39,920 nt of DNA from a virus. The number at the start of each line of letters is the position of its first letter. Positions within the stretch are counted from its first letter, which is position 1. The translations under genes were made by a program, and so were the position numbers. Below the pieces are notes generated by a model, which searched no databases, was not told where the DNA came from, and saw nothing but the letters and a program-made list of their open reading frames with translations. This document shows, piece after piece, positions 1 through 39,920 of this stretch. The stretch is from the IMG/VR virus record IMGVR_UViG_3300048547_000321, positions 1-39,920 of that record; one strand, written 5' to 3'.

Positions 1-178
1 AACCTCCATCATCTAAACATGATTCAATAGTTAAAAATTGCCTTTCGAGCATCTTAATACCCTGCTTATATCTTTTAGATACTGCAGAAGCTTGATTGCT
101 TAGTTCACGCATGGCGATGTTAATCTCACGCATTTCTCTTAGTGCTTTTAATTCATATGTATTTGCGTCCATAGGCAT
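1..178 (-). CDS. 5' part of the 92-aa protein gene (duplicate copy, cut by window edge)
   Basis: This is the first 59 codons of the gene that is complete at 39637-39915, present again because the window overlaps itself. The ATG is at 176-178 and a second in-frame ATG lies two codons later. The reading frame stays intact through the two substitutions. It is not an independent gene on a circular map. See the entry at 39637-39915 for a description. Confidence 0.7.
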   Translation of the reverse strand, partial: MPMDANTYELKALREMREINIAMRELSNQASAVSKRYKQGIKMLERQFLTIESCLDDGG

Positions 179-183
179 ACTGA
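1..183. repeat. Terminal overlap, left copy (repeated at 39738-39920)
   Basis: These 183 bases recur at the right end of the window with two differences, at 29 (a versus g) and 56 (a versus g). The overlap shows that the sequence closes into a circle of about 39,737 bp, or that it is terminally redundant. Both differences fall in third codon positions of the minus-strand gene here and are synonymous (Thr ACT/ACC and Ile ATT/ATC). That looks like strain variation in a mixed population rather than random error. Confidence 0.9.
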
Positions 184-208
184 TAATATATTGTTATTCT
201 TATGTCAA
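180..208 (-). promoter_or_regulatory. Possible promoter for the 92-aa gene / packaging-side operon
   Basis: The minus strand carries a perfect TTGACA (208-203). It is followed after 16-17 bases by TTATCA or TATCAG as a weak -10, ending only a few bases before the ATG at 178. If real, the message would be nearly leaderless. No Shine-Dalgarno sequence is visible. The position after the end of the replication gene and before the next operon favours a promoter here, but the -10 is poor. Confidence 0.4.
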
Positions 209-219
209 TAGTAAAAATG

Positions 220-385
220 ATGCGTCGGATAAGGTAGGCGACATACTCCCCAGAGGGGATGTCGCTTATCCTTATCGTATATATGCGTCTTTCTTTATAG
301 GGATGTCGCTCGTATATGCGTCTTATGTCGCTTTTGGATGTCGCTTTTCTATAAGTAGTTAATATGTAGTGCTTAACGATGCGTC
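220..385. repeat. Iteron-like repeat cluster (ATGCGTC x4, ATGTCGCT x4)
   Basis: ATGCGTC occurs on the plus strand at 220, 283, 316 and 379, with spacings of 63, 33 and 63 bases. Interleaved with it, ATGTCGCT starts at 259, 303, 325 and 338, and the inverse GCGACAT is at 238. The cluster fills the only repeat-rich gap of the genome, just downstream of the RepA-like helicase gene. It is a candidate origin or operator array. The function is inferred from repeat arrangement and position only. Confidence 0.55.
227..271 (-). terminator. Large interrupted hairpin, possible end of the early operon
   Basis: Outer arms GGATAA (227-232) and TTATCC (266-271) and inner arms GCGACAT (238-244) and ATGTCGC (259-265) are exact reverse complements. 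A further CCCC/GGGG pair sits at the tip. The 5' side has a five-base bulge. On the minus strand the stem is followed, after GACGCATCA, by five T residues, which is not a classical terminator tail. It could terminate the replication operon or be a structural element of an origin. Confidence 0.45.
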
Positions 386-2358
386 ATGAACCAACAACCA
401 CCTACTTTTGAGATAATCTTGGATTTCTCCAAATCTTTAGTGTATCTCTCGACAGTTCTAGCTCCTATATTGAGTTTTTCTTTAGCCTCATCCTTTAGTT
501 GGAATGGACGTATGCCCGTAGCACCTGCACCTCTGATGAGTTCCTCAACGCTAGTTCTACTAGCCTTTTGATTTGGCTTTTTGAGTGCATGTGGATTCAA
601 ATCATCCCTAGCACTCATTACTGGAAAGTCCCACTCGACTACGAAAGGTTCAACATTAGGGAAGTTTCGAAGAGCAGCGTGGACTGTGAAGCAATTAGGC
701 TCCTCATGAGCTGTTAGTCCCATGATAGTGTCAGGGTCACGAGCGAACACGCCTGATCCGCTGATGCGATCTAGGGGATCTTTCTCAGCCTGATTTCCCT
801 TAGAGTAGTGAGCACCAAAAGCGACAGCAGCTCCAGTTTGCTCAACTATTGCCTCGACCTCAGACATGAGATTGCCGATGTCACCTGCACTATTCTCATC
901 CTTATCGCCCAGAGCCTTGTAGATTGGATCAATACACATGAACGCTAGTCCATTGTTTAGGTTTCCATTCATGGCTTGCAATATCTCTACCAGATCATTG
1001 CTCACGCCTCTCAGCGACCACACCTTGAAGTTTTTAGGCACTTCTATATCCCTTGCCATGCATATACTGCGGATGCGTTGTAAGAAGAACTTGTGAGGCA
1101 CTTCGAAGTTGAGGAATATGACATCCTCATCAGTCGAGACGCATTGCTTGCCAAACCACTCATGTCCACCTGCGATGCTGATTGCTAGATTGATAAGAGT
1201 CCAAGTTTTATAGCTTTTACTGCCACCGCCAAGAACCATCTTAGTCCCACGATGCAGTAGACCATCAACTAGCACAGGATACTCCATCCTGATTTGCTTA
1301 TCTAAATCTTCAGGTATATCTGCATTCTGCCATAATGGTATCTCACGCCTTGCAGTAGCCTCCTCAGTATTGTCATTAGAATCATTGGGAACCTGTTTAT
1401 TGAAATATTCTCTAGAAGAAACAGTAGTATTATTGTCACCATACTCAGCAGAAAGAGATTTGGTAGCCTCCTTGAAATCACCATTGTAGTCTAGGTATGT
1501 AGTGAGTGCGAATGCGGAGTAGTTTCCATTTGGCTCAAGAGGGAAAGCATTATCGGAGTAGCAAAAGAATGAGCCGTCATTTCTGAGTTCACCTGAAATG
1601 CCACGCTCTTTACCTGCTCTAGTGCAATATGTTCTATCTCCATTAGACCTGCCGATAGTCCATCCAGCTTTGCTAAGCGAAGATGCAGTATTATCTCTAG
1701 CAGATGGTGATTGATTGAATCTGTCACCCACCCTGTCACTACCCATACTTGTAGGCTCATGAATCTTAGGCACTTCAGGCATAAATGGTAGCTCGACCGC
1801 ATCAGGAGCATAATGAATCTCAGGATCATAACTCAGGAAACAAAGTCTAGATACATCCTTGCCACTCTCATCAGCCTCGAGTCCATAAGTAGACATGTAG
1901 CGTTTGCAGGAATCGAACATATCCCTATGTATGTCGCTGTCATTAGGTATAGCCATGACTACCTTTACGCCACGATTTGATGGAGAAACAAACGCCATAA
2001 CTACATGAGGATCGAACCTCAGCTTGTCGATATATTCATCAGGATTGTCGAGCTTGTCGAAATCCATGCAAATCAGCCCTGAGTGTTCAGTTAAGTTTTT
2101 ACTGGAACGCTTTTCGAAAGTCCCACTAAACATAACTGCAGGCAGGGTCAGCTTTATTTGCGAAGCCTTATCTTTATCGCCAGATTCTAAGGCACTTCTT
2201 ATTGATTTGATTTTACTGGCGAACTTTCCTTTACCTTCTCTGATCCAAGAGACGATGGTCTCAATTTCGAAATCATTTGTTTTGACTTCTCTAGCCTCTT
2301 GAACTGCTGAGACATATCTAGCCCCATATCCATTTGGCGAGCGTTTGCTATTTTGCAT
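373..2358 (-). CDS. Replication protein: VirE_N/BT4734-like N-terminus fused to RepA-like AAA ATPase
   Basis: This 661-aa protein probably starts or drives phage DNA replication. Residues about 1-195 resemble the VirE_N (BT4734-like) domain of mobile-element proteins, with an acidic LICMDFDKL segment near 95-103 and SPSNRGVKVV near 125. From about 360 it is a RepA/AAA_25-type helicase-like ATPase: Walker A GGGSKSYKT (377-385), Walker B around FMCIDP (473-478), GAHYSKGN (515-522) and a RISGSG motif near 531. A short HTH-like tail follows (near 610-660). The start is fixed by AGGAGG just upstream, the only strong Shine-Dalgarno I noticed here. It ends the early operon, beside the repeat cluster. 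Family assignment is by motif recognition. Confidence 0.8.
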   Translation of the reverse strand: MQNSKRSPNGYGARYVSAVQEAREVKTNDFEIETIVSWIREGKGKFASKIKSIRSALESGDKDKASQIKLTLPAVMFSGTFEKRSSKNLTEHSGLICMDFDKLDNPDEYIDKLRFDPHVVMAFVSPSNRGVKVVMAIPNDSDIHRDMFDSCKRYMSTYGLEADESGKDVSRLCFLSYDPEIHYAPDAVELPFMPEVPKIHEPTSMGSDRVGDRFNQSPSARDNTASSLSKAGWTIGRSNGDRTYCTRAGKERGISGELRNDGSFFCYSDNAFPLEPNGNYSAFALTTYLDYNGDFKEATKSLSAEYGDNNTTVSSREYFNKQVPNDSNDNTEEATARREIPLWQNADIPEDLDKQIRMEYPVLVDGLLHRGTKMVLGGGSKSYKTWTLINLAISIAGGHEWFGKQCVSTDEDVIFLNFEVPHKFFLQRIRSICMARDIEVPKNFKVWSLRGVSNDLVEILQAMNGNLNNGLAFMCIDPIYKALGDKDENSAGDIGNLMSEVEAIVEQTGAAVAFGAHYSKGNQAEKDPLDRISGSGVFARDPDTIMGLTAHEEPNCFTVHAALRNFPNVEPFVVEWDFPVMSARDDLNPHALKKPNQKASRTSVEELIRGAGATGIRPFQLKDEAKEKLNIGARTVERYTKDLEKSKIISKVGGCWFMTHR

Positions 2359-2440
2359 ATTTCCTCCTTATTTAGTATTTTGTTTAGTAGTAGTATTTCT
2401 TCTCTTAGCTTTTTTGCGTTCATAATATGATAAAGCAAAT

Positions 2441-2959
2441 TTAATAATTCATTCTTCTACCATATTCTGCAAGTAAAGCAGCATCGACTATTCCATCATG
2501 AGCTTTTTTGCATCTTTCATTCGCAGTCCAATCTTGATTTGGGAAAATGCGATCGGCAGCAGCCAGCGCAGCAGCCTTAGTATCAAACTTTTGACCTTTA
2601 GCCATAATAGGTCTAGTCCAAAACTGCGACTGCCATTTGCGACTACTTATAGCAGCGTATGATAGGTTTGCATCTAGTAACGAAACAATAGTCTCAGCTA
2701 CAGCGAAACTATATGTCATCGAGCGGAGTCCAGCAGCACTAGGCGCATGACCTCCAGGATTCTCGATGACAAATATGTTCCTATCGGAAACAGATATGAT
2801 TTTTTCTAGTGTCTTATGAAATCCAACTATATGGATCATTCTACCCTTGCCAGCTTTGCATACTGGCATGACGTATTTATCAGTTAGGTTCCCATCATAA
2901 TCGACAACGGCTATACCGCCATCAAGTCCACAATCTATTCCGATATATTGCTTAGCCAT
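2441..2959 (-). CDS. RuvC-like Holliday junction resolvase
   Basis: This 172-aa protein has an RNase H-fold resolvase pattern. Asp9 lies in YIGIDCGLDGG, Glu66 in FVIENPGG, and Asp155 and Asp159 in AHDGIVDAALLAEYG, matching the four acidic catalytic positions of RuvC. The usual role is cutting branched DNA during recombination-dependent replication or clearing branches before packaging. The length agrees with bacterial and phage RuvC. It sits directly upstream of the helicase gene in the replication operon, consistent with that role. The exact substrate is not shown by the sequence. Confidence 0.8.
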   Translation of the reverse strand: MAKQYIGIDCGLDGGIAVVDYDGNLTDKYVMPVCKAGKGRMIHIVGFHKTLEKIISVSDRNIFVIENPGGHAPSAAGLRSMTYSFAVAETIVSLLDANLSYAAISSRKWQSQFWTRPIMAKGQKFDTKAAALAAADRIFPNQDWTANERCKKAHDGIVDAALLAEYGRRMNY

Positions 2960-2966
2960 GTTATTG

Positions 2967-3167
2967 TTAGCGAATCGCTAGCCATCTATCTTTATTTTGA
3001 TTTACGAACTGCTCCAAGTGTAATAGGTCATCATGATATAAAGGGTTATCTGTATGTAACCAAAGAACGCCATCGAATCTTTTTGAAGCATCAGTCCTGA
3101 ACGTAACAGCTACTGCGCAGCTTTCCCCTTTTTCATTATCCATCTCAAGTATAAGAGAATATTTCAT
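2967..3167 (-). CDS. Small hypothetical protein (66 aa)
   Basis: I do not recognise this 66-aa protein. It starts MKYSLILEMDNEKGES and has alternating beta-like hydrophobic stretches, and the C-terminal part is richer in charged residues. It has no membrane segment or metal motif. It lies seven bases upstream of the RuvC-like gene and two bases downstream of the coiled-coil gene, in the packed replication operon. That tight spacing is the main reason to accept it as a gene. Confidence 0.6.
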   Translation of the reverse strand: MKYSLILEMDNEKGESCAVAVTFRTDASKRFDGVLWLHTDNPLYHDDLLHLEQFVNQNKDRWLAIR

Positions 3168-3169
3168 GG

Positions 3170-3355
3170 TTATTCTTTTTCCTCAGCATCTACAAGCACA
3201 CGCTCTTGAAGCCTGCATACCTTATTTTTTAGTTTTTGAATATCATCATTTAAGATGTCATTCTGTTTAGTTAAAGCATCACACGCTTTAGTCATTGCAT
3301 TTAAACCTCGAACGAGGACATTTTCTGTATCATTTTTGAATATTTTGTCGGACAT
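3170..3355 (-). CDS. Small coiled-coil protein (61 aa)
   Basis: This 61-aa protein is almost entirely helical by composition. Residues about 20-60 show a heptad-like run of Leu, Ile and Val among charged residues (NDDIQKLKNKVCRLQERV), as in a short coiled coil. No family is recognised. It sits in the replication operon with two-to-three-base gaps on either side. It may be a small oligomerisation or accessory factor, but nothing in the sequence gives its function. Confidence 0.6.
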   Translation of the reverse strand: MSDKIFKNDTENVLVRGLNAMTKACDALTKQNDILNDDIQKLKNKVCRLQERVLVDAEEKE

Positions 3356-3358
3356 TAA

Positions 3359-3673
3359 TTATAATTTTCTCCATTTGTAATAGGTTTGTATATGTATGCC
3401 TACCTTTTGACAGGCAGCGTAGACTTTATCGCCTTCAGATCTTAATCTGTCGATTTCCTCAACAACAAGAGATTTATCTCTGCTGTCGAGGTGAGTGTGA
3501 GTGCGAAGTTTTTTAGCTGATTGATGTTCAGCAGTTCCAAATTCAGTTTCTATTTTCTCATTATTTTCAATCTCACTAGAGATTTTATCATGCGCCCATT
3601 TCATGAATGAGCTTATGCGACTGAGATAAGAATCTGGCATTTGGATATTACATGCGTTATAGTCAATTTTCAT
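3359..3673 (-). CDS. Protein with C-terminal transposase-type helix-turn-helix (104 aa)
   Basis: The last 40 residues (VVEEIDRLRSEGDKVYAACQKVGIHIQTYYKWRKL region) have the look of the HTH at the N-terminus of IS3-family transposases: a first helix, a turn with AACQKVGI and a recognition helix ending TYYKWRKL. There is no catalytic domain, so this is more likely a small DNA-binding protein or regulator than a transposase. Residues 1-55 are charged with no motif. It overlaps its upstream neighbour by four bases (ATGA), which supports the start and co-translation. Confidence 0.6.
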   Translation of the reverse strand: MKIDYNACNIQMPDSYLSRISSFMKWAHDKISSEIENNEKIETEFGTAEHQSAKKLRTHTHLDSRDKSLVVEEIDRLRSEGDKVYAACQKVGIHIQTYYKWRKL

Positions 3674-3876
3674 TCTCGATCCCAGCTGTTAGGTTGCGGA
3701 GTGACACCATTGGCTTCAAGGATTTCAATAATGTCGCATATATGTTTATAAACCTCAGCTTTGCGTTTTTTAAGATTTATAACTTTGGTATCCAACATGT
3801 ATAATTCATCTCCACGTTTATCGAGTTTAGCTTTTAGCAGTTCGATTACATCATCATCTAGTTTCATTTCTTTCAT
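3670..3876 (-). CDS. Small charged coiled-coil protein (68 aa)
   Basis: This 68-aa protein is rich in Lys, Asp and Glu, with Leu or Ile spaced for one or two amphipathic helices (DDDVIELLKAKLDK and INLKKRKAEVYKHICDII). No family is recognised. It overlaps the DnaA-like gene upstream by four bases and the HTH gene downstream by four bases, so it is part of a translationally coupled set. An accessory role beside the DnaA-like protein is possible, but this is inference from position only. Confidence 0.6.
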   Translation of the reverse strand: MKEMKLDDDVIELLKAKLDKRGDELYMLDTKVINLKKRKAEVYKHICDIIEILEANGVTPQPNSWDRE

Positions 3877-4169
3877 AGGTCAAGTTTTTCTATTATTGCA
3901 TTATATAGTTTACGATATTGAGGACGTTTATCTAGGTTTCTATCAACGCGATTTAATGCATGGGCAATAGAAGAACGATTCCTGCCGAAGTATTCTGCAA
4001 TATCATGTTGAACCATAAATAGATGATCCTTGCAAATCTTGAAGCAAATATCACGAATAGCGACTACTGATGCTTTACGAGTTTCACTACGGATTTCCTC
4101 CGCAGGTTTATTGGTTATTGAAGATGCAACCATTGTCACAACATAGGGTGTAATTATTGTAGTTTTCAT
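3873..4169 (-). CDS. Stand-alone DnaA domain IV-like DNA-binding protein
   Basis: Residues about 35-98 of this 98-aa protein resemble the C-terminal DNA-binding domain (domain IV) of the bacterial initiator DnaA. There is a helix RKASVVAIRDICFKIC, then QHDIAEYFGRNRSSIAHAL, matching the DnaA signature (IGxxFGRDHxTVxHA). The AAA ATPase domain is absent. I chose the ATG at 4169 because it overlaps the upstream stop as ATGA; a start at 4205 would add 12 residues. It may bind DnaA-box-like sites and direct or block host initiation. Neighbours are a nuclease upstream and replication genes downstream. Confidence 0.7.
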   Translation of the reverse strand: MKTTIITPYVVTMVASSITNKPAEEIRSETRKASVVAIRDICFKICKDHLFMVQHDIAEYFGRNRSSIAHALNRVDRNLDKRPQYRKLYNAIIEKLDL

Positions 4170-4960
4170 TTTTGTCGAGGATCGAAGTTTTTGATATATC
4201 TCCATAGAGATGTCATAGAAAGGAATGTATCGTATTCTTTCTTAAGAGTGTCAGGGTCGTAAACACACGTTTCGATCCTGCCAGCTTCAGTTGTAGAGAT
4301 GTAGAGGTTAGCACCCCAACAATTATCTAGAGTCCCAAAAGCAGCCATAGCGTAGGCAGCAATCTGAGTAGGTTGGAAATCATAAGGAGTCATCTTTTGA
4401 CCCTCCTTACTCTTACGAGTCTTGAAGTCTATAATGATGTTACCCTTACCGTATTCAGCTAAAAGGTCTACACGACCTCCATAGCCCTCTTTATTATTGA
4501 CTACAACTTTCTCTCGAGTGATGTTTTTTAGTTCGAGATTATGTAGGTATAACATGGTAGGTGAAACATACTGAATTAGATCCTCAGGAACAGGCACGCC
4601 ATCGAACGCTTGATCGATAGCATCATGTATTCTAGTTCCAAGATTCGCAGCTTCAGAGGTTTCCTCATTACTACGATTTAGTATTCTGTTATAGTAACTC
4701 TTATCATCTTCACCATCGTTGCGCTCAGTAGCTAGGGCAGCGTCAATAGTTTTCATAGTTTTCCATCTGTCCAATGCAGGCTTAGCCATAATGCCAAAGA
4801 CAGTTGTTACGGATGGGACTAGCATATGCTTACGAGCATCTCTGAGGGTAGTTTTTCTATCACCTCCAGTTTTATTTTTCATGGTGTAAGCAGGAACTCC
4901 ATCTGGAGTATACCAATGACCGCCATCAATGTTATCAGCTTTATTTTGAAGTATCGCCAT
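4166..4960 (-). CDS. PD-(D/E)XK nuclease, RecB/Cas4-like exonuclease
   Basis: This 264-aa protein shows the core of the PD-(D/E)XK superfamily. GTRIHDAID (108-116) is the helical His motif, Asp165 lies in GGRVDLLAEY, DFK (178-180) is the metal-binding Asp-x-Lys, and a Gln-rich helix (QPTQIAAYAMA, 196-206) follows. This order matches phage RecB-like nucleases used in recombination or host DNA breakdown. The N-terminal 60 residues carry GGHWYTPDG and a VPSVTTV segment often seen ahead of such domains. It starts after a hairpin-bearing gap and is followed by the DnaA-like gene with a four-base overlap. Confidence 0.8.
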   Translation of the reverse strand: MAILQNKADNIDGGHWYTPDGVPAYTMKNKTGGDRKTTLRDARKHMLVPSVTTVFGIMAKPALDRWKTMKTIDAALATERNDGEDDKSYYNRILNRSNEETSEAANLGTRIHDAIDQAFDGVPVPEDLIQYVSPTMLYLHNLELKNITREKVVVNNKEGYGGRVDLLAEYGKGNIIIDFKTRKSKEGQKMTPYDFQPTQIAAYAMAAFGTLDNCWGANLYISTTEAGRIETCVYDPDTLKKEYDTFLSMTSLWRYIKNFDPRQK

Positions 4961-5017
4961 AATCTTTAGTATTTAGTTTGTTATTTTTCTTTTCAGGTCT
5001 AGGTCTACCCAACAGGA

Positions 5018-5040
5018 TACGCTCCGCAATGCGAAGCGTA
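5018..5040 (-). other. Perfect hairpin in the gap before the nuclease gene
   Basis: Ten-base arms TACGCTTCGC and GCGGAGCGTA pair completely on the minus strand (one G-U) around a three-base loop. The gap 4961-5086 holds nothing else clear, except that the nuclease ATG is preceded by an A-rich CTAAATACTAAAG, a weak form of the early leader. No T-run follows the stem on the minus strand, so it looks more like an mRNA processing or stability element than a terminator. Confidence 0.45.
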
Positions 5041-5086
5041 GAGCCTGAGTATGAGCGACCTTTTTTTCGGTTACGCACCCTTTTCA

Positions 5087-5659
5087 TTAGAATGGGCAGT
5101 TTGCGTCAGGATTACTGTCATTCGGAGAGAATGCAGGAGGTGCAGATGCAGGTGTAGGTGCAGGTGCAACTACTGGAGCTTGAGCAGCAGCAGCAGGCGC
5201 AGCGAAATGATCTACTGGTATTACCTGCTGACTATAATCATTCAAGGATGTCTTAATAGGAGAGATGCCTGCAATCTTGGCATACACTTTTCCCATCTGG
5301 GATGTTACATGCTCTACTTTAATTACAGCACCTTGACCGATCATATCGCAATAGTCCCAATTCATTTTAGGACTATGGCTTAACCATGCGGTAAGAAACA
5401 CCATCAGTTTAGCGCGAGGCGATGTTGATTGCGTCATCTCGAAAGTCTGAATTTTATAAAGACTTCCATCTTGACCCTTAAATCCAAATAGGAATCGAGT
5501 CACATCTATCTCATGAGTTTCCTCACTCTGATACTTCTTACGAGTTACACCGAACTCATCGGCTACGTCTAAGCAGGTAGCTACGTAGTCACCTGCAGGA
5601 GCTAGTTCATCTATTTGAAATCCGTTACTAGATTCGGATTGAGGCGTTAGCATTGCCAT
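5087..5659 (-). CDS. Putative single-stranded DNA-binding protein (DUF669-like)
   Basis: This 190-aa protein begins with a beta-rich domain containing LAPAGDYVATCLDVADEF (near 19-36), as in DUF669/phage SSB-like proteins that precede recombination nucleases. Residues about 140-175 are a low-complexity Pro/Ala linker. The tail ends in NPDANCPF, which resembles the acidic SSB tip (DDDIPF type) that recruits partner proteins. Its position directly before a RecB-like nuclease fits a recombination-replication role. An OB fold cannot be proved from sequence alone. Confidence 0.6.
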   Translation of the reverse strand: MAMLTPQSESSNGFQIDELAPAGDYVATCLDVADEFGVTRKKYQSEETHEIDVTRFLFGFKGQDGSLYKIQTFEMTQSTSPRAKLMVFLTAWLSHSPKMNWDYCDMIGQGAVIKVEHVTSQMGKVYAKIAGISPIKTSLNDYSQQVIPVDHFAAPAAAAQAPVVAPAPTPASAPPAFSPNDSNPDANCPF

Positions 5660-5673
5660 GTTATTTCTTTCTT

Positions 5674-6063
5674 TTATTGTTTAGGTTGGATATGAACGGA
5701 AGTGTCATACCCGTGAGATTCGAGAACAGCTTTCACTTTTAGCCAATACTTTTCAGTAGCAACTTTGCGATGACCATTAGGACCACCATTGTGAATGCGA
5801 GCGATATGTTCAGCTGTGACTGGTTTACCCAATCTTTTAGCAGTCGCATATCTGTCCATGTAGGCGGTAAAAATCTGTATGGCTGTATCCCTTTCGAAAG
5901 CATCGAGATGCTCCCAAGAGCGATTAGCATACTCTGATGCATCCTGAACGTAACAGGCGTGAATTTGCAAACAGCCATAAGCTTTACCATTATCACCGAT
6001 AGCTAAATCATTACCGCCAGACTCGACGGTAATGATTGCTAGGATTAAATTTAGTAAGTGCAT
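5674..6063 (-). CDS. Endolysin: lysozyme / SLT-type transglycosylase
   Basis: This 129-aa protein has the lysozyme-like SLT fold. The catalytic Glu14 is in IITVESGGND, followed by GKAYGCLQIH (27-36) and the C-terminal IARIHNGGPNG (87-97) with a KYWLKV helix. It should cut peptidoglycan glycan strands to release progeny. The first 12 residues (MHLLNLILAIIT) are hydrophobic but run straight into the catalytic helix, so they are not a clear signal peptide. Export would need a holin. It sits among replication genes, far from the membrane proteins at 10647-11360. Its end is 14 bases before the SSB-like gene. Confidence 0.8.
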   Translation of the reverse strand: MHLLNLILAIITVESGGNDLAIGDNGKAYGCLQIHACYVQDASEYANRSWEHLDAFERDTAIQIFTAYMDRYATAKRLGKPVTAEHIARIHNGGPNGHRKVATEKYWLKVKAVLESHGYDTSVHIQPKQ

Positions 6064-6299
6064 ACTATCGCACCTCCATCGAATTTAACTGCGATGAAAT
6101 CATCGTCGCATTGTAATTCATCATCGTCGGAAACTTCATAATAAGCAGAGTCGATTTCGATAACATCTAAGAAGCGCATCTCATCCTCATCTTCGAGATG
6201 ATCGTATAACGCTTGCAACCCTTTTTCGCTGAATGAATCGGATCGATTGTAAGCCTCGAAAGCGCGAACGAACTGATCGTAATATACATACTGAATCAT
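6051..6299 (-). CDS. Small acidic hypothetical protein (82 aa)
   Basis: This 82-aa protein is strongly acidic (EDEDEMRFLDVIEIDSAYY, DDDELQCDDDF) and has no recognised domain. It overlaps the endolysin start by 13 bases and the upstream gene by four. Small acidic early phage proteins are often DNA mimics or inhibitors of host enzymes, but nothing here identifies a target. Confidence 0.55.
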   Translation of the reverse strand: MIQYVYYDQFVRAFEAYNRSDSFSEKGLQALYDHLEDEDEMRFLDVIEIDSAYYEVSDDDELQCDDDFIAVKFDGGAIVCTY

Positions 6300-6643
6300 G
6301 CCGAACCTCCATTCCTAAATTGCACGAAGGATGAAATCATCATGTCTACATCATCAGTATGAAGGTTAGTATCACAAGAACCACCTTTACCATCATCGCC
6401 AAGGATTAGTATGTTACCTGCTATTGGATCAGGGTAAAAACCCTTATCGAATATAGTTCCGAACTTAGTGCCATTGATGAGACCCTCATCATCGACATAC
6501 GCAACATTCTGCTTGTCGATTCTTACGCAGGTGAAGCATCGGCATCCGATGACATCCTGAATAGATGTGTAATGATCAGGGACAGTAATCTCACTTACCG
6601 CCAACTCAGATGGGTTGATTAGTATAGCCTTATGCATCTTCAC
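6296..6643 (-). CDS. DUF3846-like protein (115 aa)
   Basis: Residues about 15-85 match the pattern I associate with DUF3846: an ITVPDHYTSIQDVIG segment, a VAYVDDEGLINGTKFG strand-turn, and a PDPIAGNILILGDDG motif near 72-86. The family is common in phages and plasmids and has no firm function. It overlaps both neighbours by a few bases in a run of small early genes. Two Cys in CRCFTC are not arranged as a zinc site. Confidence 0.6.
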   Translation of the reverse strand: MKMHKAILINPSELAVSEITVPDHYTSIQDVIGCRCFTCVRIDKQNVAYVDDEGLINGTKFGTIFDKGFYPDPIAGNILILGDDGKGGSCDTNLHTDDVDMMISSFVQFRNGGSA

Positions 6644-6866
6644 CTCCTACGAACTCTAGGTTGCGATTGAGGCGTTGAGCATCTTCAACGGATAGCATCT
6701 TTTTCCAAGCATCATCATTGAGTGCATCAGATAAGCGAGTTGGCAGGAAAGCGGAAAGATCAGGAGTCTTAGTATCCAATTCAGGATATAGCTCATGAGT
6801 CTTAACATCGATCCACTCCCCAACAGAGGGGAGGCGTAGTAGTTTGAGTTGATTTTTATCAGACAT
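6630..6866 (-). CDS. Small hypothetical protein (78 aa) with the repeated early leader
   Basis: I start this gene at MSDKNQ (6866) because the ATG follows CTACTAACAAATAATACT, a variant of the leader seen before ten other genes. A start 27 bases upstream would read through the leader itself. The 78-aa product has no recognised domain; LPTRLSDALNDDAWKKML is helical. It lies just after a strong hairpin at 6889-6913 and overlaps the DUF3846-like gene by 14 bases. Confidence 0.55.
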   Translation of the reverse strand: MSDKNQLKLLRLPSVGEWIDVKTHELYPELDTKTPDLSAFLPTRLSDALNDDAWKKMLSVEDAQRLNRNLEFVGGEDA

Positions 6867-6888
6867 AGTATTATTTGTTAGTAGGTTT

Positions 6889-6913
6889 GCCACCCCACAC
6901 TATGTGGGATGGC
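6889..6913 (-). other. Strong intergenic hairpin (possible RNA processing or stability element)
   Basis: On the minus strand, arms GCCATCCCACA and TGTGGGGTGGC pair over 11 bases (one G-U) around a three-base loop. No T-run follows, so an intrinsic terminator is unlikely. The stem separates the 126-aa gene from the 78-aa gene. Its GC-rich sequence resembles the hairpin at 31386-31410. Confidence 0.5.
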
Positions 6914-6923
6914 GTAGGTTAAA

Positions 6924-7304
6924 TTAGATTGCTTTAGTTCCGTAGGTTTTAGTCCAGCCGATTGAGTCGCAATACCACTCCTCAAGAGTGTAGTCAAAGA
7001 CAGGGCAGATCACATGTTTTACCGCCACCTTATCGCCAACAGACATTGAGAAAAAGTTGATGTCATGATTCTTGCATGAGCAAAGACCAATCTTATATTC
7101 GTTATTCAAGTACTCTTGAAGTGGAGTGTGGATTTCAGTAGGAGCGTTAGTAGCTACGAACAGCTCTTCAGCGATTTCCTCACCAGTCATATTGAGTAAC
7201 TCCTTATGGTCAGTTTCAAAGGTCATCAAGACTTCGTAGTCTGAATCGATTGGTTCGCATCTGCGATTAGTAGGGCGAGTGATTTGGATTTTAACGTAGT
7301 TCAT
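6924..7304 (-). CDS. Hypothetical early protein (126 aa)
   Basis: I do not recognise this 126-aa protein. It has an acidic middle (TGEEIAEELFVATNAP) and several Cys (LCSCKNHD, VICPVF, WYCDSIGW) that do not form an obvious zinc site. The start is set by the repeated leader CTACTAACCTACTAAAAAATACTACTATG-type context and a promoter at 7346-7374 behind phased A-tracts. It is the first gene of its own unit, followed by the hairpin at 6889-6913. Confidence 0.6.
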   Translation of the reverse strand: MNYVKIQITRPTNRRCEPIDSDYEVLMTFETDHKELLNMTGEEIAEELFVATNAPTEIHTPLQEYLNNEYKIGLCSCKNHDINFFSMSVGDKVAVKHVICPVFDYTLEEWYCDSIGWTKTYGTKAI

Positions 7305-7345
7305 AGTAGTATTTTTTAGTAGGTTAGTAGGTTGGAATTAAGAGT

Positions 7346-7374
7346 AGTGTGGGCTATGAATTAACGAATAGCAA
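7346..7374 (-). promoter_or_regulatory. Early promoter with upstream phased A-tracts (unit of the 126-aa gene)
   Basis: On the minus strand TTGCTA (7374-7369) and CACACT (7351-7346) are separated by 17 bases. Just upstream, 7385-7410 carries A-runs alternating with GTTT every 9-10 bases, which is typical of bent DNA or an UP element. The same layout recurs at 7919-7947 and 8548-8576. The -10 here is the weakest of the set. Confidence 0.55.
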
Positions 7375-7415
7375 GCGCATTAGAAACTTTTTTTAAACTT
7401 TTTTTTGAATCATGT

Positions 7416-7661
7416 TTAGTGAATAAAAGGGACATTGCAAGGAGGCTCATCCACGAGCCTATCTATAGCTTCAGATATAGCCTCACATCTCCACTCAGCA
7501 ACCTGCTGACCATAGCCTGTTACTTGAGAGGACGTTTCACCATTCTCGAAACTGCATTCGTCATTTGCGATAACTGCGATATAACAGTCATCTTTATCAT
7601 CGACAACGACACAGTTGAGCCTCTTAGCTAATCGTTTAAGTTCAGCGATTCTGGTTTTCAT
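7416..7661 (-). CDS. Small hypothetical early protein (81 aa)
   Basis: The start at 7661 (MKTRIAELKRLAKRL) is chosen because the ATG directly follows the leader CTACTAACCTACTAAATACTACTACT. A longer reading would translate the leader and overlap the next gene. The 81-aa product has a basic N-terminal helix, then VVDDKDDCYIAVIAND and a C-terminal AISEAIDRLVDEPP helix. No family is recognised. It shares a promoter with the 59-aa gene upstream. Confidence 0.55.
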   Translation of the reverse strand: MKTRIAELKRLAKRLNCVVVDDKDDCYIAVIANDECSFENGETSSQVTGYGQQVAEWRCEAISEAIDRLVDEPPCNVPFIH

Positions 7662-7698
7662 AGTAGTAGTATTTAGTAGGTTAGTAGTTGAGTATAAA

Positions 7699-7878
7699 TT
7701 ACCATGCGAAACGAACAAGTTTGCAACTTGCGATTTCGCGACAAATTTTAGCACCATGTCCAGTTCCGATTCTGTCACCATCAACAAAGTAAGCAGCACC
7801 TACTTTAGTTACATTGCTTCCAGAGCGAATAGCTTTGCGGATTTCAGAGAGAGAAGATTTGATGCTTAGGTTTTTCAT
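7699..7878 (-). CDS. Small basic early protein (59 aa)
   Basis: The start at 7878 (MKNLSIKSSLSEIRKAIRSG) follows the leader motif ending AATAATACTACT. Starting further upstream would run through the promoter region. The 59-aa protein is basic, with an N-terminal amphipathic helix, a VGAAYFVDGDRIG turn and GHGAKICREIASCK. No family is recognised. It is the first gene behind the promoter at 7919-7947. Confidence 0.55.
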   Translation of the reverse strand: MKNLSIKSSLSEIRKAIRSGSNVTKVGAAYFVDGDRIGTGHGAKICREIASCKLVRFAW

Positions 7879-7918
7879 AGTAGTATTATTTAGTAGGTTA
7901 GTAGTTGAGTGTAATAAT

Positions 7919-7947
7919 AGTATGTTTGATAAAATAACTAATAGCAA
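7919..7947 (-). promoter_or_regulatory. Early promoter with phased A-tracts (unit of the 59-aa and 81-aa genes)
   Basis: The minus strand reads TTGCTA (7947-7942), 17 bases, CATACT (7924-7919), then ATTATTACACTCAACTACTA as the likely start of the leader. A-runs alternating with GTTT and AGTT fill 7951-7980. The terminator of the previous unit (7984-8006) lies immediately upstream, so this is a clean unit boundary. Confidence 0.65.
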
Positions 7948-7983
7948 GCGTTTTTGTAACTATTTTTAAACTTTTTTTGAAAT

Positions 7984-8006
7984 AAAAAAAGGGAGCTTTC
8001 GCTCCC
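7984..8006 (-). terminator. Rho-independent terminator after the 122-aa gene
   Basis: On the minus strand GGGAGC and GCTCCC pair around a GAAA tetraloop, followed by seven T residues. The stem starts nine bases after the stop codon at 8015-8017. T residues on the other strand (8011-8016) would let it work in both directions. Confidence 0.9.
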
Positions 8007-8014
8007 CCAGTTTT

Positions 8015-8383
8015 TTAGGCGATATCTTTTTCGTATCTTTCACGACCATAAACTTGATCGATCCAAACTTGAAGCCCAAGGTCAGTATGTCCGATTAGAG
8101 TTTTGATAATTATCTTATTGCTCCGACCTCCAAAGTCATCAGCCTGAACCTTATCATCCCATTGGGTTAATAGCCCTTTTTGCACCAAGCTAGAGCAGAC
8201 TCCTGATAACTTTTTACCCTTAGGTAGCTTCATGCCATCAAGCAGATAGCAATGTTTTATATGATCTGACCAAGTGTAGCATTCATAATGAACCGTAGGG
8301 ATACTTTGACCGCATCCATACCAGTTTTGAGCAATAGCTTGTAGGACAGAAGCCTCATCAGTAGTAATATTTATATTTTCCAT
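8015..8383 (-). CDS. Hypothetical early protein (122 aa), possibly winged-helix
   Basis: This 122-aa protein has an alternating helix-strand pattern. ITTDEASVLQAIAQNW and KKLSGVCSSLVQKGLL, followed by strands near DFGGRSNKIIIKTLIG, resemble a winged-helix layout. I cannot assign a family. The start has the leader CCTACTAAAAACTACTACTATG. It follows the 32-aa membrane protein gene by 19 bases and ends at a strong terminator. Confidence 0.55.
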   Translation of the reverse strand: MENINITTDEASVLQAIAQNWYGCGQSIPTVHYECYTWSDHIKHCYLLDGMKLPKGKKLSGVCSSLVQKGLLTQWDDKVQADDFGGRSNKIIIKTLIGHTDLGLQVWIDQVYGRERYEKDIA

Positions 8384-8402
8384 AGTAGTAGTTTTTAGTA
8401 GG

Positions 8403-8501
8403 TTAGATTGCTTCGATGATACGAAGGATAGAAGGAATTGAGATAACGATTGCGAATAGTAGTGCGTAGCTACGTGTTAGTTTTTCGAGGATAGTAGTCA
8501 T
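8403..8501 (-). CDS. Very small membrane protein (32 aa)
   Basis: The 99-base reading frame starts MTTILEKLTRSYALLFAIVI and ends RIIEAI. Residues about 12-27 (YALLFAIVISIPSILR) form one membrane segment with a basic edge. It has the full early context: promoter at 8548-8576, phased A-tracts, and the leader ending CTACTACTACTATC before the ATG. It is the first gene of its unit. This context makes it a credible gene despite its size. The role is unknown; membrane-active early toxins and superinfection proteins can look like this. Confidence 0.6.
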   Translation of the reverse strand: MTTILEKLTRSYALLFAIVISIPSILRIIEAI

Positions 8502-8547
8502 GATAGTAGTAGTAGTTTTTAGTAGGTTAGTAGTTGAGTGTAATAAT

Positions 8548-8576
8548 AGTTTGCCTGCCTGAATTACTAATAGCAA
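8548..8576 (-). promoter_or_regulatory. Early promoter with phased A-tracts (unit of the 32-aa and 122-aa genes)
   Basis: The minus strand carries TTGCTA (8576-8571), 17 bases, CAAACT (8553-8548), then ATTATTACACTCAACTACTA, identical to the start of the leader at the 7919 promoter. A-runs with GTTT fill 8580-8607, and the terminator at 8613-8640 lies just upstream. Confidence 0.6.
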
Positions 8577-8612
8577 CTCTTTTATAAACTTTTTATAAAC
8601 TTTTTATTAAAT

Positions 8613-8640
8613 AAAAAAGCCCCACTTGTTAAGGTGAGGC
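8613..8640 (-). terminator. Rho-independent terminator after the 151-aa gene
   Basis: On the minus strand GCCTCAC and GTGGGGC pair (one G-U) around an eight-base loop and are followed by six T residues. It begins seven bases after the stop codon at 8648. The stem resembles the terminator after the capsid gene at 24822-24858. Confidence 0.85.
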
Positions 8641-8647
8641 TTTTGAT

Positions 8648-9103
8648 TTATGATTTGGCGTAGTAGCCGTAAACCATTTTGTGAGTAGAGTCCCAAGTAT
8701 CATATACTTGTTTATCTATTATGGCTACGAGATGCTTTGCCATCCTACCTATGCACCTGCCACTTGGCATGTCATAGTGTCTAGCTTTACGCCCATCAAA
8801 CTTTGGAGCTGAGTGCCACTTCCATCCATGCTTTTTTAGATAAGCATCATATACTTTTTTATTAGTGCCATTCCTAGCTGACTTCACCCCTTCAAAGGAT
8901 TTGTTTAACTCAGCTATCTCATCATAGACTAACTTGTAGTCTAGTTCAAGAGCGATGGCTATGGCACGAACAACACAGTCACCTGTCTTGCCCTTATAGT
9001 ATTTGGAGCGACCTCCATCGTTTTTGAAATAGTTATGAGAAGTGATCTCATCGCTATTAGAATTGTAAGTCAGGACGGTAGTGTATACAGTAGTATTTTC
9101 CAT
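8648..9103 (-). CDS. Putative papain-like cysteine peptidase (151 aa)
   Basis: This 151-aa protein has a Cys in TGDCVVRAIAIAL (near 41-53) starting a helix, then a His in GRMAKHLVAIIDKQVYDTWDST (His near 124) with an Asp near 133-136. This Cys/His/Asp order with strands around the His is the pattern of papain-like folds and is common in uncharacterised phage proteins. It has its own promoter and ends at a terminator, so it is a one-gene unit. The substrate is unknown; host protein or peptide processing early in infection is one possibility. An inactive structural homologue is not excluded. Confidence 0.5.
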   Translation of the reverse strand: MENTTVYTTVLTYNSNSDEITSHNYFKNDGGRSKYYKGKTGDCVVRAIAIALELDYKLVYDEIAELNKSFEGVKSARNGTNKKVYDAYLKKHGWKWHSAPKFDGRKARHYDMPSGRCIGRMAKHLVAIIDKQVYDTWDSTHKMVYGYYAKS

Positions 9104-9160
9104 AGTATTTAGTAGGTTATTTCAAGGAACTAAGATAACAGGAGTGTCATCTTAAATACT

Positions 9161-9189
9161 ATTATGTCTTAGTCCTAAACTAATGTCAA
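9161..9189 (-). promoter_or_regulatory. Strong sigma70-like promoter for the 151-aa gene
   Basis: The minus strand has a perfect TTGACA (9189-9184), a 17-base spacer and CATAAT (9166-9161). This is the best sigma70 consensus in the window and anchors the reading of the weaker early promoters. The leader ends ACCTACTAAATACTATG. The remainder of the gap to 9218 holds no other clear element. Confidence 0.7.
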
Positions 9190-9218
9190 ACTTATTATAA
9201 ACTATTTTCTAACTAATT

Positions 9219-9506
9219 TCAGGAAAATGTATCTTCTTCATCATCGTCATCCCAATCTATTTCTAGGTCAGAATCTATGTAATCACTATCTTCGAATTCT
9301 TTTTCCTCCTCAATTATTTCTAGAGCTTCAGAATAAAGAGCTTTTTCGACTAGAGCATTATCGGATACATGCAAGACGCTACCATCTTCATATTGAACTA
9401 CCAGAGCATAGTGTTGAAAAAACTCTGAAAGAGTGCCAGTAGTTTGTTCCAAAGCATCCTCAGTAGCCTGAGCCAAAATAAGATTTCTTTCAAAGTTATG
9501 ATCCAT
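9219..9506 (-). CDS. Small acidic hypothetical protein (95 aa)
   Basis: This 95-aa protein is very acidic, ending in SDLEIDWDDDDEEDTFS. The N-terminal half is helical (LILAQATEDALEQTTGTL). No family is recognised. It starts three bases after the metallophosphoesterase gene, so the two are probably co-transcribed. The promoter at 9161-9189 lies downstream of it and does not serve it. Confidence 0.6.
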   Translation of the reverse strand: MDHNFERNLILAQATEDALEQTTGTLSEFFQHYALVVQYEDGSVLHVSDNALVEKALYSEALEIIEEEKEFEDSDYIDSDLEIDWDDDDEEDTFS

Positions 9507-9509
9507 GCT

Positions 9510-10643
9510 TTAAGATACAGTTTTGAAATGTCTCGTAAGTAGCCCTTCAGACTTGTGATATTCAAATGCGCTTGCGCCTTTCTGCGATCCAACGAAACCT
9601 GCTCCAGCGTGCCATGCATCCGTAGCACAAAGAGCTTCGAGATACTCGACTACCAGTCCACTCTGCTCATCAATAACTACTGGAGCTATTGTTTTTTTAT
9701 GGTGAACATGACCACATTTGAGATGTCTATACTTGGTAACTCCCCATTCCTTAGCGAACTCTGCAGCGATTATTAACGCCCACTTCTGGGCAGCGATTCT
9801 ATCCCCATGCGCCCAAAGGAGAAGATTGTCACCCCAAATCATATGCTTACGAGGATTGGGAGTAGCATTGATAGTGATGTTCGAGCAGTTCGAGTAGTAA
9901 GCCTCTAGGACTTGCGCTAACCACAGTTCGGAGTGAGGTGAATGGTTACCCTCTAGAACAACGATCTCGACCTCTGGAGCTATTCTCGCAGCAATATCGA
10001 CGCATTCTCTGCAAGCAGCAATAATGTATTTTACTATTCTGTGATAACGACAGTCTACGTCTAGAGGATGACCGCTTGAGGGAGTCCTATTACTGCGATC
10101 ATCGACATGAAGCATATCGCCTCCGAACACTAGAACGCATTTGCTAGGGTTATTTGCTCGACCTGCTAGAGCTTGAGTAGCCTCGACCATGCGTTGAGAT
10201 GCGATGTCGCAGTTGTAGTCGCTATCTAGAGTTTCTTTTTCATCTGCATACATGCCTACGTGAGCATCAAACAGGTCGATTTCGAATAGAATATCTTCAC
10301 CAGTCTTTTTAGACTTCTTTAGTTTAGATACCTTAGCTTTGCCCTTAACCTGATTGCAAAGACCTTCAACGACCTCCTGCATGAGTTCTAGCGTAGGGTA
10401 TTGCCTGCGCCATTCCTGTATGACGTTACCAGCAGCGTCAAATTGCACAGTAGATTTGCCTACTGAAAGATGCGATGGGTTAGGAGCTTGTGACCTCCAA
10501 GGGACATTGCCCATTCTTTCTAATCTTTTGATTAGTTTCCTGACGGTAGATTCATCTTTACCTAGAAGTCTAGCAGCACCTCGATAAGAACCTGCGGAGA
10601 TGTAAGCCTCTACAGTTTTCTTTTGATTTGAATCTAGAGACAT
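9510..10643 (-). CDS. HTH-containing calcineurin-like metallophosphoesterase
   Basis: Residues about 1-45 form a helix-turn-helix (YRGAARLLGKDESTVRKLIKR). Residues 120-320 carry the metallophosphoesterase signature in order: DAH (126-128), GGD (174-176), GNH (232-234), a His in WAHGD (277-281) and GHVHH (311-315). All metal ligands are present, so an active phosphodiesterase or nuclease is likely. The HTH-plus-phosphoesterase build is seen in other phage proteins. It follows the holin-like gene by three bases and precedes the acidic 95-aa gene. Confidence 0.8.
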   Translation of the reverse strand: MSLDSNQKKTVEAYISAGSYRGAARLLGKDESTVRKLIKRLERMGNVPWRSQAPNPSHLSVGKSTVQFDAAGNVIQEWRRQYPTLELMQEVVEGLCNQVKGKAKVSKLKKSKKTGEDILFEIDLFDAHVGMYADEKETLDSDYNCDIASQRMVEATQALAGRANNPSKCVLVFGGDMLHVDDRSNRTPSSGHPLDVDCRYHRIVKYIIAACRECVDIAARIAPEVEIVVLEGNHSPHSELWLAQVLEAYYSNCSNITINATPNPRKHMIWGDNLLLWAHGDRIAAQKWALIIAAEFAKEWGVTKYRHLKCGHVHHKKTIAPVVIDEQSGLVVEYLEALCATDAWHAGAGFVGSQKGASAFEYHKSEGLLTRHFKTVS

Positions 10644-10646
10644 GTC

Positions 10647-11042
10647 CTATTTAACCTGCGATGAACCAAAATAGAAGCCGACGATAGCTAGAGCAGCTTG
10701 CCTTACCTCTGGAAGAATAACGTATCCGCTAATCTGATCCCATTTTACAGTTTTAAATAGTCCTAAGAATCCATTGGTTTCTCGATTAACGCTCACTCCG
10801 ATGTCAGTAAATGCTACAACAGTAGGAACGACTACGATTGCAAACAAAACTACAGATGTAATAACACGCCTCATTAGAACGCCACCTCTTGATGAGGCTT
10901 GATTTGCAGATTCATCTGCAGCTTTCTGTTTTGAAAGAGTTTGCTCAAATAGTCGAGCTTGATTTTCAGCTTGAGTAGCAATCATCTTCATTATGAAGCC
11001 ACTTACGCCACCGCCTAACATTGCTAGTAATTCTGGAGTCAT
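10647..11042 (-). CDS. Putative holin or lysis membrane protein (131 aa)
   Basis: This 131-aa protein has an N-terminal Gly-rich hydrophobic segment (8-21), an Ala/Gln-rich linker helix, a clear membrane segment at about 59-79 (VITSVVLFAIVVVPTVVAFT) and a C-terminal hydrophobic segment at about 115-127 ending FYFGSSQ. This build is common for holin-like proteins of environmental phages, in which a soluble head precedes a membrane helix and GFYFGSS. It starts two bases after the 51-aa membrane protein gene. The endolysin is 4.6 kb away. Function is inferred. Confidence 0.6.
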   Translation of the reverse strand: MTPELLAMLGGGVSGFIMKMIATQAENQARLFEQTLSKQKAADESANQASSRGGVLMRRVITSVVLFAIVVVPTVVAFTDIGVSVNRETNGFLGLFKTVKWDQISGYVILPEVRQAALAIVGFYFGSSQVK

Positions 11043-11043
11043 A

Positions 11044-11199
11044 TTATTTCTTTCGTTTATTGTGGAAGTCGAATAGAACTTTTACTTTTTCTGATAGAGC
11101 ATCAAGATTGTAGTGCATCCTAGCAAGGACAATGATTAATGTTATTATGCCAATTAGGATAGGTGTAATAGATGATATGACTTGTAAAAATTCATTCAT
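11044..11199 (-). CDS. Small membrane protein (51 aa), holin/antiholin or spanin candidate
   Basis: The frame starts MNEFLQVISSITPILIG and ends NKRKK. Residues about 7-27 are one membrane helix; the rest is an amphipathic, basic tail (LDALSEKVKVLFDF) that could form a coiled coil. The ATG overlaps the stop of the 54-aa gene as ATGA, and its own stop is one base before the holin-like ATG. This coupling supports translation. It was probably left out of simple ORF lists because of its size. Confidence 0.65.
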   Translation of the reverse strand: MNEFLQVISSITPILIGIITLIIVLARMHYNLDALSEKVKVLFDFHNKRKK

Positions 11200-11360
11200 T
11201 TTTTTCTTAGTTCCTTGATCACTTTGATCGCAGAGACGGACATGTAGATGAAAGTCACAAGACCTACGGCAAAACCTAAAATTTCATTCACGGGAGCTAA
11301 TTCAATTGTAGCAATAAAGCCACCTGTTCCAATTGTTGATCTGTATATAATATCGCTCAT
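11196..11360 (-). CDS. Small membrane protein (54 aa), holin candidate
   Basis: The frame starts MSDIIYRSTIGTGGFIATIE and ends ELRKK. Residues about 28-46 (LGFAVGLVTFIYMSVSAIK) form one membrane helix with a basic C-terminus, and 12-20 are weakly hydrophobic. It begins one base after the fibre stop and overlaps the next small gene by four bases. Together with the next two genes it forms a three-gene membrane-protein block right after the tail genes, a common place for lysis functions. Confidence 0.65.
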   Translation of the reverse strand: MSDIIYRSTIGTGGFIATIELAPVNEILGFAVGLVTFIYMSVSAIKVIKELRKK

Positions 11361-11361
11361 T

Positions 11362-14226
11362 TTAATTTAAGTCATCCCAAGATGATCCATTGTATCCTTT
11401 AAATTTTTTAACTCCATTGGCAGAATCAAATATGATCATGCCCTCTTGAGGATTAGAAGGATAGGGAGTTCCATCGAACGATCCGACTTGAGTGTAGCCT
11501 CCATCTGCAACCTTAGCATTTTTCATTTCTGTTAGATCAGACTCTAGCTTGATATAACCATTATCTTTATCTACGACTATTACATTTTCAGTAACGTCAT
11601 TTTGATTTGTATGCGTTATTTTGAATTGACCGAAATCAGCATCGTTATATGCCTCCCCAGCCATTCCGAATTGGAATGTCGGAGCGTTTTGATTTGAGTG
11701 TTTAAAATGCAACCCGTGATCTTCATTTCTAGAGTCTACAAAAGTGAGTTTTTTCTCAGCAGCAATATTAGTGTCGCTGAATAACTTTATTAATTCAGTT
11801 TCTTTATTTTCTCTATTATATCCAATATCTATATTAGTAGCATCTATTCTGATAGTGTTATTGCCTAAGAATTTTATTTGCCCTTTTTCAGCACCCCCAG
11901 AATATTGTTGAAGTAGAATGTTATTTGAACTCTGACCTTCGTAGCGTATGGAAAGTTCATCGTTACCAGAAGTTGATTTTTGAATTCTTACTGCTCCATC
12001 CCTAAAGAAAGTATTTTTCTTCGCAACTGCGCCAACGAATTGATGCTCGTATTTATTAGCTGATGGTGAAAATATGCGATAAACATTTGCAAATTTAATA
12101 AGGAATGAAATTTCATTATCACCTGAGAAGCCAAATCTAGTTCCTTGATCTCCGACGTTACTGCTATTATGTTTTATATAAACATCTAGATCAAGATCAC
12201 TACCACTTTGAATATTGACATCTCCAACGACATTTCCAGAAATTGCAAGATCGCCAGAAACATCAAAATCGTTAGCAACTTCAAGATAATCAGTGTGAAT
12301 TTTACCAGCAACATCTAACTCGCAATTAGGATTTTTTAAGATGCCAACTTTTGCATCAGTTCCAGTAAATCGCATCGCATTAGCAGCAGTAAACACAAAG
12401 CACGCTTGACCATTTATTGCATCAGCTAAATATCTTTCAGTAGCTTCAAAACTAACTGCATGTTTTCCTGCAACTATTATGTGCTGACCATCTTGCACCC
12501 AATCAGTTCCAAGAAGTATTTCTCCATCATTATCAAGAATTACACTACCACCATTAGTAAATTCTACTTCTCCACCTCCTGTAATCTCTATTCCTCCATC
12601 TTCTAAAACTAAACCGCCATTTTTAATTGTTATTTCGTCATTCGCTTCCGTTTCTGAATGGATTTTTAAAAAGGTATTAGAACTAGGATCACCGATTTCA
12701 ACATCCTTAGAAACAGTTAAATCATTACTAACTTCGGCATTCAACATCGTTGCCTTGCCATCAGTTTCTGAACTTGCATCTACTCCAAATATTAGCGTGT
12801 TACTGGCATCAACCCTTTCGACTTTTACGGCATCTGATTTGACAGTTCCCAATATAAGTTGAGCTTGATTATTGTCAAAATCAATACTTCCAGTCTCACC
12901 ATTGATTTTTCCATTCTCTATATAAACATCACCATCTATATCTAGAACACCATTAACACCAGATTTTGCTATTCCAACAGTTCCAGTAAAATCTGGATCG
13001 GCAAGTGGAGCTTTGTTGGCTACATCTGATAGAGTATTTTGAGTTGCTGTATCGAGTCCTACTGTAATAGTTCCAGATGTTGTTACTGGACTTCCACTAG
13101 CAGTTATTCCTGTTCCACCTGATACTGATACTGATGTGACCGATCCAAGTGATCCTGAATTAGAATCTATCCAAGCAGATGTATCTTCATCCCAGACCCA
13201 AAAAGTGTCAGTAGCTCCTACTATAGCATAAAACCCTTCTTCACCTGAAGGATAAGCCGTAGCTAATTCAGAGGAAGTGGCAAAGTATCCTTTGTTTTCA
13301 GCAGCGCGATTGACTTGCCAAGTTGCATTTCCATCTGCATCTGAAGTTAAAACATATCCAGCAGAAGCTCCAGTCGAGAGGTCGAAACCACCTACGGAAA
13401 GATTACCTATTATTGCAGGATCAGGAAATGAGTTTAAAAATGTAGCAGCTTCAGCAGGGATGCCTGAAGGTGAAGGAATTACTCCACTTATAGATTGCCC
13501 TATTACTTGAGAATTTATAGTTATAGGACTTTGGAAAATAGTTTGCAGGTTTCCATTAGAATCTTCGATTTCTAGTTCGATTGTTGAAATAGCAGATGCA
13601 CTATTGTCTAGCAAATCGTAAATACCCTGAGTTCCTAAATTTAAAGACCCTCTTATTCCTTTTTCATCGGTAACAATTTCGATGTCTGTCCATGTATCTA
13701 CTAGTGCTATGGGATTTTCATACAATCTGACGAGCCATTGCTCTTTAGTATTACTATCTCCAGTAGTGAGTCTTTGAATATTAACTGTAGATGCAGGACT
13801 TAATGTCGATGAGTCTATAGTTGGAAAATCGCAGCTTCCATTAGAACCGAAATCTATAATATATACGAAAGGAGCGATTTCTGTTCCTGTAACTGGACTA
13901 GGAACAGTAGGAGCATTTGTATTTATAGCATCTGCAAAATCTTGAGCAGTTGCATCAAAATTTAGAGTTACATTGCTAGTTCCACCATAATCTATTTTAT
14001 ATGTGCCACCAGTAGGCTTGGCATTGGGAGCTCCTAAAGCTATTTTTACATTACTATAGTCTTGTATATCTAAAAGTCCATCACGGGAAGTTAAATATAA
14101 ATCAATAGAAATTTTATCTCCAGCGACTAATTGAGGAGCTACTTTTTGATTTAAATTACTAGATGAAAAAACTAGCCCCGAAGCTAGTGTATTTCTGTCG
14201 ATGTTTGCAAATAATTGTAGAGCCAT
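11362..14226 (-). CDS. Long tail fibre / receptor-binding protein (954 aa)
   Basis: This 954-aa protein has typical fibre composition: Ser/Thr/Gly/Asn-rich, repeated beta-like strands and few Cys. Residues about 290-300 have the AGYVLTSDADGNATWQ motif and 365-395 have VTSVSVSGGTGITASGSP, both typical of phage fibre shafts. Residues 400-700 repeat short patterns with GDV, GGG and DLDVSGDLAISGN, suggesting a beta-helical shaft. The C-terminus (FKGYNGSSWDDLN) is a common fibre end. It lies after the 4,6-dehydratase gene and before the lysis-like block. No fibre chaperone is visible. Confidence 0.75.
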   Translation of the reverse strand: MALQLFANIDRNTLASGLVFSSSNLNQKVAPQLVAGDKISIDLYLTSRDGLLDIQDYSNVKIALGAPNAKPTGGTYKIDYGGTSNVTLNFDATAQDFADAINTNAPTVPSPVTGTEIAPFVYIIDFGSNGSCDFPTIDSSTLSPASTVNIQRLTTGDSNTKEQWLVRLYENPIALVDTWTDIEIVTDEKGIRGSLNLGTQGIYDLLDNSASAISTIELEIEDSNGNLQTIFQSPITINSQVIGQSISGVIPSPSGIPAEAATFLNSFPDPAIIGNLSVGGFDLSTGASAGYVLTSDADGNATWQVNRAAENKGYFATSSELATAYPSGEEGFYAIVGATDTFWVWDEDTSAWIDSNSGSLGSVTSVSVSGGTGITASGSPVTTSGTITVGLDTATQNTLSDVANKAPLADPDFTGTVGIAKSGVNGVLDIDGDVYIENGKINGETGSIDFDNNQAQLILGTVKSDAVKVERVDASNTLIFGVDASSETDGKATMLNAEVSNDLTVSKDVEIGDPSSNTFLKIHSETEANDEITIKNGGLVLEDGGIEITGGGEVEFTNGGSVILDNDGEILLGTDWVQDGQHIIVAGKHAVSFEATERYLADAINGQACFVFTAANAMRFTGTDAKVGILKNPNCELDVAGKIHTDYLEVANDFDVSGDLAISGNVVGDVNIQSGSDLDLDVYIKHNSSNVGDQGTRFGFSGDNEISFLIKFANVYRIFSPSANKYEHQFVGAVAKKNTFFRDGAVRIQKSTSGNDELSIRYEGQSSNNILLQQYSGGAEKGQIKFLGNNTIRIDATNIDIGYNRENKETELIKLFSDTNIAAEKKLTFVDSRNEDHGLHFKHSNQNAPTFQFGMAGEAYNDADFGQFKITHTNQNDVTENVIVVDKDNGYIKLESDLTEMKNAKVADGGYTQVGSFDGTPYPSNPQEGMIIFDSANGVKKFKGYNGSSWDDLN

Positions 14227-14247
14227 TAAAAACGATGTTTATGTCAA

Positions 14248-15246
14248 TTATTCTTGCCAAGAGTGATTTTTAACTACGTGCTCAATAACTTCTACAAGAG
14301 TTTGTTCTAGTTTGATTGGAGGAGTCCATCCAGCCTTATATATCTTCGAACTGTCAAGTGCATACCTGCGATCATGACCAGGTCTAGTTTTATGAAAATC
14401 TTCAAACTTGTAATGTAGTTTTTCTCCCATCAGGCTCGCAATTCTTTTAGCGAGTTGCAAGTTATCTATTTCTTCTAGCCCTGCGATGTTGAACTTGGTA
14501 GGACGCTCGCATTCGTATGATTTGTATATGTTGAAATCTATTTTGTTATACATGAAAAGCCAAGCATCTACGAGGTTACGGCAATCAATATACATCCTAG
14601 AACCAATTCTATCAGGCGATCCATGAACTAAAAGCTCTTCACCCTTCAGCACCCTGCTCACTATTTTAGGCAGATATTTTTCAGGATCTTGTTTAGTGCC
14701 AATCATATTCATGCAATGAGTGACCGCGATCGGAGTTCCGTATGTTCTCCAGTATGTGAAGCATAGAGCATCTTGAGCAGCCTTAGAAGCAGCGTATGGG
14801 TTAGATGGGCAGGTAATGTCCCACTCTATATGACTATATCCATCCTGAGCAGCTCCAAAGACTTCATCTGTAGAGCAATGGATGAATTTTTCCAGCGTAT
14901 CCAGCCCTCTAGCGTATTCAAGTATATTGCCAATTAGTCTAGTATTTGATTCCCAAACGTATATAGGGTCACTTATAGATGTGTCTACGTGAGATATAGA
15001 CGCACAGTTTAGTATGTAGTGGACATCCCCCAATCTCATTTTCGTACGATGCGATATAGGAGCGTTAAGATCATGGCAAACGATGCTATATCGGTTAGAA
15101 TCTATTGATTTAGAGATTCTTTCAGCATCACCCATGTGACGAAAAGAGTCTAGCCCTATGATTTTCCAGTCAGTTTTTTCTAACAGGTATTCAACAGCGT
15201 GAGAGCCTACGAAACCAGCACTTCCAGTTATGAGTATAGTTTTCAT
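14248..15246 (-). CDS. NAD-dependent sugar-nucleotide 4,6-dehydratase/epimerase (RmlB-like)
   Basis: This 332-aa protein is an extended short-chain dehydrogenase. GSAGFVG (8-14) binds NAD, STDE (125-128) is the signature of nucleotide-sugar 4,6-dehydratases, and Y151-AAS-K155 is the catalytic pair. The likely product is a 4-keto-6-deoxy sugar nucleotide, though an epimerase or decarboxylase of the same family is possible. It shares one base with the glycosyltransferase gene upstream. The pair may supply and attach a sugar to a virion protein, host surface sugar or DNA. Confidence 0.8.
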   Translation of the reverse strand: MKTILITGSAGFVGSHAVEYLLEKTDWKIIGLDSFRHMGDAERISKSIDSNRYSIVCHDLNAPISHRTKMRLGDVHYILNCASISHVDTSISDPIYVWESNTRLIGNILEYARGLDTLEKFIHCSTDEVFGAAQDGYSHIEWDITCPSNPYAASKAAQDALCFTYWRTYGTPIAVTHCMNMIGTKQDPEKYLPKIVSRVLKGEELLVHGSPDRIGSRMYIDCRNLVDAWLFMYNKIDFNIYKSYECERPTKFNIAGLEEIDNLQLAKRIASLMGEKLHYKFEDFHKTRPGHDRRYALDSSKIYKAGWTPPIKLEQTLVEVIEHVVKNHSWQE

Positions 15247-16274
15247 TATTTGAATTTATGGAATGGAGTTTTTTTGTATCTTAAATGACCCTTAGTTTCA
15301 CCATCAGGTTCATGATATGATTTGAGAGTTACGAGACCTTCATCTTTATCGCGAACAACATGGTCACATATAGTATGAGTTATGCAACAAAAATTTAGCC
15401 CAGCAGGATGCCATCGATTCCAGTTTAAATATAAATCTTGAGTCCCACCGCCATCGTATCCATCAAAATGAGCCAGACTAGCAGCTTTTTTAGACATAAG
15501 AGTGCATCCTAGTCCAGTCCAGTCAGTTTCAATTACTGCACCCCTACCTATGCCAACATGACTGTTGTTAAGCCACCCTCGACGCCTCCAGCCTTTCGCG
15601 TTTAATTCAAAAACATTCCCCTTGGGAGGGCATTTTTTAATGCGTTCACGCACCCTTTGCATTCGTGCAAACTCGATTTTTTTTAACTCATGAGATAAAT
15701 CTTTATCTTCAATTCGAGATTCGCATTTGTCTAGCAAGAGTTCTAACCACCAAGGCATTTTTAGTTCAGAGGGGAGGTGATCTTCAGCTATTGAATGTTG
15801 ATAGTCTCCATGACCTCCCAAGAAACTACCGCCACCCTGAGATGGGTATGTGACGAAAGAGACATCATAGTATCCATCGTCAAATTCTAGCATTTGTAGG
15901 GATGTAGAAAGCGCATTGTATGGAACAAGAACATCAGCTTCTACGCTCCAAAGATAATCGCATCCCCATTGCCTAGCAGCGTCGAACCCTGTTGATTGCA
16001 AAGATGCTATGAGTATTTGCCTGTCTTTTTTATAATGATCACCACTTTCTTCCATGTCGATTGGAATGACATCATGATTTGAAAAATTTTTGCAGAGGTC
16101 AGAAACAGCTTTTTTACTTTCTTTATCTGTAACTAAAAATAATTTATGCTCGAAATTTAATGTTGAATGATCAATGGCAGTTTTTACCCTCCTTAAACAA
16201 ACTTCAAGAGGATCAAGGTAAGATTTTGTAGCTACAATTACAGTAGCTATTTTCTTAGTAGTAGTAATAGTCAT
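15246..16274 (-). CDS. GT-A type glycosyltransferase (342 aa)
   Basis: This 342-aa protein opens with a Rossmann-like strand (IATVIVATKSYLDPLEVCLRR) and has WSVEADVLVP (near 109-118), an EAD in place of DXD, plus a late His in ICDHVV. This fits a GT-A glycosyltransferase of uncertain family. A charged insertion (residues 165-225) includes WLNNSHVGIGRG. It overlaps the end of the large tail protein gene by 20 bases and abuts the dehydratase, so it is expressed with tail genes. The acceptor is unknown. Confidence 0.6.
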   Translation of the reverse strand: MTITTTKKIATVIVATKSYLDPLEVCLRRVKTAIDHSTLNFEHKLFLVTDKESKKAVSDLCKNFSNHDVIPIDMEESGDHYKKDRQILIASLQSTGFDAARQWGCDYLWSVEADVLVPYNALSTSLQMLEFDDGYYDVSFVTYPSQGGGSFLGGHGDYQHSIAEDHLPSELKMPWWLELLLDKCESRIEDKDLSHELKKIEFARMQRVRERIKKCPPKGNVFELNAKGWRRRGWLNNSHVGIGRGAVIETDWTGLGCTLMSKKAASLAHFDGYDGGGTQDLYLNWNRWHPAGLNFCCITHTICDHVVRDKDEGLVTLKSYHEPDGETKGHLRYKKTPFHKFK

Positions 16275-19101
16275 CTATAGAATATGTATTCCTTTTGTAA
16301 ATTCGAGTTGCAACGTTACCTAGTCTTGCGTCTGTTGATCCTGCTATATGTTCAGTCTTGGTAGAAATAAAATAATTAGAATGCATGTCAAGAGCAATCG
16401 AATCATTACCACGCCATTGTTGTAAATTTCCAGATACTACGGTAGTTTTATTAGAATCTTCACGATCTACTAATGTGAATTTATGACTATTGAGGAAATA
16501 GATTTTGCCTTGAGAGTTGTAATGAGGGCAACCTCCAAAATAATATTGTTCAGAACCTAAAACAAAATAACTATCTCCATTTTGATTATACTCAATAGCA
16601 TTTATGAATCTGGTTTCACAAGTCGGAAGATCGTCCATTGGAGTGCATCCATCGATATTTTTGAAAAAAGTATTAAATAATCTAGTTCCATTATAAGTAT
16701 CAGTAACATCGACTTCTGCTCCATCAACTAGAGTGCTACGAGTTGTATATGTTTTTCTGAAAGTTGCTCTAGATTCTATTCTTTCACCAGTAGAATTATA
16801 ACTTATGCTATTTGCTCTAATATCATGAACAGTTAATTTTTCGTCTCGTATTAAAAATGGATGCCCGTCAAGATAGAACTGCTGAATATTAGGAATATAG
16901 TAACTATGTTTATTATGAGTTTTTAAAGTTACTACAGTTGCATCTTGAAAAACATGAGTTTGTCGAGTAGATGTTAAATAATCTTCAGTATAACTTATAA
17001 CAGGAGGATTGCATACCTGTCTTTTTCCAATATCAGTAGTGCTGTCTGATAAATACATTAAACCTAATGGTCTACTAGAGAAAGAATAAAGTTCAGGTGT
17101 AGGCACATCTTCATAAATAATATTAGTTTCTCTAGCATGTTCAGTTATAATTACGTTTACACTTGCATCGAAAATTCCTATTTGTGATCTTTTTATTTCT
17201 TCATAAGTAGATGTCACTCCAAGCTTAGTTACTTCGTATTCTTCTACTTCATCAAAATTGAAAAAAGTTTCAGTAGAATTATATGCTTCAAAGTATTCGT
17301 TAGTATCAGTCCACGTTACAATTTTTTCACCTAAATCTACTTCAACTGTTTCGATTCCTTTAGTATAATGTTTTCCGTTGGAATAACTGCTAGAAGTTCG
17401 ATAATACAATGTCACATTAGTAGTCGTTGTATCACGAGTAGAAGCAGTTTCATCGTAAAAATTGTGATCTCTATATGCGCTACCTGTCGGAGATTCATAG
17501 TAGTTTACTGTTATTGCAGAAGTTAATGTAGTTGCATTTATTATGTTAGTAGTACCTGCTGAACTATCTTGAACAGGCTTCGTATATTCTGTTTTAGGAG
17601 TATTATCAGTATCATTATTAGTGCTATCAGTATCACCAGTATCACCAGTATCACCAGTATTACCAGTATCACCAGTATCATCAGTATTTTCACTCTTACT
17701 CACAGCGTTGCAGCTTAGAGCCCTTGTTAATATCCTCCTAGAATTAGCGTTTACAACAACTTTAGTTGAAACGTCTTCAGTTTTAAATGTAGTGAATTTT
17801 AGACTGTGATTTAAAACGTCAGTTTGAGTGAATCCATATGCCCCTAAACCACCTTCAAATATTATTGTAGATATTTCGTAATAATCATAATTATAAGGTG
17901 AGAGCAACATAGCATTATCTTCGACAAAAGTTGAACGAATAACACCATGTATAGTTTGAGTCATTTCAGAACTTTCAAAAGAGTAAATTCTCATCGTTTC
18001 TGTATTACTCAAAGATTCAGGCAGTCCATAATATAGAGAAATTGGATAGCTATCATTTTTGATATTCGTTCCTTCAAATGTATTAGAGTATGTGCCCATA
18101 CTTTGAGTTCTACCTGTTCTATTAAGTCCACTCTTACTATAAGAGAACGTATATGTATTAGAGTATGTCGCACCAGATGCAGCGTAAGTATCAGTATCTC
18201 CAGTTTGAGTTTGCGTTCCTTCAACAAGTTGCCCTGCATTATCATCACTATCATAAGTTATACTAGTCAGTCCAGATCCAGTCGCGTGGAGGTGAGAATC
18301 AGTCACTTTATATGTATTTCCTCCTTGAACAGCAGTAGTTCCTTCGATCATTATATTTACAGTAAACTTTTCAGATTCTCTTTTTGTAGCACTTTTTGTA
18401 ATATTTTTTACTATTTGAGTTCGTAAAGCAGGAGATAACTCAACAAGCCGTCCACCTTCATTAGAGTAACTGTTAGATCGTGTAAAGTCGCCCTGACTAG
18501 TATAACCTCCTTTACCACTATGTGTGTGAGCATTTGTAATAGCATTTAGAGGATCATTATAAATGAATACCTGATTTACAGTTCGACCATTAGAATCTTC
18601 TAATGTAGCTCCCGTTCCTTCAGTATCACCATTAACTTCACCTATAGTACTTACGAATCTTTTATTTGTATATTCTCTGCTAGAGTTATATTTAGTATTA
18701 TTTCCAGTATATTGAGACTTATCGCCATCTTCTGTCTGTTCATAAGTTTTAGTGGAGCCTGCAAACTCTGTTCTATATGCACTTTTAGAATCACCTGACT
18801 TTCCTGCAGCGTTAGAGCCCGTGTGTAGTGAACTTGCAGATCCTTCAGTTCTACTATAATTAGTTCTTGAGGTGAAACCTCCAGTTGCTAGACCATCTAT
18901 AGCCCCTTGATGTTGAGTATATGCAGAATCTGATGTATATTCTCTATCGGCATTATCTACCGAAGTATCTTGATCCGTAGGAGGCTCAAATTGTTCGGAA
19001 TAAGTATGCGAAGTAGTTCCGTGATAATATCTACTAGCTTCTTTTAAAACATATTCTACGCTATCTACATACTCAATATAGTTTCTAGATTCATTTGCCA
19101 T
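16255..19101 (-). CDS. Large Ser/Thr/Tyr-rich tail protein (948 aa)
   Basis: This 948-aa protein is unusually rich in Thr, Ser, Tyr and Asn, with poor hydrophobic content, as in exposed tail or adhesion proteins. Near residue 472-493 it has a T-G-D repeat encoded by seven 9-base units, followed by an Asn/Thr/Asp linker. That linker divides it into two halves (1-470 and 510-948). No enzyme motif is seen. It lies between the two smaller distal-tail candidates and the glycosyltransferase, so a tail-tip or fibre protein, perhaps glycosylated, is likely. I do not recognise a family. Confidence 0.6.
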   Translation of the reverse strand: MANESRNYIEYVDSVEYVLKEASRYYHGTTSHTYSEQFEPPTDQDTSVDNADREYTSDSAYTQHQGAIDGLATGGFTSRTNYSRTEGSASSLHTGSNAAGKSGDSKSAYRTEFAGSTKTYEQTEDGDKSQYTGNNTKYNSSREYTNKRFVSTIGEVNGDTEGTGATLEDSNGRTVNQVFIYNDPLNAITNAHTHSGKGGYTSQGDFTRSNSYSNEGGRLVELSPALRTQIVKNITKSATKRESEKFTVNIMIEGTTAVQGGNTYKVTDSHLHATGSGLTSITYDSDDNAGQLVEGTQTQTGDTDTYAASGATYSNTYTFSYSKSGLNRTGRTQSMGTYSNTFEGTNIKNDSYPISLYYGLPESLSNTETMRIYSFESSEMTQTIHGVIRSTFVEDNAMLLSPYNYDYYEISTIIFEGGLGAYGFTQTDVLNHSLKFTTFKTEDVSTKVVVNANSRRILTRALSCNAVSKSENTDDTGDTGNTGDTGDTGDTDSTNNDTDNTPKTEYTKPVQDSSAGTTNIINATTLTSAITVNYYESPTGSAYRDHNFYDETASTRDTTTTNVTLYYRTSSSYSNGKHYTKGIETVEVDLGEKIVTWTDTNEYFEAYNSTETFFNFDEVEEYEVTKLGVTSTYEEIKRSQIGIFDASVNVIITEHARETNIIYEDVPTPELYSFSSRPLGLMYLSDSTTDIGKRQVCNPPVISYTEDYLTSTRQTHVFQDATVVTLKTHNKHSYYIPNIQQFYLDGHPFLIRDEKLTVHDIRANSISYNSTGERIESRATFRKTYTTRSTLVDGAEVDVTDTYNGTRLFNTFFKNIDGCTPMDDLPTCETRFINAIEYNQNGDSYFVLGSEQYYFGGCPHYNSQGKIYFLNSHKFTLVDREDSNKTTVVSGNLQQWRGNDSIALDMHSNYFISTKTEHIAGSTDARLGNVATRIYKRNTYSIDDYYYY
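17623..17685. repeat. 9-bp tandem repeat, seven units, inside the large tail protein gene
   Basis: The unit is ATCACCAGT on the plus strand, with variants GCTATCAGT, ATTACCAGT and ATCATCAGT. It encodes T-G-D or close variants on the minus strand. The unit length is a multiple of three, so gain or loss of units would keep the frame and change linker length. Confidence 0.9.
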
Positions 19102-19105
19102 TTTA

Positions 19106-19690
19106 TTAACTGCTTATTACTGTCCAACTATAATATACATCATGATCGTATTCTCCTACATTTACAGTTGTCTTGGGAACAGAAAAAACTTGAGAGGGAT
19201 AGGCTGTCATACTTCCAACTCTTACTTGAAAATGACTTTTTTCATGTATAGTAGCTATTAAAATTGAGAAATCACCAGGAGCTTTATTTTTTTCTACTTC
19301 AAACCCATCAGGAGGAGCAGAATCTATTCTTAATTTAGCTGATTGTATTTTAGTTTGATTATTTATTCTAACGTCTACTATTAAATATTGATCGCCATTA
19401 GGATTAAAATCTAGCCCTCCAACTGGAGTTATCAATTCATTATTTATTGTAGCAGGATTTACTGCGATAAAAGAGTCAGTTATTTCCATTATTTCGAGAG
19501 GTTGGTATCTTAAACCTGCAGCACCTTTGTCTCGCAGAGATATATTTAACCCCCCATCTTGATCAGCCGATATTTCTATACCCTTACTTCCCTTAGAATT
19601 GGTTATGGCATTTATAGCATCTATAATCTCATTACCTTTATCTGTATCTATTAAAGATGGAGATTCGCCTTTTTGTAGTCTGGAAATCAT
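19106..19690 (-). CDS. Hypothetical distal tail protein (194 aa)
   Basis: This 194-aa protein starts MISRLQKGESPSLIDTDKG and has the helix-then-beta-sandwich look of small phage baseplate or tail-tip proteins. FEVEKNKAPGDFSILIATI and YYSWTVISS are strand-rich. No enzyme motif is present. It lies between the 256-aa protein and the 948-aa tail protein, within four to five bases of each. Function is inferred from position. Confidence 0.55.
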   Translation of the reverse strand: MISRLQKGESPSLIDTDKGNEIIDAINAITNSKGSKGIEISADQDGGLNISLRDKGAAGLRYQPLEIMEITDSFIAVNPATINNELITPVGGLDFNPNGDQYLIVDVRINNQTKIQSAKLRIDSAPPDGFEVEKNKAPGDFSILIATIHEKSHFQVRVGSMTAYPSQVFSVPKTTVNVGEYDHDVYYSWTVISS

Positions 19691-20457
19691 ATAGTTACGT
19701 CATCAATTATTTCATATGTATGTTTATAATATATAACACCTGCATAAATTCCACTAGCTATTCTAACCTTCGGAGAAGGACTACTAGTAGCAAAATTGAA
19801 AGTACTTTCTTTATCTATATTTTCATTTACTTGAGGATCACCATCTCTCATCATGTAACCGCAATTATATTTTCCATCACCAAAACTAATTGAATCGATT
19901 GATACGCCAAAATCCATATCTATATTTCCACTTTTTATGTCCTCAGGTTTTAATAAAACATATTCATGTTTAACTCTGCAAGCTACATTTATTGTTCCAC
20001 TTTTTTCTTCGAAACTAGTATATCCATCCTCATTGAAAAAATTAACGTCAGCAATAGATTGAACATTTAAAAAATTAAATAGATAAGTTGTATTAATTGT
20101 TATTTTTCCACCACCTACAACACTTAATCCACTAAATTTTAAATAAGGGATATTTATACTTTCATAAGAATACCAAGTTTCTGGAACTGCAGCATATTTA
20201 GTTGTTACCTTAAAAACACCTCCACCAATATCGGTTAGACTTTCTTCGAATGCGTAATATTTTTTATTCGATTCACTTTCTGCACCTATCTTAGTATGTT
20301 TGAAATTAGATTTTTCTACAAAAGATGTAGTAGATATTACGAAAGATGTAGGGATACTAGAATCTTTTCTGAAATAATTAGCATTAGGATCTGACTCTAC
20401 TGCTCCATTTGATAATCCAGAGGGAAAATCTGCGAATCTACTACTTTTTCCAGCCAT
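19687..20457 (-). CDS. Hypothetical distal tail protein (256 aa)
   Basis: This 256-aa protein is beta-rich with many aromatic residues (YYAFEESLTDIGGGVFKVTT, VIYYKHTYEIIDDVT). It has no recognised domain. It begins three bases after the tape measure gene ends, the usual place of the distal tail protein. It overlaps the next gene by four bases. Distal tail protein is the most likely role, by position only. Confidence 0.5.
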   Translation of the reverse strand: MAGKSSRFADFPSGLSNGAVESDPNANYFRKDSSIPTSFVISTTSFVEKSNFKHTKIGAESESNKKYYAFEESLTDIGGGVFKVTTKYAAVPETWYSYESINIPYLKFSGLSVVGGGKITINTTYLFNFLNVQSIADVNFFNEDGYTSFEEKSGTINVACRVKHEYVLLKPEDIKSGNIDMDFGVSIDSISFGDGKYNCGYMMRDGDPQVNENIDKESTFNFATSSPSPKVRIASGIYAGVIYYKHTYEIIDDVTI

Positions 20458-20460
20458 AAT

Positions 20461-22479
20461 TTATTGAGATACGAATTTACCTTCTAGTGTTTGATTTATT
20501 TTTTCTAATAAACTTTCAGTAGGGTCTTTATCTATCTGTTTTTGTAAACCTTTTTGCATTTCTTCTTCAGAAAAAACTTTCCCCTTTTTACCTCCGATAT
20601 ATTGTTGAAAACCTTTATCGCCTGCAAGTTTTTGAAAGCGAATATTTGCCTTTCTTTTTCCACCGATTCCATCTACTTCAGCAGCACCTTTACCTGCAAG
20701 GTTAGCAGCCCTCTTTAAATCATGACCAGTTAGCGAGCTTCTTTTTTGAGATTCTTCTTTTTCAGGACTCATGCTTCCATTAGCTAGTTTTGTAGCTTCT
20801 TCTTGAGATACATTGAATTCGTTCATTATATTTACAATTTTTTGAGCAAGTTCAGCCCTTTTTTCTAACGAAGATTGTGCTTCTTTATCGCCTTTAGCTT
20901 GAGCCCTTAGAGCTTCAAGTTTGATTTGTTTGATTTTTTCTTCTAAACTTTCAATTTTAGCTTTTCTTTTTTCTTCATCAGTAGCAGGTTTATTAGCTTC
21001 ATTTTCATCTAGTTTTTTCTGCAAAGCAACAGCTTGAAATAGATGCAGATTGTGCTTTCTAGCGATAGCAATAGCTTCTTTAGCTTTAGCGATTTGTTTA
21101 TCTAAAGCATCAGCAGCTTTGTTATCACCAGAAGCCCTCAGTTTTAAAGATTCGTATTCTTTAGCTAGTATAAATCTATCCTGTTCAGCATTGAGAGCTT
21201 GTCTGACTTTACTAAAATAACTACCGATTTGATTAGATAAATCTTCATGAGCACGTCTTTCTCTTTCTTTTTGATCAGCTATAGAACCAGACGCTTCAGC
21301 ATAATCTGATTGAGCTTTAGCTCCAGTATTATATGATTCAGTTGATTGATTTACTAGACTCATAGTTTCTTCCATATCTGCCATTAAACTATCTAGTTCA
21401 GATGACATATCATCGGTAGCTTGACCAGTTTTTGTAGCAGCATTCAAAGCCATAAATCCCACTTCACTTAATGCTACAACTAAAAGTCCTATTCCAGTAG
21501 AGGCGAGGACTGCTTTTATAGACATTGCTAACTTTCTGAGTGCTACTGATAAAATTGTAGTAGCAGTAGCACCACCTTTAGCCATTGCACTATATATTAT
21601 GAGGTTCCTGCTAAAGAGCGACATGACTTTAGTAGACATCTTTAACCCTAATGTGAACGCTAGTAGCCTTCTAGTAAAAGTAACTGTAGCATCAATATTA
21701 TGCCCTAGAAACTTTACCAATGGAGATAAAAGTTCTAAGAATTTGATTGTAATAGGAATTAGTCTAGTTCCTATTTCAGTTTGTAGTTCTACAATTTTAG
21801 CTTTGAAAAATTTAGTTGTATTTGCTGATGATTCTTGAGTTCTAGCAGCGTCACCTAGAGCAGCCCCCATATTGTCTAATATTAGGTTTTGAACTGTTAT
21901 AGCTTTAGTCTGAGCATCTAATTTAGATGTGCCATCACTTATTCCAAGACTCAACGCTTTCTGTTTTAGGGTAGCTTCATTGATTACTATACCCATTCTT
22001 TTGAGAGGCTCAAACTCTCCAGTTATAGCAGCTTGTAATTTAGTGAACACCTCTTCAGGTTTCATATTGTGAAAACTAGCTAAGTCACCTGCTATCTTAG
22101 CCATTCCCAATGAAAATGTAGCAGAAGCTTCCGCACTCATACCGAACGCTGTTCCCATTTGAGCAACAGTAGCTATTGTATTTTGAAGCTCAGCCCTAGT
22201 AGCAGGTATAGTTTTTAAAAGTTCAGATATTTTCTGATTGACGCCTTCAGCAGCAGGACCAAGGACTGTATTAAATTTACTTGCAACTTCTTCAGCGTCC
22301 ATCGCCAAACGAACCATATTTTTACCTAAAGCAGCCCCACCTAAAGCAACTGCTACTTTAGCTAAAGTAGATGTTACTGATTTTGAAAAACTTTTTACAG
22401 ATTTTTCGCTTTCTTTTAGTCCCGATTTGAAAGATTTTCCATCGAATCCTAGTTTTGCAAGTAATGAAAAATTAGCCAT
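20461..22479 (-). CDS. Tail tape measure protein (672 aa)
   Basis: This 672-aa protein sets tail length. The N-terminus (LLAKLGFDGKSFKSGLKESEKSVKSF) is the common lead-in of tape measure proteins. Residues 35-190 are helical with an Ala/Gly-rich patch and the conserved MGTAFGMSAEASATFSLGMAKIAGDL region. One or two hydrophobic helices lie near 290-345. The rest is coiled-coil helix rich in Glu, Lys, Ala and Gln. At the usual 0.15 nm per residue it predicts a tail of roughly 100 nm. It overlaps the chaperone gene by eight bases. Confidence 0.85.
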   Translation of the reverse strand: MANFSLLAKLGFDGKSFKSGLKESEKSVKSFSKSVTSTLAKVAVALGGAALGKNMVRLAMDAEEVASKFNTVLGPAAEGVNQKISELLKTIPATRAELQNTIATVAQMGTAFGMSAEASATFSLGMAKIAGDLASFHNMKPEEVFTKLQAAITGEFEPLKRMGIVINEATLKQKALSLGISDGTSKLDAQTKAITVQNLILDNMGAALGDAARTQESSANTTKFFKAKIVELQTEIGTRLIPITIKFLELLSPLVKFLGHNIDATVTFTRRLLAFTLGLKMSTKVMSLFSRNLIIYSAMAKGGATATTILSVALRKLAMSIKAVLASTGIGLLVVALSEVGFMALNAATKTGQATDDMSSELDSLMADMEETMSLVNQSTESYNTGAKAQSDYAEASGSIADQKERERRAHEDLSNQIGSYFSKVRQALNAEQDRFILAKEYESLKLRASGDNKAADALDKQIAKAKEAIAIARKHNLHLFQAVALQKKLDENEANKPATDEEKRKAKIESLEEKIKQIKLEALRAQAKGDKEAQSSLEKRAELAQKIVNIMNEFNVSQEEATKLANGSMSPEKEESQKRSSLTGHDLKRAANLAGKGAAEVDGIGGKRKANIRFQKLAGDKGFQQYIGGKKGKVFSEEEMQKGLQKQIDKDPTESLLEKINQTLEGKFVSQ

Positions 22480-23074
22480 TTTCTTTTATATTTTGGAGCT
22501 CGTGAGCAGTAGCAAGTTGAGTGATTGGATTTCGCAAAGAATATTTTTCTGTTTTTCGTAACATAATCCTTTGCAATAATTGTAAGGCAGAAGAAATAGG
22601 AGTATCAAGTATTTCTTGGAAAGACCACCCGTAGTTACAAGCTAAGGTATCTACGAGCGTCATGACTGCTACTGAGCTTTTTGAATTTGATGAATTGTCA
22701 TCATCTTTAGATGTAGGCATATCATTAAAACAAACATTGAAATAACAGATTATTTCTTGTCTGAATTCTGGATAATCTCTTATTAGTCTGCCTACTTTTC
22801 TAGCATACCTATTTTTGAAAAATGGTTTATCGTTAGAAATAGATAGGACAAAAAACACGAGATCGTCAAATTGAGGCTCCTCACCTGTTATAAGCCTGTT
22901 TTCGCTGAACTCTAGAAACAGCAAATCTTTTATAGTTATTTGCCTGAGTTTTAAACCTGCTATTTCAAAATCTAAATTTATAGCACCTTCAAGTCGAAGT
23001 TGCTTTTCAAAAGATGAAGCATCAGCTATCCGCTTTTTGGCAGCGTCATCGAAACTGACCGCCTTCCAAGTCAT
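22472..23074 (-). CDS. Putative tape measure chaperone (200 aa, gpG-like position)
   Basis: This 200-aa protein has a conserved-looking N-terminal domain (KLRQITIKDLLFLEFSENRL) and a Ser/Asn/Asp-rich linker near 128-142, then a helical C-terminal part. It sits between the tail-tube-like genes and the tape measure, the position of tail assembly chaperones such as lambda gpG. I see no slippery heptamer that would argue for a programmed frameshift here. Family identity is inferred mainly from position. Confidence 0.6.
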   Translation of the reverse strand: MTWKAVSFDDAAKKRIADASSFEKQLRLEGAINLDFEIAGLKLRQITIKDLLFLEFSENRLITGEEPQFDDLVFFVLSISNDKPFFKNRYARKVGRLIRDYPEFRQEIICYFNVCFNDMPTSKDDDNSSNSKSSVAVMTLVDTLACNYGWSFQEILDTPISSALQLLQRIMLRKTEKYSLRNPITQLATAHELQNIKENG

Positions 23075-23076
23075 TT

Positions 23077-23445
23077 TTAACCGATATCAGTAAGAGAAGT
23101 TAGAGAACCATTTGTTAAGACGTATCCACTCAAAGACATGCGAACATAATCAGATTGAGCTTCTGTTACTTCAGCACTAGTTACTCCGATGGTATTTCCA
23201 TCATAAGTGATTGTCTCACCAATTTCAATCATATCATTGCTATCAGCACCAAACTGAACTGTAAGACTGACCTCTACCCGTGAAGGGACAACGACAGACC
23301 CTATAGGTTTTGCATTACCGTCATCGAGGTCTACTCGATTTGCGCCAGTGTTTTCTGAATAGCTTTCGACTATGAAACCTTCAACTTTTCCACTTGTGAA
23401 ACCAAATTTTTGACTTCCATCTTTTTTTCCTACTGTATATGCCAT
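23077..23445 (-). CDS. Tail-tube-like protein, paralogue 1 (122 aa)
   Basis: This 122-aa beta-rich protein shares a clear pattern with the 112-aa protein upstream. Both have V-E-S-(F/Y)-S in the N-terminal third, then NR(V/I)DLNDG or DLDDG, PIG(S/A)V, R(V/T)EVS and TVQ(F/A)G. Their tandem position before the tape measure genes is the tail tube slot. One of the pair may be the tube protein, or both may form the tube or a decoration. The gene is two bases from the chaperone gene and 41 bases from its paralogue. Confidence 0.6.
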   Translation of the reverse strand: MAYTVGKKDGSQKFGFTSGKVEGFIVESYSENTGANRVDLDDGNAKPIGSVVVPSRVEVSLTVQFGADSNDMIEIGETITYDGNTIGVTSAEVTEAQSDYVRMSLSGYVLTNGSLTSLTDIG

Positions 23446-23486
23446 ATTATATAAATTTTAAAGGTTACGAGTTATTGAATATCAAT

Positions 23487-23825
23487 TTAGTTAATTTTTA
23501 AATATCCTCCTAGACTAAATCTTGCATAGTCTGCAGCAGTTTCCGTTTTTTCAACAGAAGTGATTACCATTGTAGTATTAGTATCATAGCCAGAGCTTAG
23601 GGTGATTTCCTGTCCAATAGTGGGAGCAGAACCTACGCCAGCTTGAACAGTAGCACTAACTTCAGTTCTACCTTCAGTAATAACAGCCCCTATAGGTTCG
23701 CCATCGCCATCGTTAAGGTCGATCCTGTTTCCATTTTTGCTTAGAGTAAAACTTTCTACAACTAAAGAGTTGATTGTAGTTTCTGTTATTCCGAAGAGTT
23801 GATCTCCATCTTGAGTAATAGCCAT
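23487..23825 (-). CDS. Tail-tube-like protein, paralogue 2 (112 aa)
   Basis: This 112-aa protein is a duplicate of the 122-aa protein downstream, with matching blocks GDQLFGITE/SQKFGFTSG, VVESFT/IVESYS, NRIDLNDGDGEPIGAV and TEVSATVQAG. Both end in a strand with YARFSLGGYL or YVRMSLSGYV. It has no enzyme motif. The upstream gap 23826-23966 has a TTGACA and TATAAA only 13 bases apart, too close for a standard promoter. Confidence 0.6.
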   Translation of the reverse strand: MAITQDGDQLFGITETTINSLVVESFTLSKNGNRIDLNDGDGEPIGAVITEGRTEVSATVQAGVGSAPTIGQEITLSSGYDTNTTMVITSVEKTETAADYARFSLGGYLKIN

Positions 23826-23892
23826 AGTGTGAGTTATAAAAGTTAAAATTAACGAGGTTTTATAATAACTGTAAAAATGTCAATTTTAGTTA

Positions 23893-23976
23893 TTAGTGAG
23901 TTGAAGAGTATTCGCTAGAAAATGTGGATGTATTAGTGTAAAATGAAGTAGTGGTAAATGGAGTGTCTATATCCAT
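23893..23976 (-). CDS. Possible 27-aa peptide gene between tail genes
   Basis: The frame starts with an ATG inside the last codons of the 164-aa gene and reads MDIDTPFTTTSFYTNTSTFS to a stop at 23893. It is rich in Thr, Ser and Tyr, like the tail proteins. The ten-base overlap with the upstream gene and the otherwise unexplained 140-base gap favour it, but a peptide this short could be chance. Confidence 0.3.
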   Translation of the reverse strand: MDIDTPFTTTSFYTNTSTFSSEYSSTH

Positions 23977-24461
23977 GTCCACTTGTCATCTTTAGTGCAA
24001 AATTTTATTTCATATGATAGGGTTGATATGAAAAAATCTCCATCTACTTCGTAATCCGTTCCAGTAGGTCTGATATATTTTACCTCATAGTATTCTAGAG
24101 TCGTATCTGTGAAATTATTTGAGCTTAGTAGCATAGATTCTCTGACCTGCCTTCTTACTTTTTTATGAAATTCTGAAGAAGAAAGACCAGTTGAAGCTAT
24201 TGTTGTATCGTCACTAGCATCGGTAACTATTTTTAATAAAAAGTTTAAAGAATATTGAGAATAATTAAAGTTTCCCAAATCATCTTTAGTGGGAGGATCG
24301 TCAGCACCTTGTAACTCTGCATTTATTTCTATTCTAGGTATAGAAAAATTACCCTGATCTAAAGATGATCCGTATTGTATATCTGCGTAATCAGTTAGAT
24401 ATGTATCTAAAAAAGTTTTAGCAGCAGATTCAAAGTGAGTTTCGAAATCTAATATTTCCAT
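23967..24461 (-). CDS. Putative tail terminator / tail completion protein (164 aa)
   Basis: I start at 24461 (MEILDFETHFESAAKTF) because this ATG lies two bases after the stop of the upstream gene; a longer start would overlap it. The 164-aa protein has an N-terminal helix that ends in a YLTDYADIQYGS-type turn, then beta strands, as in tail terminator proteins (lambda gpU-like fold). The position after the head-tail joining protein and before the tube genes fits. No catalytic motif is seen. Confidence 0.55.
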   Translation of the reverse strand: MEILDFETHFESAAKTFLDTYLTDYADIQYGSSLDQGNFSIPRIEINAELQGADDPPTKDDLGNFNYSQYSLNFLLKIVTDASDDTTIASTGLSSSEFHKKVRRQVRESMLLSSNNFTDTTLEYYEVKYIRPTGTDYEVDGDFFISTLSYEIKFCTKDDKWTWI

Positions 24462-24463
24462 AA

Positions 24464-24805
24464 TTATCTTTGATTTTGAGCAGCGCAATCAAGCCTGCGA
24501 GTTACATTTATTGAATCATCTAAGAAATTCATGACTTTAAATGTAGTAGTGCCATCTGTTAATAACAGACCCTTTTTAGGAAGTGTAGTATATGAATTTT
24601 TATTTATGTAAAATTTAGTATCTATTGTTATTTCTCGACCATCTTCATATATCTCGAAAGTTTCTTCAGCATCCTGCTTACTAGCTAAATATGTCTCAGT
24701 ATTAGTGGGATGCGCTGAACCGCTTGAAGTAACAGCAGTCAGCGAAACTTGTAATTGACTGATTGCGAAGTTCAGATTATCGCTGATTAGATTAGTTAAG
24801 CTCAT
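24464..24805 (-). CDS. Putative head-tail joining protein (113 aa)
   Basis: This 113-aa protein has an N-terminal helix (LISDNLNFAISQLQVSLTAV) followed by beta-rich sequence with ITIDTKFYINKNSY and KGLLLTDG. Small proteins between the capsid gene and the tail terminator gene in lambda-like phages act at the head-tail joint, and this gene is in that slot. It is separated from the capsid gene by a terminator, so its expression is probably lower than capsid. The family is not recognised with certainty. Confidence 0.5.
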   Translation of the reverse strand: MSLTNLISDNLNFAISQLQVSLTAVTSSGSAHPTNTETYLASKQDAEETFEIYEDGREITIDTKFYINKNSYTTLPKKGLLLTDGTTTFKVMNFLDDSINVTRRLDCAAQNQR

Positions 24806-24821
24806 TTACTTATAGGGAGTT

Positions 24822-24858
24822 GTAAATAAAGAAGCCCCACCGATTAAGGTGAGGCTTC
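24822..24858 (-). terminator. Terminator after the major capsid gene
   Basis: On the minus strand GAAGCCTCACC and GGTGGGGCTTC pair fully over 11 bases (one T-G) around a six-base loop, followed by TTTATTTAC. The tail of T residues is interrupted, so partial read-through is likely. This would give high capsid and lower tail expression from one late transcript. Confidence 0.8.
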
Positions 24859-24879
24859 AGTAGGGGAAGTTTAGGGGAA

Positions 24880-25797
24880 CTATGCGCCTGTGATCTTTTC
24901 GCAAGCATTAGCATTAATGATAACTTCATCAACGCTATTGTAAACACGAAGGACATCACTCTTGATTGGCTCATCGCGATATGTTTCAGCTGTGAAAGCA
25001 CCGCCATCAGCAGAGTAAGCGATCGTGCGACCGAAGCCACCATTAGAGAAGTCACCGCCTCCGATTTGACCGACGAAGTATTCTGTATCAGCCCAAATCT
25101 TAGAACGATCTGCAGCAGCACCCTTTGCAGCACTATTGTAGCGAGTTGGAAGGATGATGACTTCTGATACACCAAATGCATCGCGAAGAACTTGACGATT
25201 GGTATATTGACCATTGCCATTGAAGATTCCACGAACGTCATCAGTATTGAGCATTTCATTGAAAAGAGAAAGCTCCATCATGAGAGATAGGTTATCGTAG
25301 AAACCATTTGCGTTAAGACGCTCGACAGCATTTTGAATGTCGATGATTGGCTTAGCTGTTGCAACAGTATCCATAGTTTGAGTTGCAGCAGTTGGATTGA
25401 AACCTGCACCAGTCATAAGAGCAGCAACACGAAGCTCATGACCAACCATGATGTCACGTTGTAGCTTTTGAGCAATGCCACCTGCAGCGTCGCTGATGCC
25501 ATTGTCACTAGCAAGGGAAGCATCTTCATCAGGAAGAACACCTTCTAGTGCATATTGTTGGCAAGCGTATGATTGCTTAGTGTAGTCAAAGTCACGACGA
25601 GCAAAGGCAGAGCCTGAGGAACGAACTTTAGAAGCATTCAAATCGAATTGATCGTCATCGAATACTGGATAGTCACCATTTTTGGTAGGAGCATTTCGGA
25701 TCGGAAGAATTTGAGTTCCTACGAACTTATTTTCTCCAATCTTATTGAGAGCCTCCGAAAGAATCGGATTGAAAGAAGCGGATGTTGATAAAGACAT
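24880..25797 (-). CDS. Major capsid protein (305 aa)
   Basis: This 305-aa protein is placed as the major head protein by order (protease-scaffold, cement protein, capsid, then connector proteins) and by a sequence like the lambda gpE type capsid group. It has an N-terminal helix (LSEALNKIGENKFVGTQILP), a DDQFDLNASKVRSSG segment, and the conserved AGGIAQKLQRDIMVGHELRVA helix near 112-132. The C-terminus (DEVIINANACEKITGA) is strand-rich. It is followed by its own terminator. Confidence 0.8.
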   Translation of the reverse strand: MSLSTSASFNPILSEALNKIGENKFVGTQILPIRNAPTKNGDYPVFDDDQFDLNASKVRSSGSAFARRDFDYTKQSYACQQYALEGVLPDEDASLASDNGISDAAGGIAQKLQRDIMVGHELRVAALMTGAGFNPTAATQTMDTVATAKPIIDIQNAVERLNANGFYDNLSLMMELSLFNEMLNTDDVRGIFNGNGQYTNRQVLRDAFGVSEVIILPTRYNSAAKGAAADRSKIWADTEYFVGQIGGGDFSNGGFGRTIAYSADGGAFTAETYRDEPIKSDVLRVYNSVDEVIINANACEKITGA

Positions 25798-25817
25798 ATT
25801 TACTTATAGGTTAAAGA

Positions 25818-26183
25818 TTATTGGAAGAATGAGATTTCGATGATATCGCCATCAGCAGCAGCAGTATCTAGAGCGATACCGACTTTAGTGCCAGTAGTAA
25901 CGCTAGATGCGATTTTGCCAGAAGCAGCTGTGTAAACAGCATCCCCAGCATCGATACCTTCACTAGCAGTTGCGTAAGCAGTTCCACCGCCATTAACGAG
26001 TGAAATAGTTGTAGCTCCACCATTATCGGCAGAAGTAGTTGTGACGCCAACGAGGGATTCAGTAGCTGAATCGCCAGCCTTTACGACATGACCATCAGCT
26101 TCTACTTTTACTAGAAGATAAGACGAGAGAGCCTCACCAGCGACGAACGTACGTTGAGAGTTTTGAACAATAGTTGCGGACAT
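25818..26183 (-). CDS. Capsid decoration (cement) protein, DUF2190-like (121 aa)
   Basis: This 121-aa protein is small, Ala/Gly/Thr/Val-rich and almost all beta. Motifs LLVKVEADGHVVKAGD (near 23-38), VGVTT, DAGDAVYTAASGKI and GIALDTAAADGDIIEISF match DUF2190 capsid cement proteins. These sit on capsid three-fold axes and stabilise the head. Its position just upstream of the capsid gene fits lambda gpD. The ATG follows an A/T-rich ACCTATAAAATATC leader without Shine-Dalgarno. Confidence 0.8.
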   Translation of the reverse strand: MSATIVQNSQRTFVAGEALSSYLLVKVEADGHVVKAGDSATESLVGVTTTSADNGGATTISLVNGGGTAYATASEGIDAGDAVYTAASGKIASSVTTGTKVGIALDTAAADGDIIEISFFQ

Positions 26184-26202
26184 AATAATGATATTTTATA
26201 GG

Positions 26203-27738
26203 TTATAGTTGGAATAGTTCAGGACGCTCCTTACCCAATTGCAAGGTAGCGGAAAATTCAGAAATATTATTTTCTTTAGCGAATTGAGAAATGATTTTAG
26301 AACGAGAAACTTTTGATGGAGAATAATCTTCAGAATCAGTAGCTTTAGCGAAAGAAGCACCTGAGCCTTTGATTAGTTTTTCGAGAGATTCTACCTTTAC
26401 CGAAAGTTCAGATGCAGTAATAGAAACAGTTTCTTTTTCGTCGGAAACAGTTTTCATTTCTTCATCTTTATATTCTAGTTCCTTATCAGTAGATTCGATT
26501 TTTTCTTTTAGAGAAGCGATTTCCTCTTTAGCATCTTCGAGTTCCTTTTTGAGTTTAGCCACATCGTCTTCACCTTCATCAGAAGCTTCAACTTCAACTT
26601 CATCTTCATCTTCAGCGTCACCTTCAGCAGCAGCTTTAGGTTCATCTTCATCTTCAGAAGCAGCTTTAGGTTTAGCTTCATCTTCAACTTCAGGTTTAGC
26701 TAGTTGGATTTGCAAGGCTTCAGCTTCAGCTTCAGCGTCAGCTACCTTTACGGAAAGCTGATGGTTATCCTCTGAAAGTTGAGCTTTGTCAGCTTCCAGA
26801 GATTGATTTAGTTCTAATAGTTCAGCTTTAGTCATCTTATACACGGGTTTAGTGTCAATTTTATCAAACAGCCCACGCTGATTTGCAGCAGGCTGATCTA
26901 CGAAGTCAGCACTAGATACCTCCTCAACGCGAATGGAAGGGAAGGCAAATAGTGCATCATCAGGTTTATCGTCAGTATCTACATCGCCTACATTAGTAGC
27001 CCATGTGGAATCTGCGGAGAATACGATAGATAGTCCGAACTTTTCAGGCATTTTTTCTGCCAGTTCAAACAATCTGTTAAATTTTCGAGTGTCATCTTCA
27101 CGAAAGGAGTCGAACGCTTGGAAATCTCCAAGGATTCTGTCATCTTCTACTCTGAAATTAGTGAAGATTCCGATTTCCCTAGTTAGCCTATCTTCAAATA
27201 ATGCACCTCTATGGGTGATATAAGCAGGCAACTTAGTTCCTTCTAGTTCATCAATGATGGTTTCTAGAGATTTTTGATCTACATACAAACCATGTCCCAA
27301 GGCAGGACCAACTGAGATTAGGGATACGCTATCCATAGTGCCATTTTCACGGCTGATCTGAGCATCCTCAGTATTGTTGATTGCAAAAGCGAATTGTTTG
27401 TTCATTCTATTTTTCTTTTTATTGTCAATTTGATCTAGTTTCTTAATAGCCCATTCCACGCCTGAGGTTCCTCCCCATGCGTCCCACATAAGACCTCCGC
27501 ATCCTTTGTCGTATGGAACATCTTTATGCTGTTGATGGCGTTTAAACGATGCCATGCGAGCAATAGTATCACGACTGATTTTTTGACGTTTAGCTAATTG
27601 ATTAGCCCTAGTCCATCCTACAGGAGTTCCGCATTTATTATCGGCATTATCAGCTTTATACTTTAATGCACGTTTTGCATTGTTACTAGCCGATGTTGGA
27701 TAATCGTTATAAGTTTCAAATTGATGATGATTCGCCAT
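26203..27738 (-). CDS. Prohead protease-scaffold fusion with extra N-terminal domain (511 aa)
   Basis: Residues about 1-105 form a separate domain (AKRALKYKADN, GWTRANQLAKRQKISRDTI, GCGGLMWDAWGGTSGVEWA) that I have seen joined to phage head proteases. Residues about 112-300 are protease-like, with VGPALGHGLYVDQKSL, PAYITHRG (candidate catalytic His) and FGLSIVFSA (candidate Ser). From about 310 the protein is a long Glu/Asp/Ala-rich coiled coil with an acidic repeat (365-400), as in scaffolds. An internal ATG at residue 112 could give a shorter form. The start overlaps the portal gene by 23 bases. Confidence 0.65.
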   Translation of the reverse strand: MANHHQFETYNDYPTSASNNAKRALKYKADNADNKCGTPVGWTRANQLAKRQKISRDTIARMASFKRHQQHKDVPYDKGCGGLMWDAWGGTSGVEWAIKKLDQIDNKKKNRMNKQFAFAINNTEDAQISRENGTMDSVSLISVGPALGHGLYVDQKSLETIIDELEGTKLPAYITHRGALFEDRLTREIGIFTNFRVEDDRILGDFQAFDSFREDDTRKFNRLFELAEKMPEKFGLSIVFSADSTWATNVGDVDTDDKPDDALFAFPSIRVEEVSSADFVDQPAANQRGLFDKIDTKPVYKMTKAELLELNQSLEADKAQLSEDNHQLSVKVADAEAEAEALQIQLAKPEVEDEAKPKAASEDEDEPKAAAEGDAEDEDEVEVEASDEGEDDVAKLKKELEDAKEEIASLKEKIESTDKELEYKDEEMKTVSDEKETVSITASELSVKVESLEKLIKGSGASFAKATDSEDYSPSKVSRSKIISQFAKENNISEFSATLQLGKERPELFQL

Positions 27739-29176
27739 TTAATACTTCTGAATAGTTTCCACTTAAAGATGTAGGGAAAGGGTTAATCAATTCTTTCCAG
27801 TCAAGACCTGACTCCTCAGCGATTTGTTTAGCCTTCATGATATTTTGAGCTTTGCGCCTTAGAACATCTTCAGCTGTATAGCCAAAGGGAGCTGTGATGT
27901 CATCTAGTGACATTGCACCTGCTCTAAAATATTCCATGTCAGCTTTTACTTGAGCAGCCCTGTTTATCCATCTGAAAGCAGGACGTTGCCACCTTACCTT
28001 GAACGGACTTTCAGCAGAGCCTACCTGTATTTCCCCTGAAGCTATTTTTTGGGAGAGCCAGCGACGGTATAGAGTCTCCATGACCCTAATCAAATCACTT
28101 TGGTAACTCTCGACAGTTTGTTGATATTGAAGAACAACACCCTGAGAGGCAGAGAAGCTAGAACCGCCAATCTCCATCATTAAAAATTCTAGTGGTATGC
28201 CTACTGCACTACCAACTTTGCGAAGAAGGTAACTTACCCATTGAATACCATCTACATTAGGACGACCACCGCCATCAATAACGCTAATATCTTCACCAGC
28301 TTCAAGATAGTGGAAACGACCAGGTTCAAACTGCTCTAAATTGCCTAAATCATCCTGTTCAGATGCTTCGAGTCTATTTTGTAACTCGAACTCATAAGAG
28401 TTTTCACGTTTTATTGCGACAGACAAAGATGCAGAAACTTTTGCAGCAATCATCTCTACTCTATCGTATTCATCACAATCTTGAAGAGTATTTAAAACAG
28501 GAGCTAATTCAGGGATGCCTCGATATTGAACAGGTCTTATTCTCTTGAGAAAAGGTATGAAATCGCGTGAAGGAATTAAATTTTGATCGCGAACTATTCC
28601 TGATATTCTATTACCAACTACATAACCAATCGGACGACCTAAATCATCAACTCTAACTCCATTTTGATATTCTGAAGATTCATCATTAGTAGAGCATCCT
28701 GATGGATTTGATATGCGAGAGCCATCAACGAATTGAACCTCTTGATTTCCGACTATTAAACCGCAGTCACCATAAAACAACAACGAATCAATCATTTGTT
28801 GCTGAAGGTCACGCATATTCATAGTCTTAGTGACTTCAGGAGATTTTGAAAAATCATCCCAGCATTGTTCGATTTCAGAATCTAAATCACTATTTCCAGT
28901 TACAGGTTGAGGGATGATGCCACGACCAACAATGTCAGCTTTTCTTAATCTTGACAGCGAAGCTACTATTGGATTATTGCGCCTGAGATTAAGACAGGCA
29001 GAAACGAGGTGATCTCTGTCATAGTTTCTGAGTTCGATTTCTTCACTACGAATTGGATCGTTACCTCTAGTTGCGCGATAGCGTGTATTTTTTACAGCGT
29101 CATAGCCTTTGAACGCTTGCCAAAATTGACGACTAGCAAAAGCTAGCTTGGATGTAGTTTTAGTTTTTTTAGCCAT
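27716..29176 (-). CDS. Portal protein, lambda gpB-like (486 aa)
   Basis: I start at 29176 (MAKKTKTTSK) because this ATG overlaps the end of the gpW-like gene (ATGGCTAA); an earlier start would add 11 residues inside it. The 486-aa protein has the lambda-type portal order: NPIVASLSRLRKADIVGRG (near 69-87), RDLQQQMIDSLLFYGD (near 125-140), GRPIGYVVG, and a C-terminal FLMMEIGGSSFSAS then WLSQKIASGEI. It forms the dodecameric ring through which DNA enters. Confidence 0.8.
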   Translation of the reverse strand: MAKKTKTTSKLAFASRQFWQAFKGYDAVKNTRYRATRGNDPIRSEEIELRNYDRDHLVSACLNLRRNNPIVASLSRLRKADIVGRGIIPQPVTGNSDLDSEIEQCWDDFSKSPEVTKTMNMRDLQQQMIDSLLFYGDCGLIVGNQEVQFVDGSRISNPSGCSTNDESSEYQNGVRVDDLGRPIGYVVGNRISGIVRDQNLIPSRDFIPFLKRIRPVQYRGIPELAPVLNTLQDCDEYDRVEMIAAKVSASLSVAIKRENSYEFELQNRLEASEQDDLGNLEQFEPGRFHYLEAGEDISVIDGGGRPNVDGIQWVSYLLRKVGSAVGIPLEFLMMEIGGSSFSASQGVVLQYQQTVESYQSDLIRVMETLYRRWLSQKIASGEIQVGSAESPFKVRWQRPAFRWINRAAQVKADMEYFRAGAMSLDDITAPFGYTAEDVLRRKAQNIMKAKQIAEESGLDWKELINPFPTSLSGNYSEVLNGESSSI

Positions 29177-29411
29177 TAAAGTTTCTGAGAGTAATTCGAT
29201 TTCTGCCACGCATACCTAGAGTTCTATCTTTCAAAGCGATTAGTTTGTCAAGTTTTTGAACTTGATCAATTAAATTCCCTACGTCAGCGAGCGAAAATGT
29301 TTGATCTCCGATACTGTAACTTGTAACACCCTCCTCAGCTAATTTATTTATAGCGGTAAGTAGTTTGTCACGGATTTGAACGAGTTGAGCTGTTGTAGTC
29401 GTAGATGCCAT
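29169..29411 (-). CDS. gpW-like head-tail joining protein (80 aa)
   Basis: I start at 29411 (MASTTTTAQLVQIRDKLL), since a longer reading would run through the terminator hairpin upstream. The 80-aa product has a helix, then SYSIGDQTFSLADVGNLIDQV (near 31-51) and a second helix. This is the gpW pattern of small connector proteins next to the portal gene in lambda-like phages. It closes the lower neck after packaging. TTGACA lies 16 bases upstream but has no matching -10. Confidence 0.7.
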   Translation of the reverse strand: MASTTTTAQLVQIRDKLLTAINKLAEEGVTSYSIGDQTFSLADVGNLIDQVQKLDKLIALKDRTLGMRGRNRITLRNFNG

Positions 29412-29441
29412 CAAATACAACTCACCTGTCAATCTAGGCAC

Positions 29442-29465
29442 AAAAAAAACCTCCCAGAAGGGAGG
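29442..29465 (-). terminator. Strong bidirectional terminator before the gpW-like gene
   Basis: Six-base arms CCTCCC and GGGAGG pair around TTCT and are followed by eight T residues on the minus strand. The plus strand is followed by CTTGA and nine T residues. The position right after the 104-aa early-type gene insulates the head genes from cassette transcription. Confidence 0.9.
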
Positions 29466-29482
29466 CTTGATTTTTTTTTCTC

Positions 29483-29797
29483 TTAGAGGGATTCGATAAT
29501 CCCAAGTGGAGTTTCCTGCCAATTATTATTTAAACGACTGACGTATTCCTCGACTGTGATCGAGGAGTTGCAAAGAACTTTGATGAAACGATTCTTTTCA
29601 GCAACTTTGCGACCATACTTGAAACGAGCGATGAACTCACTTTTGTTCACTCCGACGCGACTTGGATGGCAATCAGGATGTGTATCCTCCCAGTTTACTG
29701 AGTCATTGTGGCGACCTTCATACATGAGATACATGCCATCCCAGCTGAAGTCATTAGAGTTGAAGAATGTTCCTGATTTAGTAGTAGTGTTTTTCAT
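29483..29797 (-). CDS. Hypothetical early-type protein (104 aa)
   Basis: I start at 29797 (MKNTTTKSGTFFNSND), directly after the leader ACTACTAAACTACTAAAAAA and TACTACT; an upstream in-frame ATG would read the leader. The 104-aa protein has an SWDGMYLMYEGRHND and a HPDCHPSRVGVNKSEF segment with Cys and His residues that do not make a standard zinc site, and a C-terminal helix. No family is recognised. It has its own promoter at 29850-29877 and ends at a terminator. Confidence 0.6.
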   Translation of the reverse strand: MKNTTTKSGTFFNSNDFSWDGMYLMYEGRHNDSVNWEDTHPDCHPSRVGVNKSEFIARFKYGRKVAEKNRFIKVLCNSSITVEEYVSRLNNNWQETPLGIIESL

Positions 29798-29849
29798 AGT
29801 AGTATTTTTTAGTAGTTTAGTAGTATCACCCATCGTTGAGCTTATATTT

Positions 29850-29877
29850 ACTATGGCTGATAAAAAAACAAAAGCAA
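29850..29877 (-). promoter_or_regulatory. Early-type promoter, cassette unit 2 (104-aa gene)
   Basis: On the minus strand TTGCTT (29877-29872), 16 bases, CATAGT (29855-29850). Phased A-runs with GTT and GTTT fill 29878-29910. Sequence from CAGCCATAGT through the leader to the ATG nearly repeats the promoter at 31848-31875, so one is a duplicate of the other. Confidence 0.6.
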
Positions 29878-29932
29878 ACTTTTTTTAACTTTTTTTAAAC
29901 TTTTTTTTCTCACCTGCATTATGTGTAAATAG

Positions 29933-29968
29933 AAAAGCTCACATCCCCCTACTAAAAAGGATGTGAGC
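29933..29968 (-). terminator. Terminator after the 172-aa gene
   Basis: On the minus strand GCTCACATCC and GGATGTGAGC pair over ten bases around an A/T/G loop, followed by TTTTCTATTT. It starts 21 bases after the stop codon and sits immediately upstream of the A-tracts of the next promoter. Confidence 0.85.
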
Positions 29969-29989
29969 AACTACTATTTTTACTACTAT

Positions 29990-30508
29990 CTAGTAGACGG
30001 TAAGCCACTCAGGCTTATTTTTTTTCCATCTACCGAAAGTTTTATCATGACGATAGTATGAACGATACTGCTCAACAGGGTCAAGGCAAGAAAAATTTTT
30101 ATCTTCAGACCTGCATTTTGCGTCTGGACTGATAGCTACGCTGAACTCCTCAAGCTCACCTTCAGGGATTGCACCTGCCAAGTCATAAAGAGTCCCCATC
30201 TGAGATTCGCAGAAGTGATGCTTACCGAAACGTTCAGTATACTCTATGCACAGTCTGAACATGTGCTGAGTTACCCAATAGTAGTTGGAGCGATTATTGC
30301 CAGCCCACTTGGTAGATGGGTGATGGTGATAGCCTCCGCGAGCAGGAGTTCCTGCTTTAGTCAGAGGCATGTCACTTTCCTTGACTCCCCATCTGATGGC
30401 AGCTGAGGAGAGGATTTGTGAGCTTTCTAGGATCATCTTAACTACATGCTGATCACAAAGATGTTTAGCAGCAATGCAGGGATTAGGGTCTATAGCGAAT
30501 ATATTCAT
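29990..30508 (-). CDS. Phage DUF protein resembling pyrimidine-dimer glycosylase-like family (172 aa)
   Basis: I start at 30508 (MNIFAIDPNPCIAAKHLCDQ), after the leader AACCTATACTACT. The 172-aa protein opens with a motif shared by many uncharacterised phage proteins (NIFxxDxxPxxAAxxxCDxHVVKM), sometimes annotated as pyrimidine dimer DNA glycosylase-like. His and Cys residues continue at GGYHHHPSTKW and KHHFCESQ. A nucleic-acid role is possible but is not shown by catalytic residues I can name. It is the last gene of cassette unit 1. Confidence 0.5.
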   Translation of the reverse strand: MNIFAIDPNPCIAAKHLCDQHVVKMILESSQILSSAAIRWGVKESDMPLTKAGTPARGGYHHHPSTKWAGNNRSNYYWVTQHMFRLCIEYTERFGKHHFCESQMGTLYDLAGAIPEGELEEFSVAISPDAKCRSEDKNFSCLDPVEQYRSYYRHDKTFGRWKKNKPEWLTVY

Positions 30509-30527
30509 AGTAGTATAGGTTAGTAGT

Positions 30528-31355
30528 TTAGGCAATGAAAGTTGGACGTTTGAAAAAGGCAAACTTTTTATCGTCGCGAGATGGTGTAAATCCAGCCTTG
30601 ATGCGGATAGTCTTAGGCTCATCTGCATCGATCCATTTCTGAGGAGCAGAACCCCAGCATTTGCGACCATCAGCAAGTTCGATGAGTAGCTTCAAAGAAC
30701 TACCCCAGTCAGAATCCTTCCATTTGGCAGATAGAACTTGACCTTCGATCTCTTGACGACCTTCAGTCCAGTCAGGAGCGTTAGCTTTTTTAGCCTCACG
30801 CTCAGCCTTGCGAGCCTCATACTCATCATGCTGACTAACGAGCCTGCGAGCGAAAGCGATCTGCTTACGAGAGAGACTGAAATATTTGTTGAGCTTGTTA
30901 AGCATGTCACGAATGATGACATCCTTATCCTGATTTTCGATAAGGAACTCCCCAACGATTTTCCAACGCCAGTTAGCTTTCATGAGCGAGCGAAGGCGAG
31001 CGAGGTGTATGCGATTTGCGATATGCTCGATTTGGATTGCGTCAGCCGATTCGAACTGAAGGCGATCTACGCAAGTAGGACCAATGACAACTAGCTCACC
31101 GCTAGTGTGACGGTATAAGGAACCATGCTTTAGGTGAGTGCCACAATGAGTGCATTGATCACAGTTGTAGCCATTGGATTCTAGCTCATCATTGTAGGCA
31201 GAGTCGATAGGATCGTCAGCCTCACCATAGTATGTTCCTTCGATATGGTCGTAAGCCTCATTCATGCGATGATCGAAGGAATCAACGAAAGTGTAGGACT
31301 TAGGGTCGAAGCCACCTGATAGGCGATGTTTTGAGATTTTAGCAGTAGTATTCAT
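30528..31355 (-). CDS. Zinc-finger protein of unknown function (275 aa)
   Basis: This 275-aa protein has a zinc ribbon-like motif near residues 69-98 (CDQCTHCGTHL ... RH ... GPTCVDRL). A long charged helix follows (DEYEARKAEREAKKANA), then a beta-rich C-terminal domain with GQVLSAKWKDSDWGSSLKLL. The layout is common in phage and plasmid proteins of unknown role and suggests nucleic-acid binding. The leader CCTACTAAATCCTACTACTATG precedes it, and a hairpin at 31386-31410 separates it from the first cassette gene. Confidence 0.6.
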   Translation of the reverse strand: MNTTAKISKHRLSGGFDPKSYTFVDSFDHRMNEAYDHIEGTYYGEADDPIDSAYNDELESNGYNCDQCTHCGTHLKHGSLYRHTSGELVVIGPTCVDRLQFESADAIQIEHIANRIHLARLRSLMKANWRWKIVGEFLIENQDKDVIIRDMLNKLNKYFSLSRKQIAFARRLVSQHDEYEARKAEREAKKANAPDWTEGRQEIEGQVLSAKWKDSDWGSSLKLLIELADGRKCWGSAPQKWIDADEPKTIRIKAGFTPSRDDKKFAFFKRPTFIA

Positions 31356-31385
31356 AGTAGTAGGATTTAGTAGGTTGAAATGGTA

Positions 31386-31410
31386 GCCTCCCCACGCTGT
31401 GTGAGGAGGC
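31386..31410 (-). other. GC-rich hairpin between cassette genes
   Basis: On the minus strand GCCTCCTCAC and GTGGGGAGGC pair over ten bases (one T-G) around a five-base loop, with no T-run after it. On the plus strand it is followed by TGATTTTTTA. It is more likely an RNA processing site for the minus-strand message than a terminator. It resembles the hairpin at 6889-6913. Confidence 0.5.
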
Positions 31411-31417
31411 TGATTTT

Positions 31418-31795
31418 TTATATGTTCAGGACGTAGAAACTTTTGTCGCGATTTCCAACACTAGAAATGAGCTTTCGATTTTTATCATTGTTAGGAATCG
31501 ATTGAATATTACATAGCTCGTCATCAATCATCCAAGTGATTAGGGTTGTATTACTGATGCAACCGCCACCAGCTTCGAACTTATTAAGAAGTCTGATGTC
31601 GCATTGAAATGTGTAAAGGACTTCTTTACGACCGCAGTATTCGATAACTAAGAACTCTTGAACAGCAGCTCGTTTTTTAACATCTTCGACTTCTTTATCG
31701 AAAACAGCAGGGTTGAATCCGCGATTAAGACCGCCAGCTTCAGCGATTGCATCTTCGAGGTTATTGTGACGAGAGAGGATTGTGATGTTTTTCAT
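31418..31795 (-). CDS. Hypothetical early-type protein (125 aa)
   Basis: I start at 31795 (MKNITILSRHNNLEDAIAEA), directly after the leader and its TACTACT; longer readings run through the promoter. The 125-aa product has a first helix, KKRAAVQEFLVIEYCGRKEV strands, and a C-terminal SVGNRDKSFYVLNI strand. No family is recognised. It is the first gene of cassette unit 1, behind the promoter at 31848-31875. Confidence 0.6.
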   Translation of the reverse strand: MKNITILSRHNNLEDAIAEAGGLNRGFNPAVFDKEVEDVKKRAAVQEFLVIEYCGRKEVLYTFQCDIRLLNKFEAGGGCISNTTLITWMIDDELCNIQSIPNNDKNRKLISSVGNRDKSFYVLNI

Positions 31796-31847
31796 AGTAG
31801 TATTTTTTAGTAGTTTAGTAGTGTCACTCATCGCTGAGCTTATATTC

Positions 31848-31875
31848 ACTATGGCTGAGTGTAACCATAAAGCAA
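31848..31875 (-). promoter_or_regulatory. Early-type promoter, cassette unit 1
   Basis: On the minus strand TTGCTT (31875-31870), 16 bases, CATAGT (31853-31848), then GAATATAAGCTCAGCGATG and the leader. A-runs with GTTT fill 31878-31908 and reach the terL stop codon, so the promoter was placed tightly against terL. It is nearly the same as the promoter at 29850-29877. Confidence 0.6.
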
Positions 31876-31908
31876 GTCTTTTTAAACTTTTTTTAAACTT
31901 TTTTTTAA

Positions 31909-33711
31909 CTAGCTCCAAAAACTAGTTGCAGACCTACCACCTCGAACCTTTTTAGGTTTAGGTGTAATGTCTTGATCTACATCTATTCTAGCGATGCCTA
32001 CGAACTTTGATAAAGCTCTAGCAAGTATTTCGCAGTCCCAAAGGTGATCACCTCTATTTCGCTTTACTTTCTTTACAACTTTGATATGACCCGACCTATC
32101 AGTTTCTTTAGTCCAGTATGTAGCAAAAAGTTGATCGTAGTAAACTTTCGGAGTATCGGTGAAAGTGTAGAAACCTGATATTTGAGCAGAACGCAGGCGA
32201 GCTAGTTCATCTTCATACAAACTTTTATTTACATGCAAGTATCTGATTTTCGATTTACCTGCTCTACCTTTATTATCACCAGTAAACGGATCTTTCATTT
32301 GCATTCTGTATGGCTGATCACCTTGTAATGTTTTCCAGCCTCTTGATCCGAACCATTTTGACCTACGCTTGTGAACCTCTTCATATATCTCAGCAGTTCG
32401 ATTACCTGCACAGTCGATAATTGCACATTGGCATGTATGTTGATCATACTTCCCATCCAACTCAGCGAAAGTCGCAACCTGACCGCAGTCGATTAGATAA
32501 CTATCGCCATCTCTATTGAAACCGCGAACTACAAACCAGAAAGATTCAGATTGAGTATCGGCAGAAAGTATTCTTACTTCACCTTTTAAATCACCCTGTT
32601 GATAATCTAATTCTAATTGATTAGCATCAGCCTGATCTTGATTTGCCCAATCTTCACGCCAAGGTTCAGCCAAGTTACCCTGAACGAACTTTTTTAGTCC
32701 ATGCGTAGAATGACAAACTTGAAGCCATGCAACCATAAGTGATGCAAATGTCATTGCAGGCGCATACATAGAATTAAGGTGATAACTGTGATGACCTCTA
32801 GGTGCATTAGGATTATCTGAGACCCATTCGCCATTCTTAATCATGTTAGGTTTATGTGCATCTAGTATTTTCCCATCGCACTCAGGGCATCTGTAATATG
32901 CTGATGATGTTACAAGTTCGAAATCGTATCCGTCTTCGAGTTTTGCATCTTCATTGAAGGCTACAGAATATCTTAGTTTGCCATCTTTATCAGTTTGCCT
33001 CCAAGTGAACTCTATTTTTTCATCGCAATGAGGGCAGGGCATTTTGTATTTACGTTGATCGCCATAAAGATATTCCTCCCATATGCCACCCTGTTCATCT
33101 TTAGGTGTAGAAGTTTGTATTATCTTGTATTGTCTGCGACCCTTAATACGTTCAAGAGCAGCTAGTCTTATGTCAGGGTCAATCTCATCAATTTCATCAA
33201 GCACAAGGTAAGCAACAGGCGCAGACTTAACATTATTCTCCGACCCTGCACCTGCGAAAGTTAGTGTGCATGACAGGAATTCTTGACGCATATTAGTTAT
33301 CTTTTCTGAATCTACCCTGCCAGTAGCGATGCTTAATGGGCATTGCTCCTTAAGAGGTTTGCAGTCATCAATGAAAGGTAGCCATCTACCCTTTGAAAAC
33401 TGTCTAGCGTTTTCAGCTGAAGGCATGATCCATAGAGTATCCTTAGGGAACTCACTTAAAAGATATGCTATGCCTGCATACATAGTCGTAGTCTTACTAG
33501 ACTGAGAACCCCAGCAAAGAGTTACTTTGTTTACATAAGGGTCAATCAAATCTTCAAGAGGTTGCTTAGCATAGGGAAATATGCGCAAGGAACCAGGAAG
33601 TTCAGATATATTATCGCGAAGAGTGCAGTTATTGAATGCCCAATCGACTGGAGACTGTAGTTTTCTACGCGAGTATAGTTTTGATATTTTGTTATCTAAC
33701 AATGAAGCCAT
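31909..33711 (-). CDS. Terminase large subunit, lambda gpA family (600 aa)
   Basis: This 600-aa protein is the packaging motor and end-cutting nuclease. Walker A WGSQSSKTT (67-75) and Walker B LVLDEIDE (169-176) mark the ATPase. CPHC (near 226) and CPEC (near 273) form the zinc motif typical of gpA-type terminases. The nuclease domain has CAIIDCAGNRTAEIYE (near 430) and a C-terminal DHLWDCEILARA motif. gpA-type terminases usually cut at cos sites. Its start overlaps the 255-aa gene by 20 bases. Confidence 0.9.
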   Translation of the reverse strand: MASLLDNKISKLYSRRKLQSPVDWAFNNCTLRDNISELPGSLRIFPYAKQPLEDLIDPYVNKVTLCWGSQSSKTTTMYAGIAYLLSEFPKDTLWIMPSAENARQFSKGRWLPFIDDCKPLKEQCPLSIATGRVDSEKITNMRQEFLSCTLTFAGAGSENNVKSAPVAYLVLDEIDEIDPDIRLAALERIKGRRQYKIIQTSTPKDEQGGIWEEYLYGDQRKYKMPCPHCDEKIEFTWRQTDKDGKLRYSVAFNEDAKLEDGYDFELVTSSAYYRCPECDGKILDAHKPNMIKNGEWVSDNPNAPRGHHSYHLNSMYAPAMTFASLMVAWLQVCHSTHGLKKFVQGNLAEPWREDWANQDQADANQLELDYQQGDLKGEVRILSADTQSESFWFVVRGFNRDGDSYLIDCGQVATFAELDGKYDQHTCQCAIIDCAGNRTAEIYEEVHKRRSKWFGSRGWKTLQGDQPYRMQMKDPFTGDNKGRAGKSKIRYLHVNKSLYEDELARLRSAQISGFYTFTDTPKVYYDQLFATYWTKETDRSGHIKVVKKVKRNRGDHLWDCEILARALSKFVGIARIDVDQDITPKPKKVRGGRSATSFWS

Positions 33712-34459
33712 TGCGTTTAGCGAATTTTTTTGCAGTTGATTTCAGGCTCTTACGAGCAGCTATTTCGAAACCTTTTACTTGAGAATTGAATGCTTTCCTA
33801 AAACTGTCTAGACCTTTTGCATTGGGATTTAACGCAGCTATAGATTTACTTTTTAGTATAATTGTATAATTACCTTCACCCATATTAGTTGCTTTAGCTC
33901 CTATAGCCCTCATGTGTGACAATGGGAGTTTTACTTTTAATGCAGCAGCTAGACCTTTAGCTTTTAATAAAGGTATTCTTAGCTTTCTGAGCATGTATAT
34001 GAAAGTAGCTTGACCAGATGCTATATTCTTTTTCTTTTTTGTTAGCATTGATTTCCTTTTTTTCCTCATCTCAGACAATGCTTTATTTATAGCACTAGTT
34101 TGTTTTTTGCTAAATGTTTTATTATTAGGACCCTTATTACTTGTATTGTTTAATGAATATTTATTTCTAATTTTTATCCATTTGTTATTACTAATAGTTG
34201 CACTCTTTACAACCAATGATCCATCTTTAGCTTTTCTGACTTTAGTTTTATTGCTAGATGTAAAAATTCTAGAAAGCGAACGATCAACATCTTCTACTAT
34301 TTTTTTGTAATTAGCTTTGCCAGTTTCTCTAGCAGCATTTTGCAGGACATCTCTAGCATAGCTATCGGTAGCTTCTTTTGCAGTTACTTTTACCTGCTGA
34401 CGTAGCTTGCCAATCATATTATTGAAACCTTTATCATTTAGTTTTACTAGCTTTGCCAT
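33692..34459 (-). CDS. Basic protein between terminase genes (255 aa)
   Basis: I do not recognise this 255-aa protein. It is very basic, with a central Lys-rich stretch (MRKKRKSMLTKKKKNI) and a helical C-terminus ending in FAKRNGFIVR. It has no enzyme motif and no membrane segment. Possible roles are DNA-associated packaging factor or minor virion protein. It overlaps the terL start by 20 bases and lies 24 bases after the DUF6378-like gene. Confidence 0.6.
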   Translation of the reverse strand: MAKLVKLNDKGFNNMIGKLRQQVKVTAKEATDSYARDVLQNAARETGKANYKKIVEDVDRSLSRIFTSSNKTKVRKAKDGSLVVKSATISNNKWIKIRNKYSLNNTSNKGPNNKTFSKKQTSAINKALSEMRKKRKSMLTKKKKNIASGQATFIYMLRKLRIPLLKAKGLAAALKVKLPLSHMRAIGAKATNMGEGNYTIILKSKSIAALNPNAKGLDSFRKAFNSQVKGFEIAARKSLKSTAKKFAKRNGFIVR

Positions 34460-34483
34460 AAAAATAAGTGAAATGTCAATGAA

Positions 34484-34771
34484 CTACACCTCATCAATTT
34501 TTCCACCGCATTGAGAATAACCTGCGATGTCTACCCAATTATCTCTTTTAGGCTTATGAACATTTCTAGCTATCTTCATTAGTATCATCATGTGAGCTAC
34601 ATCTCTAGCTGAAATTGATATATCAACTCCATTATTAGTTTTAAAATACCACTCCCAAGAAGCACCTATTTCTGATAAGTTTTTTTTAGGACTTCCATAA
34701 TCCTGTTGACGATCAGCACCCTGTATTCGCTGAGCCTCCTGACAAATAGATTCATTTTTATTTTTTTTCAT
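34484..34771 (-). CDS. DUF6378-like phage protein (95 aa)
   Basis: This 95-aa protein contains the pattern EAQRIQGADRQQDYGSP (near 12-28) and RDVAHMMILMKIARNVHKPKRDNWVDIAGY (56-85), which I associate with DUF6378 and related all-alpha phage proteins. MazG-like nucleotide hydrolases have a similar helical build, but their catalytic acidic cluster is not evident. The ATG begins four bases after the 3' end of the mini tmRNA-like element, so processing of that RNA would affect this gene's leader. Confidence 0.65.
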   Translation of the reverse strand: MKKNKNESICQEAQRIQGADRQQDYGSPKKNLSEIGASWEWYFKTNNGVDISISARDVAHMMILMKIARNVHKPKRDNWVDIAGYSQCGGKIDEV

Positions 34772-34775
34772 GATG

Positions 34776-34839
34776 TGGAGATGTGGGGAATTGAACCCCA
34801 GTCCTAGACAGAAGTCAAGTCGATCACCATTGCATCCCC
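34776..34839 (-). ncRNA. tmRNA-like mini RNA: alanine-type tRNA-like domain without mRNA domain
   Basis: On the minus strand GGGGATG (34839-34833) pairs with CATCTCC (34783-34777) as a seven-base acceptor stem with G3-U70 and discriminator A73, the main alanyl-tRNA synthetase identity. The T arm is TGGGG, TTCAATT, CCCCA (34800-34784). The 5' linker CAATGGTGATCGAC matches the tmRNA pattern (GG, then UUCGAC) in length and sequence, and GGAC precedes the T arm as in tmRNA. In place of the anticodon arm is a small hairpin CTTGA/TCTAG with loop CTTCTG. There is no reading frame tag and no pseudoknot. The 3' CCA is not encoded (CAT follows). A degenerate tRNA or attachment-site fragment is possible. 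Confidence 0.6.
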
Positions 34840-34847
34840 AAATTAAA

Positions 34848-34919
34848 TCTCCGATGGGTGGATAAAAGGGATATACTAAAACCCACCTACATCTTAACAG
34901 AAGGACTACCCATCGGAGA
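34848..34919 (-). other. 12-bp perfect hairpin spanning the terS stop codon, upstream of the mini RNA
   Basis: TCTCCGATGGGT (terS end, 34919-34908) and ACCCATCGGAGA (34859-34848) are exact reverse complements around a 48-base loop. An alternative inner stem GATG/GGTGG with CCACC/CATC uses part of the same 3' arm, so two conformations can compete. The loop holds TTATCCAC, an 8-of-9 match to a DnaA box. The whole lies between terS and the tmRNA-like element, with the 3' arm eight bases from it. Confidence 0.6.
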
Positions 34920-35538
34920 AAATCTTTTCAATCTCAGAAAAGACTCTATCGTCAAGTCCATTGCGAATAGCAAGTTCAGCTATCTGCGGATTCTCAGGAT
35001 TTGCCATTGTGGCGATTTCTCTAGGTAGTCCATCTAGAAGTCTGCGTAGAGGTGTAAGTAGCTTAATAACTTTCTCAGCAGCCTCCGATTCGGGTATAAG
35101 TGACTCTGCCTTCATCTTTAGTTCCAATTCCCTGAGGGATGCCACAGCAGCTTCTTTCCTGCCCTGCTCTTCAGTTAGTTTTTTACGCAAGTCATCCATA
35201 CTTGCACTTGAACCATGTTTGGATTTACGATTCTTTTGAAGCAGGCGAATGTAGTTTTTTATAGATTGCCAAGATTTGTATCTGCCATTGGATACTTTTA
35301 ATATTACCTGATCTTTAGCTAGATTTGCGATTTGTTGAGCCGTGACTCCAAATAGATCAACTAGCTCAGAAGTTTTAATTATTGAATCATCACCTAATCT
35401 GTCAGGAGAAACATCCTGACTTTGTGATTCTAAAAAAGAAGATTCTTGAGCTGTTAGCGATTTTCCATCTTTAACCTTAGCTACAATGTTAGAGAGTAGC
35501 TTCTTATTTACATTATCGAGTAGGGATTGATCTATCAT
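34906..35538 (-). CDS. Terminase small subunit, Nu1-like (210 aa)
   Basis: This 210-aa protein has an N-terminal helical region, then a winged HTH near 54-85 (TSELVDLFGVTAQQIANLAKD followed by a short strand and YKSW), as in lambda Nu1-type proteins. The rest is coiled-coil (DDLRKKLTEEQGRKEAAVASL) and a C-terminal helical domain. It would recognise the cos region and load the gpA-type large subunit. The stop codon is part of a strong hairpin. It overlaps the glycosyltransferase gene by four bases. Confidence 0.75.
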   Translation of the reverse strand: MIDQSLLDNVNKKLLSNIVAKVKDGKSLTAQESSFLESQSQDVSPDRLGDDSIIKTSELVDLFGVTAQQIANLAKDQVILKVSNGRYKSWQSIKNYIRLLQKNRKSKHGSSASMDDLRKKLTEEQGRKEAAVASLRELELKMKAESLIPESEAAEKVIKLLTPLRRLLDGLPREIATMANPENPQIAELAIRNGLDDRVFSEIEKIFSDG

Positions 35539-36353
35539 TTATGACTATTGCGTAGAGCCTTAGCTAACGCACTTTTTCTTTTAGCTCTAGGTGATTGATC
35601 ATTTAGTCTTAATTCAGCATGACCAGTAGTTTTACGAATATACATCTTACAATACTGAGGAAACATACTAGCTATTTTTTTAATTGAGTCATGTATGTAT
35701 TTCTCAGTCCTAACCTCTTGAAGTCCACCAGCCTCATGATAGTAAACAGTTTTAGCTGTTATATCATCAAGCCTGATGACAACTTTATTCTTATGATATT
35801 GTCTGAGGCAATATTCATAATCTTCACCATGATTTGTTTCACGTGCTAAAAAATTATCATGCTCTACGACTACGCCAAACATGCATCCAACTATATAGGA
35901 AAGTTTAGTGTATGTCCTATGCTTCATAAAAAAAGGATTTGAAGCAGCATATATTCCAAAGAGTTTCGCTCTATGTTTATAACAGGCTTTGAAACCACGA
36001 AGTATAACATCCTGCTCTAAATCGGAAACAGTAATCAACTTGTCATCTGATTTAGTAAGCACCTGTTCAATGTCATCGTCAAACATCATCAGGTTAGTTC
36101 CTTCAGGATAGTAACGCTCAATGAAATTACGTTGAAGTCCAAGCGTAGCTACACCTTTTACTATTTCTATATCTTTAGCGTATTCGTTAGTCGAAAGAGC
36201 AGTTTTATATTTATCGTATTCGTCAGAATCTTCATCATTAACGAATATCTTGATAAGGCTAGGGTCAATGCCATGACCTTCAAGAAATTTAAGAGTCTTA
36301 GACTGAATGGTATCGTGACGTTTGTAACTAGGTATTACAATTTTATATTTCAT
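35535..36353 (-). CDS. TAGT/GREB1-like glycosyltransferase of DNA base modification (272 aa)
   Basis: This 272-aa GT-A-like protein begins KIVIPSYKRHDTI, then has IFVNDEDSDEYDKY and a triple Asp in MMFDDDIEQ (92-94). A HGEDYEYCLRQY motif lies near 174-185. These match the TET/JBP-associated glycosyltransferases from which the vertebrate GREB1 domain derives (family known from comparative analysis by Iyer and co-workers). Such enzymes are predicted to put sugar on hydroxymethylated bases. Its position next to the dioxygenase in the same operon supports that role here. Confidence 0.7.
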   Translation of the reverse strand: MKYKIVIPSYKRHDTIQSKTLKFLEGHGIDPSLIKIFVNDEDSDEYDKYKTALSTNEYAKDIEIVKGVATLGLQRNFIERYYPEGTNLMMFDDDIEQVLTKSDDKLITVSDLEQDVILRGFKACYKHRAKLFGIYAASNPFFMKHRTYTKLSYIVGCMFGVVVEHDNFLARETNHGEDYEYCLRQYHKNKVVIRLDDITAKTVYYHEAGGLQEVRTEKYIHDSIKKIASMFPQYCKMYIRKTTGHAELRLNDQSPRAKRKSALAKALRNSHK

Positions 36354-37033
36354 TTTAGATTTTTATTTGTATGATTAAGCCAAGTGCCAGCCTTGAAACA
36401 TTCCACGTAATAATCATTTCTGTCTATTTCTTTCCATGCTTCATTTTTCCACTTAGTCCAAACAACATGATCAGGAATTGTATCTGGTATGTATTTTTTT
36501 AAACATCGAGCCAAGAATTTAGGACCAGTAGTTTGTAAAACAAATCTAGCCTTCCAAACATCATATATTTCCATTGATGCTTTTCTTTCATAGTTATATA
36601 CACAATCTCGCATGGTTAGTTCCCAAAACTTGTATCCCTTAGTGCTACCTATGAAATCATTAACAACAGATTCAGTAGTGTTAGGATTGAGATGTTTTAT
36701 ATTGTGAAGTAAAATTCTATGGCGAGTTAGAGGATTGAAACTTTTTATGCAATGCATATCTAAGTCCATGTAAAAGCCACCCTCATGATGTAATATGCAG
36801 AACCTTATGAAATCTATTTTCTGTATATCGTATCTAAAGTTATGATAGAACTTGTCGTATTGAGGGTAATGATTTTTTACAAGTGATGAACATTCATCTT
36901 CAGTCCATAACTTATGTTCGAAATCAGGATTAACCTTTTTTGCTATTTTTATGCTGTTACTGAATAATTCAATTTTACTTACATCTTTATTTTGCCAGTT
37001 GAAGTATATTTGATGTATTTTTTTAGGTATCAT
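36350..37033 (-). CDS. GT32-type glycosyltransferase with DXD motif (227 aa)
   Basis: This 227-aa protein has the GT32 (Gly_transf_sug, OCH1-like) pattern: IPKKIHQIYFNW (2-13), then HHEGGFYMDLDM (near 82-93), which carries the DLD nucleotide-sugar metal motif. It overlaps the dioxygenase gene and the TAGT-like gene by four bases each. With two different glycosyltransferases, the modification may be a disaccharide, or each could act on its own acceptor. The donor sugar is unknown. Confidence 0.75.
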   Translation of the reverse strand: MIPKKIHQIYFNWQNKDVSKIELFSNSIKIAKKVNPDFEHKLWTEDECSSLVKNHYPQYDKFYHNFRYDIQKIDFIRFCILHHEGGFYMDLDMHCIKSFNPLTRHRILLHNIKHLNPNTTESVVNDFIGSTKGYKFWELTMRDCVYNYERKASMEIYDVWKARFVLQTTGPKFLARCLKKYIPDTIPDHVVWTKWKNEAWKEIDRNDYYVECFKAGTWLNHTNKNLK

Positions 37034-37824
37034 TTTAGTTTATCTAGTTCAATTTGCCTAGCCCTGAGCAATTCATCATCTAAAGTTAAACATTTCCACA
37101 TACCTTTTAGGCTGTAATAAACGACTGAGAATCTGTAACCATCGTCTGAAGTAGGATTCATGGGACTAACTCCATGCATTATTTTTTGACCATCAAACAT
37201 GAACAGGGAGTTATGTTTTAATAGGAATCGAGCATTGATTTCAGGAACGCAAAGCCAACCACCCTCCATTTCCTCACGCAATACAAGCATACAGCTTAAA
37301 ACATCTTTGAAGTTACCTGCATCAAAGTGATATGATAGTGGATTGTTTTTATTTACAATGCCACTTGTGAAAAGTGAGTCAGGCATACGCCACTCATCTA
37401 CAACTTTGTCGAGCAGTTCCTTATGTTGATCGGCAGTATCAGGTGCAACTTTGAAATATCGTTTAGTTATTTCCGATGCTAGCCCTCTGAGCATAGCTTC
37501 AGCTTTAGGATTCTCACGAGCTAGGCTTGTCTGATTGCAAAAAGCACGTTGTCTACGCTCAAGTCTAGGTTGATATCCGAAAATTCTACTCGTAGTTACT
37601 AAACCTCCAGTCCTAGTAGTCTCAGAGTATTTCATTGTTTTGAGTTCATGAACCAAGTTATCAGTATCCATTCCGATCATGTCATAAACACAAACCAAAT
37701 TATCATTCTGATCGAATACCTTGCATGGCTCAGTTATTTCTAACAAACAGTCATCGGCAGATGCTCTACGTTTAACATATTTCTTATAGTTAATTTTTTT
37801 TCTATTAACTACCTGAATCTTCAT
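37030..37824 (-). CDS. TET/JBP-family 2-oxoglutarate/Fe(II) dioxygenase (264 aa)
   Basis: This 264-aa protein has the TET/JBP double-stranded beta-helix features. RTGGLVTTSRIFGYQPRL (71-88) and an LARENP segment (101-106) resemble phage TET/JBP proteins. The iron ligands are His166 and Asp168 in SYHFDAGN and His217 in HGVSP, and Arg231 in YRFSVVYYS would bind 2-oxoglutarate. It should hydroxylate the methyl group of thymine or of 5-methylcytosine in DNA. No DNA methyltransferase is present in the window, so a thymine substrate (JBP-like) is a reasonable guess. Four-base overlaps join it to the next genes. Confidence 0.75.
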   Translation of the reverse strand: MKIQVVNRKKINYKKYVKRRASADDCLLEITEPCKVFDQNDNLVCVYDMIGMDTDNLVHELKTMKYSETTRTGGLVTTSRIFGYQPRLERRQRAFCNQTSLARENPKAEAMLRGLASEITKRYFKVAPDTADQHKELLDKVVDEWRMPDSLFTSGIVNKNNPLSYHFDAGNFKDVLSCMLVLREEMEGGWLCVPEINARFLLKHNSLFMFDGQKIMHGVSPMNPTSDDGYRFSVVYYSLKGMWKCLTLDDELLRARQIELDKLK

Positions 37825-38434
37825 GATATGCTTTTAAAACTGAGTTATAAATTAGTTGAGAAGGGACTGTATCTTTATCATCGCAAATTTTAGTTATGAT
37901 ATTAGAGAAAACCTTATAATCATCCTCATCGTAAATTAGCTTAACAGTTTTGATTCCTGATTCATCCTCATCTATCTCAAACTCTACCTCACCGCCAAGA
38001 ACCATATCATCATGAAACTGACCTATGATTGCATCAAGCATAGCTTCATCGTATCCAGTATTGCCAACCTCACCGCCAAGTAAACTTATTCTCTCAATTA
38101 CATCGGCAAGAACTAAATCATCGATTTGAGACATTGCTGTTATTCTGTTATCAGCAATCATGTCAGCCATCTCATCAGTTAAGCTATCGTAATCTTGATA
38201 TTCGACTGGAACCTCATCCCATCTATTTGATTTTGCAGTTTCAAAAAGTAGTCTGCCTTTTACAATTGTAGCATTATCTCTAGAACTAACTACAATGCAG
38301 TTACGCCAACCATTTGCATTTATGATTTTAGTCAGCGTATCTATTTGAGATTTGCTATGTATGTATGGACTATGCTCATGAACCTTAAGTTCAGTCACCT
38401 TACGCAACTCAGTATGTGAACAATGTATTTTCAT
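37805..38434 (-). CDS. ParB-like protein 2, degenerate motif (209 aa)
   Basis: This 209-aa protein is a paralogue of the 205-aa protein upstream: both open MKIHC, then LRKVTELKVHEHSPYIHSK-type text and WRNCIVVSS against WRRPIVVSN. The canonical GHGRFQAA motif of ParB-like domains is replaced by VKGRLLFETA, while ADNRITA is kept. The usual ParB nuclease or CTP-binding site is thus altered. It probably aids targeting of the modification enzymes or lost activity. It overlaps the dioxygenase gene by 20 bases and the first paralogue by four. Confidence 0.65.
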   Translation of the reverse strand: MKIHCSHTELRKVTELKVHEHSPYIHSKSQIDTLTKIINANGWRNCIVVSSRDNATIVKGRLLFETAKSNRWDEVPVEYQDYDSLTDEMADMIADNRITAMSQIDDLVLADVIERISLLGGEVGNTGYDEAMLDAIIGQFHDDMVLGGEVEFEIDEDESGIKTVKLIYDEDDYKVFSNIITKICDDKDTVPSQLIYNSVLKAYHEDSGS

Positions 38435-39048
38435 GGGTGTAGGTTTTTAAGAATGGTTAAAATAGTCATACTAGGATTTTTGCAGTTGTAGATTTTTTGC
38501 AGACTTTCAATCATAGGAACGAGTTTGCTATGTTCCTCTAGTGTATAGTGAAGTATAAGAGATTTTTGACCTGCAGACTCCTTAGGATCAATATCAACTT
38601 CACGCTCAAGGACTAGATCGTTATTCTCAATTTCAATGCTATTGATTATTGATTCTACCTCACCCTCAGTATAGCCAGTTTCAAATTCATCTGTATCTAT
38701 TTTAGATAAGGCATCTTTTAGCTTATCCATATCTACGTCAATCAGTTCAGTAATTCGATTGTCTGCAACTAGGTCTTCAAGTTCAGCCTGCTCTGATTCG
38801 TATTCCTGTATATCGACTGGAACCGCTGCAAGATTGAGCAGCTGAGCAGCCTGAAATCTACCGTGACCTTTAATGATTACGTTTTTACCAGTTCGATTGC
38901 TGACTACGATAGGTCTACGCCAACCATGCTTTTTAATGATTTTTGCTAGTAGCTCAATTTGGCTATCAGGATGTGTATTGGGATTCTCAGGATGCTCCTG
39001 AATCTCACCAAGTTTTATTTCTTTTGAGTATGTGCAGTGTATTTTCAT
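38431..39048 (-). CDS. ParB-like protein 1 (205 aa)
   Basis: This 205-aa protein has the ParB/Srx-like N-terminal domain: HPENPNTHPDSQIELLAKII (near 18-37), WRRPIVVSNRTGKNVIIKGHGRFQAA (near 43-68) and LVADNRITEL (near 92-101). In phages such domains often sit with DNA-modifying enzymes and may bind or nick DNA. Here it is the first gene of the TET/JBP operon, starting after the gap with the cos-like sequence. The rest (100-205) is helical and acidic. No partition partner ParA exists here, so segregation is unlikely. Confidence 0.75.
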   Translation of the reverse strand: MKIHCTYSKEIKLGEIQEHPENPNTHPDSQIELLAKIIKKHGWRRPIVVSNRTGKNVIIKGHGRFQAAQLLNLAAVPVDIQEYESEQAELEDLVADNRITELIDVDMDKLKDALSKIDTDEFETGYTEGEVESIINSIEIENNDLVLEREVDIDPKESAGQKSLILHYTLEEHSKLVPMIESLQKIYNCKNPSMTILTILKNLHP

Positions 39049-39108
39049 TTTGTAAAATTAAAGTAGTAAACCTTTTTTGAAAAAATCGCGAAAAAACGCT
39101 GAGCTGTC

Positions 39109-39123
39109 GGGGCGACCTTGCGG
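39109..39123. other. Candidate cos site (lambda cosN-like)
   Basis: The plus strand carries GGGGCGACCTTGCGG. Its GCGACCTTGCGG part differs from lambda cosN (GCGACCTCGCGG) at one base of twelve. It lies in the only non-coding gap near the packaging genes (39049-39184), and the phage has a gpA/Nu1-type terminase, which in lambda cuts here. The flanks are A/T-rich (CGCGAAAAAACGC to the left, GATGATGTTTTTC to the right). The lambda comparison is from memory. A chance match in a GC island is possible. Confidence 0.5.
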
Positions 39124-39184
39124 ATGATGTTTTTCTAAGAGTACCTTTGCTATGGGGCTATATATAAGACTATTTGAACTATTA

Positions 39185-39640
39185 TTAGTCTATATTGTTG
39201 ATGTCCTGAGACTTGTGAGGTTGATCAGTCTCAGGTCTACGTTTCAATAATTCTTCCATGACTTCACCAACCTCTGACCAATAGAGTTTTATTATCTCAA
39301 CGTCATGTTGAGCATTCTGAAGCCAAGATTGACGGGAGGTGACAATTCCATTTGAATTAAGATGACGGGATGCTAATTGTTCAATTGATAAGGAAAAACT
39401 TTCTTGAGAAGATAACATATCAAGAAGGAGGCGATATGCCCGTGGAGACTTTCTAGAGATAGCTGTAATTCTACTAATGAACCTTAAACCTCCAGAACAA
39501 TGCTCTGCGGAGGTGGGGAGTATCTCATCTAATTCTTGAAGACGAGAGCATATTTCAACAGTCAATTTGAAAGATTGCGGTAACTGACCCTGTATTTCCT
39601 CAGGGTAATCTAATCCTTCAATTAACCGCACGAAATTCAT
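39185..39640 (-). CDS. Hypothetical protein upstream of the cos-like gap (151 aa)
   Basis: I do not recognise this 151-aa protein. It is helical, with SGGLRFISRITAISRKSP near 49-66 and SIEQLASRHLNSNGIVTSRQSW near 84-105, which could be a DNA-binding helical pair. It overlaps the 92-aa gene by four bases (ATGA). A regulator or a cos-binding factor is conceivable from position alone. Confidence 0.6.
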   Translation of the reverse strand: MNFVRLIEGLDYPEEIQGQLPQSFKLTVEICSRLQELDEILPTSAEHCSGGLRFISRITAISRKSPRAYRLLLDMLSSQESFSLSIEQLASRHLNSNGIVTSRQSWLQNAQHDVEIIKLYWSEVGEVMEELLKRRPETDQPHKSQDINNID

Positions 39641-39915
39641 ACTGAGCTATCTTCAGGTATATTAGCCAAGACTGGATCACTGATTAGCTTAAGTAACTCA
39701 GGTGATTGTATATCCCAAGGTTCAGTACCAGGAAAACAACCTCCATCATCTAAACATGATTCAATGGTTAAAAATTGCCTTTCGAGCATCTTGATACCCT
39801 GCTTATATCTTTTAGATACTGCAGAAGCTTGATTGCTTAGTTCACGCATGGCGATGTTAATCTCACGCATTTCTCTTAGTGCTTTTAATTCATATGTATT
39901 TGCGTCCATAGGCAT
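39637..39915 (-). CDS. Hypothetical coiled-coil protein (92 aa)
   Basis: This 92-aa protein has an N-terminal heptad-like helix (ELKALREMREINIAMRELSN) followed by a Gly/Pro-containing C-terminal part (DDGGCFPGTEPWDI). The family is unknown. The ATG at 39915 or the one two codons on (39909) could be used. The two nucleotide differences between the two copies of this region are synonymous, which argues that it is translated and under selection. A possible promoter lies at 180-208 on the circular map. Confidence 0.65.
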   Translation of the reverse strand: MPMDANTYELKALREMREINIAMRELSNQASAVSKRYKQGIKMLERQFLTIESCLDDGGCFPGTEPWDIQSPELLKLISDPVLANIPEDSSV

Positions 39916-39920
39916 ACTGA
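39738..39920. repeat. Terminal overlap, right copy
   Basis: This copy matches positions 1-183 with two substitutions (39766 and 39793). It marks the join of a circular map. See the left copy for interpretation. Confidence 0.9.

Follow-up and report, generated by a model that had tools for sequence, protein, structure and literature searches.

A tmRNA consisting of scarcely more than the TLD, encoded beside the small-terminase gene of a marine phage

The DNA analysed is a stretch of 39,920 nt from IMG/VR virus record IMGVR_UViG_3300048547_000321 (the window), which carries terminase, portal and head genes. It encodes a 64-nt RNA that is almost certainly a tmRNA reduced to the tRNA-like domain (TLD), a TLD-only tmRNA or mini-tmRNA, with a short hairpin where a bacterial tmRNA has helix P2 and the mRNA-like domain. 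As judged from sequence comparison, the same design is present in many unrelated phages and is selected for pairing and for the alanine identity pair. Positions of the RNA, its parts and its neighbours are given in Table 1.

Table 1. Features at the mini-tmRNA locus (positions are those of the window).
Feature	Position	Strand	Evidence or remark
Terminase small subunit gene, 5' neighbour	34906..35538	minus	PHROG 57, E 9e-18
Upstream structured RNA, three-way junction, ~80 nt	34845..34924	minus	Covariation; no Rfam match
TLD-only tmRNA (mini-tmRNA)	34776..34839	minus	Rfam RF00023 49.6 bits; model R1 80.8 bits; covariation
Acceptor stem 5' strand GGGGATG	34833..34839	minus	Helix 1; G3 of G3-U70 at 34837
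D-loop-like linker GGTGATCGAC, tmRNA signature (GG...TCGAC)	34819..34828	minus	GG 5' of TCGAC in 102/106 matches listed, unforced
Short P2 hairpin CUUGAC UUCU GUCUAG	34804..34819	minus	Replaces tmRNA P2 and mRNA-like domain
T arm TGGGG-TTCAATT-CCCCA (5+7+5)	34784..34800	minus	Helix 3, all cells paired
Acceptor stem 3' strand CATCTCC (holds U70)	34777..34783	minus	Helix 1 of the covariation count
DUF6378 gene, 3' neighbour	34484..34771	minus	Pfam PF19905, E 1.6e-25

On the minus strand, from 34839 to 34776, the element reads GGGGATG CAATGGTGATCGAC TTGACTTCTGTCTAGGAC TGGGG TTCAATT CCCCA CATCTCC A. All features named in the original prediction are present. The 7-bp acceptor stem GGGGAUG/CAUCUCC forms 7 of 7 pairs including G3-U70 and is followed by the discriminator A73, the 3' limit of the predicted mature RNA; the GG...ATCGAC linker, a tiny P2 hairpin, GGAC directly 5' of the T arm and the 5+7+5 T arm itself complete the molecule. 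The P2 hairpin has a single U-U mismatch in the window copy and is perfectly paired in the relatives L006, L036 and L005. The CCA end is not encoded in the window copy, in which CAT comes after A73. The thermodynamic fold is unremarkable (z -0.9) and taken alone gives no support; the proof of the element lies in homology and covariation.

A search of the whole window with Rfam at curated cut-offs gave exactly one match, to tmRNA (RF00023), at 34773-34839 on the minus strand, with an E value of 9e-17 and a score above the cut-off of 47 bits. Model ends 1 and 374 were both matched, and the middle ~300 model positions are absent from the mini-tmRNA. Both tmRNA ends are therefore present, as expected for the stand-alone TLD without an mRNA-like domain that had been proposed. 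At the homologous place in relatives L006 and L036 the same model scored 62.2 and 57.6 bits, respectively, also above the cut-off; the remaining close copies score under it. The mRNA-like domain, resume codon, tag frame and pseudoknots are absent, there being 16 bases between TCGAC and the AC before the T arm.

A permuted two-piece tmRNA, in which the acceptor piece lies 5' of the coding piece, was rejected, as model RF04321 gave 21.7 bits against a cut-off of 47 and the halves of the window copy are in standard order. A tRNA is likewise not supported: the element has neither an anticodon arm nor a D arm, ARAGORN called no tRNA or tmRNA in the window, and Rfam favours tmRNA within the clan that the two models share. 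For the element in relatives, ARAGORN produced nothing but a spurious tRNA-Ser call. The program also called full tmRNAs with an end at the mini form in four contigs (L065, L070, L113 and L149); the call in L065, the one inspected of the four, crosses coding-like sequence and is probably false. Standard tRNA and tmRNA finders overlook the mini-tmRNA, and for this reason the family has gone uncounted so far.

Relatives of the window, both close and distant, were collected by TerS and TerL searches of IMG/VR. Seven of them (L002, L004, L005, L006, L036, L037 and L038) contain the mini-tmRNA, either 3' of the small-terminase gene or at the corresponding position 5' of TerL. The same short form in several independent contigs excludes an assembly deletion. 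The sequence of the T arm changes with pairing kept, being TGGGG/CCCCA in the window, GGCAG/CTGCC in L006 and GCTGG/CCAGC in L036, and acceptor pair 5-68 is A-U or G-C. In an alignment of 13 sequences, 97% of cells are paired and 11 of 18 pairs have both sides changed; when the partners were slid by 1-3 columns, pairing fell to 48-59%. Compensatory changes occur in all three helices. In helix 1 (acceptor), GU is found at 3-70 in 13 of 13 aligned sequences; in helix 2 (P2), both sides changed in five of six pairs and the short class is 99% paired; in helix 3 (T arm), 100% of cells are paired and four of five pairs changed on both sides. Conservation and covariation of the stems in relatives, a point on which the original prediction could have failed, were thus found: both-side changes occupy 39 cells compared with 10.8 in shuffles, and 0 of 500 shuffles reached the observed covariation. 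Since pairing is kept amid sequence change to an extent above that in shuffles, the element is a structured RNA under selection.

The spread of the element was assessed with a pattern in which GGGG, TCGAC, TTC.A and CTCCA were fixed and the remainder was free, with at most 38 bases where a normal tmRNA has hundreds. The fixed positions are not usable as evidence, and the matches listed are a non-random sample whose counts are lower bounds. Viral contigs gave at least 120 matches; with the same pattern, 257 Gb of bacterial and archaeal genomes yielded only 19 stretches. The viral matches listed comprise 106 distinct sequences, which group into 43 clusters at 78% identity. Among these 106 listed sequences, the unforced T arm is fully paired in all (64% with shuffled partners), unforced acceptor pairs 5-6 are formed in 99.5% of cells (52% with shuffled partners), and P2, also unforced, is 95% paired (55% with shuffled partners). 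Further unforced tmRNA signatures are conserved in the same sample, namely GGAC in 94 of 106 and a purine at position 57 in 106 of 106, besides the GG of the linker (Table 1). CCA is encoded in about one third of the matches listed, and C74 is present in most.

A second scan placed no constraint on positions 3 and 70. G3-U70 was found in 109 of 110 well-folded matches listed, a set that also holds first-scan matches in which the pair was fixed; the real test is in the rows of the second scan, among which there was no clear exception but one A-U. Thus, the alanine identity pair, which the original prediction had singled out, is conserved beyond the needs of a generic tRNA-like fold.

The matches listed show a break in size. 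The short form, to which the window copy belongs, is 62-69 nt long and has a plain P2 hairpin. The long form is 73-85 nt (for example L115:6175-6254 and L054, among contigs L053-L171), and its P2 includes, besides an internal loop, another small hairpin, often AAAACCGCAYGCGG. The long class was misaligned by MAFFT, and covariation was therefore counted block by block in a script. The long form is also present in four cultured Streptomyces phages, LuckySocke, pSt2308, GiJojo and Shaeky, in which it is not annotated as such; the family is hence testable in cultured phages. The acceptors of LuckySocke and GiJojo, GGGTCTG/CAGATCC, fall outside the scanned pattern, and G3-U70 is kept nonetheless. 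Gene 44 of GiJojo (hypothetical protein, L216:599-841) overlaps the mini-tmRNA (601-681) and is perhaps miscalled.

Several other matches were rejected as mini forms. The BLAST matches in PegLeg, S-CRM01, DLP_6, Rb1, Tunturi_4 and Tunturi_5 represent the 3' ends of tmRNAs that are full, possibly permuted or unresolved, and the match in Vibrio VCPH is a real tRNA-Ala. In Tunturi_4 a gene for an RF-1 domain release factor (L218:218-565) lies directly 5' of the tmRNA-like 3' end, and the two possibly constitute a phage ribosome-rescue pair.

In the window the mini-tmRNA occupies a 134-nt gap between the small-terminase and DUF6378 genes and has the same direction as the late genes; the ATG of the DUF6378 gene starts 4 nt past A73. 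In L006 and L036 the DUF6378 gene is not beside the element, and the next ORF is 211 and 317 nt off, respectively. Across the family the neighbours are mixed and include genes for terminase, portal, head protease, lysin, helicase, single-stranded DNA binding protein and others; a tie to one particular neighbour gene was dropped as the neighbours are too varied. No tRNA genes lie within 1 kb at 113 of 129 loci, which together with the mixed neighbours fits an RNA acting in trans. No DNA match to the mini-tmRNA region was found among cultured phages, and the TerL of the window is only ~25% identical to that of cultured phages. Elsewhere in the window, both on the minus strand, a queuine tRNA-ribosyltransferase-like gene (37030-37824) lies beside two tandem ParB-like/methyltransferase-type genes (37805-39048), and a GDP-mannose dehydratase/epimerase-like gene (14248-15246) is found among genes 3' of the tape measure gene.

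A second structured RNA is situated between the small-terminase stop and the mini-tmRNA, just 3' of the small-terminase gene. It comprises P1 (the closing stem, 12 bp), P2 (5 bp) and P3 (3 bp), and its inner hairpins have the conserved loops UAUUAAGAYG and UUUAGUCGUGUUU. Compensatory changes were seen in 15 of 20 pairs, and the observed values were reached by no shuffle. Besides the window, 31 of the relatives searched have this RNA, and about two dozen of these 31 lack a mini-tmRNA. It gave no match in Rfam or among cultured phages. It is likely on the same transcript as the mini-tmRNA and independent of it, and may be a new RNA motif of the terminase region. In staphylococcal phages, structured RNAs derived from terminase genes activate a CBASS cyclase (cabRNA, PMC10686824), a parallel in location.

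In the TerL tree the mini-tmRNA occurs in two clades, one with the window, L006, L007 and L040, and the other with L036, L037 and L038, and it is absent throughout one sister clade of 19 rows. The sister of the window, L003, whose TerL is 96% identical, contains a decayed copy (L003:1953-2019) that scores 21.2 bits with model R1 and has a broken acceptor and T arm; the genes around this copy and the upstream structured RNA are intact. This distribution indicates that the element was inherited vertically and decayed at least once; in addition, it was either lost once from a whole clade or gained a second time. The decay in L003 and the sister clade without the mini-tmRNA further indicate that the element, useful as it is, is dispensable.

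Trans-translation is nearly universal in bacteria. AlaRS needs G3-U70 and A73, EF-Tu needs the acceptor and T arm, and SmpB needs the elbow in which the T loop meets the GG...UCGAC linker. All copies of the mini-tmRNA keep these determinants and have lost the tag code, resume codon and pseudoknots. The mini-tmRNA is probably a phage decoy RNA; SmpB, AlaRS, EF-Tu and stalled ribosomes would be the targets over which it competes with host tmRNA. In the phage copy of the TLD, the tag-coding region and pseudoknots are swapped for a short hairpin. The tRNA-processing enzymes of the host would release the mini-tmRNA from a late transcript of the phage; after CCA addition and charging with alanine, it would associate with SmpB and EF-Tu. 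Host tmRNA would then be outcompeted, either because SmpB is tied up or because stalled ribosomes are entered with no resume codon on offer, and fewer phage proteins and mRNAs would be tagged and decayed during infection.

A decoy had been among the functions first suggested, and it has a counterpart in published work, in which a TLD-only molecule is reported to inhibit tmRNA strongly in E. coli (PMC4131195; PMC11915505); the effect was shown there by expression and not in infection, and is described as independent of charging of the molecule (PMC4131195). The viral bias of the pattern matches is consistent with a decoy. As G3-U70 is near-invariant, charging seems to matter in nature, and entry into stalled ribosomes is therefore favoured over mere SmpB binding. 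Against a decoy, the extra inner hairpin of the long class is left unexplained, and the losses in the TerL tree point to a dispensable element. Taken together, the evidence suggests that viruses widely deploy an RNA of this type to counter ribosome rescue. A broader proposal stands at about even chances: phage RNAs of the message-less tmRNA type would form a large family, overlooked until now and built in two architectures, on which selection acts to keep alanine charging and SmpB binding, and phages in general would use them to turn off or redirect host trans-translation.

The near-invariant pair also keeps alive another reading, which is unlikely but the best placed of the alternatives, namely that the mini-tmRNA is an active rescue RNA without a tag. 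Charged with alanine, it would take the stalled nascent chain together with SmpB, the peptide would be freed later by another route, and ribosomes would be recycled untagged, much as has been suggested for mitochondrial tmRNAs that have no tag frame. The features for charging and entry are all kept, including G3-U70, an encoded CCA in part of the copies and C74 in most. A pure SmpB sponge would have no need of G3-U70, given the charging-independent inhibition reported in PMC4131195, and mitochondrial tmRNAs without a tag frame are conserved and, according to PMC11915505, thought to help. However, no release step is known for a molecule without a resume codon, and no partner release factor was seen beside the mini-tmRNA in the window.

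It is improbable that the element serves to process the late transcript, another function initially considered, with its tRNA-like fold marking cuts by RNase P and at the tRNA 3' end that split the transcript after the small-terminase gene. A tRNA-like fold used as a processing mark has a precedent in the mascRNA of MALAT1. The position in a gap of a co-directional operon, with the next ATG 4 nt on, agrees with this proposal, as does the match of the mini-tmRNA to the mascRNA model, which at 17.2 bits is below the cut-off of that model and reflects a general tRNA-like fold. However, the cutting enzymes require the tRNA-like fold and not G3-U70, the GG...TCGAC linker or P2, and the features specific to tmRNA are thus left unexplained. 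Furthermore, the downstream genes vary, as do the neighbours across the family, and L003 retains its genes though its mini-tmRNA is broken.

The element could also be what is left of a full phage or host tmRNA, decaying and with no present function. This reading would account for the broken copy in L003 and for the sister clade of 19; it is very improbable in view of pairing that is under selection across very divergent sequences and of a short layout that unrelated phages share.

Integration at ssrA is common among phages, which then carry the 3' end of this gene. BLAST matches of this type in the mycobacteriophages Milly (L173) and Validus (L177), near locus position 3000, were rejected as mini forms, being ~30 bp fragments of the ssrA 3' end beside tyrosine integrase genes, and are likely attP sites at the tmRNA gene. 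That the window element is such an ssrA-derived attachment site, as also suggested originally, or a capture remnant is scarcely credible, for it has both TLD halves, each of its helices shows compensatory changes, its place is in the terminase region, and no recombinase was found among the window ORFs scanned (all but the smallest).

With the one-piece bacterial tmRNA (RF00023) the decoy candidate shares the acceptor with G3-U70 and A73, the GG...UCGAC linker, P2, GGAC and the T arm; it differs in having no mRNA-like domain, tag frame or pseudoknots and in its length of 64 nt versus ~350. The alanine identity G3-U70 and A73 is common to tRNA-Ala, which unlike the mini-tmRNA has anticodon and D arms. 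Contrary to the initial view that no stand-alone element of this form had been described, such forms are published. The tmRNAs of jakobid mitochondria and of the plastids of Mallomonadaceae (chrysophytes; ~65 bp) are described as having kept the TLD and lost the tag code (PMC11915505), and in this they are like the phage form. They are, however, organellar and reductive, and a mitochondrial SmpB is reported to co-occur; the phage form is viral, and its host presumably has a full tmRNA of its own. The closest likeness is to the 'TLD only' tmRNA of mycobacteriophage DS6A (Mao et al. 2009, RNA Biol 6:355; cited in PMC4131195 and PMC11915505), which, by its published description, is also phage-encoded, scarcely more than the tmRNA TLD and without a tag reading frame. 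DS6A is the single case given in these sources and is an actinobacterial phage, whereas the present gene is from a marine phage, lies in the terminase region and has covariation support and many relatives. Thus, the TLD-only kind itself was already known, and what is new here is how broadly it occurs, its covariation, the near-invariance of the alanine identity pair and the existence of two structural forms.

Follow-up and report, generated by a model that had tools for sequence, protein, structure and literature searches.

A small operon in the genome of a marine phage raises two questions. One is whether thymine in DNA is hydroxylated by the TET/JBP enzymes of phages, which would suggest that base J chemistry arose in viruses; the other is the role of ParB-fold proteins in DNA modification. 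Iyer et al. in 2013 are said to have predicted a class of phage operons composed of ParB, TET/JBP, and TET-associated glycosyltransferase (TAGT) genes, and a phage TET acting on 5-methylcytosine (5mC) was reportedly described by Burke et al. in 2021. The phage TETs whose activity has been shown experimentally use 5mC made by a partner methyltransferase, and a large family of methyltransferase-free TET operons has been termed 'thymine hypermodification' on inference only. The phage described here allows these questions to be tested directly: its genome is small and probably complete, its cassette is minimal, with five genes, and its relatives vary chiefly in the enzyme that decorates the base. 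We favor, with a probability of roughly 0.6, the reading that the operon is a cassette for post-replicative DNA base hypermodification that acts through thymine and yields a base-J-like product.

A five-gene operon adjoining the small terminase gene

The window, by which we mean the whole stretch of 39,920 nucleotides analyzed, ends in a direct overlap in which positions 39738..39920 are identical to positions 1-183 at 181 of 183 bases. Because the contig ends overlap in this manner the genome is probably complete, and the window probably represents one whole circularly permuted genome of ~39.7 kb. The operon lies on the minus strand and consists of overlapping genes for ParB1 (38431..39048), ParB2 (37805..38434), a TET/JBP Fe(II)/2-oxoglutarate dioxygenase (37030..37824), a GT32-type glycosyltransferase (36350..37033), and TAGT (35535..36353). 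Successive genes overlap by 4, 20, 4, and 4 bases, and the last of them runs into the small terminase gene (34906..35538, minus strand; phrog_57, 9e-18), as the original prediction had proposed. TAGT and the small terminase gene share 4 bases and are translationally coupled. The small terminase lies on the packaging side of the cassette, and a large terminase of the GpA family is encoded downstream (31909..33711, minus strand; Pfam GpA_ATPase, 1.2e-39). A scan of the region for promoters and terminators returned 20 candidates vs 19.9 expected, which is the chance level.

The domain identities first assigned to the five products were upheld: TET, TAGT, GT32, and ParB1 pass the curated Pfam cut-offs, and ParB2 is recognized only through PHROGs and its alignment to ParB1. 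ParB1 contains a ParB_N domain of the sulfiredoxin/ParB fold (4.5e-9, 36.7 bits vs a cut-off of 26.3), matches phrog_498/phrog_620, and possesses an additional C-terminal domain. Its KGHGRFQAA sequence is intact, and the motif within it (KGHGRF, of the G(H/E)xR type) is kept in all relatives examined. ParB2 is a diverged tandem paralogue, ~35% identical to ParB1 in an alignment, that has no Pfam match in a profile search and matches ParB PHROGs at 3e-22. In place of the GHGR motif it reads KGRLLFETA, and the motif has been lost in 6/6 genomes. ParB adjoins TET in 61 of 70 non-duplicate loci. We predict that ParB1 is a DNA-tracking or recruiting subunit and that ParB2 is its structural partner.

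The lost motif of ParB2 could be taken as a sign that the cassette is vestigial or neutral and that the phage DNA is in practice unmodified. The five genes are, however, intact with conserved active sites, and all are under purifying selection, with dN/dS of 0.03-0.18 across relatives wherever computable (about 0.10-0.17 for ParB2 itself), so that decay of the cassette is very improbable.

The TET/JBP dioxygenase and its substrate

The dioxygenase matches Pfam Tet_JBP (PF12851) at 2.5e-10, with 40.3 bits vs a cut-off of 34.9. The residues proposed at the outset as its active site, the metal ligands H166, D168, and H217 (the first two forming an H-x-D motif) and the 2-oxoglutarate-binding R231, are invariant in 82 relatives. 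A single-sequence search of the PDB gave no match, and profile and fold searches were needed. The AlphaFold model (pLDDT 92.9) adopts a double-stranded beta-helix that most resembles those of TET enzymes, and when it was compared with the PDB, ranks 1-26 were all TET2, NgTET1, CcTet, or CMD1 (best E 9e-13). Judged by sequence and predicted structure, the oxygenase is a member of the TET/JBP family, and it very probably oxidizes a 5-methylpyrimidine in phage DNA. One scan of bacterial and archaeal genomes revealed no close relative of its clade.

Whether the phage encodes its own methyltransferase bears on which pyrimidine is oxidized. An HMM search for the C5-cytosine methyltransferase family PF00145, run beside a control that scored in 10/14 genomes, found no member in 21 records, comprising the window, 7 close relatives (including fragments), and 13 cultured TET phages. 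The absence of a cytosine methyltransferase from the window, noted from the outset, was thereby confirmed for what is probably a whole genome. The families listed for the 45 other ORFs likewise include neither a thymidylate synthase nor a dCMP/dUMP hydroxymethylase, nor any other DNA methyltransferase. Across the 70 loci, a C5-methyltransferase lies beside TET in only two lineages (L038; L043/L044). In these, ParB, TET, and the methyltransferase are encoded side by side, and the TET is 43-45% identical to that of the window, which shows that members of this family can accompany 5mC chemistry. Since the genome is probably complete, PF00145 is missing from the window, its relatives, and the cultured phages, and adjacent methyltransferases are confined to two lineages, thymine is the favored substrate. 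The original prediction had left thymine oxidation and use of host methylation both open; the missing methyltransferase now tilts the evidence to thymine without settling the matter.

The competing cytosine route would begin with 5mC made by the C5-methyltransferase of the host or of a co-infecting element, which TET would convert to 5-hydroxymethylcytosine and the glycosyltransferases to its glycosylated form. A host could supply 5mC, a phage TET acting on 5mC has been reported (Burke et al. 2021), and the two lineages described above join the enzymes in one locus. We nevertheless regard this route as unlikely: the enzyme is absent from the probably complete genome, the 7 close relatives (fragments among them), and the 13 cultured phages, whose hosts belong to several phyla, and reliance on host methylation would leave sparse, host-specific marks, an odd outcome for a strongly conserved multi-gene cassette.

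The active site of the enzyme has also been aligned to TET2 and NgTet1. Y237 corresponds to the base-stacking residue, N171 occupies the position of TET2 N1387, and L239 that of TET2 H1904. As to residue roles (PMC11040006), N1387 of TET2 contacts N4 of 5mC, and the His/Arg that contacts O2 is leucine in the enzyme of the window. The asparagine thus fits the cytosine route, but it could also face O4 of thymine. L239 is no discriminator because leucine is common to methyltransferase-linked and methyltransferase-free TETs, and from comparison of the window TET with TET2, NgTet1, and CcTet we rejected N171/L239 as an indicator of substrate. Dinucleotide composition, considered as a sign of 5mC deamination, gave no usable signal (CpG 0.77, GpC 1.22).

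Two glycosyltransferases in an exchangeable slot

TAGT matches Pfam PF20691 at 3.6e-14 (53.6 bits vs a cut-off of 27.5), and its AlphaFold model (pLDDT 91.2) has a GT-A fold that matches AvpGT, TarS, and RmlT with a TM of about 0.5. The models of TET and TAGT therefore display the two folds that the original prediction called for. The acidic residues claimed for both transferases are also present, as a metal-binding MMFDDDIE in TAGT, where D92 is nearly invariant and D93 fully so, and as a DXD within YMDLDMH in GT32 (Gly_transf_sug, PF04488; 1.7e-17, 64.4 bits vs a cut-off of 23). TAGT is predicted to perform the first sugar transfer onto a hydroxymethyl base, and GT32 the second.

Within the window's clade ParB1-ParB2-TET is constant and the glycosyltransferase slot is swapped: some members have GT32 and TAGT in it, others TAGT by itself, and others again diverged TAGTs. 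Recombination exchanges the slot, and its exchangeability suggests that a diversity of sugars is selected for, like that of T-even phages. In other TET loci the methyltransferase FkbM takes the place of TAGT, and the two never occur together (0/11, P 9e-5), the pattern to be expected if they are alternatives for decorating the same substrate.

GT32 is accompanied by TAGT in 7/7 cases and TAGT is common without GT32 (P ~0.009, uncorrected for kinship and from a small sample). This lends indirect support to the early proposal that two glycosyltransferases make a disaccharide or two products. Because GT32 is never seen without TAGT, the pattern fits an order in which TAGT acts first and GT32 extends the sugar. 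Phage T4 has two parallel glucosyltransferases, and the varied content of the slot would also suit a parallel arrangement in which TAGT and GT32 act on different sites or add different sugars to the same hydroxymethyl base. We consider this possible but the less probable arrangement, given that the one-sided dependence of GT32 on TAGT, within the limits of that sample, is what a dependent second step predicts.

The enzymes might alternatively lie outside base modification and glycosylate virion or host-envelope structures from a variable slot beside the terminase. GT32 proteins are mainly polysaccharide and glycan enzymes, the slot is exchanged by recombination, and the tail region encodes a nucleotide-sugar dehydratase/epimerase resembling dTDP-glucose 4,6-dehydratase (14248..15246, minus strand; Pfam GDP_Man_Dehyd, 1.1e-43). 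This explanation is improbable in view of the TAGT family, which is named for its association with TET and lies within 4 kb of it in 37/70 non-duplicate loci, the replacement of TAGT by FkbM, and the 4-base overlaps that couple the glycosyltransferases to TET and the small terminase gene. The dehydratase matches TIGR01181 at 7e-63, below the equivalog cut-off. It is a possible source of a special sugar donor for the cassette; a role in structural glycans, given its position in the tail region, is equally possible.

Proposed mechanism and comparison with known systems

In the thymine reading, ParB1, probably with the motif-less ParB2, would bind or track new phage DNA and bring the enzymes to it. 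TET/JBP would then add a hydroxyl to the 5-methyl group of a polymer pyrimidine. The most likely conversion is thymine to 5-hydroxymethyluracil, since genes for a C5-cytosine methyltransferase are missing from the phage and its close relatives and the analysis revealed no nucleotide-level route. With a nucleotide-sugar as donor, TAGT would glycosylate the hydroxymethyl group, and GT32 would either extend that sugar by another or act at only some of the sites. The product would be a base-J-like glycosyl- or diglycosyl-hydroxymethyluracil that blocks host nucleases, and the one or two sugars that the base very probably carries would hide phage DNA from host defenses. Synthesis of the modified base just before or during packaging would explain the translational coupling to the small terminase. 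A bolder version, which we offer tentatively, is a viral 'base J' in which TAGT and then GT32 build a disaccharide on thymine hydroxylated by TET/JBP, the enzymes arrive by way of a heteromeric ParB1/ParB2 clamp, and related phages can change the sugar coat of their DNA through a sugar cassette open to exchange. The exchangeable slot is also a source of enzymes for labeling and sequencing modified bases.

A cassette of the ParB-TET-decorator-terminase type is already annotated in cultured actinophages. The gene order is ParB-TET-TAGT-deacetylase-kinase-terminase in Mycobacterium phage Indlovu and ParB-TET-TAGT-deacetylase in Arthrobacter phages Altadena and Prairie. These phages share with the window the order of ParB, TET, and TAGT (in Indlovu with the terminase just downstream) and a genome without a C5-methyltransferase, but they have a single ParB, a glucosaminyl deacetylase instead of GT32, in Indlovu also a P-loop 'adenylate' kinase, and TETs only about 28-35% identical to that of the window. 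New here are the tandem ParB pair with one degenerate member, the pairing of GT32 with TAGT, and two lines of evidence, one for exchange of the decorating enzyme and one against a methyltransferase of the phage's own. Cyanophages MED4-184 and MED4-117 (ParB-FkbM methyltransferase-TET-terminase) likewise place ParB and TET beside the terminase and have no C5-methyltransferase, but carry FkbM in place of a glycosyltransferase. The 'DNA methylase' annotated beside their TET was checked in MED4-184 and is ParB-like (ParB_N 6e-5, below the cut-off) rather than a methyltransferase.

Phage 5mC systems, as summarized in a paper that cites Burke et al. 2021 (PMC12730594), comprise a C5-methyltransferase, TET/JBP, and glycosyltransferases. 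The window likewise combines a TET/JBP enzyme with decorating transferases, whereas it, its close relatives, and the 13 cultured phages have no methyltransferase, an adjacent one occurring only in the two lineages named above. In the base J pathway of trypanosomes, JBP1/2 hydroxylate thymine in DNA, after which JGT glycosylates the product (PMC6449724). The proposed phage pathway would follow the same sequence of TET/JBP oxidation, here probably of thymine, and glycosylation, and differs in that the sugar step of trypanosomes is performed by a separate glucosyltransferase, JGT.

Domain architecture and predicted activities of the cassette

The five genes of the cassette lie head to tail on the minus strand from 39048 to 35535, in the order ParB1 (38431-39048), ParB2 (37805-38434), TET (37030-37824), GT32 (36350-37033) and TAGT (35535-36353). 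Successive genes share 4, 20, 4 and 4 bases, and TAGT in turn shares 4 with TerS, the small terminase gene (34906-35538), bearing out the original prediction of an overlapping operon that runs into the terminase; this overlap may couple the cassette to packaging. The related phage record L002 has the same gene order through TerS. The ParB, TET/JBP dioxygenase and TET-associated glycosyltransferase (TAGT) domains were likewise recovered, as four of the five proteins pass Pfam curated cut-offs (ParB_N, Tet_JBP, the GT32-type Gly_transf_sug, and TAGT). ParB2 has no match in a Pfam search and was assigned by ParB matches in PHROGs and by alignment to ParB1 (~35% identity).

Across 82 sequences there is no variation in the TET residues proposed to form the active site (H166, D168, H217, R231) or in Y237. 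The 26 PDB entries that best match an AlphaFold model (pLDDT 92.9) are all of TET2, NgTET1, CcTet or CMD1, with FTO and ALKBH2 ranking next, and a profile built from 16 phage TETs retrieves human TET2 (2e-5) and NgTet1. The enzyme would hydroxylate a base. Many phage TETs carry the label "queuine tRNA-ribosyltransferase", apparently a misannotation. The TAGT model (pLDDT 91.2) adopts the anticipated GT-A fold, its best structural matches being AvpGT, TarS, WrtF and RmlT (TM ~0.5), and the protein also matches PHROG 842, named beta-glucosyl-HMC-alpha-glucosyltransferase (1e-15). TAGT would add the first sugar. GT32, which bears a DXD motif, may add a second, since it is accompanied by TAGT anywhere in the locus in 7/7 cases (P 0.009, kinship ignored).

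ParB is predicted to deliver these enzymes to DNA. The KGHGR motif is intact in ParB1 and replaced by KGRLL in ParB2 (6/6 genomes compared), and both proteins are under purifying selection; a heteromer of one nucleotide-binding and one structural subunit, loading or sliding on DNA, is a reasonable inference. At L038, a TET-bearing phage locus, a second ParB precedes a C5-cytosine methyltransferase, consistent with ParB serving generally as an adaptor for DNA-modifying enzymes. In cyanophages MED4-184/117, the TET neighbours labelled "DNA methylase" (L010:6575-7216, L019:4581-5222) are ParB-like and appear misannotated, and a 327-kb phage contig (L051:7135-10465+ and L053) interleaves two TET genes with three ParB genes.

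Variation and exchange of the decorator genes

Of 70 non-duplicate TET loci, 61 have a ParB gene close to TET (in 59 it is the gene immediately upstream); similarly close are TAGT in 37 loci, an FkbM-type methyltransferase in 11 (including L010:7216-7917, L017:6527-7225, L031:8809 and L036:3982) and GT32 in 6. FkbM occupies the decorator position and never occurs with TAGT (0/11, P 9e-5, kinship ignored), which suggests that these loci make a different product, for example an O-methylated hydroxymethyl base. The tested decorators are all missing from 20 loci; at two of these, inspection showed that the next gene downstream encodes a different protein of ~320-340 aa, which by eye resembles another glycosyltransferase.

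The slot that separates TET from TerS is filled differently across the window's clade: by GT32 and TAGT in the window and L002, by TAGT alone in L003, L004, L006 and L008 (L004 has GT32 elsewhere), by a diverged TAGT in L005, and by GT32 with another diverged TAGT in L007. Synonymous divergence (pS) between the window and L002 is 0.00 for TAGT and 0.02 for GT32 versus 0.18 for ParB1 and 0.32 for TerS, and L008 shares 98% identity with the window in TET versus 79% in TAGT. As judged from these sequence contrasts, the slot is exchanged by recombination while ParB-TET is retained. A 255-aa gene between TerS and the large terminase (33692-34459) is 63% identical to its L002 counterpart versus 95-98% for its neighbours, and this far faster divergence may mark a second exchange hot spot.

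Thymine or 5-methylcytosine as substrate

Bases 1-183 of the window match 39738-39920 with two mismatches. The record is listed as linear despite this overlap; it probably represents a whole circularly permuted genome whose assembly drew on slightly different strains, and this lends weight to each statement on absent genes. Among the 25 of 26 families listed for a Pfam scan of 45 further ORFs, none was a DNA methyltransferase, a thymidylate synthase or a nucleotide hydroxymethylase, which makes a nucleotide-pool route, as used by T4 and SPO1, unlikely. Recognisable replication-type products are a BT4734-like/AAA_25 protein, a DnaA-C-like protein and a PD-(D/E)XK nuclease. One ORF of this phage, with its predicted pyrimidine modification, matches Pyr_excise, a pyrimidine-dimer DNA glycosylase family (9.9e-10). 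Dispersed direct repeats (~40-120 bp, 75-95% identical) at 7300-7405, 7655-7697, 7870-7989, 8507-8618, 29788-29908 and 31786-31906, some in the early region and others next to structural genes, are possibly shared regulatory elements.

In agreement with the original prediction, the C5-cytosine methyltransferase family PF00145 was not found in the window, nor in 7 close relatives or 13 cultured TET-bearing phages (hosts Mycobacterium, Gordonia, Arthrobacter, Microbacterium, Rhodococcus, Prochlorococcus, Synechococcus, Caulobacter, Pelagibacter and Nonlabens), while a control search was positive in 10 of 14 genomes. It exceeds the cut-off in 5 of 50 wider IMG/VR relatives, many of them fragments, and adjoins TET only in L038 (ParB-TET-ParB-C5MT) and L043/L044 (ParB-C5MT-ParB-TET), which fall at two separate places in the TET tree, neither within the window's clade. 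We favour thymine, the only 5-methylpyrimidine always present, as the substrate, with a probability of roughly two in three; 5-methylcytosine made by the host is considerably less likely. The economical reading is that the window's branch oxidises thymine and that some lineages gained C5-methyltransferases; the reverse may have occurred, with the methyltransferase lost and host 5-methylcytosine relied upon.

In TET2 and NgTet1, N1387 and D234 bind N4 of 5-methylcytosine, and H1904, H297 and CcTet R393 bind O2 (PMC11040006). The window's N171 and L239 align with these respective positions. The missing His was rejected as a substrate marker: Leu also occurs in TETs adjoining C5-methyltransferases, and O2 is present in both bases. 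A second, distant phage TET group (L016, L017, L018, L021), likewise lacking a C5-methyltransferase, has Arg at the H1904 position, as in CcTet, and Asp at the N1387 position in three of four.

Relation to known operons

This operon type is already known by prediction, since cultured actinophages carry annotated ParB-TET-TAGT operons (in Indlovu with the terminase just downstream), related operons have been termed thymine hypermodification or nucleotide-modification systems (PMC11955845, PMC9302106), and the Pfam name TAGT itself reflects TET association. The window differs from these operons in its tandem ParB with a degenerate partner, in its GT32 partner, and in having neither kinase nor deacetylase.
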